Assembly (NCBI GenBank): GCA_002254885.1
Contig: NJDG01000003.1
Span: 1 to 51,393 of the forward strand
Origin: Thermoplasmatales archaeon ex4572_165
Lineage (GTDB): Archaea; Thermoplasmatota; E2; DHVEG-1
DNA: 51,393 nucleotides
Reading direction: 5' to 3'
Shown here: positions 1-51,393 of the stretch, one piece after another
Position numbering within the stretch: the stretch's first letter is position 1
How the letters are laid out: every line of letters starts with the position of its first letter
Translations under genes and position numbers: made by a program
The notes under the pieces: generated by a model
Told to the model about the DNA's origin: nothing
Database searches by the model: none
The model's input: the letters and a program-made list of their open reading frames with translations, nothing else

Positions 1-126
1 GGCGCCTGGGACAAAAAAGACCAGATAGGGTTAATACCGCAAATATTCTCACAGGGATATGGCATAATTTGTACTGGCTAGCAGATTAATTATGTCCCAC
101 ACCCATATCAAGTCGAACTTTTTTAT
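1..126 (+). ncRNA. Possible 3' end of an unidentified structured RNA
   Basis: No reading frame is evident. The first 120 bases are clearly richer in G+C (about 43-47%) than the following DNA, and they fold: bases 63-69 pair with 88-94, extended by 61-62 with 96-97 around one bulged base, and the loop holds a smaller CTG/CAG stem. A run of six T at about 119-124 follows, as expected for an archaeal transcript end. Short stretches resemble pieces of rRNA, but not in rRNA order, and I could not match it to rRNA, SRP RNA or RNase P RNA. It may equally be chance structure at the contig edge. The strand is inferred only from the T run. Confidence 0.25.
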
Positions 127-268
127 ATTATGAAAAAAAAGTTTTGTCTAGTTTTCTAAATGGGTTTTTTTGTTGGTAATGCAGATACATTGTTGTCTTT
201 GGTTTGTTATCATCTTTGTTATGCTTCTGTTATTGACAATTAGTCCAATATTGATTGAAAATGATGTT

Positions 269-703
269 TTACTTCGATTCAACAACTTTATTTAATTGGT
301 TCATATCATATAGTTCTAAATTTGTATTCTCTTTTGAAACGTCTTCCAATTCTTTTGTAAAACCAGATTTTGAAAACAGTATAAATTTTTCTTTTCGCCT
401 GTCTTTTTTCCATTTTACGTCTTTTGTTTTCTGTTTTAAATCTTCTAAAATTTCGACATCTACTTTGTTTTTACTCCATTTGCATTCTCCAAATAAAATA
501 GTATTTTTTTCTTCGTTTAACCCTATTATGTCTATTTCTTCACTTCCATGCCACCATCGCCCAATTTTTCCGACGTCTGAATGGATATCCCAAAGTAGTT
601 CCTTGCATACTTGCTCAAAAACAGATGCGTAATGTTTCTGTAATTTCTCTGAAATATTTTTTATCAATGTTTCTTGTTTATGTCCTATGTTAAAGGGACA
701 CAC
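269..703 (-). pseudogene. C-terminal DUF234-type nuclease domain of an archaeal ATPase, truncated
   Basis: The 144 residues match the C-terminal restriction-nuclease-like (DUF234) part of the archaeal DEXX/AAA ATPase family. Visible are FEQVCKELLW, the acidic IGRWWHGSEEIDIIGLNE stretch and the GECKW motif; together D/E and ECK form the PD-(D/E)XK-like core. The family is normally about 450 residues with an N-terminal P-loop ATPase and a winged helix. None of that is present upstream on this strand, so this is most likely a decayed remnant. A stand-alone nuclease is possible because the remaining frame is intact. The full-length family is common in archaeal accessory regions and its biological role is not settled. 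Confidence 0.6.
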
Positions 704-894
704 GGCATTAGAATCATATGAACGTTCACAGAAGGAATATAATAGAAATATTGAAAAATTGCTTACAAGTGAAACTAGTGATGAAGACAGAGAATCCCTT
801 AGGTATATTATATGATATAAAAACCATCATCAAAAGAAATGATCAAGTCAAGCAACATATTATTAAAATAGTGCAGGTATTGTACCAAGTATAA
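687..894 (+). other. Two short overlapping frames, probable gene debris
   Basis: One frame (687-815, 42 codons) reads GHTALESYERSQKEYNRNI near its start, which loosely recalls the C-terminal end of tyrosine recombinases (GH...T..Y...S). A second frame (718-894, 58 codons) overlaps it. Neither has a convincing start signal and they disagree in frame, so decayed coding sequence is more likely than a gene. The resemblance to a recombinase is weak and rests on a handful of residues. Confidence 0.2.
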
Positions 895-912
895 GTGGAG
901 ATATTGTAAGAA

Positions 913-1527
913 ATGACAATTATTCCGATAGATAGAAAAAATGAATCGCAAAAAATTGCATCAATTCTTTCAAAAAAAACTGTTGGCATTGCTGGCGCTG
1001 GTGGCCTAGGTTCCAATGTTGCAGTATCCCTAGCCAGATCAGGGATAAATCATCTTGTCATCGTTGATTTTGATTGCGTTGAAGAGAGTAATTTGAATAG
1101 GCAATATTTTTTTCTAGGGCAAATTGGAAAAGAAAAGGTAAAGGCTTTACAGGATAATATCAAACAAATAAATCCTCATACAAGCTGTTCAATTATAAAT
1201 AAAAAATTAACGAAAGGGTCTATGTGGAAACCATTTACTCATGTTGATGTTGTTGTTGAAGCATTAGATAGTGCAGAAACAAAAACACAGTTTATTGAAG
1301 AAATCATGCATCATTTACCAAATACCCCCATTGTTGCTGCATCAGGTGTTGCAGGTATTGGAAATTCAGATCGTATCGTTACAAAACAAATAGGAAACCT
1401 CCATATGGTTTATGATGAACATGCCTTATCAAGTGATGATGATGTGCTTTTAGCACCAAAAGTCTGTTTAATGGCAAATTGGCAGGCAAATATTGTCCTT
1501 GAACTTCTTGTTGGTGATATAATATGA
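913..1527 (+). CDS. thiF: ThiF-family sulfur-carrier adenylyltransferase
   Basis: This E1-like enzyme adenylates the C-terminal glycine of a ThiS/MoaD-type carrier. The nucleotide-binding GAGGLG is at residues 28-33, the acidic strand end VDFD at 51-54, and NLNRQYF at 60-66 is the usual ATP-contact motif. At 204 residues it corresponds to the short ThiF family 2, without an extra rhodanese domain. Its stop overlaps the start of the downstream carrier gene by four bases, so the two form a translationally coupled pair. No other thiamine or molybdopterin genes are nearby, so the final sulfur acceptor (thiamine thiazole, molybdopterin or tRNA) is not shown by context. Confidence 0.85.
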   Translation: MTIIPIDRKNESQKIASILSKKTVGIAGAGGLGSNVAVSLARSGINHLVIVDFDCVEESNLNRQYFFLGQIGKEKVKALQDNIKQINPHTSCSIINKKLTKGSMWKPFTHVDVVVEALDSAETKTQFIEEIMHHLPNTPIVAASGVAGIGNSDRIVTKQIGNLHMVYDEHALSSDDDVLLAPKVCLMANWQANIVLELLVGDII

Positions 1528-1724
1528 GTATCACAGTAAACAAAAGAAATGTTGATTATGTTAAAGATGAAACAGTGAAGGATCTTTTAAAAAGATTAAA
1601 ATTTACTTTTCCTCTTGTTATTGTAAAAATCAATAAAGATCACGTTCCAAGATCGAAATATTCAGAAGTAAAAATTCCTGAAAACGCAGATATTCAAGTC
1701 ATACATATGATCAGTGGCGGATAA
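1524..1724 (+). CDS. thiS: ThiS/MoaD-like sulfur carrier protein
   Basis: A 66-residue beta-grasp protein that ends in the diglycine (HMISGG) on which a thiocarboxylate is formed by the partner adenylyltransferase. The length and the hydrophobic pattern PLVIVKINKDHVPRSKYSE fit ThiS-type carriers. The start ATG overlaps the stop of the ThiF-like gene (ATGA), which supports a dedicated pair. Assignment to ThiS rather than MoaD or an archaeal SAMP rests on size and neighbour only. Confidence 0.8.
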   Translation: MSITVNKRNVDYVKDETVKDLLKRLKFTFPLVIVKINKDHVPRSKYSEVKIPENADIQVIHMISGG

Positions 1725-1737
1725 GTTGTGACTTCTT

Positions 1738-2052
1738 TTATTCTATCTTCATCATACTTTGAAATTCTAGTTCTTCATCATCTTCAGATGAATATGATGA
1801 AATTGACCCTTTAAACAAAGGTTTTGAAATAAGTATAAAATAGATGCCCAATAAACCAACTGTTGAACCAAAAATCATACTTAATCCAAATGTAATGATA
1901 CTTGTAGAAAAATTAAATATCAACACACCCATAATTACAAAACTTAAAAAACCAATGAGAAGTGTTTTTAATAAAACAATTCTATTAATTGAAATAATTA
2001 TTTTTTCATTTACTTTTTCTTCCTCAAATCCCAATTCAACACCACAAAACAT
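1738..2052 (-). CDS. Small membrane protein, unknown function
   Basis: A 104-residue protein with a charged N terminus (EEEKVNEK), two hydrophobic helices at about residues 28-49 and 53-76, and an acidic cytosolic-looking tail (SSEDDEELEF). I do not recognise a family. It converges with the ThiS gene, with only 13 bases between the stops, and lies downstream of the UbiA gene on the same strand (59 bases), so co-transcription with UbiA is possible. Confidence 0.55.
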   Translation of the reverse strand: MFCGVELGFEEEKVNEKIIISINRIVLLKTLLIGFLSFVIMGVLIFNFSTSIITFGLSMIFGSTVGLLGIYFILISKPLFKGSISSYSSEDDEELEFQSMMKIE

Positions 2053-2111
2053 GAATTGAAAAGATAGTATTATAATCTTTCTTTAAAATTAATTTTAAAA
2101 TAATCTTTAAA

Positions 2112-3032
2112 TTAAATTTGAAGAATAGTTCCTGCCACAGTTAGAGCTGAAAATGACAATGCAAAGATAAAATATGTGATATACATAAATGACCATGCAC
2201 GAGTATTCTCAAGAGAGAACTGTTTTGATTGATCTTCTACCATTGTTTTAAAAATGAAAAAAGCAGGTATGGCAAGGAATGTTAGAAGCCAAAAATAAAC
2301 GGGTAAAAAACCAATATTGATGAAAACTGGTATTAAGATAAATGGGAAGAATAGAAATGGAAGAACTATGAATGCTGCTTTTTTTTCACCATATTTGATT
2401 ACAAGTGTTTTTGTTCCAACTATTTTATCTGCATGTTTGTCAGATATATCTTTTGTGATTGATCCGCCAAATAAAAATAACCCTGCGATACATGCAATTG
2501 TCAATGGCACAGGTTCCATAATTGATCCAAATACACTCCATGATCCCAAGATTCCAAGAAATCCCCTAGGGATTCCTATCCATAGTTGATTAAACCATAA
2601 TTTATCTTTCATTCGTGGAGATATTGAATATGTTACGGTAAAAAATGTGATAAACAACAGAAGCATCAGAAATGTTGGATGAATAATTGCTCCAATTAGA
2701 AAAGATCCAATGTACATGATTATTGCTATTGTAATAGCCTCTTTTTTTGTTATAATTCCTTTTGGAATTGGTCTATATGGTTTAGATATTAAATCTGCAT
2801 CATAATCTGTTGCTTGATTTAATGCATTTGATGCCCCATTAAGAAACACAAATGAAAGGCTTGCAGGGAGAATCTGAAAAATTAGTACTTGTGAAAAAGA
2901 AAGTGAAACTTGCATATATACATAACTTGCAATTATAATACTAGATGATACGATAAAAGGTGCTAGAAGAGTAAATGGTCGAATTAAACTCATAAAGCCT
3001 TTGATTTTTGAATCTTGTTTTTTATTTATCAT
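2112..3032 (-). CDS. ubiA: UbiA-family prenyltransferase, probable DGGGP synthase
   Basis: A 306-residue integral membrane protein with about nine hydrophobic helices and both aspartate-rich motifs of UbiA enzymes: NQATDYDAD at residues 72-80 followed by SKPYRPIPKG, and KDISDKHAD at 194-202. These bind magnesium and the prenyl diphosphate. In archaea the usual member is (S)-2,3-di-O-geranylgeranylglyceryl phosphate synthase, the second ether-forming step of membrane lipid synthesis; the SKPYRPIP signature fits it. A quinone or other aromatic prenyltransferase cannot be excluded from sequence alone, since no lipid or quinone genes flank it. Confidence 0.75.
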   Translation of the reverse strand: MINKKQDSKIKGFMSLIRPFTLLAPFIVSSSIIIASYVYMQVSLSFSQVLIFQILPASLSFVFLNGASNALNQATDYDADLISKPYRPIPKGIITKKEAITIAIIMYIGSFLIGAIIHPTFLMLLLFITFFTVTYSISPRMKDKLWFNQLWIGIPRGFLGILGSWSVFGSIMEPVPLTIACIAGLFLFGGSITKDISDKHADKIVGTKTLVIKYGEKKAAFIVLPFLFFPFILIPVFINIGFLPVYFWLLTFLAIPAFFIFKTMVEDQSKQFSLENTRAWSFMYITYFIFALSFSALTVAGTILQI

Positions 3033-3164
3033 CTTATGCTCACCAACTCATTTATTATTTTGTGTTTATGATGGTTATAAGCATTATTTGACAAATCTTA
3101 TCCAAATAAAAAAAAATGAATGGTTGGAAAAAACATATGTATTCCAATATTTATTATGGATTTT

Positions 3165-3677
3165 ATGAATCAGTTTCGAGGATTTATTGCAGTAGAGCTT
3201 CCAGTAAATGAAACAATAAAGAAATTTCATGATGAAATAGCGAAATTACTAACAAACATTAAGTTAGTTGAACTTGAAAACATGCATATAACCTTAAAAT
3301 TTCTAGGTGACACAAATGAAGATAATATTGAAAACATTTATCACATCATACAAAACTCCATCAAAGATATTCAGCCTTTCTCCATTCAACTAAAAGGAAC
3401 AGGTGTGTTTCCAAATCAGAAATATATAAAAGTCATATGGGTGGGGATTGAAAAAACGGAAAAAATGTCATTAATCTCATCATCATTAAACGCTCAATTA
3501 TCGACTCTTGGTTTTAAAGAAAAAAGTGCTATCGGAAAAGATCAACTCATTAGTATTATCGATAAATATAGAGAAGTCATATTTGATGAGATAATTGTTG
3601 ATTGTATATATCTTAAAAAAAGCACACTCACACCTCAAGGTCCCATATATGAGACAATAAAAGAAATTAAATTTTAA
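3165..3677 (+). CDS. thpR: 2H-phosphodiesterase (ThpR / RNA 2',3'-cyclic phosphodiesterase) lacking the second HxT
   Basis: The 2'-5' RNA ligase/cyclic phosphodiesterase fold is clear: MNQFRGFIAVELP at the start, first catalytic motif HITLKFLG, then VRVIWAG-like YIKVIWVGIE and the family's closing KKSTLTPQGPIYETI. The second catalytic motif, usually (P/A)HITLGRV about twenty residues after LGF, is absent: the sequence runs LGFKEKSAIGKDQL, where homologues carry roughly 15 further residues. The frame stays open, so this is an in-frame loss and not a frameshift. Enzymes of this fold need both HxT motifs, so the product is probably inactive or altered. The start at 3165 fits homologues; upstream in-frame ATGs at 3120 and 3156 lack support. 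The CCA-adding enzyme gene follows. Confidence 0.8.
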   Translation: MNQFRGFIAVELPVNETIKKFHDEIAKLLTNIKLVELENMHITLKFLGDTNEDNIENIYHIIQNSIKDIQPFSIQLKGTGVFPNQKYIKVIWVGIEKTEKMSLISSSLNAQLSTLGFKEKSAIGKDQLISIIDKYREVIFDEIIVDCIYLKKSTLTPQGPIYETIKEIKF

Positions 3678-3702
3678 TAACATATATGTTAATACCCCTA
3701 AG

Positions 3703-3717
3703 ATTTAAATATATTAA
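3703..3717 (+). promoter_or_regulatory. TATA-like element upstream of the CCA-adding enzyme
   Basis: The stretch GATTTAAATATATTA lies 32-46 bases before the preferred ATG at 3749 and would place a transcription start a few bases upstream of that codon. It supports the shorter start. The assignment is by pattern only in AT-rich DNA. Confidence 0.35.
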
Positions 3718-3748
3718 AAACATGACAATAATCGGAGAAAACATATAC

Positions 3749-5116
3749 ATGGAACCAGTACAAGAAACAATCAAAGGAATTCTTCCAAAAATCAATCCAA
3801 CAAAAAAAGATAGAGATAAAATTGAAAAGACTCTCAAACAATTTACAACTCTTGTACAACATGAAATTGATAAAACTAAAACAAATCCAACTATTGAAAT
3901 TGTAGGAAGCATAGCAAAAGACACTTATCTAAAAAACACACTTGATATTGATGTTTTTTTATTATTTGATCCAAATGTAAAACGAAACATCATAGCAGAA
4001 ACAACATTGAAAATTGGAAAAAAATTACTTAAAAACACAGAAGAATGCTATGCTGAACATCCATATATTCGAGGCATATTCAATGATTATAAACTTGAAC
4101 TTGTACCCGGATATCTAATTAAAGATGCGAGTCAAAAAATATCAGCCGTGGATCGAACCCCACTTCATACAAAATACATAAAATCACATATATCAGAAAT
4201 TCAAAAACAAGAAATAAGGTTATTTAAACAATTTCTCCATGGGATCAACTGTTATGGAGCAGAAGCAGAAATACAGGGATTTTCAGGATATCTCTGCGAA
4301 ATTCTTATAGTCAAATATAAGTCATTTCTTCAACTCATTCAGAACGCAAAAAATTGGGATTCACCAATTCATTTATCATTACATCAAGAATCTCCTATTG
4401 ATTTTTCAGATCCTCTTGTTTTTATTGACCCTGTGGATCCGGAAAGAAATGTTGCAAGTGCAGTATCAGATAAAACTCTTAATCGATTCATGAAAGCTTG
4501 TGATGCGTTTCTATTGAAACCAAAAAAAACATTTTTCTTTCCAAATCCTGTAAAACCATGGTCTCTTGAAAAAATCAAAAAATATGTAACTTCAACCGAA
4601 AAACAATACATTAGCATCATCTTTTCAAAACCAGATCTTATCTCTGAAAATCTTGTACCACAACTTCGAAAAACCTGTAAATTTATAAAAAATGAGGCAA
4701 CACAAAATGATTTCATCATCTATGATATTGATTTTACTATTGATGAAAAACATCAGTTTATATATATTATCATTCAATCTGATCGAAAGCCTCTCTCTGA
4801 AACATATACTCATATTGGTCCGCCCACCAAATTAACAGAACATATCAAAAAATTTGAGGAAAAATGGAAAGACCATCCACTTTTACATAAAGAACCCTAC
4901 GAAAATGAAAAACGTATGTATGTGTCCGTTAAAAGAAAACATCGAATGTTAATCTCATTTCTTGCAGATAACCTTCAATCATATCCATTGAGTAGACATA
5001 TTGAACGAAAAATAAAAAAGAATTATTTTATTGAAAAGGATGAAGAATTAGTTAAAAAAGAATTGCAGATTTTTTGGACGATGTATTTTGATGGGAAAGA
5101 TCCTTGGGAACGATAA
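3749..5116 (+). CDS. cca: Archaeal CCA-adding enzyme (tRNA nucleotidyltransferase, class I)
   Basis: It adds or repairs the 3'-terminal CCA of tRNA from CTP and ATP. The nucleotidyltransferase signature GSIAKDTYLKNTLDIDVF begins at about residue 53, with the DxD metal ligands in LDIDVF and the third carboxylate in the strand around KLELVPGY. The length (about 455 residues) and the long C-terminal tail domains agree with archaeal class I enzymes. I chose the ATG at 3749 (MEPVQETI) because homologues start close to the helical KxxxxPxxxE segment; ATGs at 3686 and 3722 would add unlikely residues. It sits in a plus-strand row of RNA-related genes, 15 bases ahead of the next. Confidence 0.93.
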   Translation: MEPVQETIKGILPKINPTKKDRDKIEKTLKQFTTLVQHEIDKTKTNPTIEIVGSIAKDTYLKNTLDIDVFLLFDPNVKRNIIAETTLKIGKKLLKNTEECYAEHPYIRGIFNDYKLELVPGYLIKDASQKISAVDRTPLHTKYIKSHISEIQKQEIRLFKQFLHGINCYGAEAEIQGFSGYLCEILIVKYKSFLQLIQNAKNWDSPIHLSLHQESPIDFSDPLVFIDPVDPERNVASAVSDKTLNRFMKACDAFLLKPKKTFFFPNPVKPWSLEKIKKYVTSTEKQYISIIFSKPDLISENLVPQLRKTCKFIKNEATQNDFIIYDIDFTIDEKHQFIYIIIQSDRKPLSETYTHIGPPTKLTEHIKKFEEKWKDHPLLHKEPYENEKRMYVSVKRKHRMLISFLADNLQSYPLSRHIERKIKKNYFIEKDEELVKKELQIFWTMYFDGKDPWER

Positions 5117-5131
5117 ATTTTAAAGAATTAG

Positions 5132-5929
5132 ATGGATAAGTTTATGGCAAATATTGAAATGAAAAAATCTTTGAAAACCATAGGCGTATATACAAAGAAT
5201 TTTCGTTTATATCATAAGCTTGTTTCTTCATTAAAAAATAAACATTTTGCATATGTCTCATTAAACTCATTGCAACATATCCCAAATCAAATTGGGGTCA
5301 TTCTCACATCACATAATGAAATCCATGACATCAAAAGAAAAAAAGTAATCGCGGCTGATGTTTATGATTCCATTGAAGAAGCAATTGATAAAGCATTTCA
5401 TATGCTTATTGGAAAAGATTTGTATCACCATATACATTTTGGTATTGATCCTGGAGAAAAACCAGGAATTGCAATTGTAGGTGATGATATACTTCTTAAC
5501 ACAAAACAGGCATCATCTCCTGAACAAGTCCTAAAAATCATTAAAAGATTCCTAATAGATTACCCTGCTCATGAATACCTTATCCGAATCGGACATGGAT
5601 CTATTCTTTTACGAAACCGCATCATTAATTCATTGATACCTTTAAACATTCCAATTGAAATTGTTAATGAAAGTAAAACATCATCTCATCAAACTCAACG
5701 TATAGGTAGAGATGTTAAAGCCGCTGCATCGATTGCATTATTACATGGAGGAAAGGTTCAAAGAAAATTTCCATTAAAACCTACGCGAGGAGAAATACGC
5801 AGAATCCAAGAGGAAAGTAGAAAAATTAGCAATGGAGCATTTTCCATCTCAGAACATACTGCCATTCTTGTTTTAAAAGGGGAGATAAGCCTCTTACAAG
5901 CCGTTGAAGATGAAAACAAAAATAATTGA
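5132..5929 (+). CDS. RNase H-fold (RuvC/YqgF-like) archaeal protein
   Basis: The C-terminal half looks like a RuvC-type RNase H fold: FGIDPGEKPGIAIVG (first aspartate, residue 106), IEIVNESKTS (glutamate 180) and GRDVKAAASIALLHG (aspartate 194), spaced as in RuvC, YqgF and related Holliday junction nucleases. The N-terminal 95 residues are a separate alpha/beta region of unknown type, and a basic stretch follows the third motif. The nucleic acid substrate is not shown by sequence. Its place between CCA transferase and PurH gives little help; a role in recombination or RNA processing is inference. The start could also be the ATG at 5144. Confidence 0.6.
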   Translation: MDKFMANIEMKKSLKTIGVYTKNFRLYHKLVSSLKNKHFAYVSLNSLQHIPNQIGVILTSHNEIHDIKRKKVIAADVYDSIEEAIDKAFHMLIGKDLYHHIHFGIDPGEKPGIAIVGDDILLNTKQASSPEQVLKIIKRFLIDYPAHEYLIRIGHGSILLRNRIINSLIPLNIPIEIVNESKTSSHQTQRIGRDVKAAASIALLHGGKVQRKFPLKPTRGEIRRIQEESRKISNGAFSISEHTAILVLKGEISLLQAVEDENKNN

Positions 5930-5983
5930 GATGAAACCCAAAAGATTTATGAGTCTGTCGAATATGCTGATTGGGTAAGAGTG

Positions 5984-7534
5984 ATGAAAGTCCAAAGAGT
6001 ACTAATAAGTGTATCAGACAAAACCGGAATTAAAGAGTTAGCAAAAGACCTAGTCAAAAATGATATTGAGATAATATCAACAGGTGGAACAGCTGCTCTA
6101 TTAAAGAAACATGGTGTCCCCATTGTTGAGATCTCTTCTGTTACTGATTTTCCTGAAATGCTTGATGGAAGGGTGAAAACTCTACATCCGCGAATCCATG
6201 CAGGTATTCTTGCACAACGTTCAAAAAAAGAACATATGGACACCTTGAAATCTTTTAATATTCAAACAATTGATATGGTCGTTTGTAATCTATATCCCTT
6301 TGAACAAACAATAAAGAAAAAAAATGTCTCCTTAAATGATGTTATTGAAAACATTGACATTGGAGGACCAACTCTTATCAGAGCATCTGCTAAGAATTAT
6401 AAAGATGTCATTATCATCACAAATAAAGATCAATATCCAATTATTCAATCAAATCTTAAAGAAAAAAAAGAAATGACACTTTCCCAACGGGAGAAATTCG
6501 CATTAGAAGCTTTTTCTCATACTGCTCAATATGATGCAATTATCTCGACTTATCTACGGGGTCGATGGACCAATGAATTACTTTCAACTGATACCACTAT
6601 TGCACTTAGGAAAAAACAAGATATGCGATATGGTGAAAACCCACATCTCAAAGCAGGATTCTATGAGCAACTACCACCTACTGATGAACCATGCATAACC
6701 AATGCTACTCAACTCCAAGGAAAAGCTCTTTCTTACAATAACATTCTTGATAGCAATGATGCAATCGAAACAATAAAAGAATTTACAGATCCTACATGTG
6801 TCATCATTAAACATGCAACACCCTGTGGGATTGCAAGTGCTAAAAATCTCCTTGATGCATGGAAAAATGCCTATAGCACTGACACTTATTCACCATTTGG
6901 AGGAATTGTATCTTTTAACCGAAGTGTCGGAAAAGAAGTTGCAGAAGAACTCAGCTCGTTATTTCTAGAAGTTATCATCGCACCATCCTTTTCAAAAGAT
7001 GCTTTAAATATTTTCTCAAAGAAAAAAAATCTTCGTATCCTCAAACTTGAAGGTATTGACTCAACAATAAACACCTCTGGAATGGTATTTCGAAGTGTTA
7101 TAGGGGGAGTTCTCTTTCAAGATAGAGATATTGAAATGACGCCACAGAAAAACTGGAAAATTGTTAGCAAGAAAAAACCAACAAAACAACAATTGAAATC
7201 AATGGATTTTGCAGTTCGCTGTGTAAAACATGTAAAATCAAATAGTGTTGTTTTTGTAAAAGAAACTGAAACCGTTGGTATTGGTGGAGGTCAAACAGCA
7301 CGTGTTGATGCCACTTGGATTGCAACTCATAAAGGAAAAGAAAACATCAAAAAATCAATTTTGGCTAGTGATGCTTTTTTCCCATTTAGAGACGCAGTAG
7401 ATATTGCAGCAGAAGCAGGTGTGGAAGCAATTATTCAACCTGGTGGAAGTATAAGAGATGAAGAAGTAATCCAAGCAGCAGATGAACATGGTATTGCAAT
7501 GGTTTTTACTGGACAGCGATATTTCAGGCATTAA
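5984..7534 (+). CDS. purH: Bifunctional AICAR formyltransferase/IMP cyclohydrolase
   Basis: PurH performs the last two steps of IMP synthesis. The N-terminal MGS-like IMP cyclohydrolase domain (residues 1 to about 150) shows LISVSDKTGI, STGGTAALL and DFPEMLDGRVKTLHP; the formyltransferase domain carries NILDSNDA and KHATPCG at about 276 with the catalytic histidine, and the family tail GGGQTARVDA, IIQPGGSIRDEEVI and FTGQRYFRH. At 516 residues it has full bacterial-type length. Many archaea use PurP/PurO instead, so this gene marks a lineage with the bacterial-type route. A GTG at 5981 precedes the ATG directly; the latter is preferred. Confidence 0.97.
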   Translation: MKVQRVLISVSDKTGIKELAKDLVKNDIEIISTGGTAALLKKHGVPIVEISSVTDFPEMLDGRVKTLHPRIHAGILAQRSKKEHMDTLKSFNIQTIDMVVCNLYPFEQTIKKKNVSLNDVIENIDIGGPTLIRASAKNYKDVIIITNKDQYPIIQSNLKEKKEMTLSQREKFALEAFSHTAQYDAIISTYLRGRWTNELLSTDTTIALRKKQDMRYGENPHLKAGFYEQLPPTDEPCITNATQLQGKALSYNNILDSNDAIETIKEFTDPTCVIIKHATPCGIASAKNLLDAWKNAYSTDTYSPFGGIVSFNRSVGKEVAEELSSLFLEVIIAPSFSKDALNIFSKKKNLRILKLEGIDSTINTSGMVFRSVIGGVLFQDRDIEMTPQKNWKIVSKKKPTKQQLKSMDFAVRCVKHVKSNSVVFVKETETVGIGGGQTARVDATWIATHKGKENIKKSILASDAFFPFRDAVDIAAEAGVEAIIQPGGSIRDEEVIQAADEHGIAMVFTGQRYFRH

Positions 7535-7590
7535 ATTCAGATATAATATCTCAAATATCTTTTAATAATACAATTGCATCACAAAACGCA

Positions 7591-9438
7591 ATGGAATTTA
7601 GATTAGAATCAACAGATGGTCTTGCTCAAAAAGGGATAATACTCCATAATAAATCAAAGATATCAACCCCTAATATCATTTTCACTCCGTATAATGATAT
7701 TTCTCCACCTGATGAAGCATCATTGGTATTAATTGATAAAACAAAAGATTGTTTTAACCCATTTTATCAGATTTCTACAAACAATAAAAAAAAACAAGAT
7801 GAAAATATCCTCTTTACCATCGAAAAACCTCTTTTTTATCCTAAGATCATCCCAAAAAAAATACATGAAACAATCAATGATTCATATTCAATTGATGAAA
7901 AAAGTTCCTTTGTTCTTTCTGGAAAAATCATTGAAAAAGATAAAGAAAAATTGAAAAACATTCAATTATTTATCATAAGTCACGGTCTGCAACTATACAA
8001 TAATCCAGTAGATCTTATTGAATATCTTCAAAAGCTTCGATTGATGATCTCTCCTGATCAACTTATATATTTGCCAGGGGTTGCAAATCCAAGAAACTTA
8101 TCAGTATTGATACATCTAGGCGTGGATCTTATCGATTCGACACAGGCAATTATTGCCGCAAGAGACAAGATCCTATTTTTTCCGGAGGGAAACAAAAAGA
8201 TATCAACATTAAATGTAAATCCATGTCAGTGTCCTATCTGCCTAAAACATAAACATAATCCATCTAAGTTAACATTTAATGATATCTTTCTTCATAATTA
8301 TCAGATGATGATGCAAGAAATGCATACGGTCCATAATGCAATAAAACAAGAATCACTTAGAGAACATGTTTCAATACGGATCAGTAACTCGCCTCATCTC
8401 ACTAGCATCATCAGGTTAGCAGAAATAGATCAGTTTAATATTGTTGAACAGAAAACACCTCGAAATAGAAACACAATCATCCAAGCAACAAATATTGATT
8501 CATTACAAAGACCGGAGATAAAAGGATTTCAACAACGATTGCTCAACCGATATATAAAACCAGAAAATACCTCAATTCTTCTTCTCCTTCCATGTTCAGC
8601 AAAGAAACCATATTCGTTTTCAAAATCCCACAATAAGTTAATAAAAGCAATTCAATCCATACCTAATCATTATTGTATTCATGAACTTATTATAACTTCC
8701 CCTGTTGGCATTGTTCCTCGTGAACTTGAGCTTATGTATCCAGCATCTTCATATGACATTCCAGTAACAGGTAACTGGTTTGAAGATGAACAAAAGATGA
8801 TCATCAATCTTTTACAACAATACTTATTAAAAAATCATTATAATAAAATCATTGTTCATCTTCCTGAACCTTTAAATAAACTCATTACTACCCATATTCC
8901 AAACACATTATCTACAAATATTTCATCTTCGGCAACAACAAAAGACGCACTTGACAACTTAGTATCCACATTAAAAGAGGAAACCATTCAATTTGAAAAA
9001 ATATCAGGTAAACAGCGATTTAAAGATAACATGTTTTCACTTACTAGCTTTCAATTTTCAGAAAAAATATCTAAACAATTACTAAAAAATACAAATATAA
9101 AAGGCAAATATCCTTTCTTAAAAATTATTGATACAAACTATAAACAACTTGGGATGTTAACTGATAAACGTGGGATGATATCCTTAACTCTTGATGGAGC
9201 AGAAAGGATTAGTTCATGTCATCAATTCTATGTTGAAATCTCAAATGATTTCACATTGAAAGGATCAGTATTTTCACCTGGTGTGATTCATGCAGACCCA
9301 TCGATACGAAAAGGAGATGAAGTATTAGTGTTTCAAAATAAGATTCTAAAAGGGGTTGGAGTGGCACAGATGAATGGATCCGATATGATACAGCGCATGA
9401 GTGGAAAAGCAATTGATATCAGACATACAGCAGATTAA
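7591..9438 (+). CDS. arcS: Archaeosine synthase ArcS (TGT-like, PUA domain)
   Basis: ArcS converts preQ0 at position 15 of tRNA to archaeosine or its lysine intermediate. The protein has a degenerate tRNA-guanine transglycosylase-like N-terminal part with a cysteine cluster NPCQCPICLKH (about 210-220), the ArcS-specific motif PCSAKKPYSFSKSH (about 334-347), and a C-terminal PUA RNA-binding domain from about 515 (GMISLTLDGAERI, FSPGVIHADPSIRKGDEV). The PCxxKPYxxSxxH motif separates ArcS from the true TgtA. It starts 57 bases after purH. Presence of ArcS points to a euryarchaeal-type tRNA modification system; the TgtA gene is not in this window. Confidence 0.92.
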   Translation: MEFRLESTDGLAQKGIILHNKSKISTPNIIFTPYNDISPPDEASLVLIDKTKDCFNPFYQISTNNKKKQDENILFTIEKPLFYPKIIPKKIHETINDSYSIDEKSSFVLSGKIIEKDKEKLKNIQLFIISHGLQLYNNPVDLIEYLQKLRLMISPDQLIYLPGVANPRNLSVLIHLGVDLIDSTQAIIAARDKILFFPEGNKKISTLNVNPCQCPICLKHKHNPSKLTFNDIFLHNYQMMMQEMHTVHNAIKQESLREHVSIRISNSPHLTSIIRLAEIDQFNIVEQKTPRNRNTIIQATNIDSLQRPEIKGFQQRLLNRYIKPENTSILLLLPCSAKKPYSFSKSHNKLIKAIQSIPNHYCIHELIITSPVGIVPRELELMYPASSYDIPVTGNWFEDEQKMIINLLQQYLLKNHYNKIIVHLPEPLNKLITTHIPNTLSTNISSSATTKDALDNLVSTLKEETIQFEKISGKQRFKDNMFSLTSFQFSEKISKQLLKNTNIKGKYPFLKIIDTNYKQLGMLTDKRGMISLTLDGAERISSCHQFYVEISNDFTLKGSVFSPGVIHADPSIRKGDEVLVFQNKILKGVGVAQMNGSDMIQRMSGKAIDIRHTAD

Positions 9439-10064
9439 TATTCTTTCAATCGTTTTTCTCTTCCACAATATGGACATGAAAAAACCTTTAATTTTGGATA
9501 AATATCAGTACCCTCCGCCCAGATTTTTAAGCTTTCGCCACAATACAAACATTTAAACAAAACATTTTTTGATTTTTTCTCGGGTATCAACCCTATTGTT
9601 TTTGGAGGTGAAGAGCTAATTTTTCCAAGATGTCCACAATCCGGACATGTAATGATTGTTTCTCCTTTCGTATTATACATAGATTCTTTTATTGCAAATA
9701 TTCCTTTACAAGATGGACACTGAAAATGATATAGACCTCCATATAATGTTTTTGTAAAGGTCTTTATATAATTTTCTTTAAATGTAAAACGATTTGATGA
9801 CAATAAAAAAATAATAAAGGCAGCTCCAAATAAAATCATATATAATATAAAAATAAGAGAAGGCACATTGACATTCATTAAAATATCAAATATTGATAAA
9901 AGAAAAACAAGGAAACTAAATATTAATAGAAAAATGAAGGAAAAAAACCAAATGTTCTTTATGTTGTCTCCCTCCGCACCCCATACCATGAAAAAAGAAA
10001 TAAAATACAAAATAACAGAAATGATATAGAAAGATACATTTGTTTTTCGCTTAGTTTGTACCAT
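9435..10064 (-). CDS. Membrane protein with C-terminal zinc-ribbon pairs
   Basis: The N-terminal half holds four hydrophobic helices (about residues 10-27, 38-60, 66-88 region) and the C-terminal half holds four CxxC knuckles: CPSC, CPDC, CLYC and CPYC, which would form two zinc ribbons on the cytosolic side. I do not recognise the family. Its last four bases overlap the end of arcS on the other strand. Its 5' end overlaps the upstream membrane gene by 106 bases in another frame, and hydrophobic segments are encoded by both frames there, so either its start lies further in (an ATG at 9989) or the two form one frameshifted gene. Confidence 0.6.
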   Translation of the reverse strand: MVQTKRKTNVSFYIISVILYFISFFMVWGAEGDNIKNIWFFSFIFLLIFSFLVFLLSIFDILMNVNVPSLIFILYMILFGAAFIIFLLSSNRFTFKENYIKTFTKTLYGGLYHFQCPSCKGIFAIKESMYNTKGETIITCPDCGHLGKISSSPPKTIGLIPEKKSKNVLFKCLYCGESLKIWAEGTDIYPKLKVFSCPYCGREKRLKEY

Positions 10065-10621
10065 CCATTTTCTATAATGTTATTTTTTAAAGGGTTTGTA
10101 TTCATCCTATATTCTTCTAGATTTGTGTATCCATCATTATCACTATCAATATATGCATCATCTGAGTTTTCAATATTAAAACCAAATTTTTCCTCCCATT
10201 CATCAGGTAACATATCACTATCTTTATCTAGATAAGAAGAAGAAATCCAAAAAGAATACAGTGAACTCTGAAACAATCCCTCTTTTTTGGTATCAAGATT
10301 TATAAAAAAATAATATTTTCCCAAATCCTGAAAATTAACTTGAAAAACGTATTTTCCATCCAAACAATAATCCATTGGGGCCTCGATTACTGAGCCATTA
10401 GGGACTGTAATCACAATTCTTACCGATTGTATATCCATAACAGGGTATATAATTGAAGTAAAAATACAAGATTTTCCTGGCATTTGTACCGTTGGATTAA
10501 CTTCGATGAAATCGAATCTATCACATTCTGAATCAAAATAAGTAATTGGAATTCCCATTATTGAAGGAACTAAAACAATAATAATTAATAAACATGATAT
10601 TACCAATTGGAAAACGTGCAT
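9959..10621 (-). CDS. Secreted, anchored protein with calcium-binding EF-hand/thrombospondin type 3-like repeats
   Basis: From the ATG at 10621 the protein has a signal-type helix (MHVFQLVISCLLIIIVLVP), an extracellular beta domain of about 110 residues, two DxDxDxxxxxxE repeats (DKDSDMLPDEWEEKFGF and DSDNDGYTNLEEYRMNTNP) typical of calcium-binding surface proteins, and a C-terminal membrane helix followed by a short basic tail. A TTG at 10657 could extend it but has no support. The repeat type recurs in the lipoprotein at 33.9-34.8 kb. It is probably co-expressed with the overlapping zinc-ribbon membrane protein downstream. Confidence 0.65.
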   Translation of the reverse strand: MHVFQLVISCLLIIIVLVPSIMGIPITYFDSECDRFDFIEVNPTVQMPGKSCIFTSIIYPVMDIQSVRIVITVPNGSVIEAPMDYCLDGKYVFQVNFQDLGKYYFFINLDTKKEGLFQSSLYSFWISSSYLDKDSDMLPDEWEEKFGFNIENSDDAYIDSDNDGYTNLEEYRMNTNPLKNNIIENGWYKLSEKQMYLSISFLLFCILFLFSWYGVRRETT

Positions 10622-10764
10622 ATGAGATGGAAACCCCCCTTTTTTTAGGAATACCAAATCAACACCAATCTTTTCAAATATCGCTGCTTATATTTCATTT
10701 TATCGATTTTTGAAAAAAATTGAAACATATTGTCCATATAAAAAAACCCCAACTTCAAACATAA

Positions 10765-10773
10765 ATTATAAAA
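10765..10773 (+). promoter_or_regulatory. TATA box of the gamma-carbonic anhydrase gene
   Basis: ATTATAAAA ends 28 bases before the ATG at 10801, the spacing expected when an archaeal transcript starts at or next to the start codon (leaderless or nearly so). Confidence 0.5.
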
Positions 10774-10800
10774 CCATATCTAAAATACATCTCCCTTCAT

Positions 10801-11322
10801 ATGAAACCAGAAAAACTTGATATCCATTCTTCAACATACATTGATGAAACAGCAGTTATCATAGGAAATGTCTCAATTGGAAAACATTGTGGGATTTATC
10901 CGCAGGCAGTAATACGTGGGGATCAAAATACTATTACCATTCAAGATGGATCCAATGTTCAAGATTGCTGTATTATTCATGTTGATGATAACCACCCAAC
11001 AGTGATTGGGAAAAAGGTTTCCCTTGGACATGGTTCAATTGTTCACGGTGCAACCATTGAAGACACATGTATAATTGGTATGCATGCAACAATATTAAAT
11101 GGAGCAATTGTAAAGAAAGGATCAATAATCGGCGCTAATTCTGTTGTTACATCAAATTCAATTATCTCTGAAAATAGCCTTGTCCTTGGCATACCTGGAA
11201 AAGTAATCAAACAAGATGAATCATATAGAGATCAAGCTATAAAAAATGCAGAAACCTATATTCATCTAACCAAACAATATCTAAACAAACAGTACCCTCG
11301 TTTTACTCACAAAAAAGATTAA
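10801..11322 (+). CDS. Gamma-class carbonic anhydrase family protein
   Basis: A left-handed beta-helix protein made of hexapeptide repeats (for example IGNVSIG, IGKKVSLG, IIGMHATILNGAIV). The three zinc-ligand histidines of gamma-carbonic anhydrases are in place: His60 in CIIHVDD, His77 in LGHGS and His82 in VHGATI. At 173 residues it corresponds to the short CamH/YrdA branch, which lacks the acidic proton-shuttle loop of Cam. Carbon dioxide hydration is therefore plausible but not certain, since many short members show no measured activity. It stands alone between surface-protein genes and the dehydratase pair. Confidence 0.85.
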   Translation: MKPEKLDIHSSTYIDETAVIIGNVSIGKHCGIYPQAVIRGDQNTITIQDGSNVQDCCIIHVDDNHPTVIGKKVSLGHGSIVHGATIEDTCIIGMHATILNGAIVKKGSIIGANSVVTSNSIISENSLVLGIPGKVIKQDESYRDQAIKNAETYIHLTKQYLNKQYPRFTHKKD

Positions 11323-11343
11323 TATGTCGGCTGTTTAACTTCC

Positions 11344-11826
11344 CTATTGTTCCTTTAATTTATTCCTTGTATAATTCAATAATCCACCTGCATCTTGAAT
11401 CGCAAGAATCTCCGAAGGGAGAGTTGGAAACGAAAATGTCTTATCATTTATCATGATGATGCCTTTTTCAATATCTAATGTAACTTCATCATTAGATTGA
11501 TATGATTCAACAGCGTCCGATGATTCAATTAGTAATAATCCCTGATTTATTGCAGATCGATAGAAAATACGAGCAAAACTTTTTGCAACAACTGCCTGTA
11601 TTCCAACTGCTTTTAATCCCACAACAGGTTGCTCCCGAGAACTTCCACAACCAAAGTTTTTTCCTCCAAATATGATGTCACCTTTTTTTACCTTACCTGA
11701 AAAAGTTGGATCTAAATCTTCAAGTAAATGTGGTTTGATCTCCTCAGCAGTTGAACAAGTATACGTATATTTCCCTGGAAAAAGCATATCTGTATTGATA
11801 TCATCTCCATATTTCCAAACATTCAT
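11344..11826 (-). CDS. leuD: 3-isopropylmalate/homoaconitate dehydratase small subunit
   Basis: The swivelling small subunit of a two-subunit aconitase-family hydro-lyase. The hallmark GDDINTDMLFPGKY leads into the substrate-discriminating loop, here Y20-T-Y-T, and FGGKNFGCGSSREQPV and IFYRSAINQGL follow. Isopropylmalate isomerases usually have YLV(Y/M) in this loop and methanogen homoaconitases YLRT, so YTYT leaves the substrate open. The start overlaps the stop of the large subunit by one base. Neither leuA nor leuB is nearby. Confidence 0.85.
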   Translation of the reverse strand: MNVWKYGDDINTDMLFPGKYTYTCSTAEEIKPHLLEDLDPTFSGKVKKGDIIFGGKNFGCGSSREQPVVGLKAVGIQAVVAKSFARIFYRSAINQGLLLIESSDAVESYQSNDEVTLDIEKGIIMINDKTFSFPTLPSEILAIQDAGGLLNYTRNKLKEQ

Positions 11827-13091
11827 TATTCTATCACCTCTCTTGGATCTGTAATTGTTTGATTTAACGCTGTTGCTGCAACTGTTGCAGGACTTGCAAG
11901 ATAAATTTCAGCATCTTTTGAGCCCATTCTTCCTTTAAAGTTTCGATTAGCTGTGCTTAAACAGCGTTCACCAGGCGATAATACTCCTTGATGAGCACCA
12001 AGACATGGACCACAGCCTGGTGGAAGAACCATACCTCCTGAATCAACAAGAACTTGAATGATGCCTTTCTGCATTGCTTCCTGAAAAATTTGTTTTGAAG
12101 CAGGAATAATCAATAAACGAACATTTTTATGAATCTTTTTTCCTTTTAAAATCGATGCAGCGATTTCTAAATCAGATAGTCGACCATTGGTACAGGTACC
12201 AATAAGACATTGATGAATTTCAATATCTTCTAATTGATCAGCCGGTTTTACATTATCGACCGTATGTGGACATGCAACCATTGGAACCACGTTATTAAGA
12301 TCATAATCTAATGTTTGCATATATGATGCACCTAGATCAGGAATTACCGGACTATATGCTGATTCATTCACACCAATGGATTTCAAATACTGTTTTGTTA
12401 TGTCATCAACAAAGAAAACTGAGTTTTTTGCACCCATTTCAACACCCATATTTGCAATTGTAAACCGATCATCTACTGAAAACTGTTCAACCTCTCCATG
12501 ATATTCAACAGAGCAATAGGTCGCACCAGATGCAGAGATATCACCTATTATATGTAAAATAACATCTTTTGCATAGACTCCTTTTGAGAGACTACCTTTA
12601 ATATGGACTTTGATGCTTTGAGGCACCTTTAACCATGTTTGACCTGTAAGCATTAGTGATGCAGCTTCTGTTCTATCAATACCAGATGAAAAGGAACCAA
12701 CGGCACCATATGAACAAGTATGAGAATCAGAACCAAGAAGCAACTTCCCTGGAAGAGCAAGCCCTTTTTCCACAACTACCTGATGACAAACTCCTTCTCC
12801 AACATCATAGAAATGTTTTATATCATGTTTTGCGACAAATTCACGGATTTTTTTATGATTTATCGCTGTTTTTTCAGATGCAGCAGGAATCACATGATCT
12901 AGGACAATAATTGAAAGATTCTTTGAGTAAACACCATATTTATTCAATTCTTCATCGACTTTTTGAATGATTGCTGCGGTGTTATCATGAGTGAGAAGAT
13001 GAGCTGGTTGAACCGTAACAATCTGTCCAGGTATCGTTTCTTTTTCATTAGCGTAATTTGCAAGTATTTTTTCAGCAAAAGTCATTTCCAT
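11826..13091 (-). CDS. leuC: 3-isopropylmalate/homoaconitate dehydratase large subunit
   Basis: The 4Fe-4S catalytic subunit. Cluster cysteines are in IGTCTNGRLSDL and LPPGCGPCLGAH, and LLGSDSHTCSYGAVGSF and TANRNFKGRMGS are family signatures. Together with the small subunit it isomerises 2-isopropylmalate to 3-isopropylmalate, or a longer homologue. I place the start at the ATG at 13091, five bases after a GGGTGA ribosome-binding sequence; a GTG at 13100 and an ATG at 13085 are alternatives. The upstream region is shared with the divergent pilin-like gene. Confidence 0.92.
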   Translation of the reverse strand: MEMTFAEKILANYANEKETIPGQIVTVQPAHLLTHDNTAAIIQKVDEELNKYGVYSKNLSIIVLDHVIPAASEKTAINHKKIREFVAKHDIKHFYDVGEGVCHQVVVEKGLALPGKLLLGSDSHTCSYGAVGSFSSGIDRTEAASLMLTGQTWLKVPQSIKVHIKGSLSKGVYAKDVILHIIGDISASGATYCSVEYHGEVEQFSVDDRFTIANMGVEMGAKNSVFFVDDITKQYLKSIGVNESAYSPVIPDLGASYMQTLDYDLNNVVPMVACPHTVDNVKPADQLEDIEIHQCLIGTCTNGRLSDLEIAASILKGKKIHKNVRLLIIPASKQIFQEAMQKGIIQVLVDSGGMVLPPGCGPCLGAHQGVLSPGERCLSTANRNFKGRMGSKDAEIYLASPATVAATALNQTITDPREVIE

Positions 13092-13197
13092 ATTTTTCAC
13101 CCTTTAATCATTAATGTATACTAAATTACAAAACGAAACAAATTGAATATTTTAAACTTTTACATCAACCATGAAAAAGAAAAGAAACTTGAGAAAT

Positions 13198-13207
13198 ACA
13201 TATAAAT
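13198..13207 (+). promoter_or_regulatory. TATA box of the pilin-like gene
   Basis: ACATATAAAT ends 26 bases before the GTG at 13234. This is the spacing of a leaderless archaeal transcript and supports the GTG as the start codon. Confidence 0.45.
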
Positions 13208-13233
13208 GAGCAAACATATCAGTTTTTACAATT

Positions 13234-14100
13234 GTGGATGGTGATGAAAACATTAAATTAAAAAAAATTTATCTATCTAATGATGCAGTAGCAGGAGTCA
13301 TTGAAGCCTTGCTGTTAGTTGCACTTTTTTCCATTGTACTTTCAACAGTTCAACTAGTTTATATCCCTGACATCATGGAACAAAGAGAGGTTGAACATAT
13401 GGATGAAGTTGAAAACCAATTTTCTTATTTGAAATCAATTATTGATCTGCAATCTTCACTGAAACAGAATATTACTATTTCATGCCCACTCACATTAGGA
13501 AGTCGTGAACTCCCGTATCTTGTTACTGCAAGAGCGTTTGGTCAAATTGATATTATCGATGGGGGTAATAGTGAGATTGATACAGATTCTGTTTCAAATA
13601 TCCCATTAACATCAGTTAAATATCAGGCTAGTAATTCATATTTCTTAAAACAAGATTATATTCTAGAAGGAGGAGGGCTCATCATTAAACAACATGATGG
13701 TGAAAGCATGAGAATCGAACCATCAATGAACTATCAAAATGAATCAGGGAACATTAAGATATTCTGGTCATTACCTGAATTCAATGGCTTTGCTGGAAAA
13801 AATTCTACAAGTGGATTTAAAAGTTGTTATATTCGTTGTAATTACTCATCTAATGAAGATTTTGCTCCTGCGACTAACTATACATATATTTATACTGAAT
13901 ACTTAGATGCTTGGAATAATTCACTTAATCAACTTTTTGAAGAACCAATTCAAAACAATTATATGACTATTGAGAAAAAACCCATCTCAGACCCTACTTA
14001 CGTTGAAATAAAAGAAGGAACCGCAGGTAGTATTGAAATATATATTATGAAAACAAAGATTATGATGCAAATTGGTCCAGGTATTGTTATTCAATCTTGA
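13234..14100 (+). CDS. Type IV pilin-like secreted protein, N-terminal membrane helix
   Basis: A short charged leader (DENIKLKK) is followed by SNDAVAGVIEALLLVALFSI, which strongly resembles the conserved N-terminal core of archaeal type IV pilin-like proteins (AVSPVIG-like start, then a long hydrophobic helix). The remaining 230 residues are a beta-rich extracellular domain with several N-glycosylation sequons (NIT, NES, NST, NYS, NYT). A clear class III signal peptidase site is not obvious. The GTG start fits a TATA box 26 bases upstream. It precedes two KaiC-like ATPases, a pattern reminiscent of archaellum or pilus loci, where FlaH is KaiC-like. Confidence 0.65.
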   Translation: MDGDENIKLKKIYLSNDAVAGVIEALLLVALFSIVLSTVQLVYIPDIMEQREVEHMDEVENQFSYLKSIIDLQSSLKQNITISCPLTLGSRELPYLVTARAFGQIDIIDGGNSEIDTDSVSNIPLTSVKYQASNSYFLKQDYILEGGGLIIKQHDGESMRIEPSMNYQNESGNIKIFWSLPEFNGFAGKNSTSGFKSCYIRCNYSSNEDFAPATNYTYIYTEYLDAWNNSLNQLFEEPIQNNYMTIEKKPISDPTYVEIKEGTAGSIEIYIMKTKIMMQIGPGIVIQS

Positions 14101-14194
14101 TAATGGTTAGACTAATATTTTCATATGTCTTGTCTCTAACAAATAGGTAAACTTATTTATTTGCTTTTGATATCACCATTTGATCTTAACGATT

Positions 14195-14968
14195 ATGAAT
14201 GAAATGGAATTAAATCAGGTACGGCACCCAAAAAAACAGGCATTACAAACAAATATCTCTGGATTTGATGCATTATTCAATGACGGAGGCATACCAACAG
14301 GAAGTACTGTACTTATTGCAGGTAGTACAGGTACCGGTAAAAGTACATTATGCAGACAAATATGTTATAATGCCTTAAAGTCTGGATCTCGTTGTATGTA
14401 TGTGAGTTTTGAGGAAAGTAAACAACAGATCATGGAAAGTATGCAATCATTTGGATGGAATGTATCAGAGTTTGTTGAATCGGGTCAATTTGTTATCCAA
14501 AATATTAACCCACTTGATATACTTAGAATGAAATTTGGATCTCTTGGCGGATCTGGCTCTGCAACTGAGCTTTCATCTAAGGTAAAACCACTTGTTATTC
14601 CTACTGAGTTAAATCCTGAGATTATTGTTGTTGATTCATTAAGTGCTATTATTGCAGCATCTCTAACAAAAGAGAAAAATTATCGTGTTTATCTTCAGCA
14701 GCTATTTTCCTTTTTTAAAGATACCAAGGCAACCTCTTTACTTGTTACTGAAACGGGTCCAATTCCAATCCGTTTTAGCGAAAGCGGAATAGAAGAATTT
14801 CTTGCAGATGGTATTATTGTTCTTTACAATATTCAAAAAACTGAGGGGAAAGTCAACGCTCTTGAAGTATTAAAAATGAGATATGGACAACATTCAAAAC
14901 ATATTGTTGAAATGAATATTACTCAAAATGGCATTGAAGTGTTTCCTGATAGAAACATTACAATTTAA
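14195..14968 (+). CDS. KaiC-like RecA-family ATPase, catalytic glutamates present
   Basis: A single KaiC/RadA-type domain with Walker A GSTGTGKST at residues 43-51, the paired glutamates of the family in YVSFEESKQQI, Walker B EIIVVDSLSAII, and the C-terminal FSESGIEEFLADGIIVLY and LKMRYGQHSK typical of archaeal KaiC homologues. The ATG at 14195 is preferred over a TTG at 14180. Such single-domain proteins occur in many archaea, often near signalling or surface-appendage genes; individual roles are mostly unknown. A second, more divergent paralogue lies 430 bases downstream. Confidence 0.85.
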   Translation: MNEMELNQVRHPKKQALQTNISGFDALFNDGGIPTGSTVLIAGSTGTGKSTLCRQICYNALKSGSRCMYVSFEESKQQIMESMQSFGWNVSEFVESGQFVIQNINPLDILRMKFGSLGGSGSATELSSKVKPLVIPTELNPEIIVVDSLSAIIAASLTKEKNYRVYLQQLFSFFKDTKATSLLVTETGPIPIRFSESGIEEFLADGIIVLYNIQKTEGKVNALEVLKMRYGQHSKHIVEMNITQNGIEVFPDRNITI

Positions 14969-14975
14969 GATTAAT

Positions 14976-15209
14976 TTATTTTCCTAAAAAACGAAAGGGC
15001 TTGGCATTTGTTTTTAATTTCTTTGCACCATATTTAATGATGTTCTCTTCGATTTGTTTCACTTGAATTCTTGATAAACCTGCACGTTTTAATATAAGCT
15101 TATCTTGTTGATTGTAGACAAAGATAGTTCCATCTTCTGGAGATGAAACAGATTTGTATACTTCTCCGTTTTGTAGCCAGAACCATATGTTTTGGGGTTT
15201 TTTATCCAT
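14976..15209 (-). CDS. Conserved-looking 77-residue protein, unknown function
   Basis: The protein begins MDKKPQNIWFWLQNGEVYKS, contains a small beta-rich first half with aromatic residues, and ends in a basic helical region (KKLKTNAKPFRFLGK). I do not recognise it. It lies on the opposite strand between the two KaiC-like genes, with its stop seven bases from the end of the first. A stretch of GAGTAA before the ATG may serve ribosome binding. Confidence 0.5.
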   Translation of the reverse strand: MDKKPQNIWFWLQNGEVYKSVSSPEDGTIFVYNQQDKLILKRAGLSRIQVKQIEENIIKYGAKKLKTNAKPFRFLGK

Positions 15210-15300
15210 TTTATTACTCCTAACCCTTTTTTATATATTATTTTTATTTTATATAGTATATATAATTTTCTTTTTCTTTAACGATTTCCTCCACAAAACC

Positions 15301-15309
15301 TTAAATATA
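15301..15309 (+). promoter_or_regulatory. TATA-like element before the second KaiC-like gene
   Basis: TTAAATATA, preceded by purine/C-rich CACAAAACC, lies about 92 bases before the ATG at 15401. It would give a leader of some 65 bases. The surrounding 190-base intergenic region is extremely AT-rich and holds no gene I can see. Confidence 0.35.
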
Positions 15310-15400
15310 ATAAATAGAGAAGAAATATAATTATAAAAATTACAAGAAAAAAAACCGAAAGATTAACATACATCATGTTGGATAGTATATCACCCGTGGG

Positions 15401-16177
15401 ATGAAGATGCAAGAGGAAACATATCAATCAGAAAAATTTATAATAGTTAAAACAGGCGTAAATGGCCTTGATGATCTTATCGAAGGAGGCTTTCCAGAAA
15501 AATCAATTACCCTTGTCTCAGGATCACCAGGAGCCGGTAAAAGTATTCTCTGTTTCCAATTCATATATGAAGGAGTCAATAATGGAGAAAATGTGCTTTA
15601 TCTTACTTTGGATAAAAGAGAAGAAGGAATCCTGCTCCAAGCAAAAAAACTTGGATATGATTTTCAACCAGCAATCGAGAATGGGCAAGCCACATTTCGC
15701 TATCTAAATATTAATAAAAAACTTGTTTATGAAACTATGAGCAACGAAATTTTATCTGGAAAATATGATAGAATTGTTCTTGATTCAATCACACCGCTCT
15801 CAGAAATGCCATTATTTTTAGCCGATACACAGAACAATATGAATGGATCCGGATATAGCTTTGTAGATACAGAAAATCAATCAACAGGTTTATCAGGACC
15901 TGTGCAACGAAAACATATCCTTTTTATCATGAATGCATTAGAATCATCTGAGGCAACAACCATAATAACATCAGAGTTATCATTAAGTTCATCAAACCTT
16001 TCAAGAGATGGAATTTCTGAATTTCTTGCAGATGGAGTCATTCTTTTAAAAGCAGATCCCACAATGGATCGAAGAAAACTCTCTATTTTTAAAATGAGAA
16101 ATACAAAACATACACTAAAACCACAAGACATTCAAATAAATGAAAATGGAATTACACTTGTAAGAAAAACCATGTAA
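15401..16177 (+). CDS. KaiC-like RecA-family ATPase with altered catalytic position
   Basis: Walker A is GSPGAGKS at residues 41-48 and Walker B is RIVLDSI at about 124-130, followed by the family's FLADGVILLK and KMRNTKHTLKP. Where active paralogues have the catalytic pair FEE after the second strand, this protein reads LTLDKREEG, so the two glutamates are shifted or replaced by Asp-Lys. ATP binding is likely; hydrolysis is less certain. That recalls FlaH, the KaiC-like archaellum protein. Function and partner are unknown; the pilin-like gene and the first paralogue upstream are the natural candidates. Confidence 0.82.
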   Translation: MKMQEETYQSEKFIIVKTGVNGLDDLIEGGFPEKSITLVSGSPGAGKSILCFQFIYEGVNNGENVLYLTLDKREEGILLQAKKLGYDFQPAIENGQATFRYLNINKKLVYETMSNEILSGKYDRIVLDSITPLSEMPLFLADTQNNMNGSGYSFVDTENQSTGLSGPVQRKHILFIMNALESSEATTIITSELSLSSSNLSRDGISEFLADGVILLKADPTMDRRKLSIFKMRNTKHTLKPQDIQINENGITLVRKTM

Positions 16178-16191
16178 TATAATGATTTATC

Positions 16192-16665
16192 ATGTCTTTT
16201 TTAGATTATCGACCACCGAAAACAATTCGCGCTCTATTTATCATTCATTACGCCCCACTTCTCCTTATCATCATGATAGGTCCTCAAAGCGTTTTATTCC
16301 AAACTTGGCTACTACCAACACCTCTTATACTCACAATTTCAACAGGCATGATTATATTTCTAATTGGAACAGTTTTTTATTTTAAATGGGAATACTTCTG
16401 GTATAAGACTTTTCATGGTCAATTAGTTACAAATGGAATTTTCAAATATATTCGTCACCCTCATTATACAAGTCTTTTAATAATTGGATACGGACTTGCT
16501 CTTTTTTTTAATTCCATTCCTGCTTTAATAATTGCAACAATTGCAATCCCAATTATGATGATTAGCATTATCGATGAAGAACGCCTCCTCATCAAACAAT
16601 ATGGAAAACAATATGAAACCTTTATGAAACAAACACCCTGGAGAATGATTCCAAGATTTTTTTAA
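16192..16665 (+). CDS. Isoprenylcysteine carboxyl methyltransferase-like membrane protein
   Basis: A 157-residue protein with four to five membrane helices and the SAM-binding C-terminal signature of the ICMT/PEMT superfamily: GIFKYIRHPHYTSLLI, then EERLLIKQYGKQYETFMKQTPWRMIP. Archaeal members methylate unknown small or lipid substrates. It starts 14 bases after the second KaiC-like gene, so the two are probably one transcript. It is followed by the promoter region of the ribosomal operon. Confidence 0.8.
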   Translation: MSFLDYRPPKTIRALFIIHYAPLLLIIMIGPQSVLFQTWLLPTPLILTISTGMIIFLIGTVFYFKWEYFWYKTFHGQLVTNGIFKYIRHPHYTSLLIIGYGLALFFNSIPALIIATIAIPIMMISIIDEERLLIKQYGKQYETFMKQTPWRMIPRFF

Positions 16666-16749
16666 TTAGGCGAAAAAAATTGAGATAATAACATTTTTTT
16701 ACTAAATAATTTCAAAAAATAAAAAATCACAGCAATGAAAGGGACAACA

Positions 16750-16757
16750 TTTAAATA
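16750..16757 (+). promoter_or_regulatory. TATA box of the S10/spc ribosomal superoperon
   Basis: TTTAAATA, preceded by purine-rich GGGACAACA, predicts a transcription start near 16776. That falls at the first arm of a long-range stem (GACATT at 16774), so the leader RNA would begin with its own closing helix. The ribosomal operon starts at 16958. Confidence 0.5.
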
Positions 16758-16773
16758 TCACCTTCTTATATGC

Positions 16774-16881
16774 GACATTCCTCGTCTATACCAGACATTT
16801 ACTTGGGCAATTTCATTTATGAAATCCCAATAACAAGTAATCGACAATAATTGTTTGATTTCTGATTACATGGGAAATGTC
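16774..16881 (+). promoter_or_regulatory. Structured leader RNA of the ribosomal protein operon
   Basis: No gene lies between 16666 and 16957. Within this stretch GACATT (16774-16779) can pair with AATGTC (16876-16881) and enclose two hairpins. The first, 16803-16830, is a stem of five plus seven perfect pairs (TTGGG/CCCAA and ATTTCAT/ATGAAAT) with a two-base bulge. The second combines TAATC/GATTA with ACAAT/ATTGT around 16838-16867. Ribosomal operons are often controlled by a product binding its own leader (L4 and S8 in bacteria, L1 in archaea), so an autoregulatory site is the natural hypothesis. Nothing in the sequence names the ligand, and A/T-rich hairpins can arise by chance. Confidence 0.45.
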
Positions 16882-16957
16882 ACGGTGTAAACAATATACA
16901 ACTCATAATTTGAAGAAATACAATCTTAAAATAAAAGATTAATTGAGATGAAAAACA

Positions 16958-17950
16958 ATGCCTGGAAACCATCATCCAAGAAGAGGATCAATGGGGTATT
17001 CTCCTCGTAAAAGAGCGCGAGCTGAGACCCCTCACATAAAGAATTGGCCAAGTGGCGGAGATACACCGAAAATTCAGGGATTCCTAGGATATAAAGCTGG
17101 GATGACGCATGCATTTGTTGTTGATTATAGACCAACATCAACAACATCAGGCAAAGAAGTCATGATGCCTGTTTCAGTAGTAGAAGCTCCCCCTATAAAA
17201 ATCGCTGCGATTCGTTCATATAAGAAAACTATTCATGGACTTGAAACTATCAGCGAAATATGGTGCAATAAACTTGATTCCGAATTAGCAAAGCGAATTT
17301 CACTTCCAAAAAACAAAGTGAAAGAAAATTGGGACTTTACAAAAAATGCTGATGATATTCGTGTACTTGTCTATACTCAGCCAAAACTTGTAACAGGTAT
17401 CCCTAAAAAAGTTCCCGAGATTCGAGAACTTCGCATTAGCGGCGGATCCATTGATGAAAGAATCAATTATGCAAAAGAGATTCTTGGTAAAGAACTCAAA
17501 ATAGAAGATGTCGTTAGAGAAGGAGATATGCTCGATATTCTGGCCATCACTAAAGGAAAAGGATTTCAGGGCCATGTGAAACGATGGGGTGTTAAACTTC
17601 TAACTCACAAAAACTCAAAACATCGAAGAATGATTGGTACCGCAGGTTCATGGCACCCTAATTGGATTCAGCAGACAGTACCACAAGCCGGTCAGATGGG
17701 ATATCATCAAAGAACTGAATATAACAAACGTGTTCTTAAAATCGGAGATAATGGTGATGATATTACGCCTGCTGGTGGTTTTCCCCATTATGGAAATGTA
17801 AGAAATTCATATGTTTTAATTCATGGATCCATTCCTGGTCCATCAAAACGTTTGATTAGCATGCGTGATGCAATTCGTTATAAACGTGGTGTTAAAGTTG
17901 AAAAACCAGAAATTACGTATATTTCAAGTACGAGTAAACAAGGAGTATGA
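16958..17950 (+). CDS. rpl3: Ribosomal protein uL3
   Basis: First gene of the operon, 330 residues, archaeal/eukaryotic L3 type. Signatures include PRRGSMGYSPRKRA, GFLGYKAGMTHAF, the GKGFQGHVKRWG loop and GTAGSWHPNWIQQTVPQAGQMGYHQRTEYN near the peptidyl transferase centre, here quoted in part only as GYHQRTEYNKR. It folds early into the large subunit and contacts 23S rRNA. Its stop overlaps an in-frame ATG of the L4 gene. Confidence 0.97.
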   Translation: MPGNHHPRRGSMGYSPRKRARAETPHIKNWPSGGDTPKIQGFLGYKAGMTHAFVVDYRPTSTTSGKEVMMPVSVVEAPPIKIAAIRSYKKTIHGLETISEIWCNKLDSELAKRISLPKNKVKENWDFTKNADDIRVLVYTQPKLVTGIPKKVPEIRELRISGGSIDERINYAKEILGKELKIEDVVREGDMLDILAITKGKGFQGHVKRWGVKLLTHKNSKHRRMIGTAGSWHPNWIQQTVPQAGQMGYHQRTEYNKRVLKIGDNGDDITPAGGFPHYGNVRNSYVLIHGSIPGPSKRLISMRDAIRYKRGVKVEKPEITYISSTSKQGV

Positions 17951-17955
17951 TCATC

Positions 17956-18717
17956 ATGGAAAAAGTAAACGTTTATGGAATTGATGGATCAGAAAAAGAA
18001 AAAATTACTCTTCCAGGAGTATTCAATATAACGATTCGACCTGATATTATTCAAAAATCATTTAGTGTTCTTCATTCAAATAGAAGAACGCCGTATGGTG
18101 CCAATAAAGACGCAGGAACAAAACATGCCACTGCATCTGTTGGAAAAGGAAAAGGAATGTCACGGGTTCCACGTTTGACTCAAGGTGGGAAAGCCGCGCT
18201 TGCACCCTGTGTTGTTGGTGGTCGACGTGCACATCCACCTACATCCGATCGCATATGGACCGAAAAAATCAATTTAAAAGAAAAGAGACTTGCAAAACAT
18301 TCTGCACTTGCAGCTACTGCACAAAAAGAGATTGTTGCTAAAAGAGGACATAAGTTTCAAGATTCAGTTACACTTCCCATCATCGTTGAAGATGCTTTTG
18401 GTAAACTTACAAAAACAAAAGATGTCCTTAATTCTTTTGAGAAAATTGGAATTATTGATGATGTTGATCGATCAAAGAATGGTACACATATACGAGCTGG
18501 AAGAGGTAAATCTCGTGGTCGTAGATATAAAACTCCAAAATCAATATTGATCATTTCAACAAATGAAGAAATTAAAAAAGGTTCCAGCAATATTAGTGGG
18601 GTTGATGTCGTTTCACCAAAGAATCTAAACATTGACCATCTTGCACCAGGGGGAACGAGTGGTAGACTTACAGTTATCACTCAATCTGCTTTAACTGTTC
18701 TTGGGGGTAAAAACTAA
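17956..18717 (+). CDS. rpl4: Ribosomal protein uL4
   Basis: Large-subunit protein lining the exit tunnel. The tunnel loop region reads HATASVGKGKGMSRVPR and GGRRAHPPTSDRIW, as in archaeal L4; the C terminus ends NIDHLAPGGTSGRLTV. I prefer the ATG at 17956, ten bases after GGAG; an ATG at 17947 overlaps the L3 stop and leaves no room for a ribosome-binding site. It ends with a one-base overlap to L23. L4 is a possible regulator of this operon by analogy with bacteria. Confidence 0.96.
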   Translation: MEKVNVYGIDGSEKEKITLPGVFNITIRPDIIQKSFSVLHSNRRTPYGANKDAGTKHATASVGKGKGMSRVPRLTQGGKAALAPCVVGGRRAHPPTSDRIWTEKINLKEKRLAKHSALAATAQKEIVAKRGHKFQDSVTLPIIVEDAFGKLTKTKDVLNSFEKIGIIDDVDRSKNGTHIRAGRGKSRGRRYKTPKSILIISTNEEIKKGSSNISGVDVVSPKNLNIDHLAPGGTSGRLTVITQSALTVLGGKN

Positions 18718-18974
18718 TGGACCCATATCAAATCATTTTTCATCCATATGTTACTGAAAAAACCATGAATTTCATGGAAAAAAATAATGCATTGGAGTTT
18801 GTTGTTAGAAGAAGAGCAACAAAAACTCAGATTAAAAAAGCAATTGAACACATGTTTGATGTTGAAGTTAAACATGTTAATACGCGAATCACAAAAAAAG
18901 GAAAACATGCCATTGTTAAGTTTGCACCAGAGTTTGATGCAGAAGATATAGGTATGAGAATAGGAGTATTCTAG
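18717..18974 (+). CDS. rpl23: Ribosomal protein uL23
   Basis: An 85-residue L23 of archaeal length. PYVTEKTMNFMEKNNALEF and RRATKTQIKKAIE are diagnostic, and the C terminus carries the Vx(V/H)VNTRITKKGKHA RNA-contact strand. L23 sits at the tunnel exit and provides the docking place for SRP and chaperones. It overlaps the L4 stop by one base. Confidence 0.96.
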   Translation: MDPYQIIFHPYVTEKTMNFMEKNNALEFVVRRRATKTQIKKAIEHMFDVEVKHVNTRITKKGKHAIVKFAPEFDAEDIGMRIGVF

Positions 18975-18985
18975 AGGTGTAAATC

Positions 18986-19696
18986 ATGGGTAAGCGACTT
19001 ATTCAACAACGCAGAGGGAGATTTAATGGCCGATATACTGTTCCATCGCATCGATTTCGTGGAAAAATTAAATATCAACATAGCAATCAACAATCAAAAG
19101 CTGTGGTTGAAGATATAATTCATGACCCTGGGCGAACTGCCCCTCTTGCAAAAATTCGTTTTGAAAATAAAAAGACAACATTAGTTATTGCAGCAGAAGG
19201 CACAAAAACAGGTGACACAATTCTTTTTTCAAATGATAAAGAGGCTGTAAAACCTGGTAATGTCATTTCAATTGGACATATAAATGAAGGATTTCCTATT
19301 TATAATATTGAAATGCAACCGGGTGACGGTGGAAAACTTGTTCGTGCTGGCGGAAGTTATGCCACAGTAGTTTCTCATGGTACAGATACAACAGTGATTC
19401 AACTACCTTCAGGTCAATTTAAAACAATTTCCTCTAATTGCAGAGCAACCATTGGAGCCGTTGCAGGCGGTGGAAGAAAAGATAAATTCTTTATGAAAGC
19501 AGGTAAGAAACATATTGCTCATCGAGTTAGAGGAAAGCAACATCCTGTTGTCCGAGGGGTTGCAATGAGTGCAGTAGATCATCCACATGGTGGTGGTGGT
19601 CATCAACATGTTGGAAAACCTTATACCGTAAAACGAGGAGCATCACCTGGTAGAAAAGTTGGTAGCATTGCAGCTAAACGAACTGGGAGGAAGTAA
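18986..19696 (+). CDS. rpl2: Ribosomal protein uL2
   Basis: A 236-residue L2, needed for subunit joining and peptidyl transferase function. HDPGRTAPLAKIRFE, CRATIGAVAGGGR and the conserved AMSAVDHPHGGGGHQHVG loop with the functionally important histidine are all present, followed by the basic GRKVGSIAAKRTGRK tail. It is eleven bases from L23 and five from S19. Confidence 0.97.
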   Translation: MGKRLIQQRRGRFNGRYTVPSHRFRGKIKYQHSNQQSKAVVEDIIHDPGRTAPLAKIRFENKKTTLVIAAEGTKTGDTILFSNDKEAVKPGNVISIGHINEGFPIYNIEMQPGDGGKLVRAGGSYATVVSHGTDTTVIQLPSGQFKTISSNCRATIGAVAGGGRKDKFFMKAGKKHIAHRVRGKQHPVVRGVAMSAVDHPHGGGGHQHVGKPYTVKRGASPGRKVGSIAAKRTGRK

Positions 19697-19701
19697 GATT
19701 C

Positions 19702-20160
19702 ATGGCAAAAAAAACCAGTTTTAAATCATCGGCAAGAAGCAGGCGTAAGCAACAACGAAAGAAGATTGAGTTTAAGAAAAAGGAATTTAGGTTTCATGGA
19801 TTAAGCATCGAAGAAGTAAAAAAACTTTCCTATGAAGAATTTCTACCTTACATTCCATCTCGAGTGAGAAGGAGTCTAAAACGCGGCCTTACAGTTCGTC
19901 AGAACAAACTTGTCTCAGATATTGAAAAAACTGAACCAGGAAATGTCATTCGAACACATCTTCGAGATATGGTTATTCTTCCTAGCTTTATTAATCATAA
20001 AATAGCAGTTTATAATGGACATGAGTTTGAAGAACTCAGCATAGAGCCAGAAATGATTGGTCATTATCTTGGCGAATTTGCGCTTACAAGAAAAAAGGTT
20101 AAACATACAGGACCGGGTGTTGGTGCAACCCGATCATCTAAATTTATGCCATTGAAGTGA
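19702..20160 (+). CDS. rps19: Ribosomal protein uS19
   Basis: Archaeal S19 of 152 residues with an N-terminal basic extension (KSSARSRRKQQRKK) and the core signatures HLRDMVILPSFINHKIAVYNG and IGHYLGEFALTRKKVKHTGPG quoted in part (LGEFALTRK). It contacts the A-site region of the small-subunit head with S13. Confidence 0.96.
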   Translation: MAKKTSFKSSARSRRKQQRKKIEFKKKEFRFHGLSIEEVKKLSYEEFLPYIPSRVRRSLKRGLTVRQNKLVSDIEKTEPGNVIRTHLRDMVILPSFINHKIAVYNGHEFEELSIEPEMIGHYLGEFALTRKKVKHTGPGVGATRSSKFMPLK

Positions 20161-20164
20161 TGAT

Positions 20165-20611
20165 ATGATGAAATATTCGACAGATATGGACCCAGAGAAA
20201 ACAGCAAAAGCATATGGCTATGAACTTCATTGTTCACCAAAGGACACTAAAAATATTGCTTATGCTATCCGTGGAATGAACATTGAAGAAGCGAAAATAT
20301 ATCTTCAGGAGATTGTCGATTTGAAACGTGCACTTCCAGCTGTTTACCATAAACAGAAGGTTGCACATCGCAAAGGGATTGGTCCCGGTACCTATCCTCA
20401 AAAAGCAGCCCGATATATTTTAAAGATCTTGAAAAATGCAGAAAATAATGCAGAATACAAAGGTTTTGATGTTGAGAATTTGAAAATCAGACATGCCTCT
20501 GCATATCGAGGACGCATTATTCGTGGTTTCATGCCTCGTGCACAGGGAAGAGCAACCGATTGGAATAAGAAAACCACTAACATTGAAATAATACTTGAAG
20601 AGGTAGAGTAA
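20165..20611 (+). CDS. rpl22: Ribosomal protein uL22
   Basis: A 148-residue L22. CSPKDTKNIAYAIRGMNI and the C-terminal beta hairpin with HASAYRGRIIRGFMPRAQGR, which reaches into the exit tunnel, are archaeal in type. A second ATG follows at 20168. The stop overlaps the S3 start by one base. Confidence 0.96.
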   Translation: MMKYSTDMDPEKTAKAYGYELHCSPKDTKNIAYAIRGMNIEEAKIYLQEIVDLKRALPAVYHKQKVAHRKGIGPGTYPQKAARYILKILKNAENNAEYKGFDVENLKIRHASAYRGRIIRGFMPRAQGRATDWNKKTTNIEIILEEVE

Positions 20612-21498
20612 TGGCCGGAGAACGAAAATTCATTAGAGAAAGTACCAATCGAATTCTTATCAAAGAATACCTCATCAGTAAGGTTGAAGGTGCCGGTTTT
20701 GGTGGAATGACAATTCAAAGAACACCTATGGGAACCCGTATTAATATTATCGTTGAAAGACCTGGAATGGTTATTGGAAAAGGCGGCCGGAAAATTAAGG
20801 AAATCACATCAGAGATTCATGAGTTATTTAATTTAGATAATCCACAAATTGAAATTCAAGAAGCAGGACGCCAAGCTGCATTAAACGCTCAAATCATGGC
20901 TGAGAAACTTGCAGAAGCATTAGAACGAGGATGGCATTTTAGAAGAGCAGGACATTCGACAGTACGACGGATTATGTATGCTGGTGCAAAAGGATGCCAA
21001 GTGGTTATTGCAGGAAAAATTACTGGTGCCCGTCATAGAACAGAAAAATTCACAGAAGGACATATTAAATTCTGTGGAGAAACTGTGAAAGAGGTTATGG
21101 ATTTTGGTTTTGCAGTCTCAAAATTAAAAGCAGGGGTACTAGGTGTAAAAGTTGGCATTATGAAACCATCTGCTGTATTACCTGATGAAATCAATATTAA
21201 GAAAATTGATGATAAAACCAAAGAATCTAAACAAAAACCAGAGAAAAAATCGGATAAACATTCTTCTGATAAAAAAGAGGAAAAGAAAGAAAAAGAAGAA
21301 TCTCAGGGAACTCCAATTAGAGATTTATCAAAAATTCCTGGAATAGGGCCATCAATTATTAAAAAATTTGAAAAAGCAGATGTGAAAACCTTAGAAGATT
21401 TATTTGATATGGAAGCTAAGGAAATATCTGAAATTGAAGGAATTGGACTAAAAAAAGCAGAAACCATCATTAAAGGATTGAGGAAAATTCTAAAATAA
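20611..21498 (+). CDS. rps3: Ribosomal protein uS3 with C-terminal helix-hairpin-helix extension
   Basis: The ordinary S3 part (residues 1 to about 200) has the type II KH motif VIGKGGRKIKE at 55-65 and the family's RRAGHSTVRRIMYAGAKG. It is followed by a lysine/glutamate-rich linker (about 201-232) and then two helix-hairpin-helix motifs: KIPGIGPSIIKKF at 241-253 and EIEGIGLKKAETI at 274-286. HhH pairs bind the backbone of double-stranded nucleic acid. Typical archaeal S3 proteins end near residue 210-240, so the extension adds about 60 residues. The same module type occurs on L32e in this operon. Overlaps L22 by one base. Confidence 0.95.
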   Translation: MAGERKFIRESTNRILIKEYLISKVEGAGFGGMTIQRTPMGTRINIIVERPGMVIGKGGRKIKEITSEIHELFNLDNPQIEIQEAGRQAALNAQIMAEKLAEALERGWHFRRAGHSTVRRIMYAGAKGCQVVIAGKITGARHRTEKFTEGHIKFCGETVKEVMDFGFAVSKLKAGVLGVKVGIMKPSAVLPDEINIKKIDDKTKESKQKPEKKSDKHSSDKKEEKKEKEESQGTPIRDLSKIPGIGPSIIKKFEKADVKTLEDLFDMEAKEISEIEGIGLKKAETIIKGLRKILK

Positions 21499-21511
21499 GA
21501 GGATTAAAATT

Positions 21512-21712
21512 ATGATGATAAAACCAAAGGAAATACGTGCATTCACAAAAGAACAACGAGTAGAGAATCTCGAAGAATTAAAGCGTGAACTCCTGCATGA
21601 ACGAGGTATAGCTGCAATGGGTGGATCTCCACCATCTCCTGGAAAAATTAGACAGCTACGAAGATCGATCGCACGTTACTTAACAATCATGCATGAGCTA
21701 GGAGAACAATAA
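21512..21712 (+). CDS. rpl29: Ribosomal protein uL29
   Basis: A 66-residue helical-hairpin protein at the tunnel exit; LEELKRELLHERGIAAMGG and SIARYLTIMHE match the family. GAGG lies nine bases before the ATG; the adjacent ATG at 21515 is an alternative. The aIF1 gene begins on the next base after the stop. Confidence 0.94.
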   Translation: MMIKPKEIRAFTKEQRVENLEELKRELLHERGIAAMGGSPPSPGKIRQLRRSIARYLTIMHELGEQ

Positions 21713-22012
21713 ATGAGTGAAATATGCCCAAAATGTGGCCTTCCAACAGAAATTTGTGTTTGTGAAGATCTCGCTCGTGAACAACAGAAAATAATAATAA
21801 GTGTAGACAAACGAAGATATGGAAAAATGATGACTATTGTAGATGGAATCAACTCTAATGAGCTTGATATAGATAGCTTGATTACAAAACTTAAAAAGAA
21901 ATGTGCAAGCGGTGGAACCATTAAAGATGGTCGAATTGAACTACAAGGAGATCATCGATCAAAAGTAAAAGAAACCCTTGATGAAATGGGGTTTATCGTT
22001 GAACTCATATAA
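21713..22012 (+). CDS. eif1: Translation initiation factor aIF1 (SUI1 family)
   Basis: The SUI1 fold is clear from the [12 protein letters not shown] strand-loop and [19 protein letters not shown], which places the factor at the P site to control start-codon selection. The N-terminal [13 protein letters not shown] contains four cysteines for a small zinc knuckle, usual in archaeal aIF1. Its location between L29 and Rnp1 is standard for archaeal ribosomal operons. Confidence 0.95.
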
Positions 22013-22048
22013 AAATACTAATTAAGATCGATAAGGAAAATAAACAAC

Positions 22049-22312
22049 ATGCAATCAATAGATATCGTAAAGGATGAACTCATTGGAAGATGTGTTCGTA
22101 TTGTAACATGTACAGATCCAAATATGGAAAATTTACAGGGCGTTATAGTTGATGAAACAAAACATATGTTCCTTATTGAATCCTCGGGAAATCAAAAGTG
22201 GATTGCAAAAAACATTGCTTCATTCATCTTTCCCACTGAACAAAAAGAAATACAGATCAAGGGGTCAAAACTAAGGTTTCGACCTGAAGAAAGAGTTAAA
22301 AAAGCAAGGTGA
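22049..22312 (+). CDS. rnp1: RNase P protein component 1 (Pop4/Rpp29)
   Basis: An 87-residue Sm-like barrel protein that forms part of archaeal RNase P, which matures tRNA 5' ends. DELIGRCVRIVTCTDPNMENLQG and GVIVDETKHMFLIES in part (VDETKHMFLIE) and the ending KLRFRPEERVKKAR fit Pop4. The operon position is the usual archaeal one. A 36-base gap precedes it, the largest in this stretch. Confidence 0.92.
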   Translation: MQSIDIVKDELIGRCVRIVTCTDPNMENLQGVIVDETKHMFLIESSGNQKWIAKNIASFIFPTEQKEIQIKGSKLRFRPEERVKKAR

Positions 22313-22321
22313 AAAAACCCT

Positions 22322-22660
22322 ATGGCTGAAAAAACAAAACAAGCACGAAACATTGGAATTAACGTACAACCTCCAAAAAATACCTGTACGGATCAGAATT
22401 GTCCATTCCATGGACGTCTTTCTGTAAGAGGGCAAATCATCACAGGAGTTGTATCTTCAAATAAAATGACTAACTCAATCATTGTGAAACGTGAATATAC
22501 ACATCACATTCAAAAATATGAAAGATATGAAAAACGAACCTCATACTATTCAGCACATTGCTCCCCTTGTATGGAGCTTTCAGTTGGAGATAAGGTTCGT
22601 ATCGCCGAGTGTCGTCCGATTAGCAAAACCATTTCTTTTGTAGCAATTGAGAAACTTTAA
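22322..22660 (+). CDS. rps17: Ribosomal protein uS17
   Basis: A 112-residue archaeal S17 with an N-terminal segment containing [10 protein letters not shown], the OB-fold core [17 protein letters not shown] and [21 protein letters not shown] in part ([15 protein letters not shown]). It is an early 16S rRNA-binding protein. Confidence 0.96.
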
Positions 22661-22674
22661 TGGAGAAGATTAAG

Positions 22675-23073
22675 ATGAAAGGAATCGCAGGTAGACAAAT
22701 TAGAGGGCTTCCCACAGGTGCCCGTCTTGAATGTATTGATAATACTGGCGCAAAAATTGTTGAAATTGTTGCAGTTCCAAAATTAAAAGGAACACATAGA
22801 AGATATCCAAAAGCAGGAGTTGGAGATCTAATAGTAATTACTGTTAAAAAAGGTGCTGTTGATATGCGAAGGCAACTGTTAAAAGCAGTTATTGTACGTC
22901 AAAAACGTCCCTTCCGAAGATCAGATGGGACTATGGTTCAATTTGAAGATAATGCAGCAGTTATTGTTACAGAAACTGGTGAAACAAAAGGATCCATTAT
23001 CAAAGGCCCTGTTGCATTGGAAGCTGCTGAACGTTGGCCTCGCATTTCTGCAAATGCAAGTATAATTGTATAA
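22675..23073 (+). CDS. rpl14: Ribosomal protein uL14
   Basis: From the ATG at 22675 the protein is 132 residues, the standard archaeal L14 length, and GGAG lies nine bases upstream; the ATG at 22660 overlaps the S17 stop and includes that [33 protein letters not shown] and [15 protein letters not shown] are diagnostic. L14 forms an intersubunit bridge and binds aIF6. Confidence 0.96.
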
Positions 23074-23087
23074 AAAAGTGAGTGTTT

Positions 23088-23759
23088 ATGAAATCTATTA
23101 AAGCACGAAAGCAAAGAAAATCATTCTTCAATGCCCCTCTTCACAAAAGACAAAACAATATTTCCTCACATCTTGAGGAGAATCTTTTGATGAAATATGA
23201 TCGTCGTAGTGTCCCTCTTATCACAGGCGATACTGTTAAAGTCATGCGTGGGATATATAAAGGCCATGAATCAAAAGTTGCAACTATTCATGTTAAAAAA
23301 TACCGGGTTGAAGTTGAAGGTGTTACGATTACGAAAGCAGATGGAAAAAAAATTGCAAAACCCGTTCATCCTAGTAATCTGTTAATAACAAAATTAAATC
23401 TAACTGATAAATGGCGAAGAAATAATCTTGAAAAAAAGGTATCTGCTGAAACTAAAAAAGATATTGAAGCAGAGGGAAAGCAACAACTTATTGAACTTGA
23501 AAAGGAAAGAAAACAAGAAGAAGCTCGTCTTGCTGCTGAAAAGAAAGCAGAAAAAGAGGGAGATGAAGAAGTTGTTGAAGAGGAAGATATCAAAGAAGAG
23601 CCAACTGTTGTTGATAAAAAGATTGATTCCAAAATAAAAACAGAAGATTCGCCAGAATTAGATGATGCATCAGATTCAAATAAAAAGAAAACCCCACAGA
23701 CTAAAAATAAATCTGAGGGAAAAAAGAAAAAAGAAGATGATAAGGAGGAGACTTCATGA
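23088..23759 (+). CDS. rpl24: Ribosomal protein uL24 with long charged tail
   Basis: The first 120 residues are a normal archaeal L24: basic N terminus (KARKQRKSFFNAPLHKRQ), KOW motif GDTVKVMRGIYKGHESKV, and KPVHPSNLLITKLNL. About 100 extra residues follow that are nearly all Glu, Lys, Asp, Ser (for example EVVEEEDIKEEP and EGKKKKEDDKEETS), with a helical, probably coiled-coil start. Such a tail would be disordered and surface-exposed near the tunnel exit. The ATG at 23088 is preferred over a GTG at 23082. Overlaps S4e by four bases. Confidence 0.94.
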   Translation: MKSIKARKQRKSFFNAPLHKRQNNISSHLEENLLMKYDRRSVPLITGDTVKVMRGIYKGHESKVATIHVKKYRVEVEGVTITKADGKKIAKPVHPSNLLITKLNLTDKWRRNNLEKKVSAETKKDIEAEGKQQLIELEKERKQEEARLAAEKKAEKEGDEEVVEEEDIKEEPTVVDKKIDSKIKTEDSPELDDASDSNKKKTPQTKNKSEGKKKKEDDKEETS

Positions 23760-24478
23760 GCAGCAGCCATCATTTAAAACGATTAAACGCTCCAAGAACT
23801 TTACGATTACATCGAAAAGAGAATAAATGGACTATTCGAGCATCCCCTGGCCCTCATGCACTTAGTGAGGCAATTCCCCTTGGAATTGTTGTTCGGGATT
23901 ATCTTTCCTTGTGTGATACACGAAGGGAAGCAAAACGACTTCTTACAAATGGAGATATTCTTATTGATGGAAATATACGTAAAAGTAATAATTTCCCAGT
24001 AGGATTCATGGATGTTATCTCCATTCCAAAGACAAAAAAACATTACCGAGTTTTATATGATCAAAATGGAAAACTCACATTGGTTTCTATTTCATCAGCT
24101 GATGCAGCATGGAAACTTCGACGCATAGACAATAAATCAATTGTAAAGGGAAAGAAAACACAGTTGAATTTTCATGATGGAAACAATATGCTTGTTGATA
24201 AAGATACATATAAAACAGGCGATGTATTAAAAATTAATTTCAAAGACATCTCCATTATGGACACGTTTGTAAGAAAGAAAGGGACCATTTCATTAATAAC
24301 TGGCGGAAGTCATGTTGGTGAACTTGCAACTATTCAGGATCTTGAAACTGTCCCATCATCAAGTAATAATCTTGCAAAGATGAAAGGTACACATGAATTT
24401 ACAACAATTGAACAATATGTTTTTCCAGTTGGAAAAACCAAACCTGTTATCTTACTTCCTGAGGTGAAAGTTCAATGA
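23756..24478 (+). CDS. rps4e: Ribosomal protein eS4
   Basis: The archaeal/eukaryotic S4 with HLKRLNAPRTLRLHRKENKW at the N terminus, an S4 RNA-binding domain (LCDTRREAKRLLTNGDILIDG), and the C-terminal KOW-like part with LITGGSHVGELATI. It is a marker for archaeal over bacterial operon type. Overlaps L24 and L5 by four bases each. Confidence 0.96.
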   Translation: MSSSHHLKRLNAPRTLRLHRKENKWTIRASPGPHALSEAIPLGIVVRDYLSLCDTRREAKRLLTNGDILIDGNIRKSNNFPVGFMDVISIPKTKKHYRVLYDQNGKLTLVSISSADAAWKLRRIDNKSIVKGKKTQLNFHDGNNMLVDKDTYKTGDVLKINFKDISIMDTFVRKKGTISLITGGSHVGELATIQDLETVPSSSNNLAKMKGTHEFTTIEQYVFPVGKTKPVILLPEVKVQ

Positions 24479-25011
24479 ACACAAAAAAGGCAAGCCCTAA
24501 GAAAAATCCAATGACTCTTCCGCTTATCGAGAAAGTAACTATTAATATTGGTGTTGGAGAAGCAGGTGAACGATTAGGTAAAGCACAATCTGTTTTGGAA
24601 GATATAACAAAACAGAAATCAATCCAAACACTTTCAAGAACAGTAAGTAAAGATCTTGCACTTAGAAAACGCATGCCTATTGGATGTAAAGTTACAATTA
24701 GAGGATCTGATGCAAATCAATTCTTAAAGAATGCTTTTGAGACACGAGATAATAAAATTGCAGATTATGCATTTGATAAACAAGGAAATATGTCTTTTGG
24801 TATTCCAGATCATACACTTTTTAAAAGTCAAAAATATAATCCAGATATTGGAATTTTTGGTATGGATGTTTGCATTACCATGGAAAAACCTGGTTATCGG
24901 ATTAAACGCAGACGTATTCAACGAAGAAAAATCCATCTTAGACATAAAATCGATAGTGAAGAAACCAAGAAATTTTTCACTGATACGTTCCATTTGGAGG
25001 TTGTAGAATGA
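24475..25011 (+). CDS. rpl5: Ribosomal protein uL5
   Basis: A 178-residue L5 that binds 5S rRNA and contacts P-site t[39 protein letters not shown] in part ([17 protein letters not shown]), and the ending [14 protein letters not shown] are archaeal in character. Overlaps the S14 start by four bases. Confidence 0.96.
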
Positions 25012-25163
25012 AGATAAAGGAAAGGAAACGACAATATGGACGTGTACATGGATGCGAACGATGTGGACGGAAACGTGGTCTTATTAGAGCATATGGATTT
25101 CACATGTGCAGACAATGTTTCAGAGAAAAAGCAGAGGAATTAGGATTTAAGAAATTCTCATAA
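25008..25163 (+). CDS. rps14: Ribosomal protein uS14, zinc-binding, 51 residues
   Basis: A short gene starting at ATGA over the L5 stop. The protein begins [16 protein letters not shown] and has the two zinc-ligand pairs C16-x2-C19 and C34-x2-C37 of archaeal S14, ending ELGFKKFS. The position between L5 and S8 is canonical. It is easily missed because of its length. Confidence 0.95.
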
Positions 25164-25180
25164 AGGAGGCAAACACGGTT

Positions 25181-25570
25181 ATGTTAAATGATCCCCTAGC
25201 AAATGCACTTTCCATGATTAAAAATGCTGAAACACGTGGAAAAGGAAGCTGTAATATTCAACCTTCATCAAAACTTATCGGTGGAGTATTGAACGTGTTA
25301 AAAGAAAAAGGATACATTGGTGAATTTGAATATATCGAAGATGGAAAAGCAGGAATTTTTCAAGTCCATCTAATTGGTAATATCAATAAATGTGGTGTTA
25401 TTAAACCACGATATCCTGTGAAAAGAGATGATCTAGAACGATGGGAATCTCGGTATTTACCAGCACAAGATTTTGGTTTACTTATTCTTACAACAACAAA
25501 AGGCATCATATCCCATAAAGAAGCAAAGAAACATGGGATTGGAGGAAAAGTTCTTGCCTTTATATATTAA
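25181..25570 (+). CDS. rps8: Ribosomal protein uS8
   Basis: A 129-residue S8; [37 protein letters not shown] and the C-terminal [21 protein letters not shown] match archaeal members (quoted in parts). AAAGGAGGC at 25162-25170 is one of the strongest ribosome-binding sites in the operon, eleven bases before the ATG. S8 binds 16S rRNA helix 21 and, in bacteria, represses the spc operon. Confidence 0.96.
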
Positions 25571-25582
25571 GGAGGAAAATGA

Positions 25583-26125
25583 ATGGTTACAATAGCAGAA
25601 ATCAAAGAAATTATCTCTCTTCCTGATAAAATTTCTGCATCACAAATAGATGCAGCCGTTACAATTAAAGGAGAAAAGGGCGAACTTACTCGTGAATTCT
25701 CACATCCAAAGATAAATGTAAATGTAGAGAACAAAATTATCATAGTGTCTTGTAAAAATGCACGAAGGAAACAAAAAGCATTAGTTGGAACCTTTGTAGC
25801 ACATCTCAACAATATGATCAAAGGTGTATCTCAAGGTTTTGAATACACAATGAAAACTGTTTTTTCCCATTTTCCAATTAAAACAATGGTTGATGGTGAT
25901 TATTTTATCATTGAAAATTTCCTTGGAGAAAGAGCTCCTAGAAAAGCACTGATTCTTGAAGGTGTTACTGTGAAAGCAAAAGCTGAGGATGTTTTTGTAT
26001 CCGGAATTGACAAGGAAAAAGTAGGGCAGACTGTTGCAAATATTGAACTTGCAACAAAAGTTAAAAATCGTGATATACGTGTTTTTCAAGATGGTGTATA
26101 TCGTACCAGTAAAGGAGAAAATTGA
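25583..26125 (+). CDS. rpl6: Ribosomal protein uL6
   Basis: A 180-residue L6 with two related domains; GTFVAHLNNMIKGVSQGFEY, the second-domain VENFLGERAPRKA-like IIENFLGERAPRKALILEG, and NRDIRVFQDGVY are diagnostic. It lies close to the sarcin-ricin loop. AAGGAGGAAAA precedes the ATG at 25583; an out-of-frame ATG sits four bases earlier. Confidence 0.95.
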   Translation: MVTIAEIKEIISLPDKISASQIDAAVTIKGEKGELTREFSHPKINVNVENKIIIVSCKNARRKQKALVGTFVAHLNNMIKGVSQGFEYTMKTVFSHFPIKTMVDGDYFIIENFLGERAPRKALILEGVTVKAKAEDVFVSGIDKEKVGQTVANIELATKVKNRDIRVFQDGVYRTSKGEN

Positions 26126-26130
26126 TTCCT

Positions 26131-26877
26131 ATGAGCAAAGAAGAAATGATGAAAACGCTTACTTCACTGAAAGGAATTGGTGAATCAAAAGCTGATGCAT
26201 TAATTGCAGCAGGATTTGATACAACAGAAAAAATCAAATCTGCATCCCTTGAAGAGCTCACGAAAGTTCCTGGTATCAGTGATTCCGTTGCAGAATCATT
26301 AATTAAACAGTTAAAAGACAACAAAGATGTTTCCGTTAAAAAGGAGAAAGTTAAATCTAAACCTTCTTCTGAAAAGATAACAGAGAAGAAACAGATAAAA
26401 AAACCTGAACCAAAAGGAAAAACAATAAAAAAAGAAATTAAAAAATCAAGTTCAGATAAAAAAGAAGGATATGTAACTAAAAAGAAGGCTGAACTTTCAG
26501 ATGACATTAAAAAATATTTACCAATTCGTGAGGAACTAAAAAAGAGAACCCCTCATTTTTATCGTGAAGAATGGTTTCGTTATAAAAAACTAGGAAAAAG
26601 TTGGAGACGTCCTGATGGGATTTCTTCAAAGATGCGACGTAATTTTAAATACCGACCAAATAGAGTACGTGTCGGATATCGTGGACCTAAAAAAACACGA
26701 GGGCTGCATCCATCTGGTTTTCAAGAAATTATGGTTTATAATACAAATGATTTAGAAGCCATTGATCCAAAGACACAGGCTGCCAGAATTGGTGGTGCTG
26801 TAGGTACACGTAAACGAATTGAAATTGAGAAAAAAGCAAGTGAGTTAGACATTCGAATACTCAATAAACAAAGGTGA
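26131..26877 (+). CDS. rpl32e: Ribosomal protein eL32 with N-terminal helix-hairpin-helix extension
   Basis: The C-terminal 125 residues are normal L32e (HFYREEWFRYKKLGKSWRRP, NRVRVGYRGPKKTRGLHPSG, NTNDLEAIDPKTQAARIGG in parts). The first 60 residues carry two HhH motifs (LKGIGESKADALI at 13-25 and VPGISDSVAESLI at 46-58), joined to the core by a lysine-rich linker at about 65-120. HhH-bearing L32e proteins are known from some euryarchaea, notably haloarchaea, so this is a lineage marker. The ATG at 26131 is preferred to a TTG at 26122 that would overlap L6. Confidence 0.95.
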   Translation: MSKEEMMKTLTSLKGIGESKADALIAAGFDTTEKIKSASLEELTKVPGISDSVAESLIKQLKDNKDVSVKKEKVKSKPSSEKITEKKQIKKPEPKGKTIKKEIKKSSSDKKEGYVTKKKAELSDDIKKYLPIREELKKRTPHFYREEWFRYKKLGKSWRRPDGISSKMRRNFKYRPNRVRVGYRGPKKTRGLHPSGFQEIMVYNTNDLEAIDPKTQAARIGGAVGTRKRIEIEKKASELDIRILNKQR

Positions 26878-26886
26878 TTGTTCTAT

Positions 26887-27351
26887 ATGACAGATTTAAA
26901 GAATCAACGAAGAATGGCATCATCTCTTCTCAAATGTGGTCTGCATCGCGTATGGATGGATCAAGACAGGCTTGAAGAAATCGCACGTGCAGTTACAAAA
27001 GATGATATCCGCATTCTTATCAATGGAAAAGCAATAAAGGCAAAACAGAAGAAAGGAATATCCTCTGGAAGGAAACGTATTATTGCACATCAGAAACATA
27101 AAGGAAGACGTAAAGGATATGGTTCAAGGAAAGGAGCAAAATATGCTCGTTTTCCAAGGAAAAGACAATGGATTAGAACAATTCGTCCACTCAGAGCATA
27201 TTTACGTGAAATGCGAGATAGCGGTGAATTATCTGCATCAGTTTACCGGAAATATTATCGTAAGGCAAAAGGTGGAGAATTCAGAAGTAAAAGACATTTA
27301 CATACTCATCTTTTATCAGATGGAATCATTAAACAGGAGGAAAAAGCATGA
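26887..27351 (+). CDS. rpl19e: Ribosomal protein eL19
   Basis: A 154-residue, highly basic helical protein: DLKNQRRMASSLLKCGLHRVW, GKAIKAKQKKGISSGRKR and GSRKGAKYARFPRKRQWI in parts. It forms an intersubunit bridge. The ATG at 26887 fits homologues; an in-frame TTG at 26878 touches the L32e stop. Overlaps L18 by four bases. Confidence 0.95.
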   Translation: MTDLKNQRRMASSLLKCGLHRVWMDQDRLEEIARAVTKDDIRILINGKAIKAKQKKGISSGRKRIIAHQKHKGRRKGYGSRKGAKYARFPRKRQWIRTIRPLRAYLREMRDSGELSASVYRKYYRKAKGGEFRSKRHLHTHLLSDGIIKQEEKA

Positions 27352-27854
27352 GCTCTGGACCACGATATAATATTAAACTTCGAAGGAGACGAGAAGGTAA
27401 AACAGATTATCGAAAGAGACTGGCTTTATTGAAATCAGGTAAAACCCGTATTGTTGTTCGTTCATCATTAAAACAGATGCGTGTACAGTTCATGGATTAT
27501 GATGAAACCGGTGATAAGGTTCTTGTGTCTGCAATGGGGTCTGATCTTTCATCAAAGTATCAATGGAAGCATACTACATCAAATACTCCTGCTGCATATC
27601 TTACAGGACTTCTTGCAGGAAAACGCGCAAAAGATGCAGGAATTACACAAGGAGTGTTTGATATTGGTATGAAAGTGCCAGTTAGTGGTTCAAAAGTATT
27701 TGCTGCATTGAAAGGCATACATGATGCAGGTATTGAATGTTATGTTGCAGAGGATAAACTTCCAGATGAATCTCGTATAATGGGAGAACATATTGATAAA
27801 AAGATTGCATCAGATGTTAAAAAGATTAAAGATACCATAACAGGAGGCAAATAA
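27348..27854 (+). CDS. rpl18: Ribosomal protein uL18
   Basis: A 168-residue 5S rRNA-binding protein; [28 protein letters not shown]-like [17 protein letters not shown] and [18 protein letters not shown] are typical of archaeal L18. It has overlaps of four bases with L19e and one base with S5. Confidence 0.95.
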
Positions 27855-28606
27855 TGGCAATGCAACGACGACGTGGAGGAAAAAGACAACAACAAAGGAA
27901 GAAAAGAGAAAAAACCCCGATTCAATGGGATCCGAAGACAAAACTTGGAAACCTTGTTGCAAATGGTAAGATAAGCTCCATGCATGATGCACTTACATCA
28001 GGCCTACCTATTCGAGAACCAGAGATAACAGATATTCTTCTTCCAGATCTTGATGATGAAGTTCTTGATGTGAACATGGTTCAGAGAATGACTGATTCTG
28101 GGCGAAGAGTAAAATTTGTCATCACGGTTGTTGTTGGAAATAATAATGGATTTGTTGGACTTGGACAAGCAAAGGGAAAAGAAGTAGGTTCAAGTATTCG
28201 AAAAGCCATTGAAAATGCAAAAGTTAATATCATGGAAATTCGCCGAGGTTGCGGATCATGGGAATGTGGATGTGGAAAACCCCATAGCATACCTTTTGCA
28301 ATTACTGGGAAAAGTGGATCTGTTGAAATCACGTTAAAACCTGCTCCACAAGGTATTGGTCTTGCAACAGGTGATGTAGCTAAAAAGATTTTAACGATTG
28401 CTGGATTTAAAGACTGTTGGACATATACCGAAGGGCAAACACAAACAACTGTAAATTATGCAAAAGCAGTTATGAATTCTTTACAAAAAAATGTTGAAAT
28501 GCGAGTGTTACCACAAGATAAACAAAAACTAGGTATTATTCTAGGTGCAACGGAATTAGTTCCAGTTGAAGAAAAACAAGAACCAATAGTTGAGGAGGCA
28601 TCATAA
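27854..28606 (+). CDS. rps5: Ribosomal protein uS5
   Basis: A 250-residue S5 of archaeal length. The double-stranded RNA-binding N-terminal domain shows [19 protein letters not shown] and [16 protein letters not shown]; the second domain shows [25 protein letters not shown] lies eight bases before the ATG, which overlaps the L18 stop by one base. S5 takes part in decoding accuracy and mRNA entry. Confidence 0.96.
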
Positions 28607-28608
28607 AT

Positions 28609-29073
28609 ATGGTCTATGCAGTAGTACGTGTCCGTGGAATCATTAATGTGAAACCAGATATTAAGAAAACATTACAGCTTTTAAATCTTACACGTGTAAA
28701 TCATTGTGTTCTTATTGAGGAATCAAAAGTTTCAAAAGGAATGCTACAAATAGCAAAAGATTACGTTACATGGGGCGAGGTAAAAAAGGAAACTGTTACA
28801 AACTTGCTTAAACAGCGTGGAAAACTCATAGGAGATAAACCACTTTCAGATGATCATGTTAAATCAGCAACTTCATATAAAACAATTGAGGATCTTTCTG
28901 ATGCACTTATGAATAAGAAGATTAAAATAAATGAGATTCCTGAGATGAAAAAAGTATTTCGTCTTCATCCTCCTAAAAAAGGACTTGAAGGGATAAAACG
29001 ATCATTTGTCAATAAAGGTGCCCTTGGATATCGTGGTAAAAATATTGAGAACCTTTTGGAGAGAATGATATAA
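28609..29073 (+). CDS. rpl30: Ribosomal protein uL30
   Basis: A 154-residue archaeal-length L30: YAVVRVRGIINVKPDIKKTL, LLNLTRVNHCVLIEES and FRLHPPKKGLEGIKRSF. It is the last gene of the continuous cluster. In most archaea L15, SecY and adenylate kinase follow; here none does, and the next 75 bases are non-coding. Confidence 0.95.
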   Translation: MVYAVVRVRGIINVKPDIKKTLQLLNLTRVNHCVLIEESKVSKGMLQIAKDYVTWGEVKKETVTNLLKQRGKLIGDKPLSDDHVKSATSYKTIEDLSDALMNKKIKINEIPEMKKVFRLHPPKKGLEGIKRSFVNKGALGYRGKNIENLLERMI

Positions 29074-29148
29074 TCCTTTTCCTCCCTCATTTAAATATCA
29101 CAATATCATAAAACAATAGAAAAAAGGTTTAAGAGACATAGATAAAAA

Positions 29149-29352
29149 ATGGAAGAAACATTATACGACATTGAGATACATAAAAAGGAAGATGGTTTTA
29201 TCGGAAAACTGTTTTCTGATGCTGATGGCATTAAAGAATTTCATAATGAACATTTAGATCTATTACTACGTGACATGACACTTGATATGCAGCTGGCACT
29301 TGAAGAATTTCAGCAAAGACAAGCTGAAATTTCTGACCAGATGGGTTTATAA
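29149..29352 (+). CDS. 67-residue acidic helical protein, unknown
   Basis: The protein starts MEETLYDIEIHKKEDGFIGK and is acidic, with a helical second half (DLLLRDMTLDMQLALEEF). I do not recognise it. TTTAAATATCAC at about 29090 could be a TATA element giving a separate transcript. It lies exactly where L15-SecY-Adk are expected, between L30 and RpoK. Coding is likely from its codon bias and start region but not proven. Confidence 0.55.
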   Translation: MEETLYDIEIHKKEDGFIGKLFSDADGIKEFHNEHLDLLLRDMTLDMQLALEEFQQRQAEISDQMGL

Positions 29353-29397
29353 TAAAGGGGAATACCTTTCTATATTCCATTATCATATGAAGAGTAA

Positions 29398-29406
29398 TAT
29401 TTTTAA
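29398..29406 (+). promoter_or_regulatory. TATA-like element of rpoK
   Basis: ATTTTTAAA directly precedes an in-frame ATG at 29407. A start of transcription some 25 bases downstream would exclude that ATG from the message, which favours the TTG at 29458 as the rpoK start. Confidence 0.35.
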
Positions 29407-29457
29407 ATGGTTCTCGTATTGCTTGGTTCTACGATTCATAAGAGTAGGTTGATATAT

Positions 29458-29634
29458 TTGAAATACACAAGATTTGAAAAAGCACGCATTATTGGAGCGC
29501 GCGCCCTCCAGATATCCATGGGTGCACCAACGCTCATTTCATTACCAAAAGATGTAATATTCCCTATTGATATTGCAATGCTTGAATTTAATGAAGAAGC
29601 AATTCCTATTACCGTAAAACGTGAAGAAACATAA
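29458..29634 (+). CDS. rpoK: RNA polymerase subunit Rpo6 (RpoK)
   Basis: From the TTG at 29458 the protein is 58 residues and begins [20 protein letters not shown] after the initiator, exactly as archaeal RpoK/Rpb6 does. [12 protein letters not shown] follows. RpoK anchors the assembly of the polymerase clamp. AGGTTGAT lies about six bases before this TTG. The ATG at 29407 would add 17 residues ([16 protein letters not shown]) with no counterpart in the family. In archaea rpoK and S2 belong to a different operon (L13-S9-RpoN-RpoK-S2). Confidence 0.9.
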
Positions 29635-29667
29635 AAAAGGGTTAATTTGATTTAGGTGAAAAACAGT

Positions 29668-30306
29668 ATGACCGAAGAAAAACCGCAAGAAGAAATTAAA
29701 GAAGCTGAACAAGAAATTCGACTTGCAACAGAAGAGACATATATGACTGCTGGTGCTCATATTGGTACCAGGCAAAAAACTGCTAATATGAAAGATTTCA
29801 TTTACAAAGTACGAAATGATGGATTATATATAATTGATGTAAATGATACAGATGCACGTATTCGTGCTGCTGCTAAATTCATTTCACATTTTGATCTTAG
29901 TCAAGTTCTTGCTGTATCCGTTAGACAATATGGTGAGAAACCAATCAAGAAACTTGCAGAACATACTGGTATTACCACATTACCCGGTCGATTTCGACCT
30001 GGTATTCTTACCAACCCTAATGCAAAGGGATATTTAGAACCTGAGCTTTTAATTGCAACTGATCCTCTCGCAGATATTCAAGCATTACGTGAAGCACGAA
30101 ATGCAGGTATTCCTGTTGTTGCGCTTTGTGATACCAATAATGAAACTAAATATATTGACATGGTAATTCCTACAAATAACAAAGGTCGAAGGGCACTTGC
30201 TCTTGTATATTGGTTACTTTCAAAAGCAATTTTAAAGGAAAAAGGTAAAATTGAAAACTATGATGCTTTTCAAGTTGAACTTGAAGAATTTGAAGCTGAA
30301 ATATAA
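29668..30306 (+). CDS. rps2: Ribosomal protein uS2
   Basis: A 212-residue S2 with a short acidic N terminus. YMTAGAHIGTRQKTANM, TTLPGRFRPGILTNP and VALCDTNNETKYIDMVIPTN in parts identify the archaeal type. AGGTGA eight bases upstream supports the ATG at 29668; an in-frame GTG at 29656 overlaps that site. It forms a pair with rpoK (33 bases apart). Confidence 0.95.
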   Translation: MTEEKPQEEIKEAEQEIRLATEETYMTAGAHIGTRQKTANMKDFIYKVRNDGLYIIDVNDTDARIRAAAKFISHFDLSQVLAVSVRQYGEKPIKKLAEHTGITTLPGRFRPGILTNPNAKGYLEPELLIATDPLADIQALREARNAGIPVVALCDTNNETKYIDMVIPTNNKGRRALALVYWLLSKAILKEKGKIENYDAFQVELEEFEAEI

Positions 30307-30357
30307 AAAACCTTTTTAACCTCTCTTTTTCTTTCATGTATTAGTTAAATAAAGCCA

Positions 30358-31536
30358 TTGAAAGGTGCCTTATCATTGCATGAAATAATAAATGACAAGA
30401 TAATTCTTGTGGGAACTGCTCATATATCCAAAGATAGTGTTGATGAAGTTAAAGAAGTTATTGAAAAGCATCATCCAGATATTGTTGCAGTGGAGCTTTG
30501 TGAACGGCGATATAAATCTATTACTGAAAAGGATAAATGGGAGAGCACACCAGTTACATCTTTGCTTAAATCCAATAATGCATATTTTTTACTCGCTCAG
30601 ACATTTCTTTCATCCATTCAAAGGAAATTGGGTAAAGAACATGGTGTTGAACCTGGTTCTGAGATGATTCAGGCTATTGATCTAGCAAAAGAACATAATC
30701 ATGCAATTGAGCTAGTGGATAGAGATATTTCAGTTACTTTGAAACGAGCATGGAAGAAGATGGGTTTTAGGGAAAAATTCCGTCTTTTTTGGGAGTTTTT
30801 AAAGGCAATTGTTGGTTTTGACGATGAAGAAATGGAGGACCTTGATCTTGAAGAAATGATGGATCAAGATATGATATCAACTCTGATGGAGGAATTTGGA
30901 ACTCTTGCACCAACTGTAAAGGATGTGTTGATATCTGAACGTGATAGCTATATAGCCCAAAAAATTCTTAACTGCACAGATGAAAATAAAACAGTTGTCG
31001 CTGTAATTGGGGCAGGGCACCTTCAAGGAATAAAAAAACATGTTCTTGATCCTAACTTCAATGTGGATCTTAAATCGCTTGAACATGTCCCTGAGAAGCG
31101 TTTCAGCGTTCTAAAAACAATTGGGTATCTAATACCTGTGTTATTTGCAGCTGTTATCCTTTATGGTTTTTATATTGGTGGTCTTGAAAAAACCCTTCAA
31201 ATTTTTCTTTACTGGTTCCTTATCAATGGTATTTGTTCATCAATTGGAACGATACTTGCACGAGGACATGTCCTTACCATTCTCACAGCATTTGTTGCAG
31301 CGCCTATTACTTCATTGAACCCAGCGGTTGCCGCAGGGTGGGTTGCTGGATACGTTGAAGCAAAGCTGCGTACACCGGTCATCAAAGATTTTAAGGGGCT
31401 TAGCTCTCTTGAAAATTTTAAGGATTTCTGGAATAACCGAGTTGTTCGTCTTCTTATGGTTGTTGCATTTGCTAATCTAGGTAGTATGGTTGGAACTTGG
31501 CTTGCAGGGTTTTACATTGCAAGTCTTTTTGCATAG
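30358..31536 (+). CDS. TraB/PrgY-family membrane protein
   Basis: The N-terminal domain (about residues 1-240) is the TraB/TIKI-like domain: ILVGTAHISKDSVDEVKEVI, PDIVAVELCERRYKS, and VAVIGAGHLQGIKKH. A C-terminal region with about four membrane helices follows, containing ITSLNPAVAAGWVAGYVEA, typical of archaeal members. In bacteria PrgY/TraB reduce pheromone activity, and animal TIKI proteins are metalloproteases with the same GxxH/E set; the archaeal role is unknown. No in-frame ATG precedes the conserved domain, so TTG at 30358 is the probable start. Confidence 0.85.
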   Translation: MKGALSLHEIINDKIILVGTAHISKDSVDEVKEVIEKHHPDIVAVELCERRYKSITEKDKWESTPVTSLLKSNNAYFLLAQTFLSSIQRKLGKEHGVEPGSEMIQAIDLAKEHNHAIELVDRDISVTLKRAWKKMGFREKFRLFWEFLKAIVGFDDEEMEDLDLEEMMDQDMISTLMEEFGTLAPTVKDVLISERDSYIAQKILNCTDENKTVVAVIGAGHLQGIKKHVLDPNFNVDLKSLEHVPEKRFSVLKTIGYLIPVLFAAVILYGFYIGGLEKTLQIFLYWFLINGICSSIGTILARGHVLTILTAFVAAPITSLNPAVAAGWVAGYVEAKLRTPVIKDFKGLSSLENFKDFWNNRVVRLLMVVAFANLGSMVGTWLAGFYIASLFA

Positions 31537-31567
31537 AAAACAATCATTTTTTGTAAAAATACTAGCT

Positions 31568-31589
31568 AACATTCATATATATGAACGTT
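31568..31589. promoter_or_regulatory. Palindromic operator-like site before the site-2 protease gene
   Basis: A perfect 14-base palindrome TTCATATATATGAA (31572-31585) is flanked by AAC and GTT one base away on each side. The centre lies 34 bases before the ATG at 31613 and overlaps what would be the TATA box, so a bound dimeric regulator would block the promoter. AT-rich palindromes can be chance. Confidence 0.35.
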
Positions 31590-31612
31590 TCAAACATTGT
31601 ATTGACTAATCT

Positions 31613-32347
31613 ATGGAAACATTTCGAAAAAAATATTCATTTCATGATATTTCTCCAAGGGAATACATGTATTTTCCCAAAGGAACACTTGAAATGGGTA
31701 AAAAAGGTTCATTCAGTCGTCTTGAACTGATCCATATTACAACAGCTATGATGATTCTTATCATATGTTTCACATTTACGTTAAGCCTTAATAATGTTCT
31801 TTGGTCTTATTTGAATGGTTTTAATCTACCTAGATTTCAACAAGGGTTTGCTCTGTCGATTATCGCTGTTTTTTGCGCATTTTTCTTTCATGAAATGAGT
31901 CATAAACTCACAGCTCAACATTATCGATTATGGTCTGAGTTTCGGATGAATCTTAAATCCTTACTGATATCACTGGTCTTATCTATCACAACAGGTTTTG
32001 TTTTCGCAGCACCAGGTACTGTTATGTTTCGAGGGGAACCTCGAGTCTTTGAAGAAGGTCATATTGCTCTTGCAGGCCCCCTTGCAAATATAATTCTTGC
32101 AAGTATGTTTACACCTGTTTATCTTACTTTATTTACAGATTCAATAGGGCTTATACCTAAGATGATCGGGTTTATTTGTCTGATTAATATTGTGTTTGGA
32201 TCTTTTAATCTTCTACCATTTAAATCATTTGATGGATATAAGGTCATTCAATGGAATAAGTATGTATGGATTATCATGGTAATGTATTCGCTCATATTAT
32301 TTCTTATAATCTCTCCATTCATTCCTAAACTTCTCCCCATTTACTAG
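31613..32347 (+). CDS. Site-2 protease-like M50 metallopeptidase
   Basis: A multi-helix membrane protein with the zinc motif HEMSH inside FFHEMSHKLTAQ, the membrane signature LAGPLANIILAS and the third ligand region NLLPFKSFDGYKV. These define the M50 intramembrane protease family; there is no PDZ domain. Such enzymes cleave membrane-bound regulators or signal peptides within the bilayer. It stands between the TraB-family gene and a secreted hydrolase. Its substrate is unknown. Confidence 0.88.
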   Translation: METFRKKYSFHDISPREYMYFPKGTLEMGKKGSFSRLELIHITTAMMILIICFTFTLSLNNVLWSYLNGFNLPRFQQGFALSIIAVFCAFFFHEMSHKLTAQHYRLWSEFRMNLKSLLISLVLSITTGFVFAAPGTVMFRGEPRVFEEGHIALAGPLANIILASMFTPVYLTLFTDSIGLIPKMIGFICLINIVFGSFNLLPFKSFDGYKVIQWNKYVWIIMVMYSLILFLIISPFIPKLLPIY

Positions 32348-32467
32348 AACCATCCATCATATTTAATAAAAAAAAAGACCCGTTAACAAAAGTTATTTAA
32401 ATAATATTGCTTGTTATATAATATTAAAATATAAGGATTTACTTTCAATAAATAAAGTGATATTTAA

Positions 32468-33826
32468 ATGAAACATCTAAAAATCAAAAACATCATCATC
32501 CCATTTTTTATAGTGCAATTTTTTTTATTATCTGCAGTATTTGTTCAATCCTATGATACAGCAGACATTGAAGAAGATTTACTTAATGGTTGTTGGCGAG
32601 AAGAAATTGAGGGGGTTTCAGTAATTTATGTTACAGGATCTCATTATCAGATGGGATATCAATATGGATATCTTCTCAAAGATGAAATCTATAAAAATTG
32701 TCGAGCATTTTATTATCGATGTCCCAAAGATCTAGCTACTCTTTCAGATACATTGTTTGAATGGTGGCAAATCACAAATCTTTCCATGCTTCCACAGATA
32801 TATCAAGATGAAATACAAGGTCTTCTTGACGGAGCGAACCTGAGTTATTCAAATCAGACTCAATCTTTATTAAATCAACACGAAATCACTATGTATTGCA
32901 GCGGAATTTCTGCTTGGGGAGATGCAACACAAGATGAAACATTAATACATTTTAGAAGTTTAGATAGTCCACTTTTTAAAGATCCAGATAGTAACACCTA
33001 TGTTCATGACAATCAAGTCATTCTCATTAGAAAACCAGAACAAGGATATCTATCCTTATCCCCTTCAGTTGCAGGAGATATGGGGCTGTATGGTGGTATG
33101 AATGAAAAAGGAATCAGCATTAGCTGGGTATCTGGATTCAGCAATGATGTTGACACTATTGGTATACCTTTGGGTTTTAGGTTAAAAAAGGCTCTTGATT
33201 ATTCCAGCTCAATTGATGAAGTATTAAATATTGTTCAATCAAATAGAACCAATGCTTTAAGCTATATTATTTCTGATTCTAACATCCCCAAAGGAGTTGT
33301 CAATGAACAAACCGCAAATTACTCATATGTTGGAACCTGGGATGATCCTACTGAATCAAATCGTCCTTTCTGGAAACTAGATCATCTTGTAAGACGAACC
33401 AATATTTTTATCAATAAAACCATATCAAAAACCCAAAGGGCTTTTTACAATCCAAGTTTTTTCCCATATCTTATGAGTTTATTTCGTTTAAATCAGTTCT
33501 ATGCGAATACATATTATTTTCTTTCAAATGTTCCATCCTCTGGCTCCTGGATTCACTATGATGTGTTAAGTACCGAGCTTGAACGGATGCATGGAAATAT
33601 AAATAAAAGCAATGCTCTACCTATGTTACAACGAGTATACAGAGGAAAAACAGATATCAGATACGCAATTGTTACAAATCTATTCAATACTGGCCTAGAT
33701 CCTTGGAATCAATGGGTTGCAATCCCCGAAACGGGAGATATATACATTTCTTTTGCCAAAGGTGAAATAACAGCAGATATAACAAGTATTCATCATTTCA
33801 ATCTTTATGATCTGACATCAAGTTGA
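32468..33826 (+). CDS. Secreted C45/Ntn-hydrolase family protein
   Basis: After a signal peptide (hydrophobic core FFIVQFFLLSAVFVQS) the protein shows the C45 acyltransferase/peptidase pattern: GSHYQMGYQYGYLLKDEI, then the candidate nucleophile cysteine in YCSGISAWGDATQDETLIHF in part (CSGISAWGDATQ), RSLDSPLF, and GLYGGMNEKGISISW. Relatives self-cleave before the cysteine and act on amide bonds, as in acyl-CoA:6-APA acyltransferase and phospholipase B-like proteins. The substrate here cannot be told. The upstream region has several TATA-like stretches. Confidence 0.75.
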   Translation: MKHLKIKNIIIPFFIVQFFLLSAVFVQSYDTADIEEDLLNGCWREEIEGVSVIYVTGSHYQMGYQYGYLLKDEIYKNCRAFYYRCPKDLATLSDTLFEWWQITNLSMLPQIYQDEIQGLLDGANLSYSNQTQSLLNQHEITMYCSGISAWGDATQDETLIHFRSLDSPLFKDPDSNTYVHDNQVILIRKPEQGYLSLSPSVAGDMGLYGGMNEKGISISWVSGFSNDVDTIGIPLGFRLKKALDYSSSIDEVLNIVQSNRTNALSYIISDSNIPKGVVNEQTANYSYVGTWDDPTESNRPFWKLDHLVRRTNIFINKTISKTQRAFYNPSFFPYLMSLFRLNQFYANTYYFLSNVPSSGSWIHYDVLSTELERMHGNINKSNALPMLQRVYRGKTDIRYAIVTNLFNTGLDPWNQWVAIPETGDIYISFAKGEITADITSIHHFNLYDLTSS

Positions 33827-33875
33827 TTAATATTGTATATTTATAAATTATATAGAATATTCAGATTTCTATTAT

Positions 33876-34793
33876 TTAAGTTCTGAGAATCTCAATACTA
33901 AAATTGAGATTTCCTTCATCTCCGATTGTAGAAAAATCTGTAACTTCCATATTATCAATATCATATTGAATGGAGTATTGTTCCGAAGATCCATCAATTC
34001 CAATATATTGATCATCAAAAAGATCATCTTCATCGTAAGCTGCAATCCGAATTTTTACTTCATTCGTACCATATGCATTTCTATCCGGAAAATCAACAAT
34101 ATATTCAGAATTGATTTGTTTTTCTTGATTCAATGAGACATCCCATACTTCTTCTTTCGAAATGGTTTCATCTCCGATTACCATTGCAAAATATAGATTA
34201 GCACCCCCACCAACATCCATATTTTTCTTTAACGTAAATTTATTTATAATGAACTTGACTTGTAAATTCCAAAGTGGCTCTGGATCAATGAAATCACCAT
34301 CTCCATCGCCATCTGTATCTTCATCTCCAGGATTTGATCCTTTTAAATATTCTTCTGAATCAGTTAATCCATCGAAATCTGAATCGTATTGTGTTGCTAA
34401 ATTTCCTTGTTTTGAATAATCTGCTATCACTGATACATTTTGTTCTTTAACATTAATAACCCAAGAATCAAAGTGTATTAAACTAGAATCTTCTTCATCA
34501 TTATCCAATAGGCCATCATCATCAGTATCTGAATCTGTAGGATCTGATAATGCAATCATCTCCTCATAATCATTTAAACCATCACCATCAGTATCAATTT
34601 TATTTGGATCAGAATAAACCATTTTTTTCTCAGTTGTTCCATCGATATTGTATATAGTAATCTGCCAACCTAGGTTTTCAGATGCATCTAATATACTATC
34701 ACCATCGGTATCTTTACTATCATCACCAGTACATCCCATTATCATTATTGTTGAAAATAAAATAAATATAATTACCATTAATCGTTTATTCAT
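33876..34793 (-). CDS. Surface lipoprotein with calcium-binding repeats
   Basis: From the ATG at 34793, seven bases after GAGGTG, the protein has a lipoprotein signal ending IMIMGC (lipidated Cys21). It then carries at least four DxDxDGxxD repeats (KDTDGDSILDASE, KIDTDGDGLNDYEE, DSDTDDDGLLDNDEE, QYDSDFDGLTDSEEY, DEDTDGDGDGDFIDPEP) of the thrombospondin type 3/EF-like class. A 140-residue beta domain with a C2-like look (AAYDEDDLFDDQYIG) follows. It is extracellular and calcium-stabilised; its partner is unknown. The convergent neighbour is the C45-type hydrolase. Confidence 0.78.
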   Translation of the reverse strand: MNKRLMVIIFILFSTIMIMGCTGDDSKDTDGDSILDASENLGWQITIYNIDGTTEKKMVYSDPNKIDTDGDGLNDYEEMIALSDPTDSDTDDDGLLDNDEEDSSLIHFDSWVINVKEQNVSVIADYSKQGNLATQYDSDFDGLTDSEEYLKGSNPGDEDTDGDGDGDFIDPEPLWNLQVKFIINKFTLKKNMDVGGGANLYFAMVIGDETISKEEVWDVSLNQEKQINSEYIVDFPDRNAYGTNEVKIRIAAYDEDDLFDDQYIGIDGSSEQYSIQYDIDNMEVTDFSTIGDEGNLNFSIEILRT

Positions 34794-34882
34794 TATGGTA
34801 CACCTCACATAGCATATATTATACTAATAAAAAAAGGTGCTATTATTTCTTTCGAATTTTAAAAAAAAATTGAAAGGAAAAA

Positions 34883-35881
34883 TTATTCCTCTTTTTTCCT
34901 TCGTGGAAGTTTTAATTTCGTAGTAAAAGACGATTTTCTAATCATTTTCACTGTGACGATTATAACAATAATAATCAAAATTATTATTCCAATTATTGAT
35001 CCAAAGAGCATTGCTGGATTGTTTCCACCGGGAACCGGTGCATAATAACCAACACAATGAGTTGAAACCGTAACAGTATAATTAGCTGAATCACCTGTTG
35101 GTTCAACAACGGACCTCATATTCATTTTAATTGGAATTTGTGCCCATTCATCAGTATATCCAAAAGTTCTTGGAGAATAAATATCAACAGGGACATCGAT
35201 TGACTCGCCTTTATTGATATACAGTGATGCAGGTGGTGCTATACTCCATCCATCTGGAATAGCATCATAATCTACTGTAAATTCAATTAGAGATCGAGCA
35301 TTTCCATTATTAACTAAATGAAGCATATGATTGATATTTGTGTTTGGTGTTCCTTCTTTTGCAGGTGGGTTAGTGGCAGTTAATAAAGGAAGATAACCTG
35401 CCTGTATCTGAAATGATTGATCCATATTGAATTCATTACACATTGGAAACCAAGATGGAAATATTGTTCTCATAAATTTTCCAGTAGTAATACTAAGTTT
35501 AACCGTACCAAATTCATATGCAGGAGCATCTTCAGAAACTGCAACTATTGCTTTTATTGAATATTCAACACTATCTGGAGGTGTTATTGGGGTAGAATCA
35601 GGAAAACTGACCGAAGCCCACGATGGTGCTTCTTTAACTTCAATAAATGTATATTGGCTCATCCAAAAAGATGGCAATACATTATCTACGCCACTAGGAA
35701 TTAGTTGATGAACTCCATCTACTTCTCTCATCTCTATTCCTGGTTTAATTGGAGTCATAGGTGGATAAATGACCAACTTGAAAACTCCTGCAAAAACAGA
35801 AGGTGCTAATAATATAATTAGGGCGATTATTGATATGGTTACTAATGATGTTTTTGAATATCTCATTTTTTTCATATACAT
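34883..35881 (-). CDS. Secreted beta-sandwich protein with C-terminal membrane anchor
   Basis: A signal peptide (TSLVTISIIALIILLAPSVFA) is followed by about 250 residues of beta-rich sequence and a C-terminal helix (GSIIGIIILIIIVIIVTVKM) with a basic cytosolic tail (KLKLPRRKKEE). Segments such as HMLHLVNNGNARSLIEFTV and GESIDVPVDIYSPRTF recall NEW3/CARDB-type domains that space surface proteins from the membrane. GGAGG lies just upstream of ATGs at 35881 and 35875, so either may start it. It sits behind the lipoprotein on the same strand, with a gap of about 90 bases. Confidence 0.6.
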   Translation of the reverse strand: MYMKKMRYSKTSLVTISIIALIILLAPSVFAGVFKLVIYPPMTPIKPGIEMREVDGVHQLIPSGVDNVLPSFWMSQYTFIEVKEAPSWASVSFPDSTPITPPDSVEYSIKAIVAVSEDAPAYEFGTVKLSITTGKFMRTIFPSWFPMCNEFNMDQSFQIQAGYLPLLTATNPPAKEGTPNTNINHMLHLVNNGNARSLIEFTVDYDAIPDGWSIAPPASLYINKGESIDVPVDIYSPRTFGYTDEWAQIPIKMNMRSVVEPTGDSANYTVTVSTHCVGYYAPVPGGNNPAMLFGSIIGIIILIIIVIIVTVKMIRKSSFTTKLKLPRRKKEE

Positions 35882-36097
35882 CTTGCCTCCTGGCAATAAT
35901 ATTTCATTGTTTTATATATATTTAAATGTTGTTGTACAAGTCTTTATTTGCTAACACTATTTAAACAATATATTTAACTTCAACTATAATTTTATGTTGT
36001 TCATTGTATATAAAATAATCCATTTTTTCAGCAATATATACATTAATTATAAAGATTTTATACTGAAATTAACAAGAAACCGAACAGAATAAGAAGT

Positions 36098-36415
36098 TTA
36101 TTCTATAACATCAATATCTGATTGGTCATTTTCAGAAGGTTCATCATTCTTTTTTGTTGTTGTTACACGGTCTGGGAAATATGATAGAAGTATAATATCT
36201 CCAACAGCATTTACCCACCTATAGGGAACAGCAACATCAACAGTTCCTTCAACAAGATTTGGATTAGTATTAGTCAAAAGTAAACTGCTCACTTTTTTCT
36301 CATCTAAATCAATAAAAACATTTTGAACATGTCCAATATATTGTCCCTCTCGCGTGTAAACAGGAAGTTTTAGAAATGTTGTTACCTCTTCTGCCTCAAC
36401 CTTTTTTTCCATCAT
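36098..36415 (-). CDS. PRC-barrel domain protein
   Basis: The core FLKLPVYTREGQYIGHVQNVFID, with LDEKKVSSLLLTNTN and VAVPYRWVNAVGDIILL, is a PRC barrel, a small beta-barrel found in RimM, photosynthetic reaction centre H subunit and many short archaeal proteins. The C terminus is acidic and probably disordered. Archaeal stand-alone PRC-barrel proteins have been linked to cell division and RNA handling, but nothing here decides the role. The start is one of two adjacent ATGs. Confidence 0.7.
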   Translation of the reverse strand: MMEKKVEAEEVTTFLKLPVYTREGQYIGHVQNVFIDLDEKKVSSLLLTNTNPNLVEGTVDVAVPYRWVNAVGDIILLSYFPDRVTTTKKNDEPSENDQSDIDVIE

Positions 36416-36498
36416 ACAACCAAAATACAATTACGAGTATTAAAATGTGATGGAAAAAATTAATACAAGACAATCGAAATCTTTTAGTAAGGAAACTG

Positions 36499-37677
36499 AT
36501 GTCATATATTTCTATGTTGCTTCAAAAAGTGCATCATGATCGTGAAAAAGAAATCCTGAAAGAACTTCAGGAATTTCACGAAAAGGATTATCATTTCAAT
36601 TCAGGCCATATATTAGGTTCCATGTGTAGTCAACCTCACCCCATCGCAAAAAAAGCATATGATATATTTTTAGAAACTAATATTGGGGATCCAGGGCTAT
36701 TCAAAGGAACACGTGAAATTGAAAAACGATTTATTTTCTTTATCCAAAATTTACTTAACGCCCCACCATCAGCATCAGGACTTACTGTAAGTGGCGGAAC
36801 AGAAGGAAATATTACGGGGATGTGGATTGCAAAGCAGCTTTCACAGAATCAAGAAATTATAATTCCAGCATCAGCACATTTCTCTTTTCAAAAAATTGCA
36901 ACTCTTATGGACATGAAACTTAAACCAATTCCTCTTACTTCTGATTTCAAGATGGATGCCGCATCAATAAAGAAACGTATTTCATCAAAAACCGCAGCTG
37001 TTGTTGGTATCGCAGGTTCAACGGATCTTGGAGTTATAGATCCAATAGAAGAAATTGGTGAAATTTGCAATGACGAACATGTCTATTTTCATGTCGATGC
37101 AGCATTCGGAGGCTTTATTATTCCATTTTTAGAGAAACTAGGCCTCCATCAAGGTAAATTTGATTTTAGTATTGATGGTGTGAGTTCAATTTCAATTGAT
37201 GCACATAAAATGGGTTTTGCAGCAATTCCTCTTGGTACAATCATTTTACGAGAGAAAGAATGGTTAGATGAAATCAGTGTTCTCTCATCTTGCATTAACA
37301 GTACAAAACAAGCAGGCATCCTTGGAACACGTTCAGGTGGACCTGTTGCAGCAGGGTATGCAGTTACTCGTTATCTTGGTCTTGAAGGATATCAAGAAAT
37401 TGCTAATCATTGTATGGATACTACATTTTATGCGTGTGAACAATTTCAAAATATGGGCCTTTCTCTTGTAATTGATCCAGAGTTAAATGTAATATGTATT
37501 AGATTGAAAAAACCTCAAAAAATTGTTACAATGCTTGAACAAAAAGGATGGAGAGTAAATCCAGTTGATCATCTTTCAAGTATTCGTATTGTATGTATGC
37601 CCCAGATTACCAAAGAGCATATTGATAATTTTATACCTGTTTTAAAAGAGGTTTGTAAAAAAGCAGGGGAGATATGA
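36499..37677 (+). CDS. mfnA: MfnA-type PLP decarboxylase (tyrosine/aspartate)
   Basis: A group II PLP-dependent decarboxylase of 392 residues: GSMCSQPHPIAKKAYD, NIGDPGLFKGTREIEK, TVSGGTEGNITG, YFHVDAAFGGFIIPF and the lysine that binds PLP in SISIDAHKMGFAAIPLG. In methanogens MfnA makes tyramine for methanofuran; in many other archaea the enzyme decarboxylates aspartate to beta-alanine for coenzyme A. With no methanogenesis genes here, the aspartate role is more likely, by inference. Its stop overlaps the start of hpt by four bases. Confidence 0.9.
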   Translation: MSYISMLLQKVHHDREKEILKELQEFHEKDYHFNSGHILGSMCSQPHPIAKKAYDIFLETNIGDPGLFKGTREIEKRFIFFIQNLLNAPPSASGLTVSGGTEGNITGMWIAKQLSQNQEIIIPASAHFSFQKIATLMDMKLKPIPLTSDFKMDAASIKKRISSKTAAVVGIAGSTDLGVIDPIEEIGEICNDEHVYFHVDAAFGGFIIPFLEKLGLHQGKFDFSIDGVSSISIDAHKMGFAAIPLGTIILREKEWLDEISVLSSCINSTKQAGILGTRSGGPVAAGYAVTRYLGLEGYQEIANHCMDTTFYACEQFQNMGLSLVIDPELNVICIRLKKPQKIVTMLEQKGWRVNPVDHLSSIRIVCMPQITKEHIDNFIPVLKEVCKKAGEI

Positions 37678-38234
37678 GCCAATTACTAAAAAAATCATTA
37701 TTAACATCATCCATCATTAATCGTGGAAATTATCCATACATGATCCATCCACTTTCAGATGGATTTCCTTTGATTTCGCCCGATCTTCTAACAGATGTAG
37801 TTTCTGATCTGAAAGATAAAATTGAACCTTTAACTCCTTTTGATAAAATTGTTACTGTTGAAGCAATGGGCATTCCCATTGCAACACTTCTAAGTAAAGA
37901 AATGAATGTTCCTTTTTCGATTATTCGAAAACGTTGCTATGGCCTTGCTGATGAAATCTGTGTACAACAGGAAACGGGATATTCAAAATCAGAGCTTTTT
38001 ATCAATGGAATAAAAAAAAATGAAACAATTGTTCTTGTAGATGATATTATTAGTACAGGTGGAACTTTTAGTGCAATAATCCAAACATTACAAGCGATGA
38101 ATGTAACTATAAAAGCAGGTTTTGTAATCATTAATAAAGGAGATAATGCAGAAAATATCATTGAAAAAACAGGTGTTCCTCTTTATTCATTAGTAAGAAT
38201 AACCATTCAAAATAATAAAGTTCTTATTCTTTGA
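37674..38234 (+). CDS. hpt: Archaeal hypoxanthine/guanine phosphoribosyltransferase
   Basis: A purine salvage enzyme of the archaeal Hpt type. It has the family-specific YPYMIHPLSDGFPLISPDLL, VEAMGIPIATLLSKEMNVPF in part, RKRCYGL and the PRPP-binding VLVDDIISTGGTFSAI. At 186 residues it has normal length. The start codon overlaps the mfnA stop (ATGA), so both genes are translated together, although no metabolic link between them is evident. Confidence 0.9.
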   Translation: MSQLLKKSLLTSSIINRGNYPYMIHPLSDGFPLISPDLLTDVVSDLKDKIEPLTPFDKIVTVEAMGIPIATLLSKEMNVPFSIIRKRCYGLADEICVQQETGYSKSELFINGIKKNETIVLVDDIISTGGTFSAIIQTLQAMNVTIKAGFVIINKGDNAENIIEKTGVPLYSLVRITIQNNKVLIL

Positions 38235-38292
38235 AAATGGATAAGTATTTGAAAGATAATAACATATTTCTATTTCGTTGGAGTGGTTCTTC

Positions 38293-38484
38293 ATGTCAGA
38301 TATCATAAAACAACATAATCATTGTCAAATTTGTGGAAAAGCAATTCCTGTTTCAGAAACATATTGTTCAGAGGAATGTAAAAAAAGATATGCTATAATG
38401 ATGAAGAGACGGAAATTAATTGTTTATGCAATGTATGCTCTCATCGGTATTATCCTTGTAGTTGTTCTTTTAACTGGGCAATAA
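38293..38484 (+). CDS. DUF2116-type zinc-ribbon membrane protein
   Basis: A 63-residue protein beginning MSDIIKQHNHCQICGKAIP, with a treble-clef-like zinc site (C-x2-C ... YCSEECKKRY) followed by basic residues and one C-terminal membrane helix (YAMYALIGIILVVVLLTG). This is the DUF2116 layout widespread in archaea, function unknown. GGAG nine bases upstream supports the ATG at 38293. Confidence 0.8.
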   Translation: MSDIIKQHNHCQICGKAIPVSETYCSEECKKRYAIMMKRRKLIVYAMYALIGIILVVVLLTGQ

Positions 38485-38502
38485 ATAATTAGAGAATAAA
38501 GT

Positions 38503-38661
38503 CTATTCTGCAATTTCTTCTTGAAGATCAATCACCATTTCAGTTAATGCATCCTCAAATATATGATGACGATATTCTCTTGTCGCGCCATTTGATAGAT
38601 GGACACGTGCAACAAATTCATGACCATTTTTGATGATTTCAATGTGGCATACCGTTTCCAT
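38503..38661 (-). CDS. Small 52-residue protein, unknown function
   Basis: An intact short frame beginning METVCHIEIIKNGHEFVARV and ending with an acidic helix (LTEMVIDLQEEIAE). The alternation of hydrophobic and charged residues and normal codon use suggest a real protein, and it fills a gap that is otherwise empty. It converges with the DUF2116 gene and diverges from the MEMO gene. I do not recognise a family. Confidence 0.55.
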   Translation of the reverse strand: METVCHIEIIKNGHEFVARVHLSNGATREYRHHIFEDALTEMVIDLQEEIAE

Positions 38662-38705
38662 AAATATTCCCTTTTAGGTCGAATTTTTTTTATGCCGAAT
38701 TCCTC

Positions 38706-38722
38706 AACCTATTTATAAGGTT
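38706..38722. promoter_or_regulatory. Dyad around a TATA-like core between divergent genes
   Basis: AACCT-ATTTATA-AGGTT is a five-pair dyad centred on a TATA-like core. It lies between the start of the 52-residue minus-strand gene (38661) and the MEMO gene (38783). A second TATA-like element, ATTTAAAC at about 38745, suits the MEMO gene. Operator function is speculation. Confidence 0.25.
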
Positions 38723-38782
38723 TTGTACCAAAATACCATGAACCATTTAAACAAACATCAGATACTTTGTAGTTGAATCATT

Positions 38783-39670
38783 ATGAAACTGATAAGAAAA
38801 GCAACTGTATCAGGTATGTTCTATGATGCAGGAGAAATAGAACTCAATAATCAGATAAAAACATGTTTCTTTTCAGAAAATGGTCCTGGTACTATCTTAG
38901 AAAGAAACATAAAAAAACAACAATTAAAGGGAGTTATTGTTCCTCATGCAGGTTATCCTTTTTCTGGAAGTATTGCAGCATATGCATATGATTTGATTCT
39001 TGATGCAGGTTTTGCTGATGTGTTTATTATCATTGGGCCAAATCATAGTGGAATGGGGTCAGGTGTTGCAATGTCATCAAAGGGTTCATGGGAAACTCCA
39101 CTTGGGAATATTCCCGTTGATGAAGAAATAGTTCAAAGGATAACAGGTGGAATCATTGATCCTGATGACCATACTATGAAGTATCAAGAAAATAGTATTG
39201 AGGTGCAACTGCCATTTCTTCAATATATTTCAAAAGGAAAACCATTTTCAATCGTCCCAATCGCCATGATCATGCAGGATTATGAGACTGCAAGAGATAT
39301 AGGCATACAACTTGCTGATGCCATACAAAAAGAAAAAAGAAATGTGATTCTTATCGCTAGTACTGATTTTTCTCATGAAGGTATTACCTATGGGCGGATG
39401 TCACCAAGAAACAGCAAGGTAAATGAATATGTTTACAAACAAGATACATCTGTGATTGAAATGATAAAAAAAATGAATCCAGCAGGATTGATCGACACTG
39501 TTGATAAGAATAATATCTCCATGTGTGGATCCGGTCCTGTCGCAGCAGTTCTTACAGCATCAAAAAAACTTGGTTCATCTAGCGTAGAATTACTTAAATA
39601 TGGGACATCATATGATGTCCATCCAGATAGTAGCGCATGTGTTGGTTATGCATCATTTGCTATTTATTAA
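38783..39670 (+). CDS. MEMO1-family protein
   Basis: A 295-residue member of the MEMO family (AmmeMemoRadiSam system B), with the extradiol-dioxygenase-like fold. VPHAGYPFSGSIAAYAY, IIGPNHSGMGSGVAMS and LIASTDFSHEGITYG carry the conserved histidines and acidic residues. Human MEMO1 binds metal; the archaeal reaction is unknown. In archaea the gene is often linked to the S2/mevalonate kinase operon. Here S2 is about 8 kb upstream and MEMO stands directly before deoxyhypusine synthase, 25 bases apart. Confidence 0.9.
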   Translation: MKLIRKATVSGMFYDAGEIELNNQIKTCFFSENGPGTILERNIKKQQLKGVIVPHAGYPFSGSIAAYAYDLILDAGFADVFIIIGPNHSGMGSGVAMSSKGSWETPLGNIPVDEEIVQRITGGIIDPDDHTMKYQENSIEVQLPFLQYISKGKPFSIVPIAMIMQDYETARDIGIQLADAIQKEKRNVILIASTDFSHEGITYGRMSPRNSKVNEYVYKQDTSVIEMIKKMNPAGLIDTVDKNNISMCGSGPVAAVLTASKKLGSSSVELLKYGTSYDVHPDSSACVGYASFAIY

Positions 39671-39695
39671 CAAGAAATATTGAGGTTATATTTAC

Positions 39696-40646
39696 ATGTT
39701 TGAGAAAATACCCGTAAAAGACATTAATCCAGCTGAATCAATGACTTCAAATCAGCTCATAAAAGCCTTGTATGATTCAGGCGGTTTTACTGCGAAAAAA
39801 GTTGCAGATGGAGTAGATATTCTTGAGGAAATGATTAATGATTCATCATGTACTCGATTTCTTTCCTTTCCAGCTTGCATCTGTTCAACAGGTACTCGTG
39901 GTATTATCAAAGAGCTGTTGAAAAGAAAGCTTTTTGATGTAGTAATCACAACAACAGGAACTCTTGATCATGATCTTGCACGCCTGTGGCGTGACTATTA
40001 CCATGGATCCTTTACCACAGATGATAATGTTCTTTATAAAAAAGGTATTAACCGACTTGGGAATATTTTCATACCCAATGAATGCTACGGCACAATACTT
40101 GAAGAAAAAATGCAACCAATACTTTCATCCATATGTAAAAATAAGACAAAATGGTCTACAAAAGATATTATCTGGGAATTTGGAAAACAAATAGAAAATG
40201 ATGAAAAGAAGGATGAATCATTGTTATATTGGGCATGGAAAAATAAGATTCCTTTCTATGTACCTGGTATCACTGATGGTGCTTTTGGATCTCAGCTATG
40301 GATGTATTATCAAAACCATCGTGATTTTACCATTGATCTATTCCAAGATGAACAAGAACTATCAGATATTGTATTTGATGCAGATAAAAGTGGTGCATTC
40401 ATCATTGGTGGGGGGATCAGTAAACATCATACAATCTGGTGGAATCAGTTCAAGGATGGACTGGATTACACTGTGTATATTACTACCGCAGTTGAATATG
40501 ATGGGAGTCTGAGTGGTGCACAAACCCGCGAAGCTATTTCATGGGGAAAAATAAAGGGCGAATCTGATAATATCACAATTGAAGGAGATGCAACTCTTAT
40601 TATGCCCCTTATGATCTCTGCATTATTTGAACGGATTAAACAATAA
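39696..40646 (+). CDS. dys: Deoxyhypusine synthase
   Basis: The enzyme transfers the aminobutyl group of spermidine to a lysine of aIF5A using NAD. The active-site lysine lies in IIGGGISKHHTIWW at about residue 243, followed by YTVYITTAVEYDGSLSGAQ and the EAISWGKI segment. PGITDGAFGSQLWMY and TTTGTLDHDLARLW complete the family pattern. At 316 residues it has the archaeal length. The aIF5A gene is not in this window. Confidence 0.95.
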   Translation: MFEKIPVKDINPAESMTSNQLIKALYDSGGFTAKKVADGVDILEEMINDSSCTRFLSFPACICSTGTRGIIKELLKRKLFDVVITTTGTLDHDLARLWRDYYHGSFTTDDNVLYKKGINRLGNIFIPNECYGTILEEKMQPILSSICKNKTKWSTKDIIWEFGKQIENDEKKDESLLYWAWKNKIPFYVPGITDGAFGSQLWMYYQNHRDFTIDLFQDEQELSDIVFDADKSGAFIIGGGISKHHTIWWNQFKDGLDYTVYITTAVEYDGSLSGAQTREAISWGKIKGESDNITIEGDATLIMPLMISALFERIKQ

Positions 40647-40668
40647 ATGGCAAATTTGAATTAACTAA

Positions 40669-41529
40669 TCATTGCCAAAAAAGAAGTTTCATCATTGATT
40701 TCACTTTACCTGGAAGATCTGGAAGTTCATTATTTTCATATAGATCAATTGCTGCTTTCACATATGTGTCAACAGTGAGTTGATAAAACCATCGTCCATA
40801 ATCTGCATCTGCTCTTGCAGGGCTTCCCACATAGCCATCTTTTAATCCAAGTTCTTTAAAGGTTTTCCCTATCATCTTAGGTGAACTTAGATTCCGATAA
40901 ATACTTTGCAGCTCCTTATAGCAAGGATCAACAAGATATGGATATTGATATTTCATCAATGAGGTTTCACGAAATCCAGCATGTATCTCTTTTTTTGTAT
41001 CAAAACCTAGTTTTGGTTCTTGTTTCTCAATTGTATCAGTATGAAAAACTGGAGACCATGGCTCACATACTTTCATACCATATTTTTTCCTGAGATGATG
41101 CATCGCTTGATAAATTCCTTTTAGATGGCTTAATGCCATATGGTATGTGCAGATCATCATCATTGAAAAACCATGTTTTGCAAGTGCAGAACCAAAACTA
41201 ATGACAACCTCACGAACAACTCGAGAGGATACAGAAATTGAACCAGGAAAATCAGTATTGAATTTACAAAAACCAAGAGGTACTGGTGGAAGAAGAACAC
41301 AGGTAATATCCTTATGAGTCTTTCCTAATTCTTTAATTGCATCTTTTGCAGTATCCTTTGCAGTTAAAAAATCAGTACCAACTGGAAGATGCGGGCCATG
41401 TTCCTCCATAGGACTTATAGGTAGAAAAAACACGGTTTTTTCTTTTGGTAACTCATCGATTTGTTTCCAACTTAAATCAGAGAATTCAATAATAGAAATT
41501 GCTTGATTATTATTTTTTGTTGATATCAT
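40669..41529 (-). CDS. Creatininase-family metal amidohydrolase
   Basis: The signature PMEEHGPHLPVGTDFLTA carries the metal-binding Glu, His and Asp, and MICTYHMALSHLKGI a further histidine. Archaeal members include the FAPy deformylase of riboflavin/F420 synthesis (ArfB), but others remain uncharacterised, so I keep the family name. The protein may start at the ATG at 41529, or at a TTG at 41538 that overlaps the stop of the MAP gene and has GAGG close upstream. It is the last gene of a compact minus-strand run. Confidence 0.82.
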   Translation of the reverse strand: MISTKNNNQAISIIEFSDLSWKQIDELPKEKTVFFLPISPMEEHGPHLPVGTDFLTAKDTAKDAIKELGKTHKDITCVLLPPVPLGFCKFNTDFPGSISVSSRVVREVVISFGSALAKHGFSMMMICTYHMALSHLKGIYQAMHHLRKKYGMKVCEPWSPVFHTDTIEKQEPKLGFDTKKEIHAGFRETSLMKYQYPYLVDPCYKELQSIYRNLSSPKMIGKTFKELGLKDGYVGSPARADADYGRWFYQLTVDTYVKAAIDLYENNELPDLPGKVKSMMKLLFWQ

Positions 41530-41534
41530 AGTTT

Positions 41535-42458
41535 TCAAATAACCTCTTCATTTTTTCCAAGAGTAGTAATCTCACAACCATTTTCTGTGACAATCACCGT
41601 ATGTTCCTTTTGTGAGACCATTCCATTATTTTGTTCGATTAATTGCGGAAAATGATGTAACAAGTTAAGATATGTAAGTCGCTGAATGCTTACTTCTGCA
41701 TTTGAAAAGAGTTTCTCACACCATCGAAATGCAAAAGGTAAAGAATTGAATTCTTTTTTTATTCTTTTTATTTGAAGTTTACTCCTTTTTTCCCGTAACC
41801 CTCTAAGGGACTTACTTGCTTGGGCAATATAGATATTACTTCCTTTACCCGAAATCACTCTTCCATACCCATCTGTTGCAAAGGGTTCTATTGCAATGAC
41901 ATCATCAACATGTGGTTTTTTTAAAAGATTAATCGATGGAACGTTTGGGATGGATAATCCTGCATGAAGAACAAAACGATTTAAACTGTGTCCTGTGAGA
42001 TTTTCAATTGGTTTAAAACCATAGGAGGTTATAGTTTTTTCAACGGTTTCACCTATTTTTGACAATGAAACACCAGGTTTCATCATTTTTATTGCATGTT
42101 TTAATGCCTCATTAGATGCATCACAAAGAGACGAATGGACATCGGTGTCTACTTCCACAGTTACAGCGGTATCTGCAATGTATCCATCTATATGAGCACC
42201 AACATCAATTTTAACAAGATCGCCTTTCTTGAAAACCTGAGTGTTTTTTGGATTGGGTGTGAAATGAGCAGCGATATGATTTCTTGCGATGTTTACAGGA
42301 AATGCAGGTTTTGCATTGTTTGAATATATCAATGACTCGATATAGTTTGCAACCTCTAATAAGGATGCACCTTTTTTTACTTTTTCAACTCCTTTATCAC
42401 GTGCTAACGCAGCTATTTCACCTGCTTTAAAATATTTATCCTTTATTTCTTCATCCAT
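41535..42458 (-). CDS. map: Methionine aminopeptidase, type II
   Basis: It removes the initiator methionine from nascent proteins. The five metal ligands of the pita-bread fold are in KIDVGAHIDGYIADTA (two Asp), SLNRFVLHAG preceded by GH, AIEPFATDG and KEHTVIVTENGCEI. The insertion between the last ligands defines type II, as in archaea and eukaryotes. The ATG at 42458 (MDEEIKDKYFKAGEIA) is preferred to upstream in-frame codons that reach into the Sua5 gene. Confidence 0.95.
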   Translation of the reverse strand: MDEEIKDKYFKAGEIAALARDKGVEKVKKGASLLEVANYIESLIYSNNAKPAFPVNIARNHIAAHFTPNPKNTQVFKKGDLVKIDVGAHIDGYIADTAVTVEVDTDVHSSLCDASNEALKHAIKMMKPGVSLSKIGETVEKTITSYGFKPIENLTGHSLNRFVLHAGLSIPNVPSINLLKKPHVDDVIAIEPFATDGYGRVISGKGSNIYIAQASKSLRGLREKRSKLQIKRIKKEFNSLPFAFRWCEKLFSNAEVSIQRLTYLNLLHHFPQLIEQNNGMVSQKEHTVIVTENGCEITTLGKNEEVI

Positions 42459-42462
42459 ACTA

Positions 42463-43056
42463 TTAAGACACCACAGCATCAATTTCATCTGATGATATTG
42501 TTCCTTTTCTAAGAATCATCGGGACATTAGAAGTGACATCAACAATTGTTGATGCAAGTCCATTTCTTTCTCCATCATCAATATATGTTACAATAGATTC
42601 CGATTTAAACATATTCCGAATTTCATAAATCGTTGTAGGGGTTAGTTGATCATGGATATTTGCACTAGTTACAGTTAATGGCCCTGTTTTTTCAATAAGG
42701 TTCAACGCAATTGGGTCATCAGGAATGCGGACTGCAATTGTCTTCTTGTTTGCTGTAACAACTGTTGATACTGACTTGTTCTCCAAGATCAATGTTAAAG
42801 GTCCAGGTAAAAAATGTTCAGCAAGAATTTTTCCAAGAGGGGTAAGAATTGCAATTTCTTTTAACATTTCAACCGATGAAACCGCGATAGGTATTGGAAG
42901 GGAAAGAGGACGTTTTTTTATAGAAAAAACCTGATGAACTGCTTTTTCATCAAAAACATTTGCGCCTAATGCATATAATGTATCTGTTGGATATACAACA
43001 AGAAATCCATTTTTAATTGCTTCATTTATTTTACTATGTTTAGATATTGAAATCAT
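42463..43056 (-). CDS. tsaC: Threonylcarbamoyl-AMP synthase (TsaC/Sua5 family)
   Basis: It makes the activated intermediate for t6A at position 37 of ANN-decoding tRNAs. NGFLVVYPTDTLYALGANVF, KKRPLSLPIPIAV, LPGPLTLILEN and PLTVTSANIHDQ identify the YrdC domain; at 197 residues the C-terminal Sua5 domain is absent. The start at 43056 follows the MBF1 stop by ten bases. The methylthiotransferase that acts on t6A begins at the right edge of this window. Confidence 0.92.
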   Translation of the reverse strand: MISISKHSKINEAIKNGFLVVYPTDTLYALGANVFDEKAVHQVFSIKKRPLSLPIPIAVSSVEMLKEIAILTPLGKILAEHFLPGPLTLILENKSVSTVVTANKKTIAVRIPDDPIALNLIEKTGPLTVTSANIHDQLTPTTIYEIRNMFKSESIVTYIDDGERNGLASTIVDVTSNVPMILRKGTISSDEIDAVVS

Positions 43057-43066
43057 AGAAAAGAAC

Positions 43067-43543
43067 TCATTTCTTTTTAATAAAATCTGCAAGAGTTAAA
43101 CCTTGAGATTCACTTGATGTATGTTGTGGAGTAACTTTTTTTACTTCCTCAAATAATGTGATATTCAGTTCTTTTTCAAGTTTTTTAGCAACTTTATCGG
43201 AAGGACGGAGCTCACCTTTCTCCATCTTTGAAATAGTACCAGTTGGTTCCCCAATATTAAAACCAAGTTGTTCTCGGGTTAAGCCTTTTTGCTTTCGTGC
43301 ATCTTTTATAGCATCATCCCAATTGGAGATAAGTTCAATGTTCATTTTTTCATAAACATCTTTTTCTTTTAATCTATTGCTCCTTCTCACCAATGACTTA
43401 TGTACATGTATAGGAGATCCTTGAATCTCTTTTACCCCTTCACCATATTGGATACACCTGGGACATAAAACCATTTTTACTTTATCTACCATTGCTGGTT
43501 TACAACGGCCACTACATTCATTTCCACAGAGTTCACATTGCAT
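43067..43543 (-). CDS. mbf1: Multiprotein bridging factor aMBF1
   Basis: An N-terminal zinc knuckle (CELCGNECSGRC ... CPRC) is followed by a linker and a helix-turn-helix of the Cro/C1 type (ARKQKGLTREQLGFNIGEP and TISKMEKGELRPSDKV), ending LTLADFIKKK. Archaeal MBF1 binds ribosomes or transcription factors and is linked to translation start. GGGTGAT upstream supports the ATG at 43543. Confidence 0.94.
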   Translation of the reverse strand: MQCELCGNECSGRCKPAMVDKVKMVLCPRCIQYGEGVKEIQGSPIHVHKSLVRRSNRLKEKDVYEKMNIELISNWDDAIKDARKQKGLTREQLGFNIGEPTGTISKMEKGELRPSDKVAKKLEKELNITLFEEVKKVTPQHTSSESQGLTLADFIKKK

Positions 43544-43601
43544 ATATATCACCCAACTCTCACTAATTTGAAATCAATTATTACATTTGCTAATTGTTAA
43601 T

Positions 43602-44471
43602 CTAAAGCAACCCTGCTTTTTGTAATGTCATTAAATCCTCAGTGCTAAGTTTTTCACCGCGTTTGAATTTTTCATAAATCTCATTTGCCACTCTATGAAT
43701 TGTAGCGTCTTCTTCACTTCGTTTCTTTTTGGACTGTTGAGTCTTAGAAGATGAAAGCTGACGTTCAAGATCATGGATTTTATCCACATTAGTAATGAAA
43801 TCTCTATGAACATCATCTGCTTTAATTTTATTGTTAACAATAGTTTCATGAACTTGGTTTACTTTTTGAATGAGATTGTTGAGTTTATTTATCAAATTAA
43901 TCATCTTTTCATGTTCTTGCTGAGCTCTTAATGCAAGAGATTCCACGGTTTCATGTTGCTTTTCAGCTTTTTGTTTATAAAGTATTTCTTCATCAAGAAC
44001 TTTTTTTAATTGAGGGTCTTGATTGATTATTCCTTCTTGTTCCTTAATTTTTGCATGTAAACCTGAAATTGTTTCAATAAGCTTTTTTTCCTTACGGGGA
44101 GACATTGGTTTTGTCATTTGTTCTGTTTCAAGAACGTGTAGTTGTTTTCGAAGTACTCCAATGTTTGTTCCATCTGATGAGGAACGTTTTCTTTCAATAT
44201 CTCGAATTTCTTTTTTAATTTCAAAACATTTCTGATTTAAATTATCTCTCTGAACTTTCACACTTTTTACACGTTCGTTTAGTTCATCACGACTTTGCTT
44301 ATGTTCATTTATTTCATTTCGAATCTTTCTAATCGTTGAATTATATGCATCTCTTTCTTCTGCAAGTAACTTTGATTTTTTATGAAGATTATTTCGTTCT
44401 TCTTTTAATTGATTCGCTTTTTCCTGAAGCTCATCTTTCAGTTCTCTTACTTTTTCAACCGATTCAGCCAT
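43602..44471 (-). CDS. Long coiled-coil protein (COG1340-type)
   Basis: Nearly the whole protein is predicted coiled coil, rich in Glu, Lys, Gln and Arg with heptad repeats (MAESVEKVRELKDELQEKAN, LKEERNNLHKKSKLLAEERD). A non-coil dip near KPMSPRKEKKL divides it, and the C-terminal EIYEKFKRGEKLSTEDLMTL closes it, as in archaeal COG1340 proteins. Function is not established; ribosome or signalling association has been suggested for relatives. It is the first gene of the minus-strand run. Confidence 0.82.
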   Translation of the reverse strand: MAESVEKVRELKDELQEKANQLKEERNNLHKKSKLLAEERDAYNSTIRKIRNEINEHKQSRDELNERVKSVKVQRDNLNQKCFEIKKEIRDIERKRSSSDGTNIGVLRKQLHVLETEQMTKPMSPRKEKKLIETISGLHAKIKEQEGIINQDPQLKKVLDEEILYKQKAEKQHETVESLALRAQQEHEKMINLINKLNNLIQKVNQVHETIVNNKIKADDVHRDFITNVDKIHDLERQLSSSKTQQSKKKRSEEDATIHRVANEIYEKFKRGEKLSTEDLMTLQKAGLL

Positions 44472-44724
44472 TTGAAACCTCAATGATTTTCGTTGTTAAA
44501 ACAGAGGGTACAATAATAAAGTCTTTATTAAGGATTTCGAACGATTTCTTCATACGACATAAAACCAAATGCTTTAAAAACAATCAAATATTATCAACAT
44601 TTACATATAAATATTTTTCTCATTATTAAGATATTTTTTTTATTGATAATATAAAGATGGAAAGGCAAACTTAAAAAGCAATTTTCTATTTCATCAAAAA
44701 CAAATCAATTTAATGTGAGTGACA

Positions 44725-47454
44725 ATGGACGAATTTCTAAAAAAAGAACTCAATCTCCAATACTTTCAAGAAAAAGGATATACAAGAAAAAAATGTGTAT
44801 CCTGTGGAGCATATTTCTGGACATTACAACCTGAAAGTATAGTTTGTGGTGATCAACCCTGTGTTCCATTCAGTTTTATCAATAATCCTATTGGTAAAAA
44901 AACCATGAGTCTATCTGATGTTAGGAGTGGATTCTTATCATATTTTGAACAACATAATCATCAAAGACTTCATTTTCCAATCACAAATGAACGGATGCCT
45001 GTTATCGCTCGATGGAGAACCGACATATATCTAACTATTGCATCCATTGCAGATTTTCAACCACATGTAACTTCTGGAGAGGTTCCACCTCCTGCAAATC
45101 CTCTTGTTATTTCACAACCATGCATTCGACTTAATGATCTAGATGAAGTAGGTAAAAGCGGTAGACATCTCACTCTTTTTGAAATGATGGGGCATCATGC
45201 ATTTAATAAAAATGTTGATGAAATCTATTTTAAAGAAGATACTGTAAAATATTGTAATGATTTCTTTACAAACACAATTAGAATTCCAAAAGAAGAAATA
45301 AACTACAAAGAAGAACTATGGAATGGCGGTGGAAATGCCGGGCCTTGTCTAGAAGTAGTTGCAAAAGGTCTTGAAATCGCAACGCTAGTGTTTATGAATA
45401 TGAAAGCAGATTCTGCTGGAACATATACTATTGCAAATGAACAATATACAAACAATCCATTAAATATTGTTGACACAGGGTATGGCCTTGAACGTATTGC
45501 ATGGATAACTAATGGATCAAAAACAGTATATGAAACCGTCCTTAATGAAACAATAAAATGGATTTCAGATCATGCAAAAAATTTAGAAGATAAAAAAATA
45601 TTGTATTCCCTTGCAGATCATTCAAAATCGTTATCATTTATGCTTGGAGATGGCATTGTCCCATCTAATGTTAAAGCTGGATATCTAGCACGATTGCTCA
45701 TTCGTCGATGTCTTAGATTTATAAAATCATTACATCTTGATGCTTCATTGATAGATCTTGTTGACTATCAGTTACTTTTACTAAAATCAGATTTTCCATC
45801 ATTGATTAATCAACAAAATCAAATTCAAAAAATGCTTAATGTTGAGACAAAACGATACTCAGATACAATTTCAAAAGGCAAACTTCTTGTAAATAGATTG
45901 ATTAAGGAAAAACAACAATTTGATTCAGATACACTCATCACTCTTTATGACACTCATGGAATGCCCCCATCAATCGTCAAGCAAATAGCACAAAAACAAC
46001 AGATTCCCGTAAGCATCCCAGAAAATTTTGAATCTATGATTGCTGAATTGCATACTCATAGAACAGAAAAACAGGAAAAGAAAGAAAGAAATGAAAAACT
46101 TCCAGAAACAACATCATTGTATTACAAAGATCATTACTTAAAAGAATTTGATGCAACGGTTCTATTTGCAGAAAAAACTTCACAAGGGACAAGAGTAATT
46201 CTAGATAAAACCACATTTTATCCTGAAGGTGGAGGGCAACCAGGAGATAAAGGATTTTTCTTAAAAGATGGAATTAATCTGCCATTAACCGAGGTTACAA
46301 AAGAACAAGGAACTATATTCCATCACATTAAAGGTGAGCTTAAAAAAGATGATTTTGTTCATGGAACAATTGATTGGGATCATCGATACACTATTATGAA
46401 ACATCATACTGGCACTCATATCATCAATGGTGCTTTACAAGATATTCTTGGTGCTCATATTTGGCAAGCTGGATCTCAACTTGGATATGCTGATGCTCGT
46501 TTTGATTACACCCATTTTGAACCGTTAACAGATGGACAAGTAAAAGAAATTGAAAAACGAGCAAATGAATTCATCACTATGAATGTTCCAGTAAATAAAC
46601 TGATTTTAGATAGAAATACTGCTGAAAAACAGTTTGGTTTTCGACTTTATCAGGGGGGAGTACCACCAGGAAATGAAATCAGAGTCCTAGATATTCCAGG
46701 TGTCGATGTTGAAGCATGTGGTGGAACACATGTAAATAATACTGCCGAAATTGAAAAAATACGGATCATTCGATCAGAACGTATCCAGGATGGAGTTAAC
46801 CGTATTATTTTTGCAGCAGGAAAAATGGTGGATGCATATCAAAAAGAGGAACAACAGCATTACAAACAGATTATAGAATCATTTCAACCAATATTTACAA
46901 TTACAACTAATGAACACATTTCCAATGAATTGAAAAAGACATCGGATTTATTTTCCGTTCCAATCAATCAACTTGAAAAAACCATAAAACGATTCATTAA
47001 AGAAGCAAAACCTACAAAACAAAAATCATTTACTAATCTTTCTGTTGCAAGTTTATATCTATTTGACCTTTGGAAAAAGAATCAAAAACAGAAAAAAACA
47101 ATTGATATGGAAACCATTGAAACATTAAAAGATCAAGCTGAATCAATCCCAGGTACAGAATTTAAAGTAATTACTGCAAAGATATCGATGGAATCTAATG
47201 CAACAGCAGGAGCTATTATCACTGAACCAAACTATATTGTACATATCTATGATGGTAAAAAAATCACATCTGCTGCATCTGAAAATGTTCCTATTAATCT
47301 TCAAGAAAGCATTGTAAAAGCAATTGGAGAAATCCTTGGTGGAAGTGGTGGAGGACGGCCAAGAATGACACAAAGTGGTGGTCCAAATCTTGATCGTGTT
47401 GATGAGGCATTAGAACAAGCAAAACAACTTACAGTAGAAATATTGAAAAAATAG
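44725..47454 (+). CDS. alaS: Alanyl-tRNA synthetase, archaeal type
   Basis: A 909-residue enzyme. The archaeal N-terminal cysteine-bearing segment (RKKCVSCGAYFWTL), the class II core (MSLSDVRSGFLSYFEQHNH, LFEMMGHHAFN, WNGGGNAGPCLEV) and the editing domain are seen. The editing zinc ligands are in KHHTGTHIINGAL and ACGGTHVNNT. The C-terminal DHHA1 part ends in GGSGGGRPRMTQSGG. The ATG at 44725 follows a GTG at 44719; either would do. A TATA-like stretch, ACATATAAATAT, near 44603 and another near 44668 may drive it. Confidence 0.97.
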   Translation: MDEFLKKELNLQYFQEKGYTRKKCVSCGAYFWTLQPESIVCGDQPCVPFSFINNPIGKKTMSLSDVRSGFLSYFEQHNHQRLHFPITNERMPVIARWRTDIYLTIASIADFQPHVTSGEVPPPANPLVISQPCIRLNDLDEVGKSGRHLTLFEMMGHHAFNKNVDEIYFKEDTVKYCNDFFTNTIRIPKEEINYKEELWNGGGNAGPCLEVVAKGLEIATLVFMNMKADSAGTYTIANEQYTNNPLNIVDTGYGLERIAWITNGSKTVYETVLNETIKWISDHAKNLEDKKILYSLADHSKSLSFMLGDGIVPSNVKAGYLARLLIRRCLRFIKSLHLDASLIDLVDYQLLLLKSDFPSLINQQNQIQKMLNVETKRYSDTISKGKLLVNRLIKEKQQFDSDTLITLYDTHGMPPSIVKQIAQKQQIPVSIPENFESMIAELHTHRTEKQEKKERNEKLPETTSLYYKDHYLKEFDATVLFAEKTSQGTRVILDKTTFYPEGGGQPGDKGFFLKDGINLPLTEVTKEQGTIFHHIKGELKKDDFVHGTIDWDHRYTIMKHHTGTHIINGALQDILGAHIWQAGSQLGYADARFDYTHFEPLTDGQVKEIEKRANEFITMNVPVNKLILDRNTAEKQFGFRLYQGGVPPGNEIRVLDIPGVDVEACGGTHVNNTAEIEKIRIIRSERIQDGVNRIIFAAGKMVDAYQKEEQQHYKQIIESFQPIFTITTNEHISNELKKTSDLFSVPINQLEKTIKRFIKEAKPTKQKSFTNLSVASLYLFDLWKKNQKQKKTIDMETIETLKDQAESIPGTEFKVITAKISMESNATAGAIITEPNYIVHIYDGKKITSAASENVPINLQESIVKAIGEILGGSGGGRPRMTQSGGPNLDRVDEALEQAKQLTVEILKK

Positions 47455-47474
47455 TAAAAAAAATAATTTTTTCC

Positions 47475-47639
47475 CTATAGCTGAATTGTAAGATGTGCAG
47501 TGGTAATCACAATCATCGTTGCAATACTCAATGCTATAACAAACCATGGAGGTATTTGCAATGCACTTTTTTCTTCAGCATCATAATATCTAATTAATCC
47601 TGCAGAGGAATGAAATCCTTCATTCTTTTTCTTTGCCAT
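47475..47639 (-). CDS. secG: Preprotein translocase subunit Sec61-beta (SecG)
   Basis: A 54-residue protein beginning MAKKKNEGFHSSAGLIRYYD, followed by AEEKSALQIPPW and a single C-terminal membrane helix. This is the classic archaeal Sec61-beta layout: a basic N terminus, then the SSAGL(I/V)RY(Y/F)D motif and one tail anchor. It stabilises the SecYE channel. It converges with alaS (20 bases between stops) and lies just downstream of the Sir2 remnant. Confidence 0.9.
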   Translation of the reverse strand: MAKKKNEGFHSSAGLIRYYDAEEKSALQIPPWFVIALSIATMIVITTAHLTIQL

Positions 47640-47746
47640 AATAATCAAACTACCAAATTACTAGTAAAAAGTTACATCAAGAACCAATATAATAGTTTTT
47701 CCATTTCAATCCTAATGAATTCAAAAAAAATTTACATATCCGCAAT

Positions 47747-48489
47747 TCACAAATATCTTTCAATTATTTGAAGAATTTCACCAGCATTTCCTTGTAAAAA
47801 TATATCCGTAAGATTTATTGTAAGTTGTGTAGGCTCTGTATTAATTTCTATCATTATTGCATCATATTTTTTTGCAATAATTGGAAGATTTGCAGCAGGA
47901 CATACCATCGCAGAGGTTCCAATTATTAAGATGACTTCACAGGAAGCTACTGCATTTTCTGATTGATCTATTGCAGATAAAGATGGTGTTTCTCCAAATA
48001 GAACAACATTAGGTTTTAGTATGGATCCACATTGGCATTGAGGTAGTGGAGGGATATTATGGATTTTCTCTTTTTCAAAGGAGTATTGCTTTTCACATGT
48101 TAGACATGTTAGTTTCTTGTAATTTCCATGAAATTCGATAACTTTTGTATTTCCTGCTTCTTGATGCAGGTTATCAACATTTTGTGTGATGATTGTATCT
48201 AGTTTTCCTCTTTTTTAAAGATTTGTTAGACTATAATGTGCAGGATTTGGTGTTGCATTAAAGATTTGTCTTCCCATCTCTTTAAGCATGATCCAGGATT
48301 TCTCAGGGTTATCCATAAATGATTCAAGATGTGCATATTCATATGATCGTATTTCTCCCATAACATCTCTTTTCCTCTAAATGGTGCTATACCACTTTCA
48401 ACTGATATTCAAGCACCAGTTAAAGCAACATTTTTCTTGGATTTCTTTAATGCAAATACTGCTTTTTGTATTGCTTCTTTTTCAATCAT
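47747..48489 (-). pseudogene. Sir2-family NAD-dependent deacetylase, three disabling lesions
   Basis: Conceptual translation gives nearly the whole sirtuin: VALTGA then a TGA stop at 48409-48411 in place of the conserved glycine of GAGIS, then SGIAPFRGKEMLWEKYD. A one-base deletion near 48343 follows; then in the next frame YEYAHLESFMDNPEKSW, a TAA at 48215-48217, and the catalytic TQNVDNLHQEAG and EFHGNY. The four zinc cysteines (CLTC, CQC), VVLFGE and IIGTSAMVCPAA are also intact. Two stops plus a frameshift cannot come from one reading error, so the gene is probably dead, but the decay is recent because all motifs downstream survive. Confidence 0.88.
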
Positions 48490-48618
48490 TTGATTCCTCT
48501 TATTATGTTTAATTATTGTGTTTGTAAATAGTTTTTAGAAAGTCTTGATGTATAAGATAAGAAAAACATCTAAATACCTTATATCTATTCATCTCACATA
48601 AAAGGATGTGTGATTCTT

Positions 48619-49200
48619 ATGAAAGAAATTGATTCACTTATTGAAAAAGCGTTAAAATATAAAGAAAGTGGGCTTACAGATCATGAAATAGCAGAAGATC
48701 TTAATGTATCTAAAGAAACCGCCATATGGCTTCTTAATAAAGGAAAAGAGAAAAAACCTGAGGGTGATTTGAAAGTTGGATGGAAATCCATTGGTGTTTA
48801 TCCATCCAGAATTGGTTTCATATCAGATGCATTATGTGACATTATCCTTGAAGAAGTTGAAAATAATGATCTTGAAATTGATACTGTTGTTGGAATTGCA
48901 TTAAATGGTATCCCTTTTGCAACAAGTATTGCAGAAAAACTTGGCCTTGAACTTGCATTGTTTAGACCCCATCATGAGAAAATTGGTGCATTCTCTTCAA
49001 ATTATGCAAGTGTTGAAGGTAAAAATGTTGTGATTATTGATGATGTTGTAGGATCAGGAGAAACTTTTATCTCTGCCATCAACGCAACAACAAAAGAAAA
49101 AGGAACACCACTTCTTCTTATCTCAATTTTAAATAAGAAGAAACAAGATCAAATAAAAAAGGTACCACTTCGTGCATTGATCAGAGCTAGGGTTATTTAA
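48619..49200 (+). CDS. gfcR: HTH-phosphoribosyltransferase regulator, GfcR/PyrE-like
   Basis: Residues 1-45 form a helix-turn-helix (LKYKESGLTDHEIAEDLNVS and KETAIWLL). The rest is an orotate-phosphoribosyltransferase-like domain with the PRPP loop VVIIDDVVGSGETFISA. This architecture is the archaeal GfcR group, which in haloarchaea regulates sugar catabolism; related proteins may sense a phosphoribosyl compound. It is more likely a regulator than an enzyme. The ATG at 48619 is preferred over a GTG at 48610. CCTTATATC at about 48577 may be its promoter element. Confidence 0.85.
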   Translation: MKEIDSLIEKALKYKESGLTDHEIAEDLNVSKETAIWLLNKGKEKKPEGDLKVGWKSIGVYPSRIGFISDALCDIILEEVENNDLEIDTVVGIALNGIPFATSIAEKLGLELALFRPHHEKIGAFSSNYASVEGKNVVIIDDVVGSGETFISAINATTKEKGTPLLLISILNKKKQDQIKKVPLRALIRARVI

Positions 49201-49242
49201 ACCCATCTCTTTTTATTTTTATAAACTATTGAGGTGCTATGT

Positions 49243-50793
49243 ATGCATTGGGCAGATGTTATTGCAGCTGATTTAATTAAAGAAGATAAAAAACATGTAC
49301 TTGCAACAGGTATCACGCCATCAGGACCTATCCATATTGGAAATATGCGTGAAGTGTTGACAACTGATGCAGTATATCGTTCGCTGATCAAAAAAGGAGC
49401 AGATGCAGATTTTATATATATTGCAGACGACTATGATCATCTTCGGAAACGATATCCATATCTTGATTCTTCTTTTGAAAAATATGTAAGCATGCCTCTA
49501 TCAGATATTCCATGCCCATGTGGCGATCATGAAAGTTATGCAGATCATTATCTCAATGCATTTCTTGAATCTTTAAACAAAATCGGAATTCATCCAATTA
49601 TCTATCGAGCTAGTGAGATGTATAAAAAAGGTATGTATAAGGATGCGATTCAAACTGCACTTGAAAATACAAAAAAAATTAGAAATATCATTGAAACTAT
49701 TTCAAAGCGAACACTACCAAAAAACTGGCTTCCATTTAATATTATCTGTAATGATTGTGGAAAAATCACTACTACCAAACCAACTCTTTATGAATATCCC
49801 TTAATTGAATACAGCTGTAAATGTGGTTATTCAGGTTCAGTTGATATTCGTGAGAGCGGAGTTGGTAAGCTTCCATGGCGTGTTGATTGGCCGGCTCGTT
49901 GGAATATGCTCAATGTTACATTCGAACCCTTTGGAAAAGACCATGCAACAGTTGGCGGTGCACGGCAAACCGGAGAAAAAATCGCTGAGGATATATATCA
50001 ATTCAGCCCTCCTGCTTATACAGTTTATGAATTTATATTGTTAAAGGGAAAAGGAGCAATGCATAGCTCAAAAGGAACTGGATTATCTGCAGATCAAATG
50101 CTTAATATGACGCCTCCAGAGGTTTTACGTTTTCTCATCATGAAAAATCAGCCCAATAAACATATCTCTTTTGACCCTGGATTTGGATTGTTATCTTTTG
50201 TTGATGAATATGATCAGTTTGAACGGATGTATTTTGGTGAGGAGGAGCAAAAAAAAGGTGTAAAGGATCTTGACGTTATCTATGAGCTGTCACAACCTAA
50301 AAATATTCCAACTAAGCTTCCTATTCAGGTTCCCTATCGACATCTTGTAACACTTGTTCAAATTCAGCAGAATTGGCAAGAATTAAAACCCCTGCTTCAA
50401 AGAAGTAATCAACTACCTACTAATCTTTCAAAGACAGATGAAAAACGTATAACCCAACGAATTCATCATGTTTTATTCTGGTTAGATACTTATGCACCTG
50501 ATTCAGTAAAATTCAAAGTACAAAAAACTCTCTCTAAAATTACAGCTACAAGAGAGCAAAAAGAGTTTCTAAATCAATTTTTAGATGATGCAAAAGATAT
50601 CAGTTGGGATGCTGAATCAATTCATAATATGGTTTATTCGATTATGGAGCAGCAAAAGATTGATGCGAAAACTGCGTTTTCAACTATTTATCAATTTATT
50701 CTTGGGCAAAAAAAGGGTCCACGTGTTGGATATTTCCTTTCAAATCTTGATAAAAACTTTGTTTTAACTCGTTTCATGGAAGTTGTTAAATAA
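49243..50793 (+). CDS. lysK: Lysyl-tRNA synthetase, class I
   Basis: Class I signatures are present: TGITPSGPIHIGNMREVLTT in part (HIGN) and the KMSKS-like AMHSSKGTGLS. The catalytic and zinc-binding insertion includes CNDCGKITTTKP and YSCKCGYSG. At 516 residues it has normal length. Class I LysRS is typical of euryarchaea and a few bacteria. GAGGTG six bases upstream fixes the ATG at 49243 over a GTG at 49234. Confidence 0.96.
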   Translation: MHWADVIAADLIKEDKKHVLATGITPSGPIHIGNMREVLTTDAVYRSLIKKGADADFIYIADDYDHLRKRYPYLDSSFEKYVSMPLSDIPCPCGDHESYADHYLNAFLESLNKIGIHPIIYRASEMYKKGMYKDAIQTALENTKKIRNIIETISKRTLPKNWLPFNIICNDCGKITTTKPTLYEYPLIEYSCKCGYSGSVDIRESGVGKLPWRVDWPARWNMLNVTFEPFGKDHATVGGARQTGEKIAEDIYQFSPPAYTVYEFILLKGKGAMHSSKGTGLSADQMLNMTPPEVLRFLIMKNQPNKHISFDPGFGLLSFVDEYDQFERMYFGEEEQKKGVKDLDVIYELSQPKNIPTKLPIQVPYRHLVTLVQIQQNWQELKPLLQRSNQLPTNLSKTDEKRITQRIHHVLFWLDTYAPDSVKFKVQKTLSKITATREQKEFLNQFLDDAKDISWDAESIHNMVYSIMEQQKIDAKTAFSTIYQFILGQKKGPRVGYFLSNLDKNFVLTRFMEVVK

Positions 50794-50824
50794 AACCCTA
50801 TGATTATATGGTTTAATCTATGTT

Positions 50825-51393
50825 ATGAACATATATATTGAAGTAATCGGCTGCACTGCAAATCATAGTGATGCAAGTATTGCCCGGCATCAAATTGAAC
50901 AACATCCAAGTTTTTTTATCGTAGACAAAATTGATGATGCAGATATTATTCTTCTTTTCACCTGTACGGTTATTTCTGCTACTGAACAAAGGATGTTTTC
51001 AAAAATAGAACAATATGTAAAACAGCAAAAAAAAATTATTGTAACTGGATGTATGGCTAGTGTTCAATCCGAACAAATCAAAAAAATCAATGAAAACATT
51101 ATCTGTATACCACCTAGTAAAATCCATCTTCTATTATCATATCTAGATAATTCTGCAGAAACATCAGATCAATTCAAGAAATATCAAAGCAAAAAAAGAC
51201 ATTCATCAATTTTTGCACCTATATCAATATCTGAGGGCTGTGATTTTTCCTGTGCATATTGTATCACCACACTTGCAAGAGGGAAACTAACAAGTTACCC
51301 TAAAACTGTCATTAGAGCTAATATTGAAGATGCAATAATGCAAGGATGTAAAGAAATACAACTCACAGCACAAGATACAGCATCTTATGGAAG
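50825..51393 (+). CDS. tRNA t6A methylthiotransferase (MtaB/CDKAL1-type), cut by window edge
   Basis: The first 189 residues are visible. The N-terminal MTTase domain has its three cluster cysteines in EVIGCTANHSD, FTCTVISATEQ and VTGCMASVQ, and the radical SAM domain starts with EGCDFSCAYCITTLARGKL (CxxxCxxC). Archaeal members convert t6A37 of tRNA to ms2t6A. The TRAM domain lies beyond the window. The frame is open to the last base. Confidence 0.92.
   Translation, partial: MNIYIEVIGCTANHSDASIARHQIEQHPSFFIVDKIDDADIILLFTCTVISATEQRMFSKIEQYVKQQKKIIVTGCMASVQSEQIKKINENIICIPPSKIHLLLSYLDNSAETSDQFKKYQSKKRHSSIFAPISISEGCDFSCAYCITTLARGKLTSYPKTVIRANIEDAIMQGCKEIQLTAQDTASYG

Follow-up and report, generated by a model that had tools for sequence, protein, structure and literature searches.

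The sequence ahead of the ribosomal protein L3 gene in Thermoplasmatales archaeon ex4572_165 (contig NJDG01000003.1; the whole analyzed stretch of 51,393 nucleotides is called the window below) raises the question of whether the transcript of the ribosomal superoperon begins with a structured leader RNA and, if so, what such an RNA would do. A sequence-only reading of the window had proposed a leader of this kind and had named compensatory changes in relatives as the test. We found such changes both in pair counts and against a tree-aware null, and the proposal is now strongly supported by covariation across relatives. The segment is a real, conserved, phylum-wide leader RNA that has no Rfam entry, and it is a new form of an already known type of control; our coverage of prior accounts was that of the open-access literature, so an account published elsewhere is possible.

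Two covariance models of the leader were used for whole-genome scans made without use of L3: R1, built from 29 leaders, and the broader R2, built from 81 leaders. The features of the locus, with the helices numbered P1 to P3, are as follows.

16750-16757, + strand: TATA box TTTAAATA in the promoter of the L3 operon, matching TTTAWATA in 8/8 positions, 33 bases ahead of CCAGAC
16779-16896, + strand: leader RNA, whole covariance-model match (R2 68.2 bits; R1 81.6 bits, E 4.7e-20, a score that is not independent, as the window sequence is one of the 29 training sequences of R1)
16784-16788, + strand: 5' strand of the P1 outer stem (columns 6-10 of alignment A2), lineage-variable, pairing with 16888-16892
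16790-16798, + strand: 5' strand of the P1 core, ACC-A-GACAU, with A16793 unpaired
16803-16830, + strand: P2 hairpin, UUGGG-CA-AUUUCAU/AUGAAAU-CCCAA, with a conserved CA bulge (consensus GGGCAAU...CCC), present in the consensus, in covariation and in the minimum-energy fold
16834-16872, + strand: P3 hairpin, CAAGUAAUC...GAUUACAUG, 9 pairs, every one with double-sided changes; absent in several lineages
16877-16886, + strand: 3' strand of the P1 core, AUGUC-AC-GGU, with A16882 and C16883 unpaired; ACGG occurs in 80/81 aligned leaders
16888-16892, + strand: 3' strand of the P1 outer stem, with double-sided changes
16947-16953, + strand: probable Shine-Dalgarno site for L3 in the vicinity of GAGATGA, shortly ahead of the start codon at 16958 (ATG) and identified only by inspecting the sequence
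16958-17950, + strand: ribosomal protein L3 gene, first of the superoperon (Pfam PF00297, E 2.8e-90)
17947-18717, + strand: ribosomal protein L4 gene (Pfam PF00573, E 9.3e-37)

In the window, L3 and L4 are followed by the remaining superoperon, and the order L3-L4-L23-L2 was observed downstream of the leader wherever the sequence was long enough. Upstream of the operon, two different KaiC-family ATPase genes lie close together (14180-14968 and 15401-16177).

The fold of 16779-16896 is a three-way junction with P1, P2 and P3 as its arms. In full, P1 is formed by UAUACC-A-GACAU with AUGUC-AC-GGUGUA, and P2 by UUGGG-CA-AUUUCA with UGAAAU-CCCAA. The internal loop of P1, A on one side and AC on the other, is enclosed between CC-GG and NAC-GUN'. 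In the 81 leaders, the P1 core reads CC-A-N-AC opposite GU-N'-AC-GG, with CC and AC near-invariant and with N-N' being G-C in 70/81, U-A in 8/81 and A-U in 1/81. P3 is missing in L063, L066, L067, L054, L055, L061, L136 and L137; since a group of lineages does without it, the minimal form of the element consists of P1 and P2. Where P3 is present, the 3' side of its loop (16843-16863 in the window) tends to UUYU ahead of the stem, a trend which suggests a tertiary or protein contact.

Some details of the sequence-only reading had to be revised. It had closed the structure with the GACATT at 16774-16779, which turned out to be the wrong copy, situated at or before the expected transcript start and not conserved in relatives. 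The true partner is the second GACATT (16794-16799), which relatives retain in the form ACCAGACAT and which forms its stem with ATGTCACGGT; the minimum-energy fold also closes with this copy and with UAUACC/GGUGUA, not with the copy at 16774. The inner hairpin of twelve pairs, placed at 16803-16830, does have twelve complementary pairs and the two-base CA bulge, but the innermost pair leaves a loop of 2 bases, so eleven pairs are realistic. The start noted near 16776 is close to the one near 16780 that we expect from the geometry of the promoter, with the TATA box at 16750-16757 as the reference point and not a mapped start.

A TATA box matching in at least 7 of 8 positions was found upstream in 75 of the 81 aligned leaders, at a median distance of 36 bases from CCA, compared to 33% for shuffled upstream sequence. 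Since the box is just upstream, the operon transcript would have the leader element as its 5' end, and transcription is expected to start at P1 or immediately ahead of it. A scan for promoters and terminators of the bacterial type gave nothing informative. In a side clade of other Thermoplasmata that lacks the leader RNA, the same TATA box is positioned 25-49 bases from the L3 start. Because this clade keeps the box near L3, the leader constitutes an insertion between promoter and gene.

The evidence for the structure comes from comparisons of relatives, starting with a set of L3 leaders from 80 loci located via the L3 protein. The motif CCAGAC...GTCACGG was common to 29 close and distant leaders, and GGGCAAU...CCC was present in nearly all 29. 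For these leaders, RNAalifold and pair counts produced the same three helices, with 21/30 pairs changed on both sides. Among the 81 leaders, double-sided changes were seen in 26/30 pairs (575 such cells compared to a shuffle mean of 193), and the covariation score was 0.507, compared to 0.153 for shuffled data and at most 0.098 with the partners slid. The 81-leader alignment was fitted to the structure; therefore, we added an R-scape-like null in which the inferred substitutions were replayed along the tree. All ten column pairs with E < 0.05 in this test were pairs of the structure; they came from all three helices and included the core pair G16794-C16881 (E 0.017), which other lineages replace by U-A or A-U. 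The P1 outer stem had double-sided changes in the pair counts, while its pairs were individually borderline in the tree-aware test. In a structure-blind MAFFT alignment, the significant pairs (4/4) were again pairs of the structure.

The R1 model had matches in 163 of the 390 Thermoplasmatota genomes, and the R2 model in 287 of 390, with a single copy in 286 of these 287; the sole genome with two R2 matches, G239, has one of them at a contig end. We fetched 70 matches (L085-L114 and L119-L158). In each of the 69 whose flank reached the next gene, this gene was L3, located directly downstream on the same strand (L156 was too short to tell, and L131 reaches only the L3 N-terminus). Some lineages within the same class were shown by the R2 scan to lack the element.

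In the acidophilic Thermoplasmatales (L068, L069, L071-L076, L078, L081-L083), we observed AGCC-A-CACGUC...GACGC-AACGGCU within the last ~110 bases before L3. Read by eye, it looks like a derived form of the leader. The covariance models scored this form poorly or missed it.

Several other explanations of the element have to be weighed against this evidence. The structure had been described as more than base composition would produce by chance; for the single sequence, the folding signal is modest, as one would expect if it were a chance structure of AT-rich intergenic DNA (for 16779-16896, z is -2.57 and 2 of 200 shuffles were as stable; for the entire leader, z is -1.58). Across relatives, however, the covariation is decisive: seen phylum-wide in three helices, it refutes a chance structure, to which we assign practically no weight. 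The compact fold and a TATA box of its own could also belong to an independent small RNA gene located ahead of L3 by coincidence. Such a gene is very unlikely, because the element essentially never occurs elsewhere in the 390 genomes and its strand is always that of L3. Besides, several clades have P1 running into the ribosome-binding region of L3, inspection of 16897-16957 of the window revealed no T-run terminator, and the RNA-less clade has the promoter directly at L3.

The idea that the element is a riboswitch or another sensor of a small molecule or ion, e.g. Mg2+, draws on the strictly conserved bases of the internal loop and on the three-way junction, which are also typical of aptamers, as well as on the fact that binding of an r-protein is not a requirement for cis-regulators of ribosomal genes (PMC7247131). 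We regard a sensor as unlikely, since the element is found ahead of one r-protein operon only and since the loss of one of three arms in whole clades would be unusual for an aptamer junction. Comparison with the riboswitches and leaders of Rfam gave chance-level matches only and thus no riboswitch; there was no Rfam match at gathering score in the window and no leader match in 17 loci of relatives.

From the observed structure and its place we infer, with a probability of about 0.7, that the element is an r-leader, i.e. that a product of the operon binds it and that translation of the operon is thereby repressed. An operon product present in excess over rRNA would bind the core, made of the P1 internal loop and P2 with GGGCAAU. 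The bound protein would lock P1 and hinder ribosome loading at L3, with less translation of the operon as the result. In clades whose P1 borders directly on the Shine-Dalgarno sequence, a direct block would result, with the protein-closed P1 covering the ribosome-binding site. The distance between the conserved ACGG and the L3 start is 13-20 bases in the eight f36-type leaders tested (for example, ACGGUUGGUGAUAAAAAAUG in L126), and in this group a GGUGA-type Shine-Dalgarno sequence directly follows ACGG; the distance is 19-22 bases in Thermoplasmatales and L022. The window's own family, with about 58 bases between P1 and the Shine-Dalgarno sequence, has a gap of 52-84 bases from ACGG to the L3 start, and no conserved route to the Shine-Dalgarno sequence was detected there. 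For this family, sequestration of the Shine-Dalgarno sequence by the 5' segment of the leader was considered and rejected, as the pairing was not conserved (p 0.28).

The most likely ligand is uL4, an assignment that we make tentatively. It is favored because the known ligands of r-leaders recur, while the gene adjoining a leader is a poor guide to its ligand (Eckert and Weinberg, PMC7247131); in bacteria, uL4 is the established ligand of this operon. A close candidate is uL3, encoded by the first gene of the operon and an early primary binder of rRNA, and we consider it a possible ligand. Broken gene order did not separate the two proteins, since L3 is always followed by L4.

We also compared the leader with rRNA in terms of sequence likeness, which is distinct from three-dimensional mimicry. 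The best local match in 23S rRNA, GGGCAATGC in H96, was equalled by 50 of 300 shuffles, and a model search against 16S rRNA and the rRNA loci gave no meaningful match: the one in the rRNA locus of the same genome was on the strand opposite to 16S and is attributed to chance, and the other rRNA loci had none. Mimicry of a uL3 or uL4 site on rRNA was suggested by the recurrence of GGGCAAUGC and ACCAG in 23S H96 of a sister genome. It was rejected, as the likeness was not significant, the pairing within H96 seems to be different and other relatives show variation in the motif.

Among known systems, the E. coli S10 leader is likewise a long structured 5' UTR of an L3/L4 operon and is controlled by an operon product, as proposed for the archaeal leader; bound by uL4, it acts through Rho-independent termination as well as through translation (PMC10931766). 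It is, however, another RNA, and its type of terminator was not seen in the Thermoplasmatota leader. Autoregulation by an archaeal r-protein on its own mRNA, predicted for the leader described here, has been shown for uL1 and predicted for the eL15 and S15 leaders (PMC10931766, PMC7247131). Those sites belong to other operons and other RNAs and resemble rRNA, while the Thermoplasmatota leader does not detectably do so. Archaeal L7Ae, another r-protein, uses a structure in the leader of its own mRNA for repression, namely a kink-turn (PMC5539422); on inspection, the Thermoplasmatota leader has an internal loop of the one-by-two type and shows no consensus of a kink-turn.

The claim that no such leader had been described for an archaeal S10-type operon does not hold, since the L4-Archaeoglobi leader (RF03135), located ahead of rplC-rplD-rplW-rplB, was already published, with a rating of borderline by its authors (Eckert and Weinberg 2020, PMC7247131). 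It precedes L3-L4-rplW-rplB and, by eye, looks similar to the Thermoplasmatota leader in layout and core motifs: its P1 contains an internal loop and carries GCGUNAC in the 3' strand, its P2 contains GGG(U)CAA, and there is a third hairpin. On the other hand, it was published for Archaeoglobi, and the RF03135 model is blind to the Thermoplasmatota RNA. RF03135 also matches haloarchaea (Natronorubrum, and Haloferax volcanii among the controls). In Natronorubrum bangense (NZ_CP031306.1, locus L170), the RF03135 match is at 1943-2042 with 74.6 bits.

The Thermoplasmatota leader may belong to the RF03135 family, which would be too old for one covariance model and would predate the split of Thermoplasmatota and Halobacteriota; this is a tentative refinement of the r-leader reading. 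It is supported by the same position in the operon, the same three-way junction and the motifs GACGC, GGG(U)CAAU and GCGUNAC, which by eye look alike in both. Moreover, the best R2 match in the Natronorubrum locus, a weak one (1937-2047, 8.7 bits, E 0.58), coincides in stretch and strand with that of RF03135; this is suggestive only, since the E value is poor and the match drops to second rank within 21 kb. Conversely, the RF03135 model at its gathering cut-off of 34.5 bits had matches in 0/18 and 0/390 Thermoplasmatota genomes, and none of its sub-threshold loci was near L3, so weak matches elsewhere could not serve as a bridge between the families. The Natronorubrum match is also inside the coding sequence of a PF02598 methyltransferase, a gene that ends four bases before L3, and protein conservation may shape it.

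The haloarchaeal leader may be embedded in this RNA methyltransferase gene, or the covariation there may reflect protein coding. Listed as a plasmid on deposition, the replicon NZ_CP031306.1 contains the entire ribosomal superoperon from L3 to SecY (255000-276000, locus L172); either the record is mislabelled or the replicon serves as an essential second chromosome. A contig of the IMG/VR viral collection, IMGVR_UViG_3300027017_000121 (L171), encodes a full ribosomal protein L3 at 242-1384 (PF00297, E 1.2e-157) and is probably cellular contamination.

It is possible, though doubtful, that one leader RNA has controlled the L3-L4 superoperon of archaea since before the separation of Thermoplasmatota and Halobacteriota, and that RF03135 is the branch of it found in Archaeoglobi and haloarchaea, in the latter situated within the methyltransferase coding sequence. 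If true, this leader would rank with the most widespread r-leaders of archaea and might be the first to respond to uL3.

While r-leaders are usually confined to narrow lineages (Eckert and Weinberg, PMC7247131), the Thermoplasmatota leader spans most of a phylum, and few archaeal cis-regulatory RNAs are known. If the r-leader reading is right, the element controls the largest ribosomal-protein operon. The P1 loop together with P2 makes a well-defined minimal site for probing how archaea balance r-proteins with rRNA, and the leader allows one to ask which protein acts in archaea, uL3 or the uL4 that regulates this operon in bacteria.
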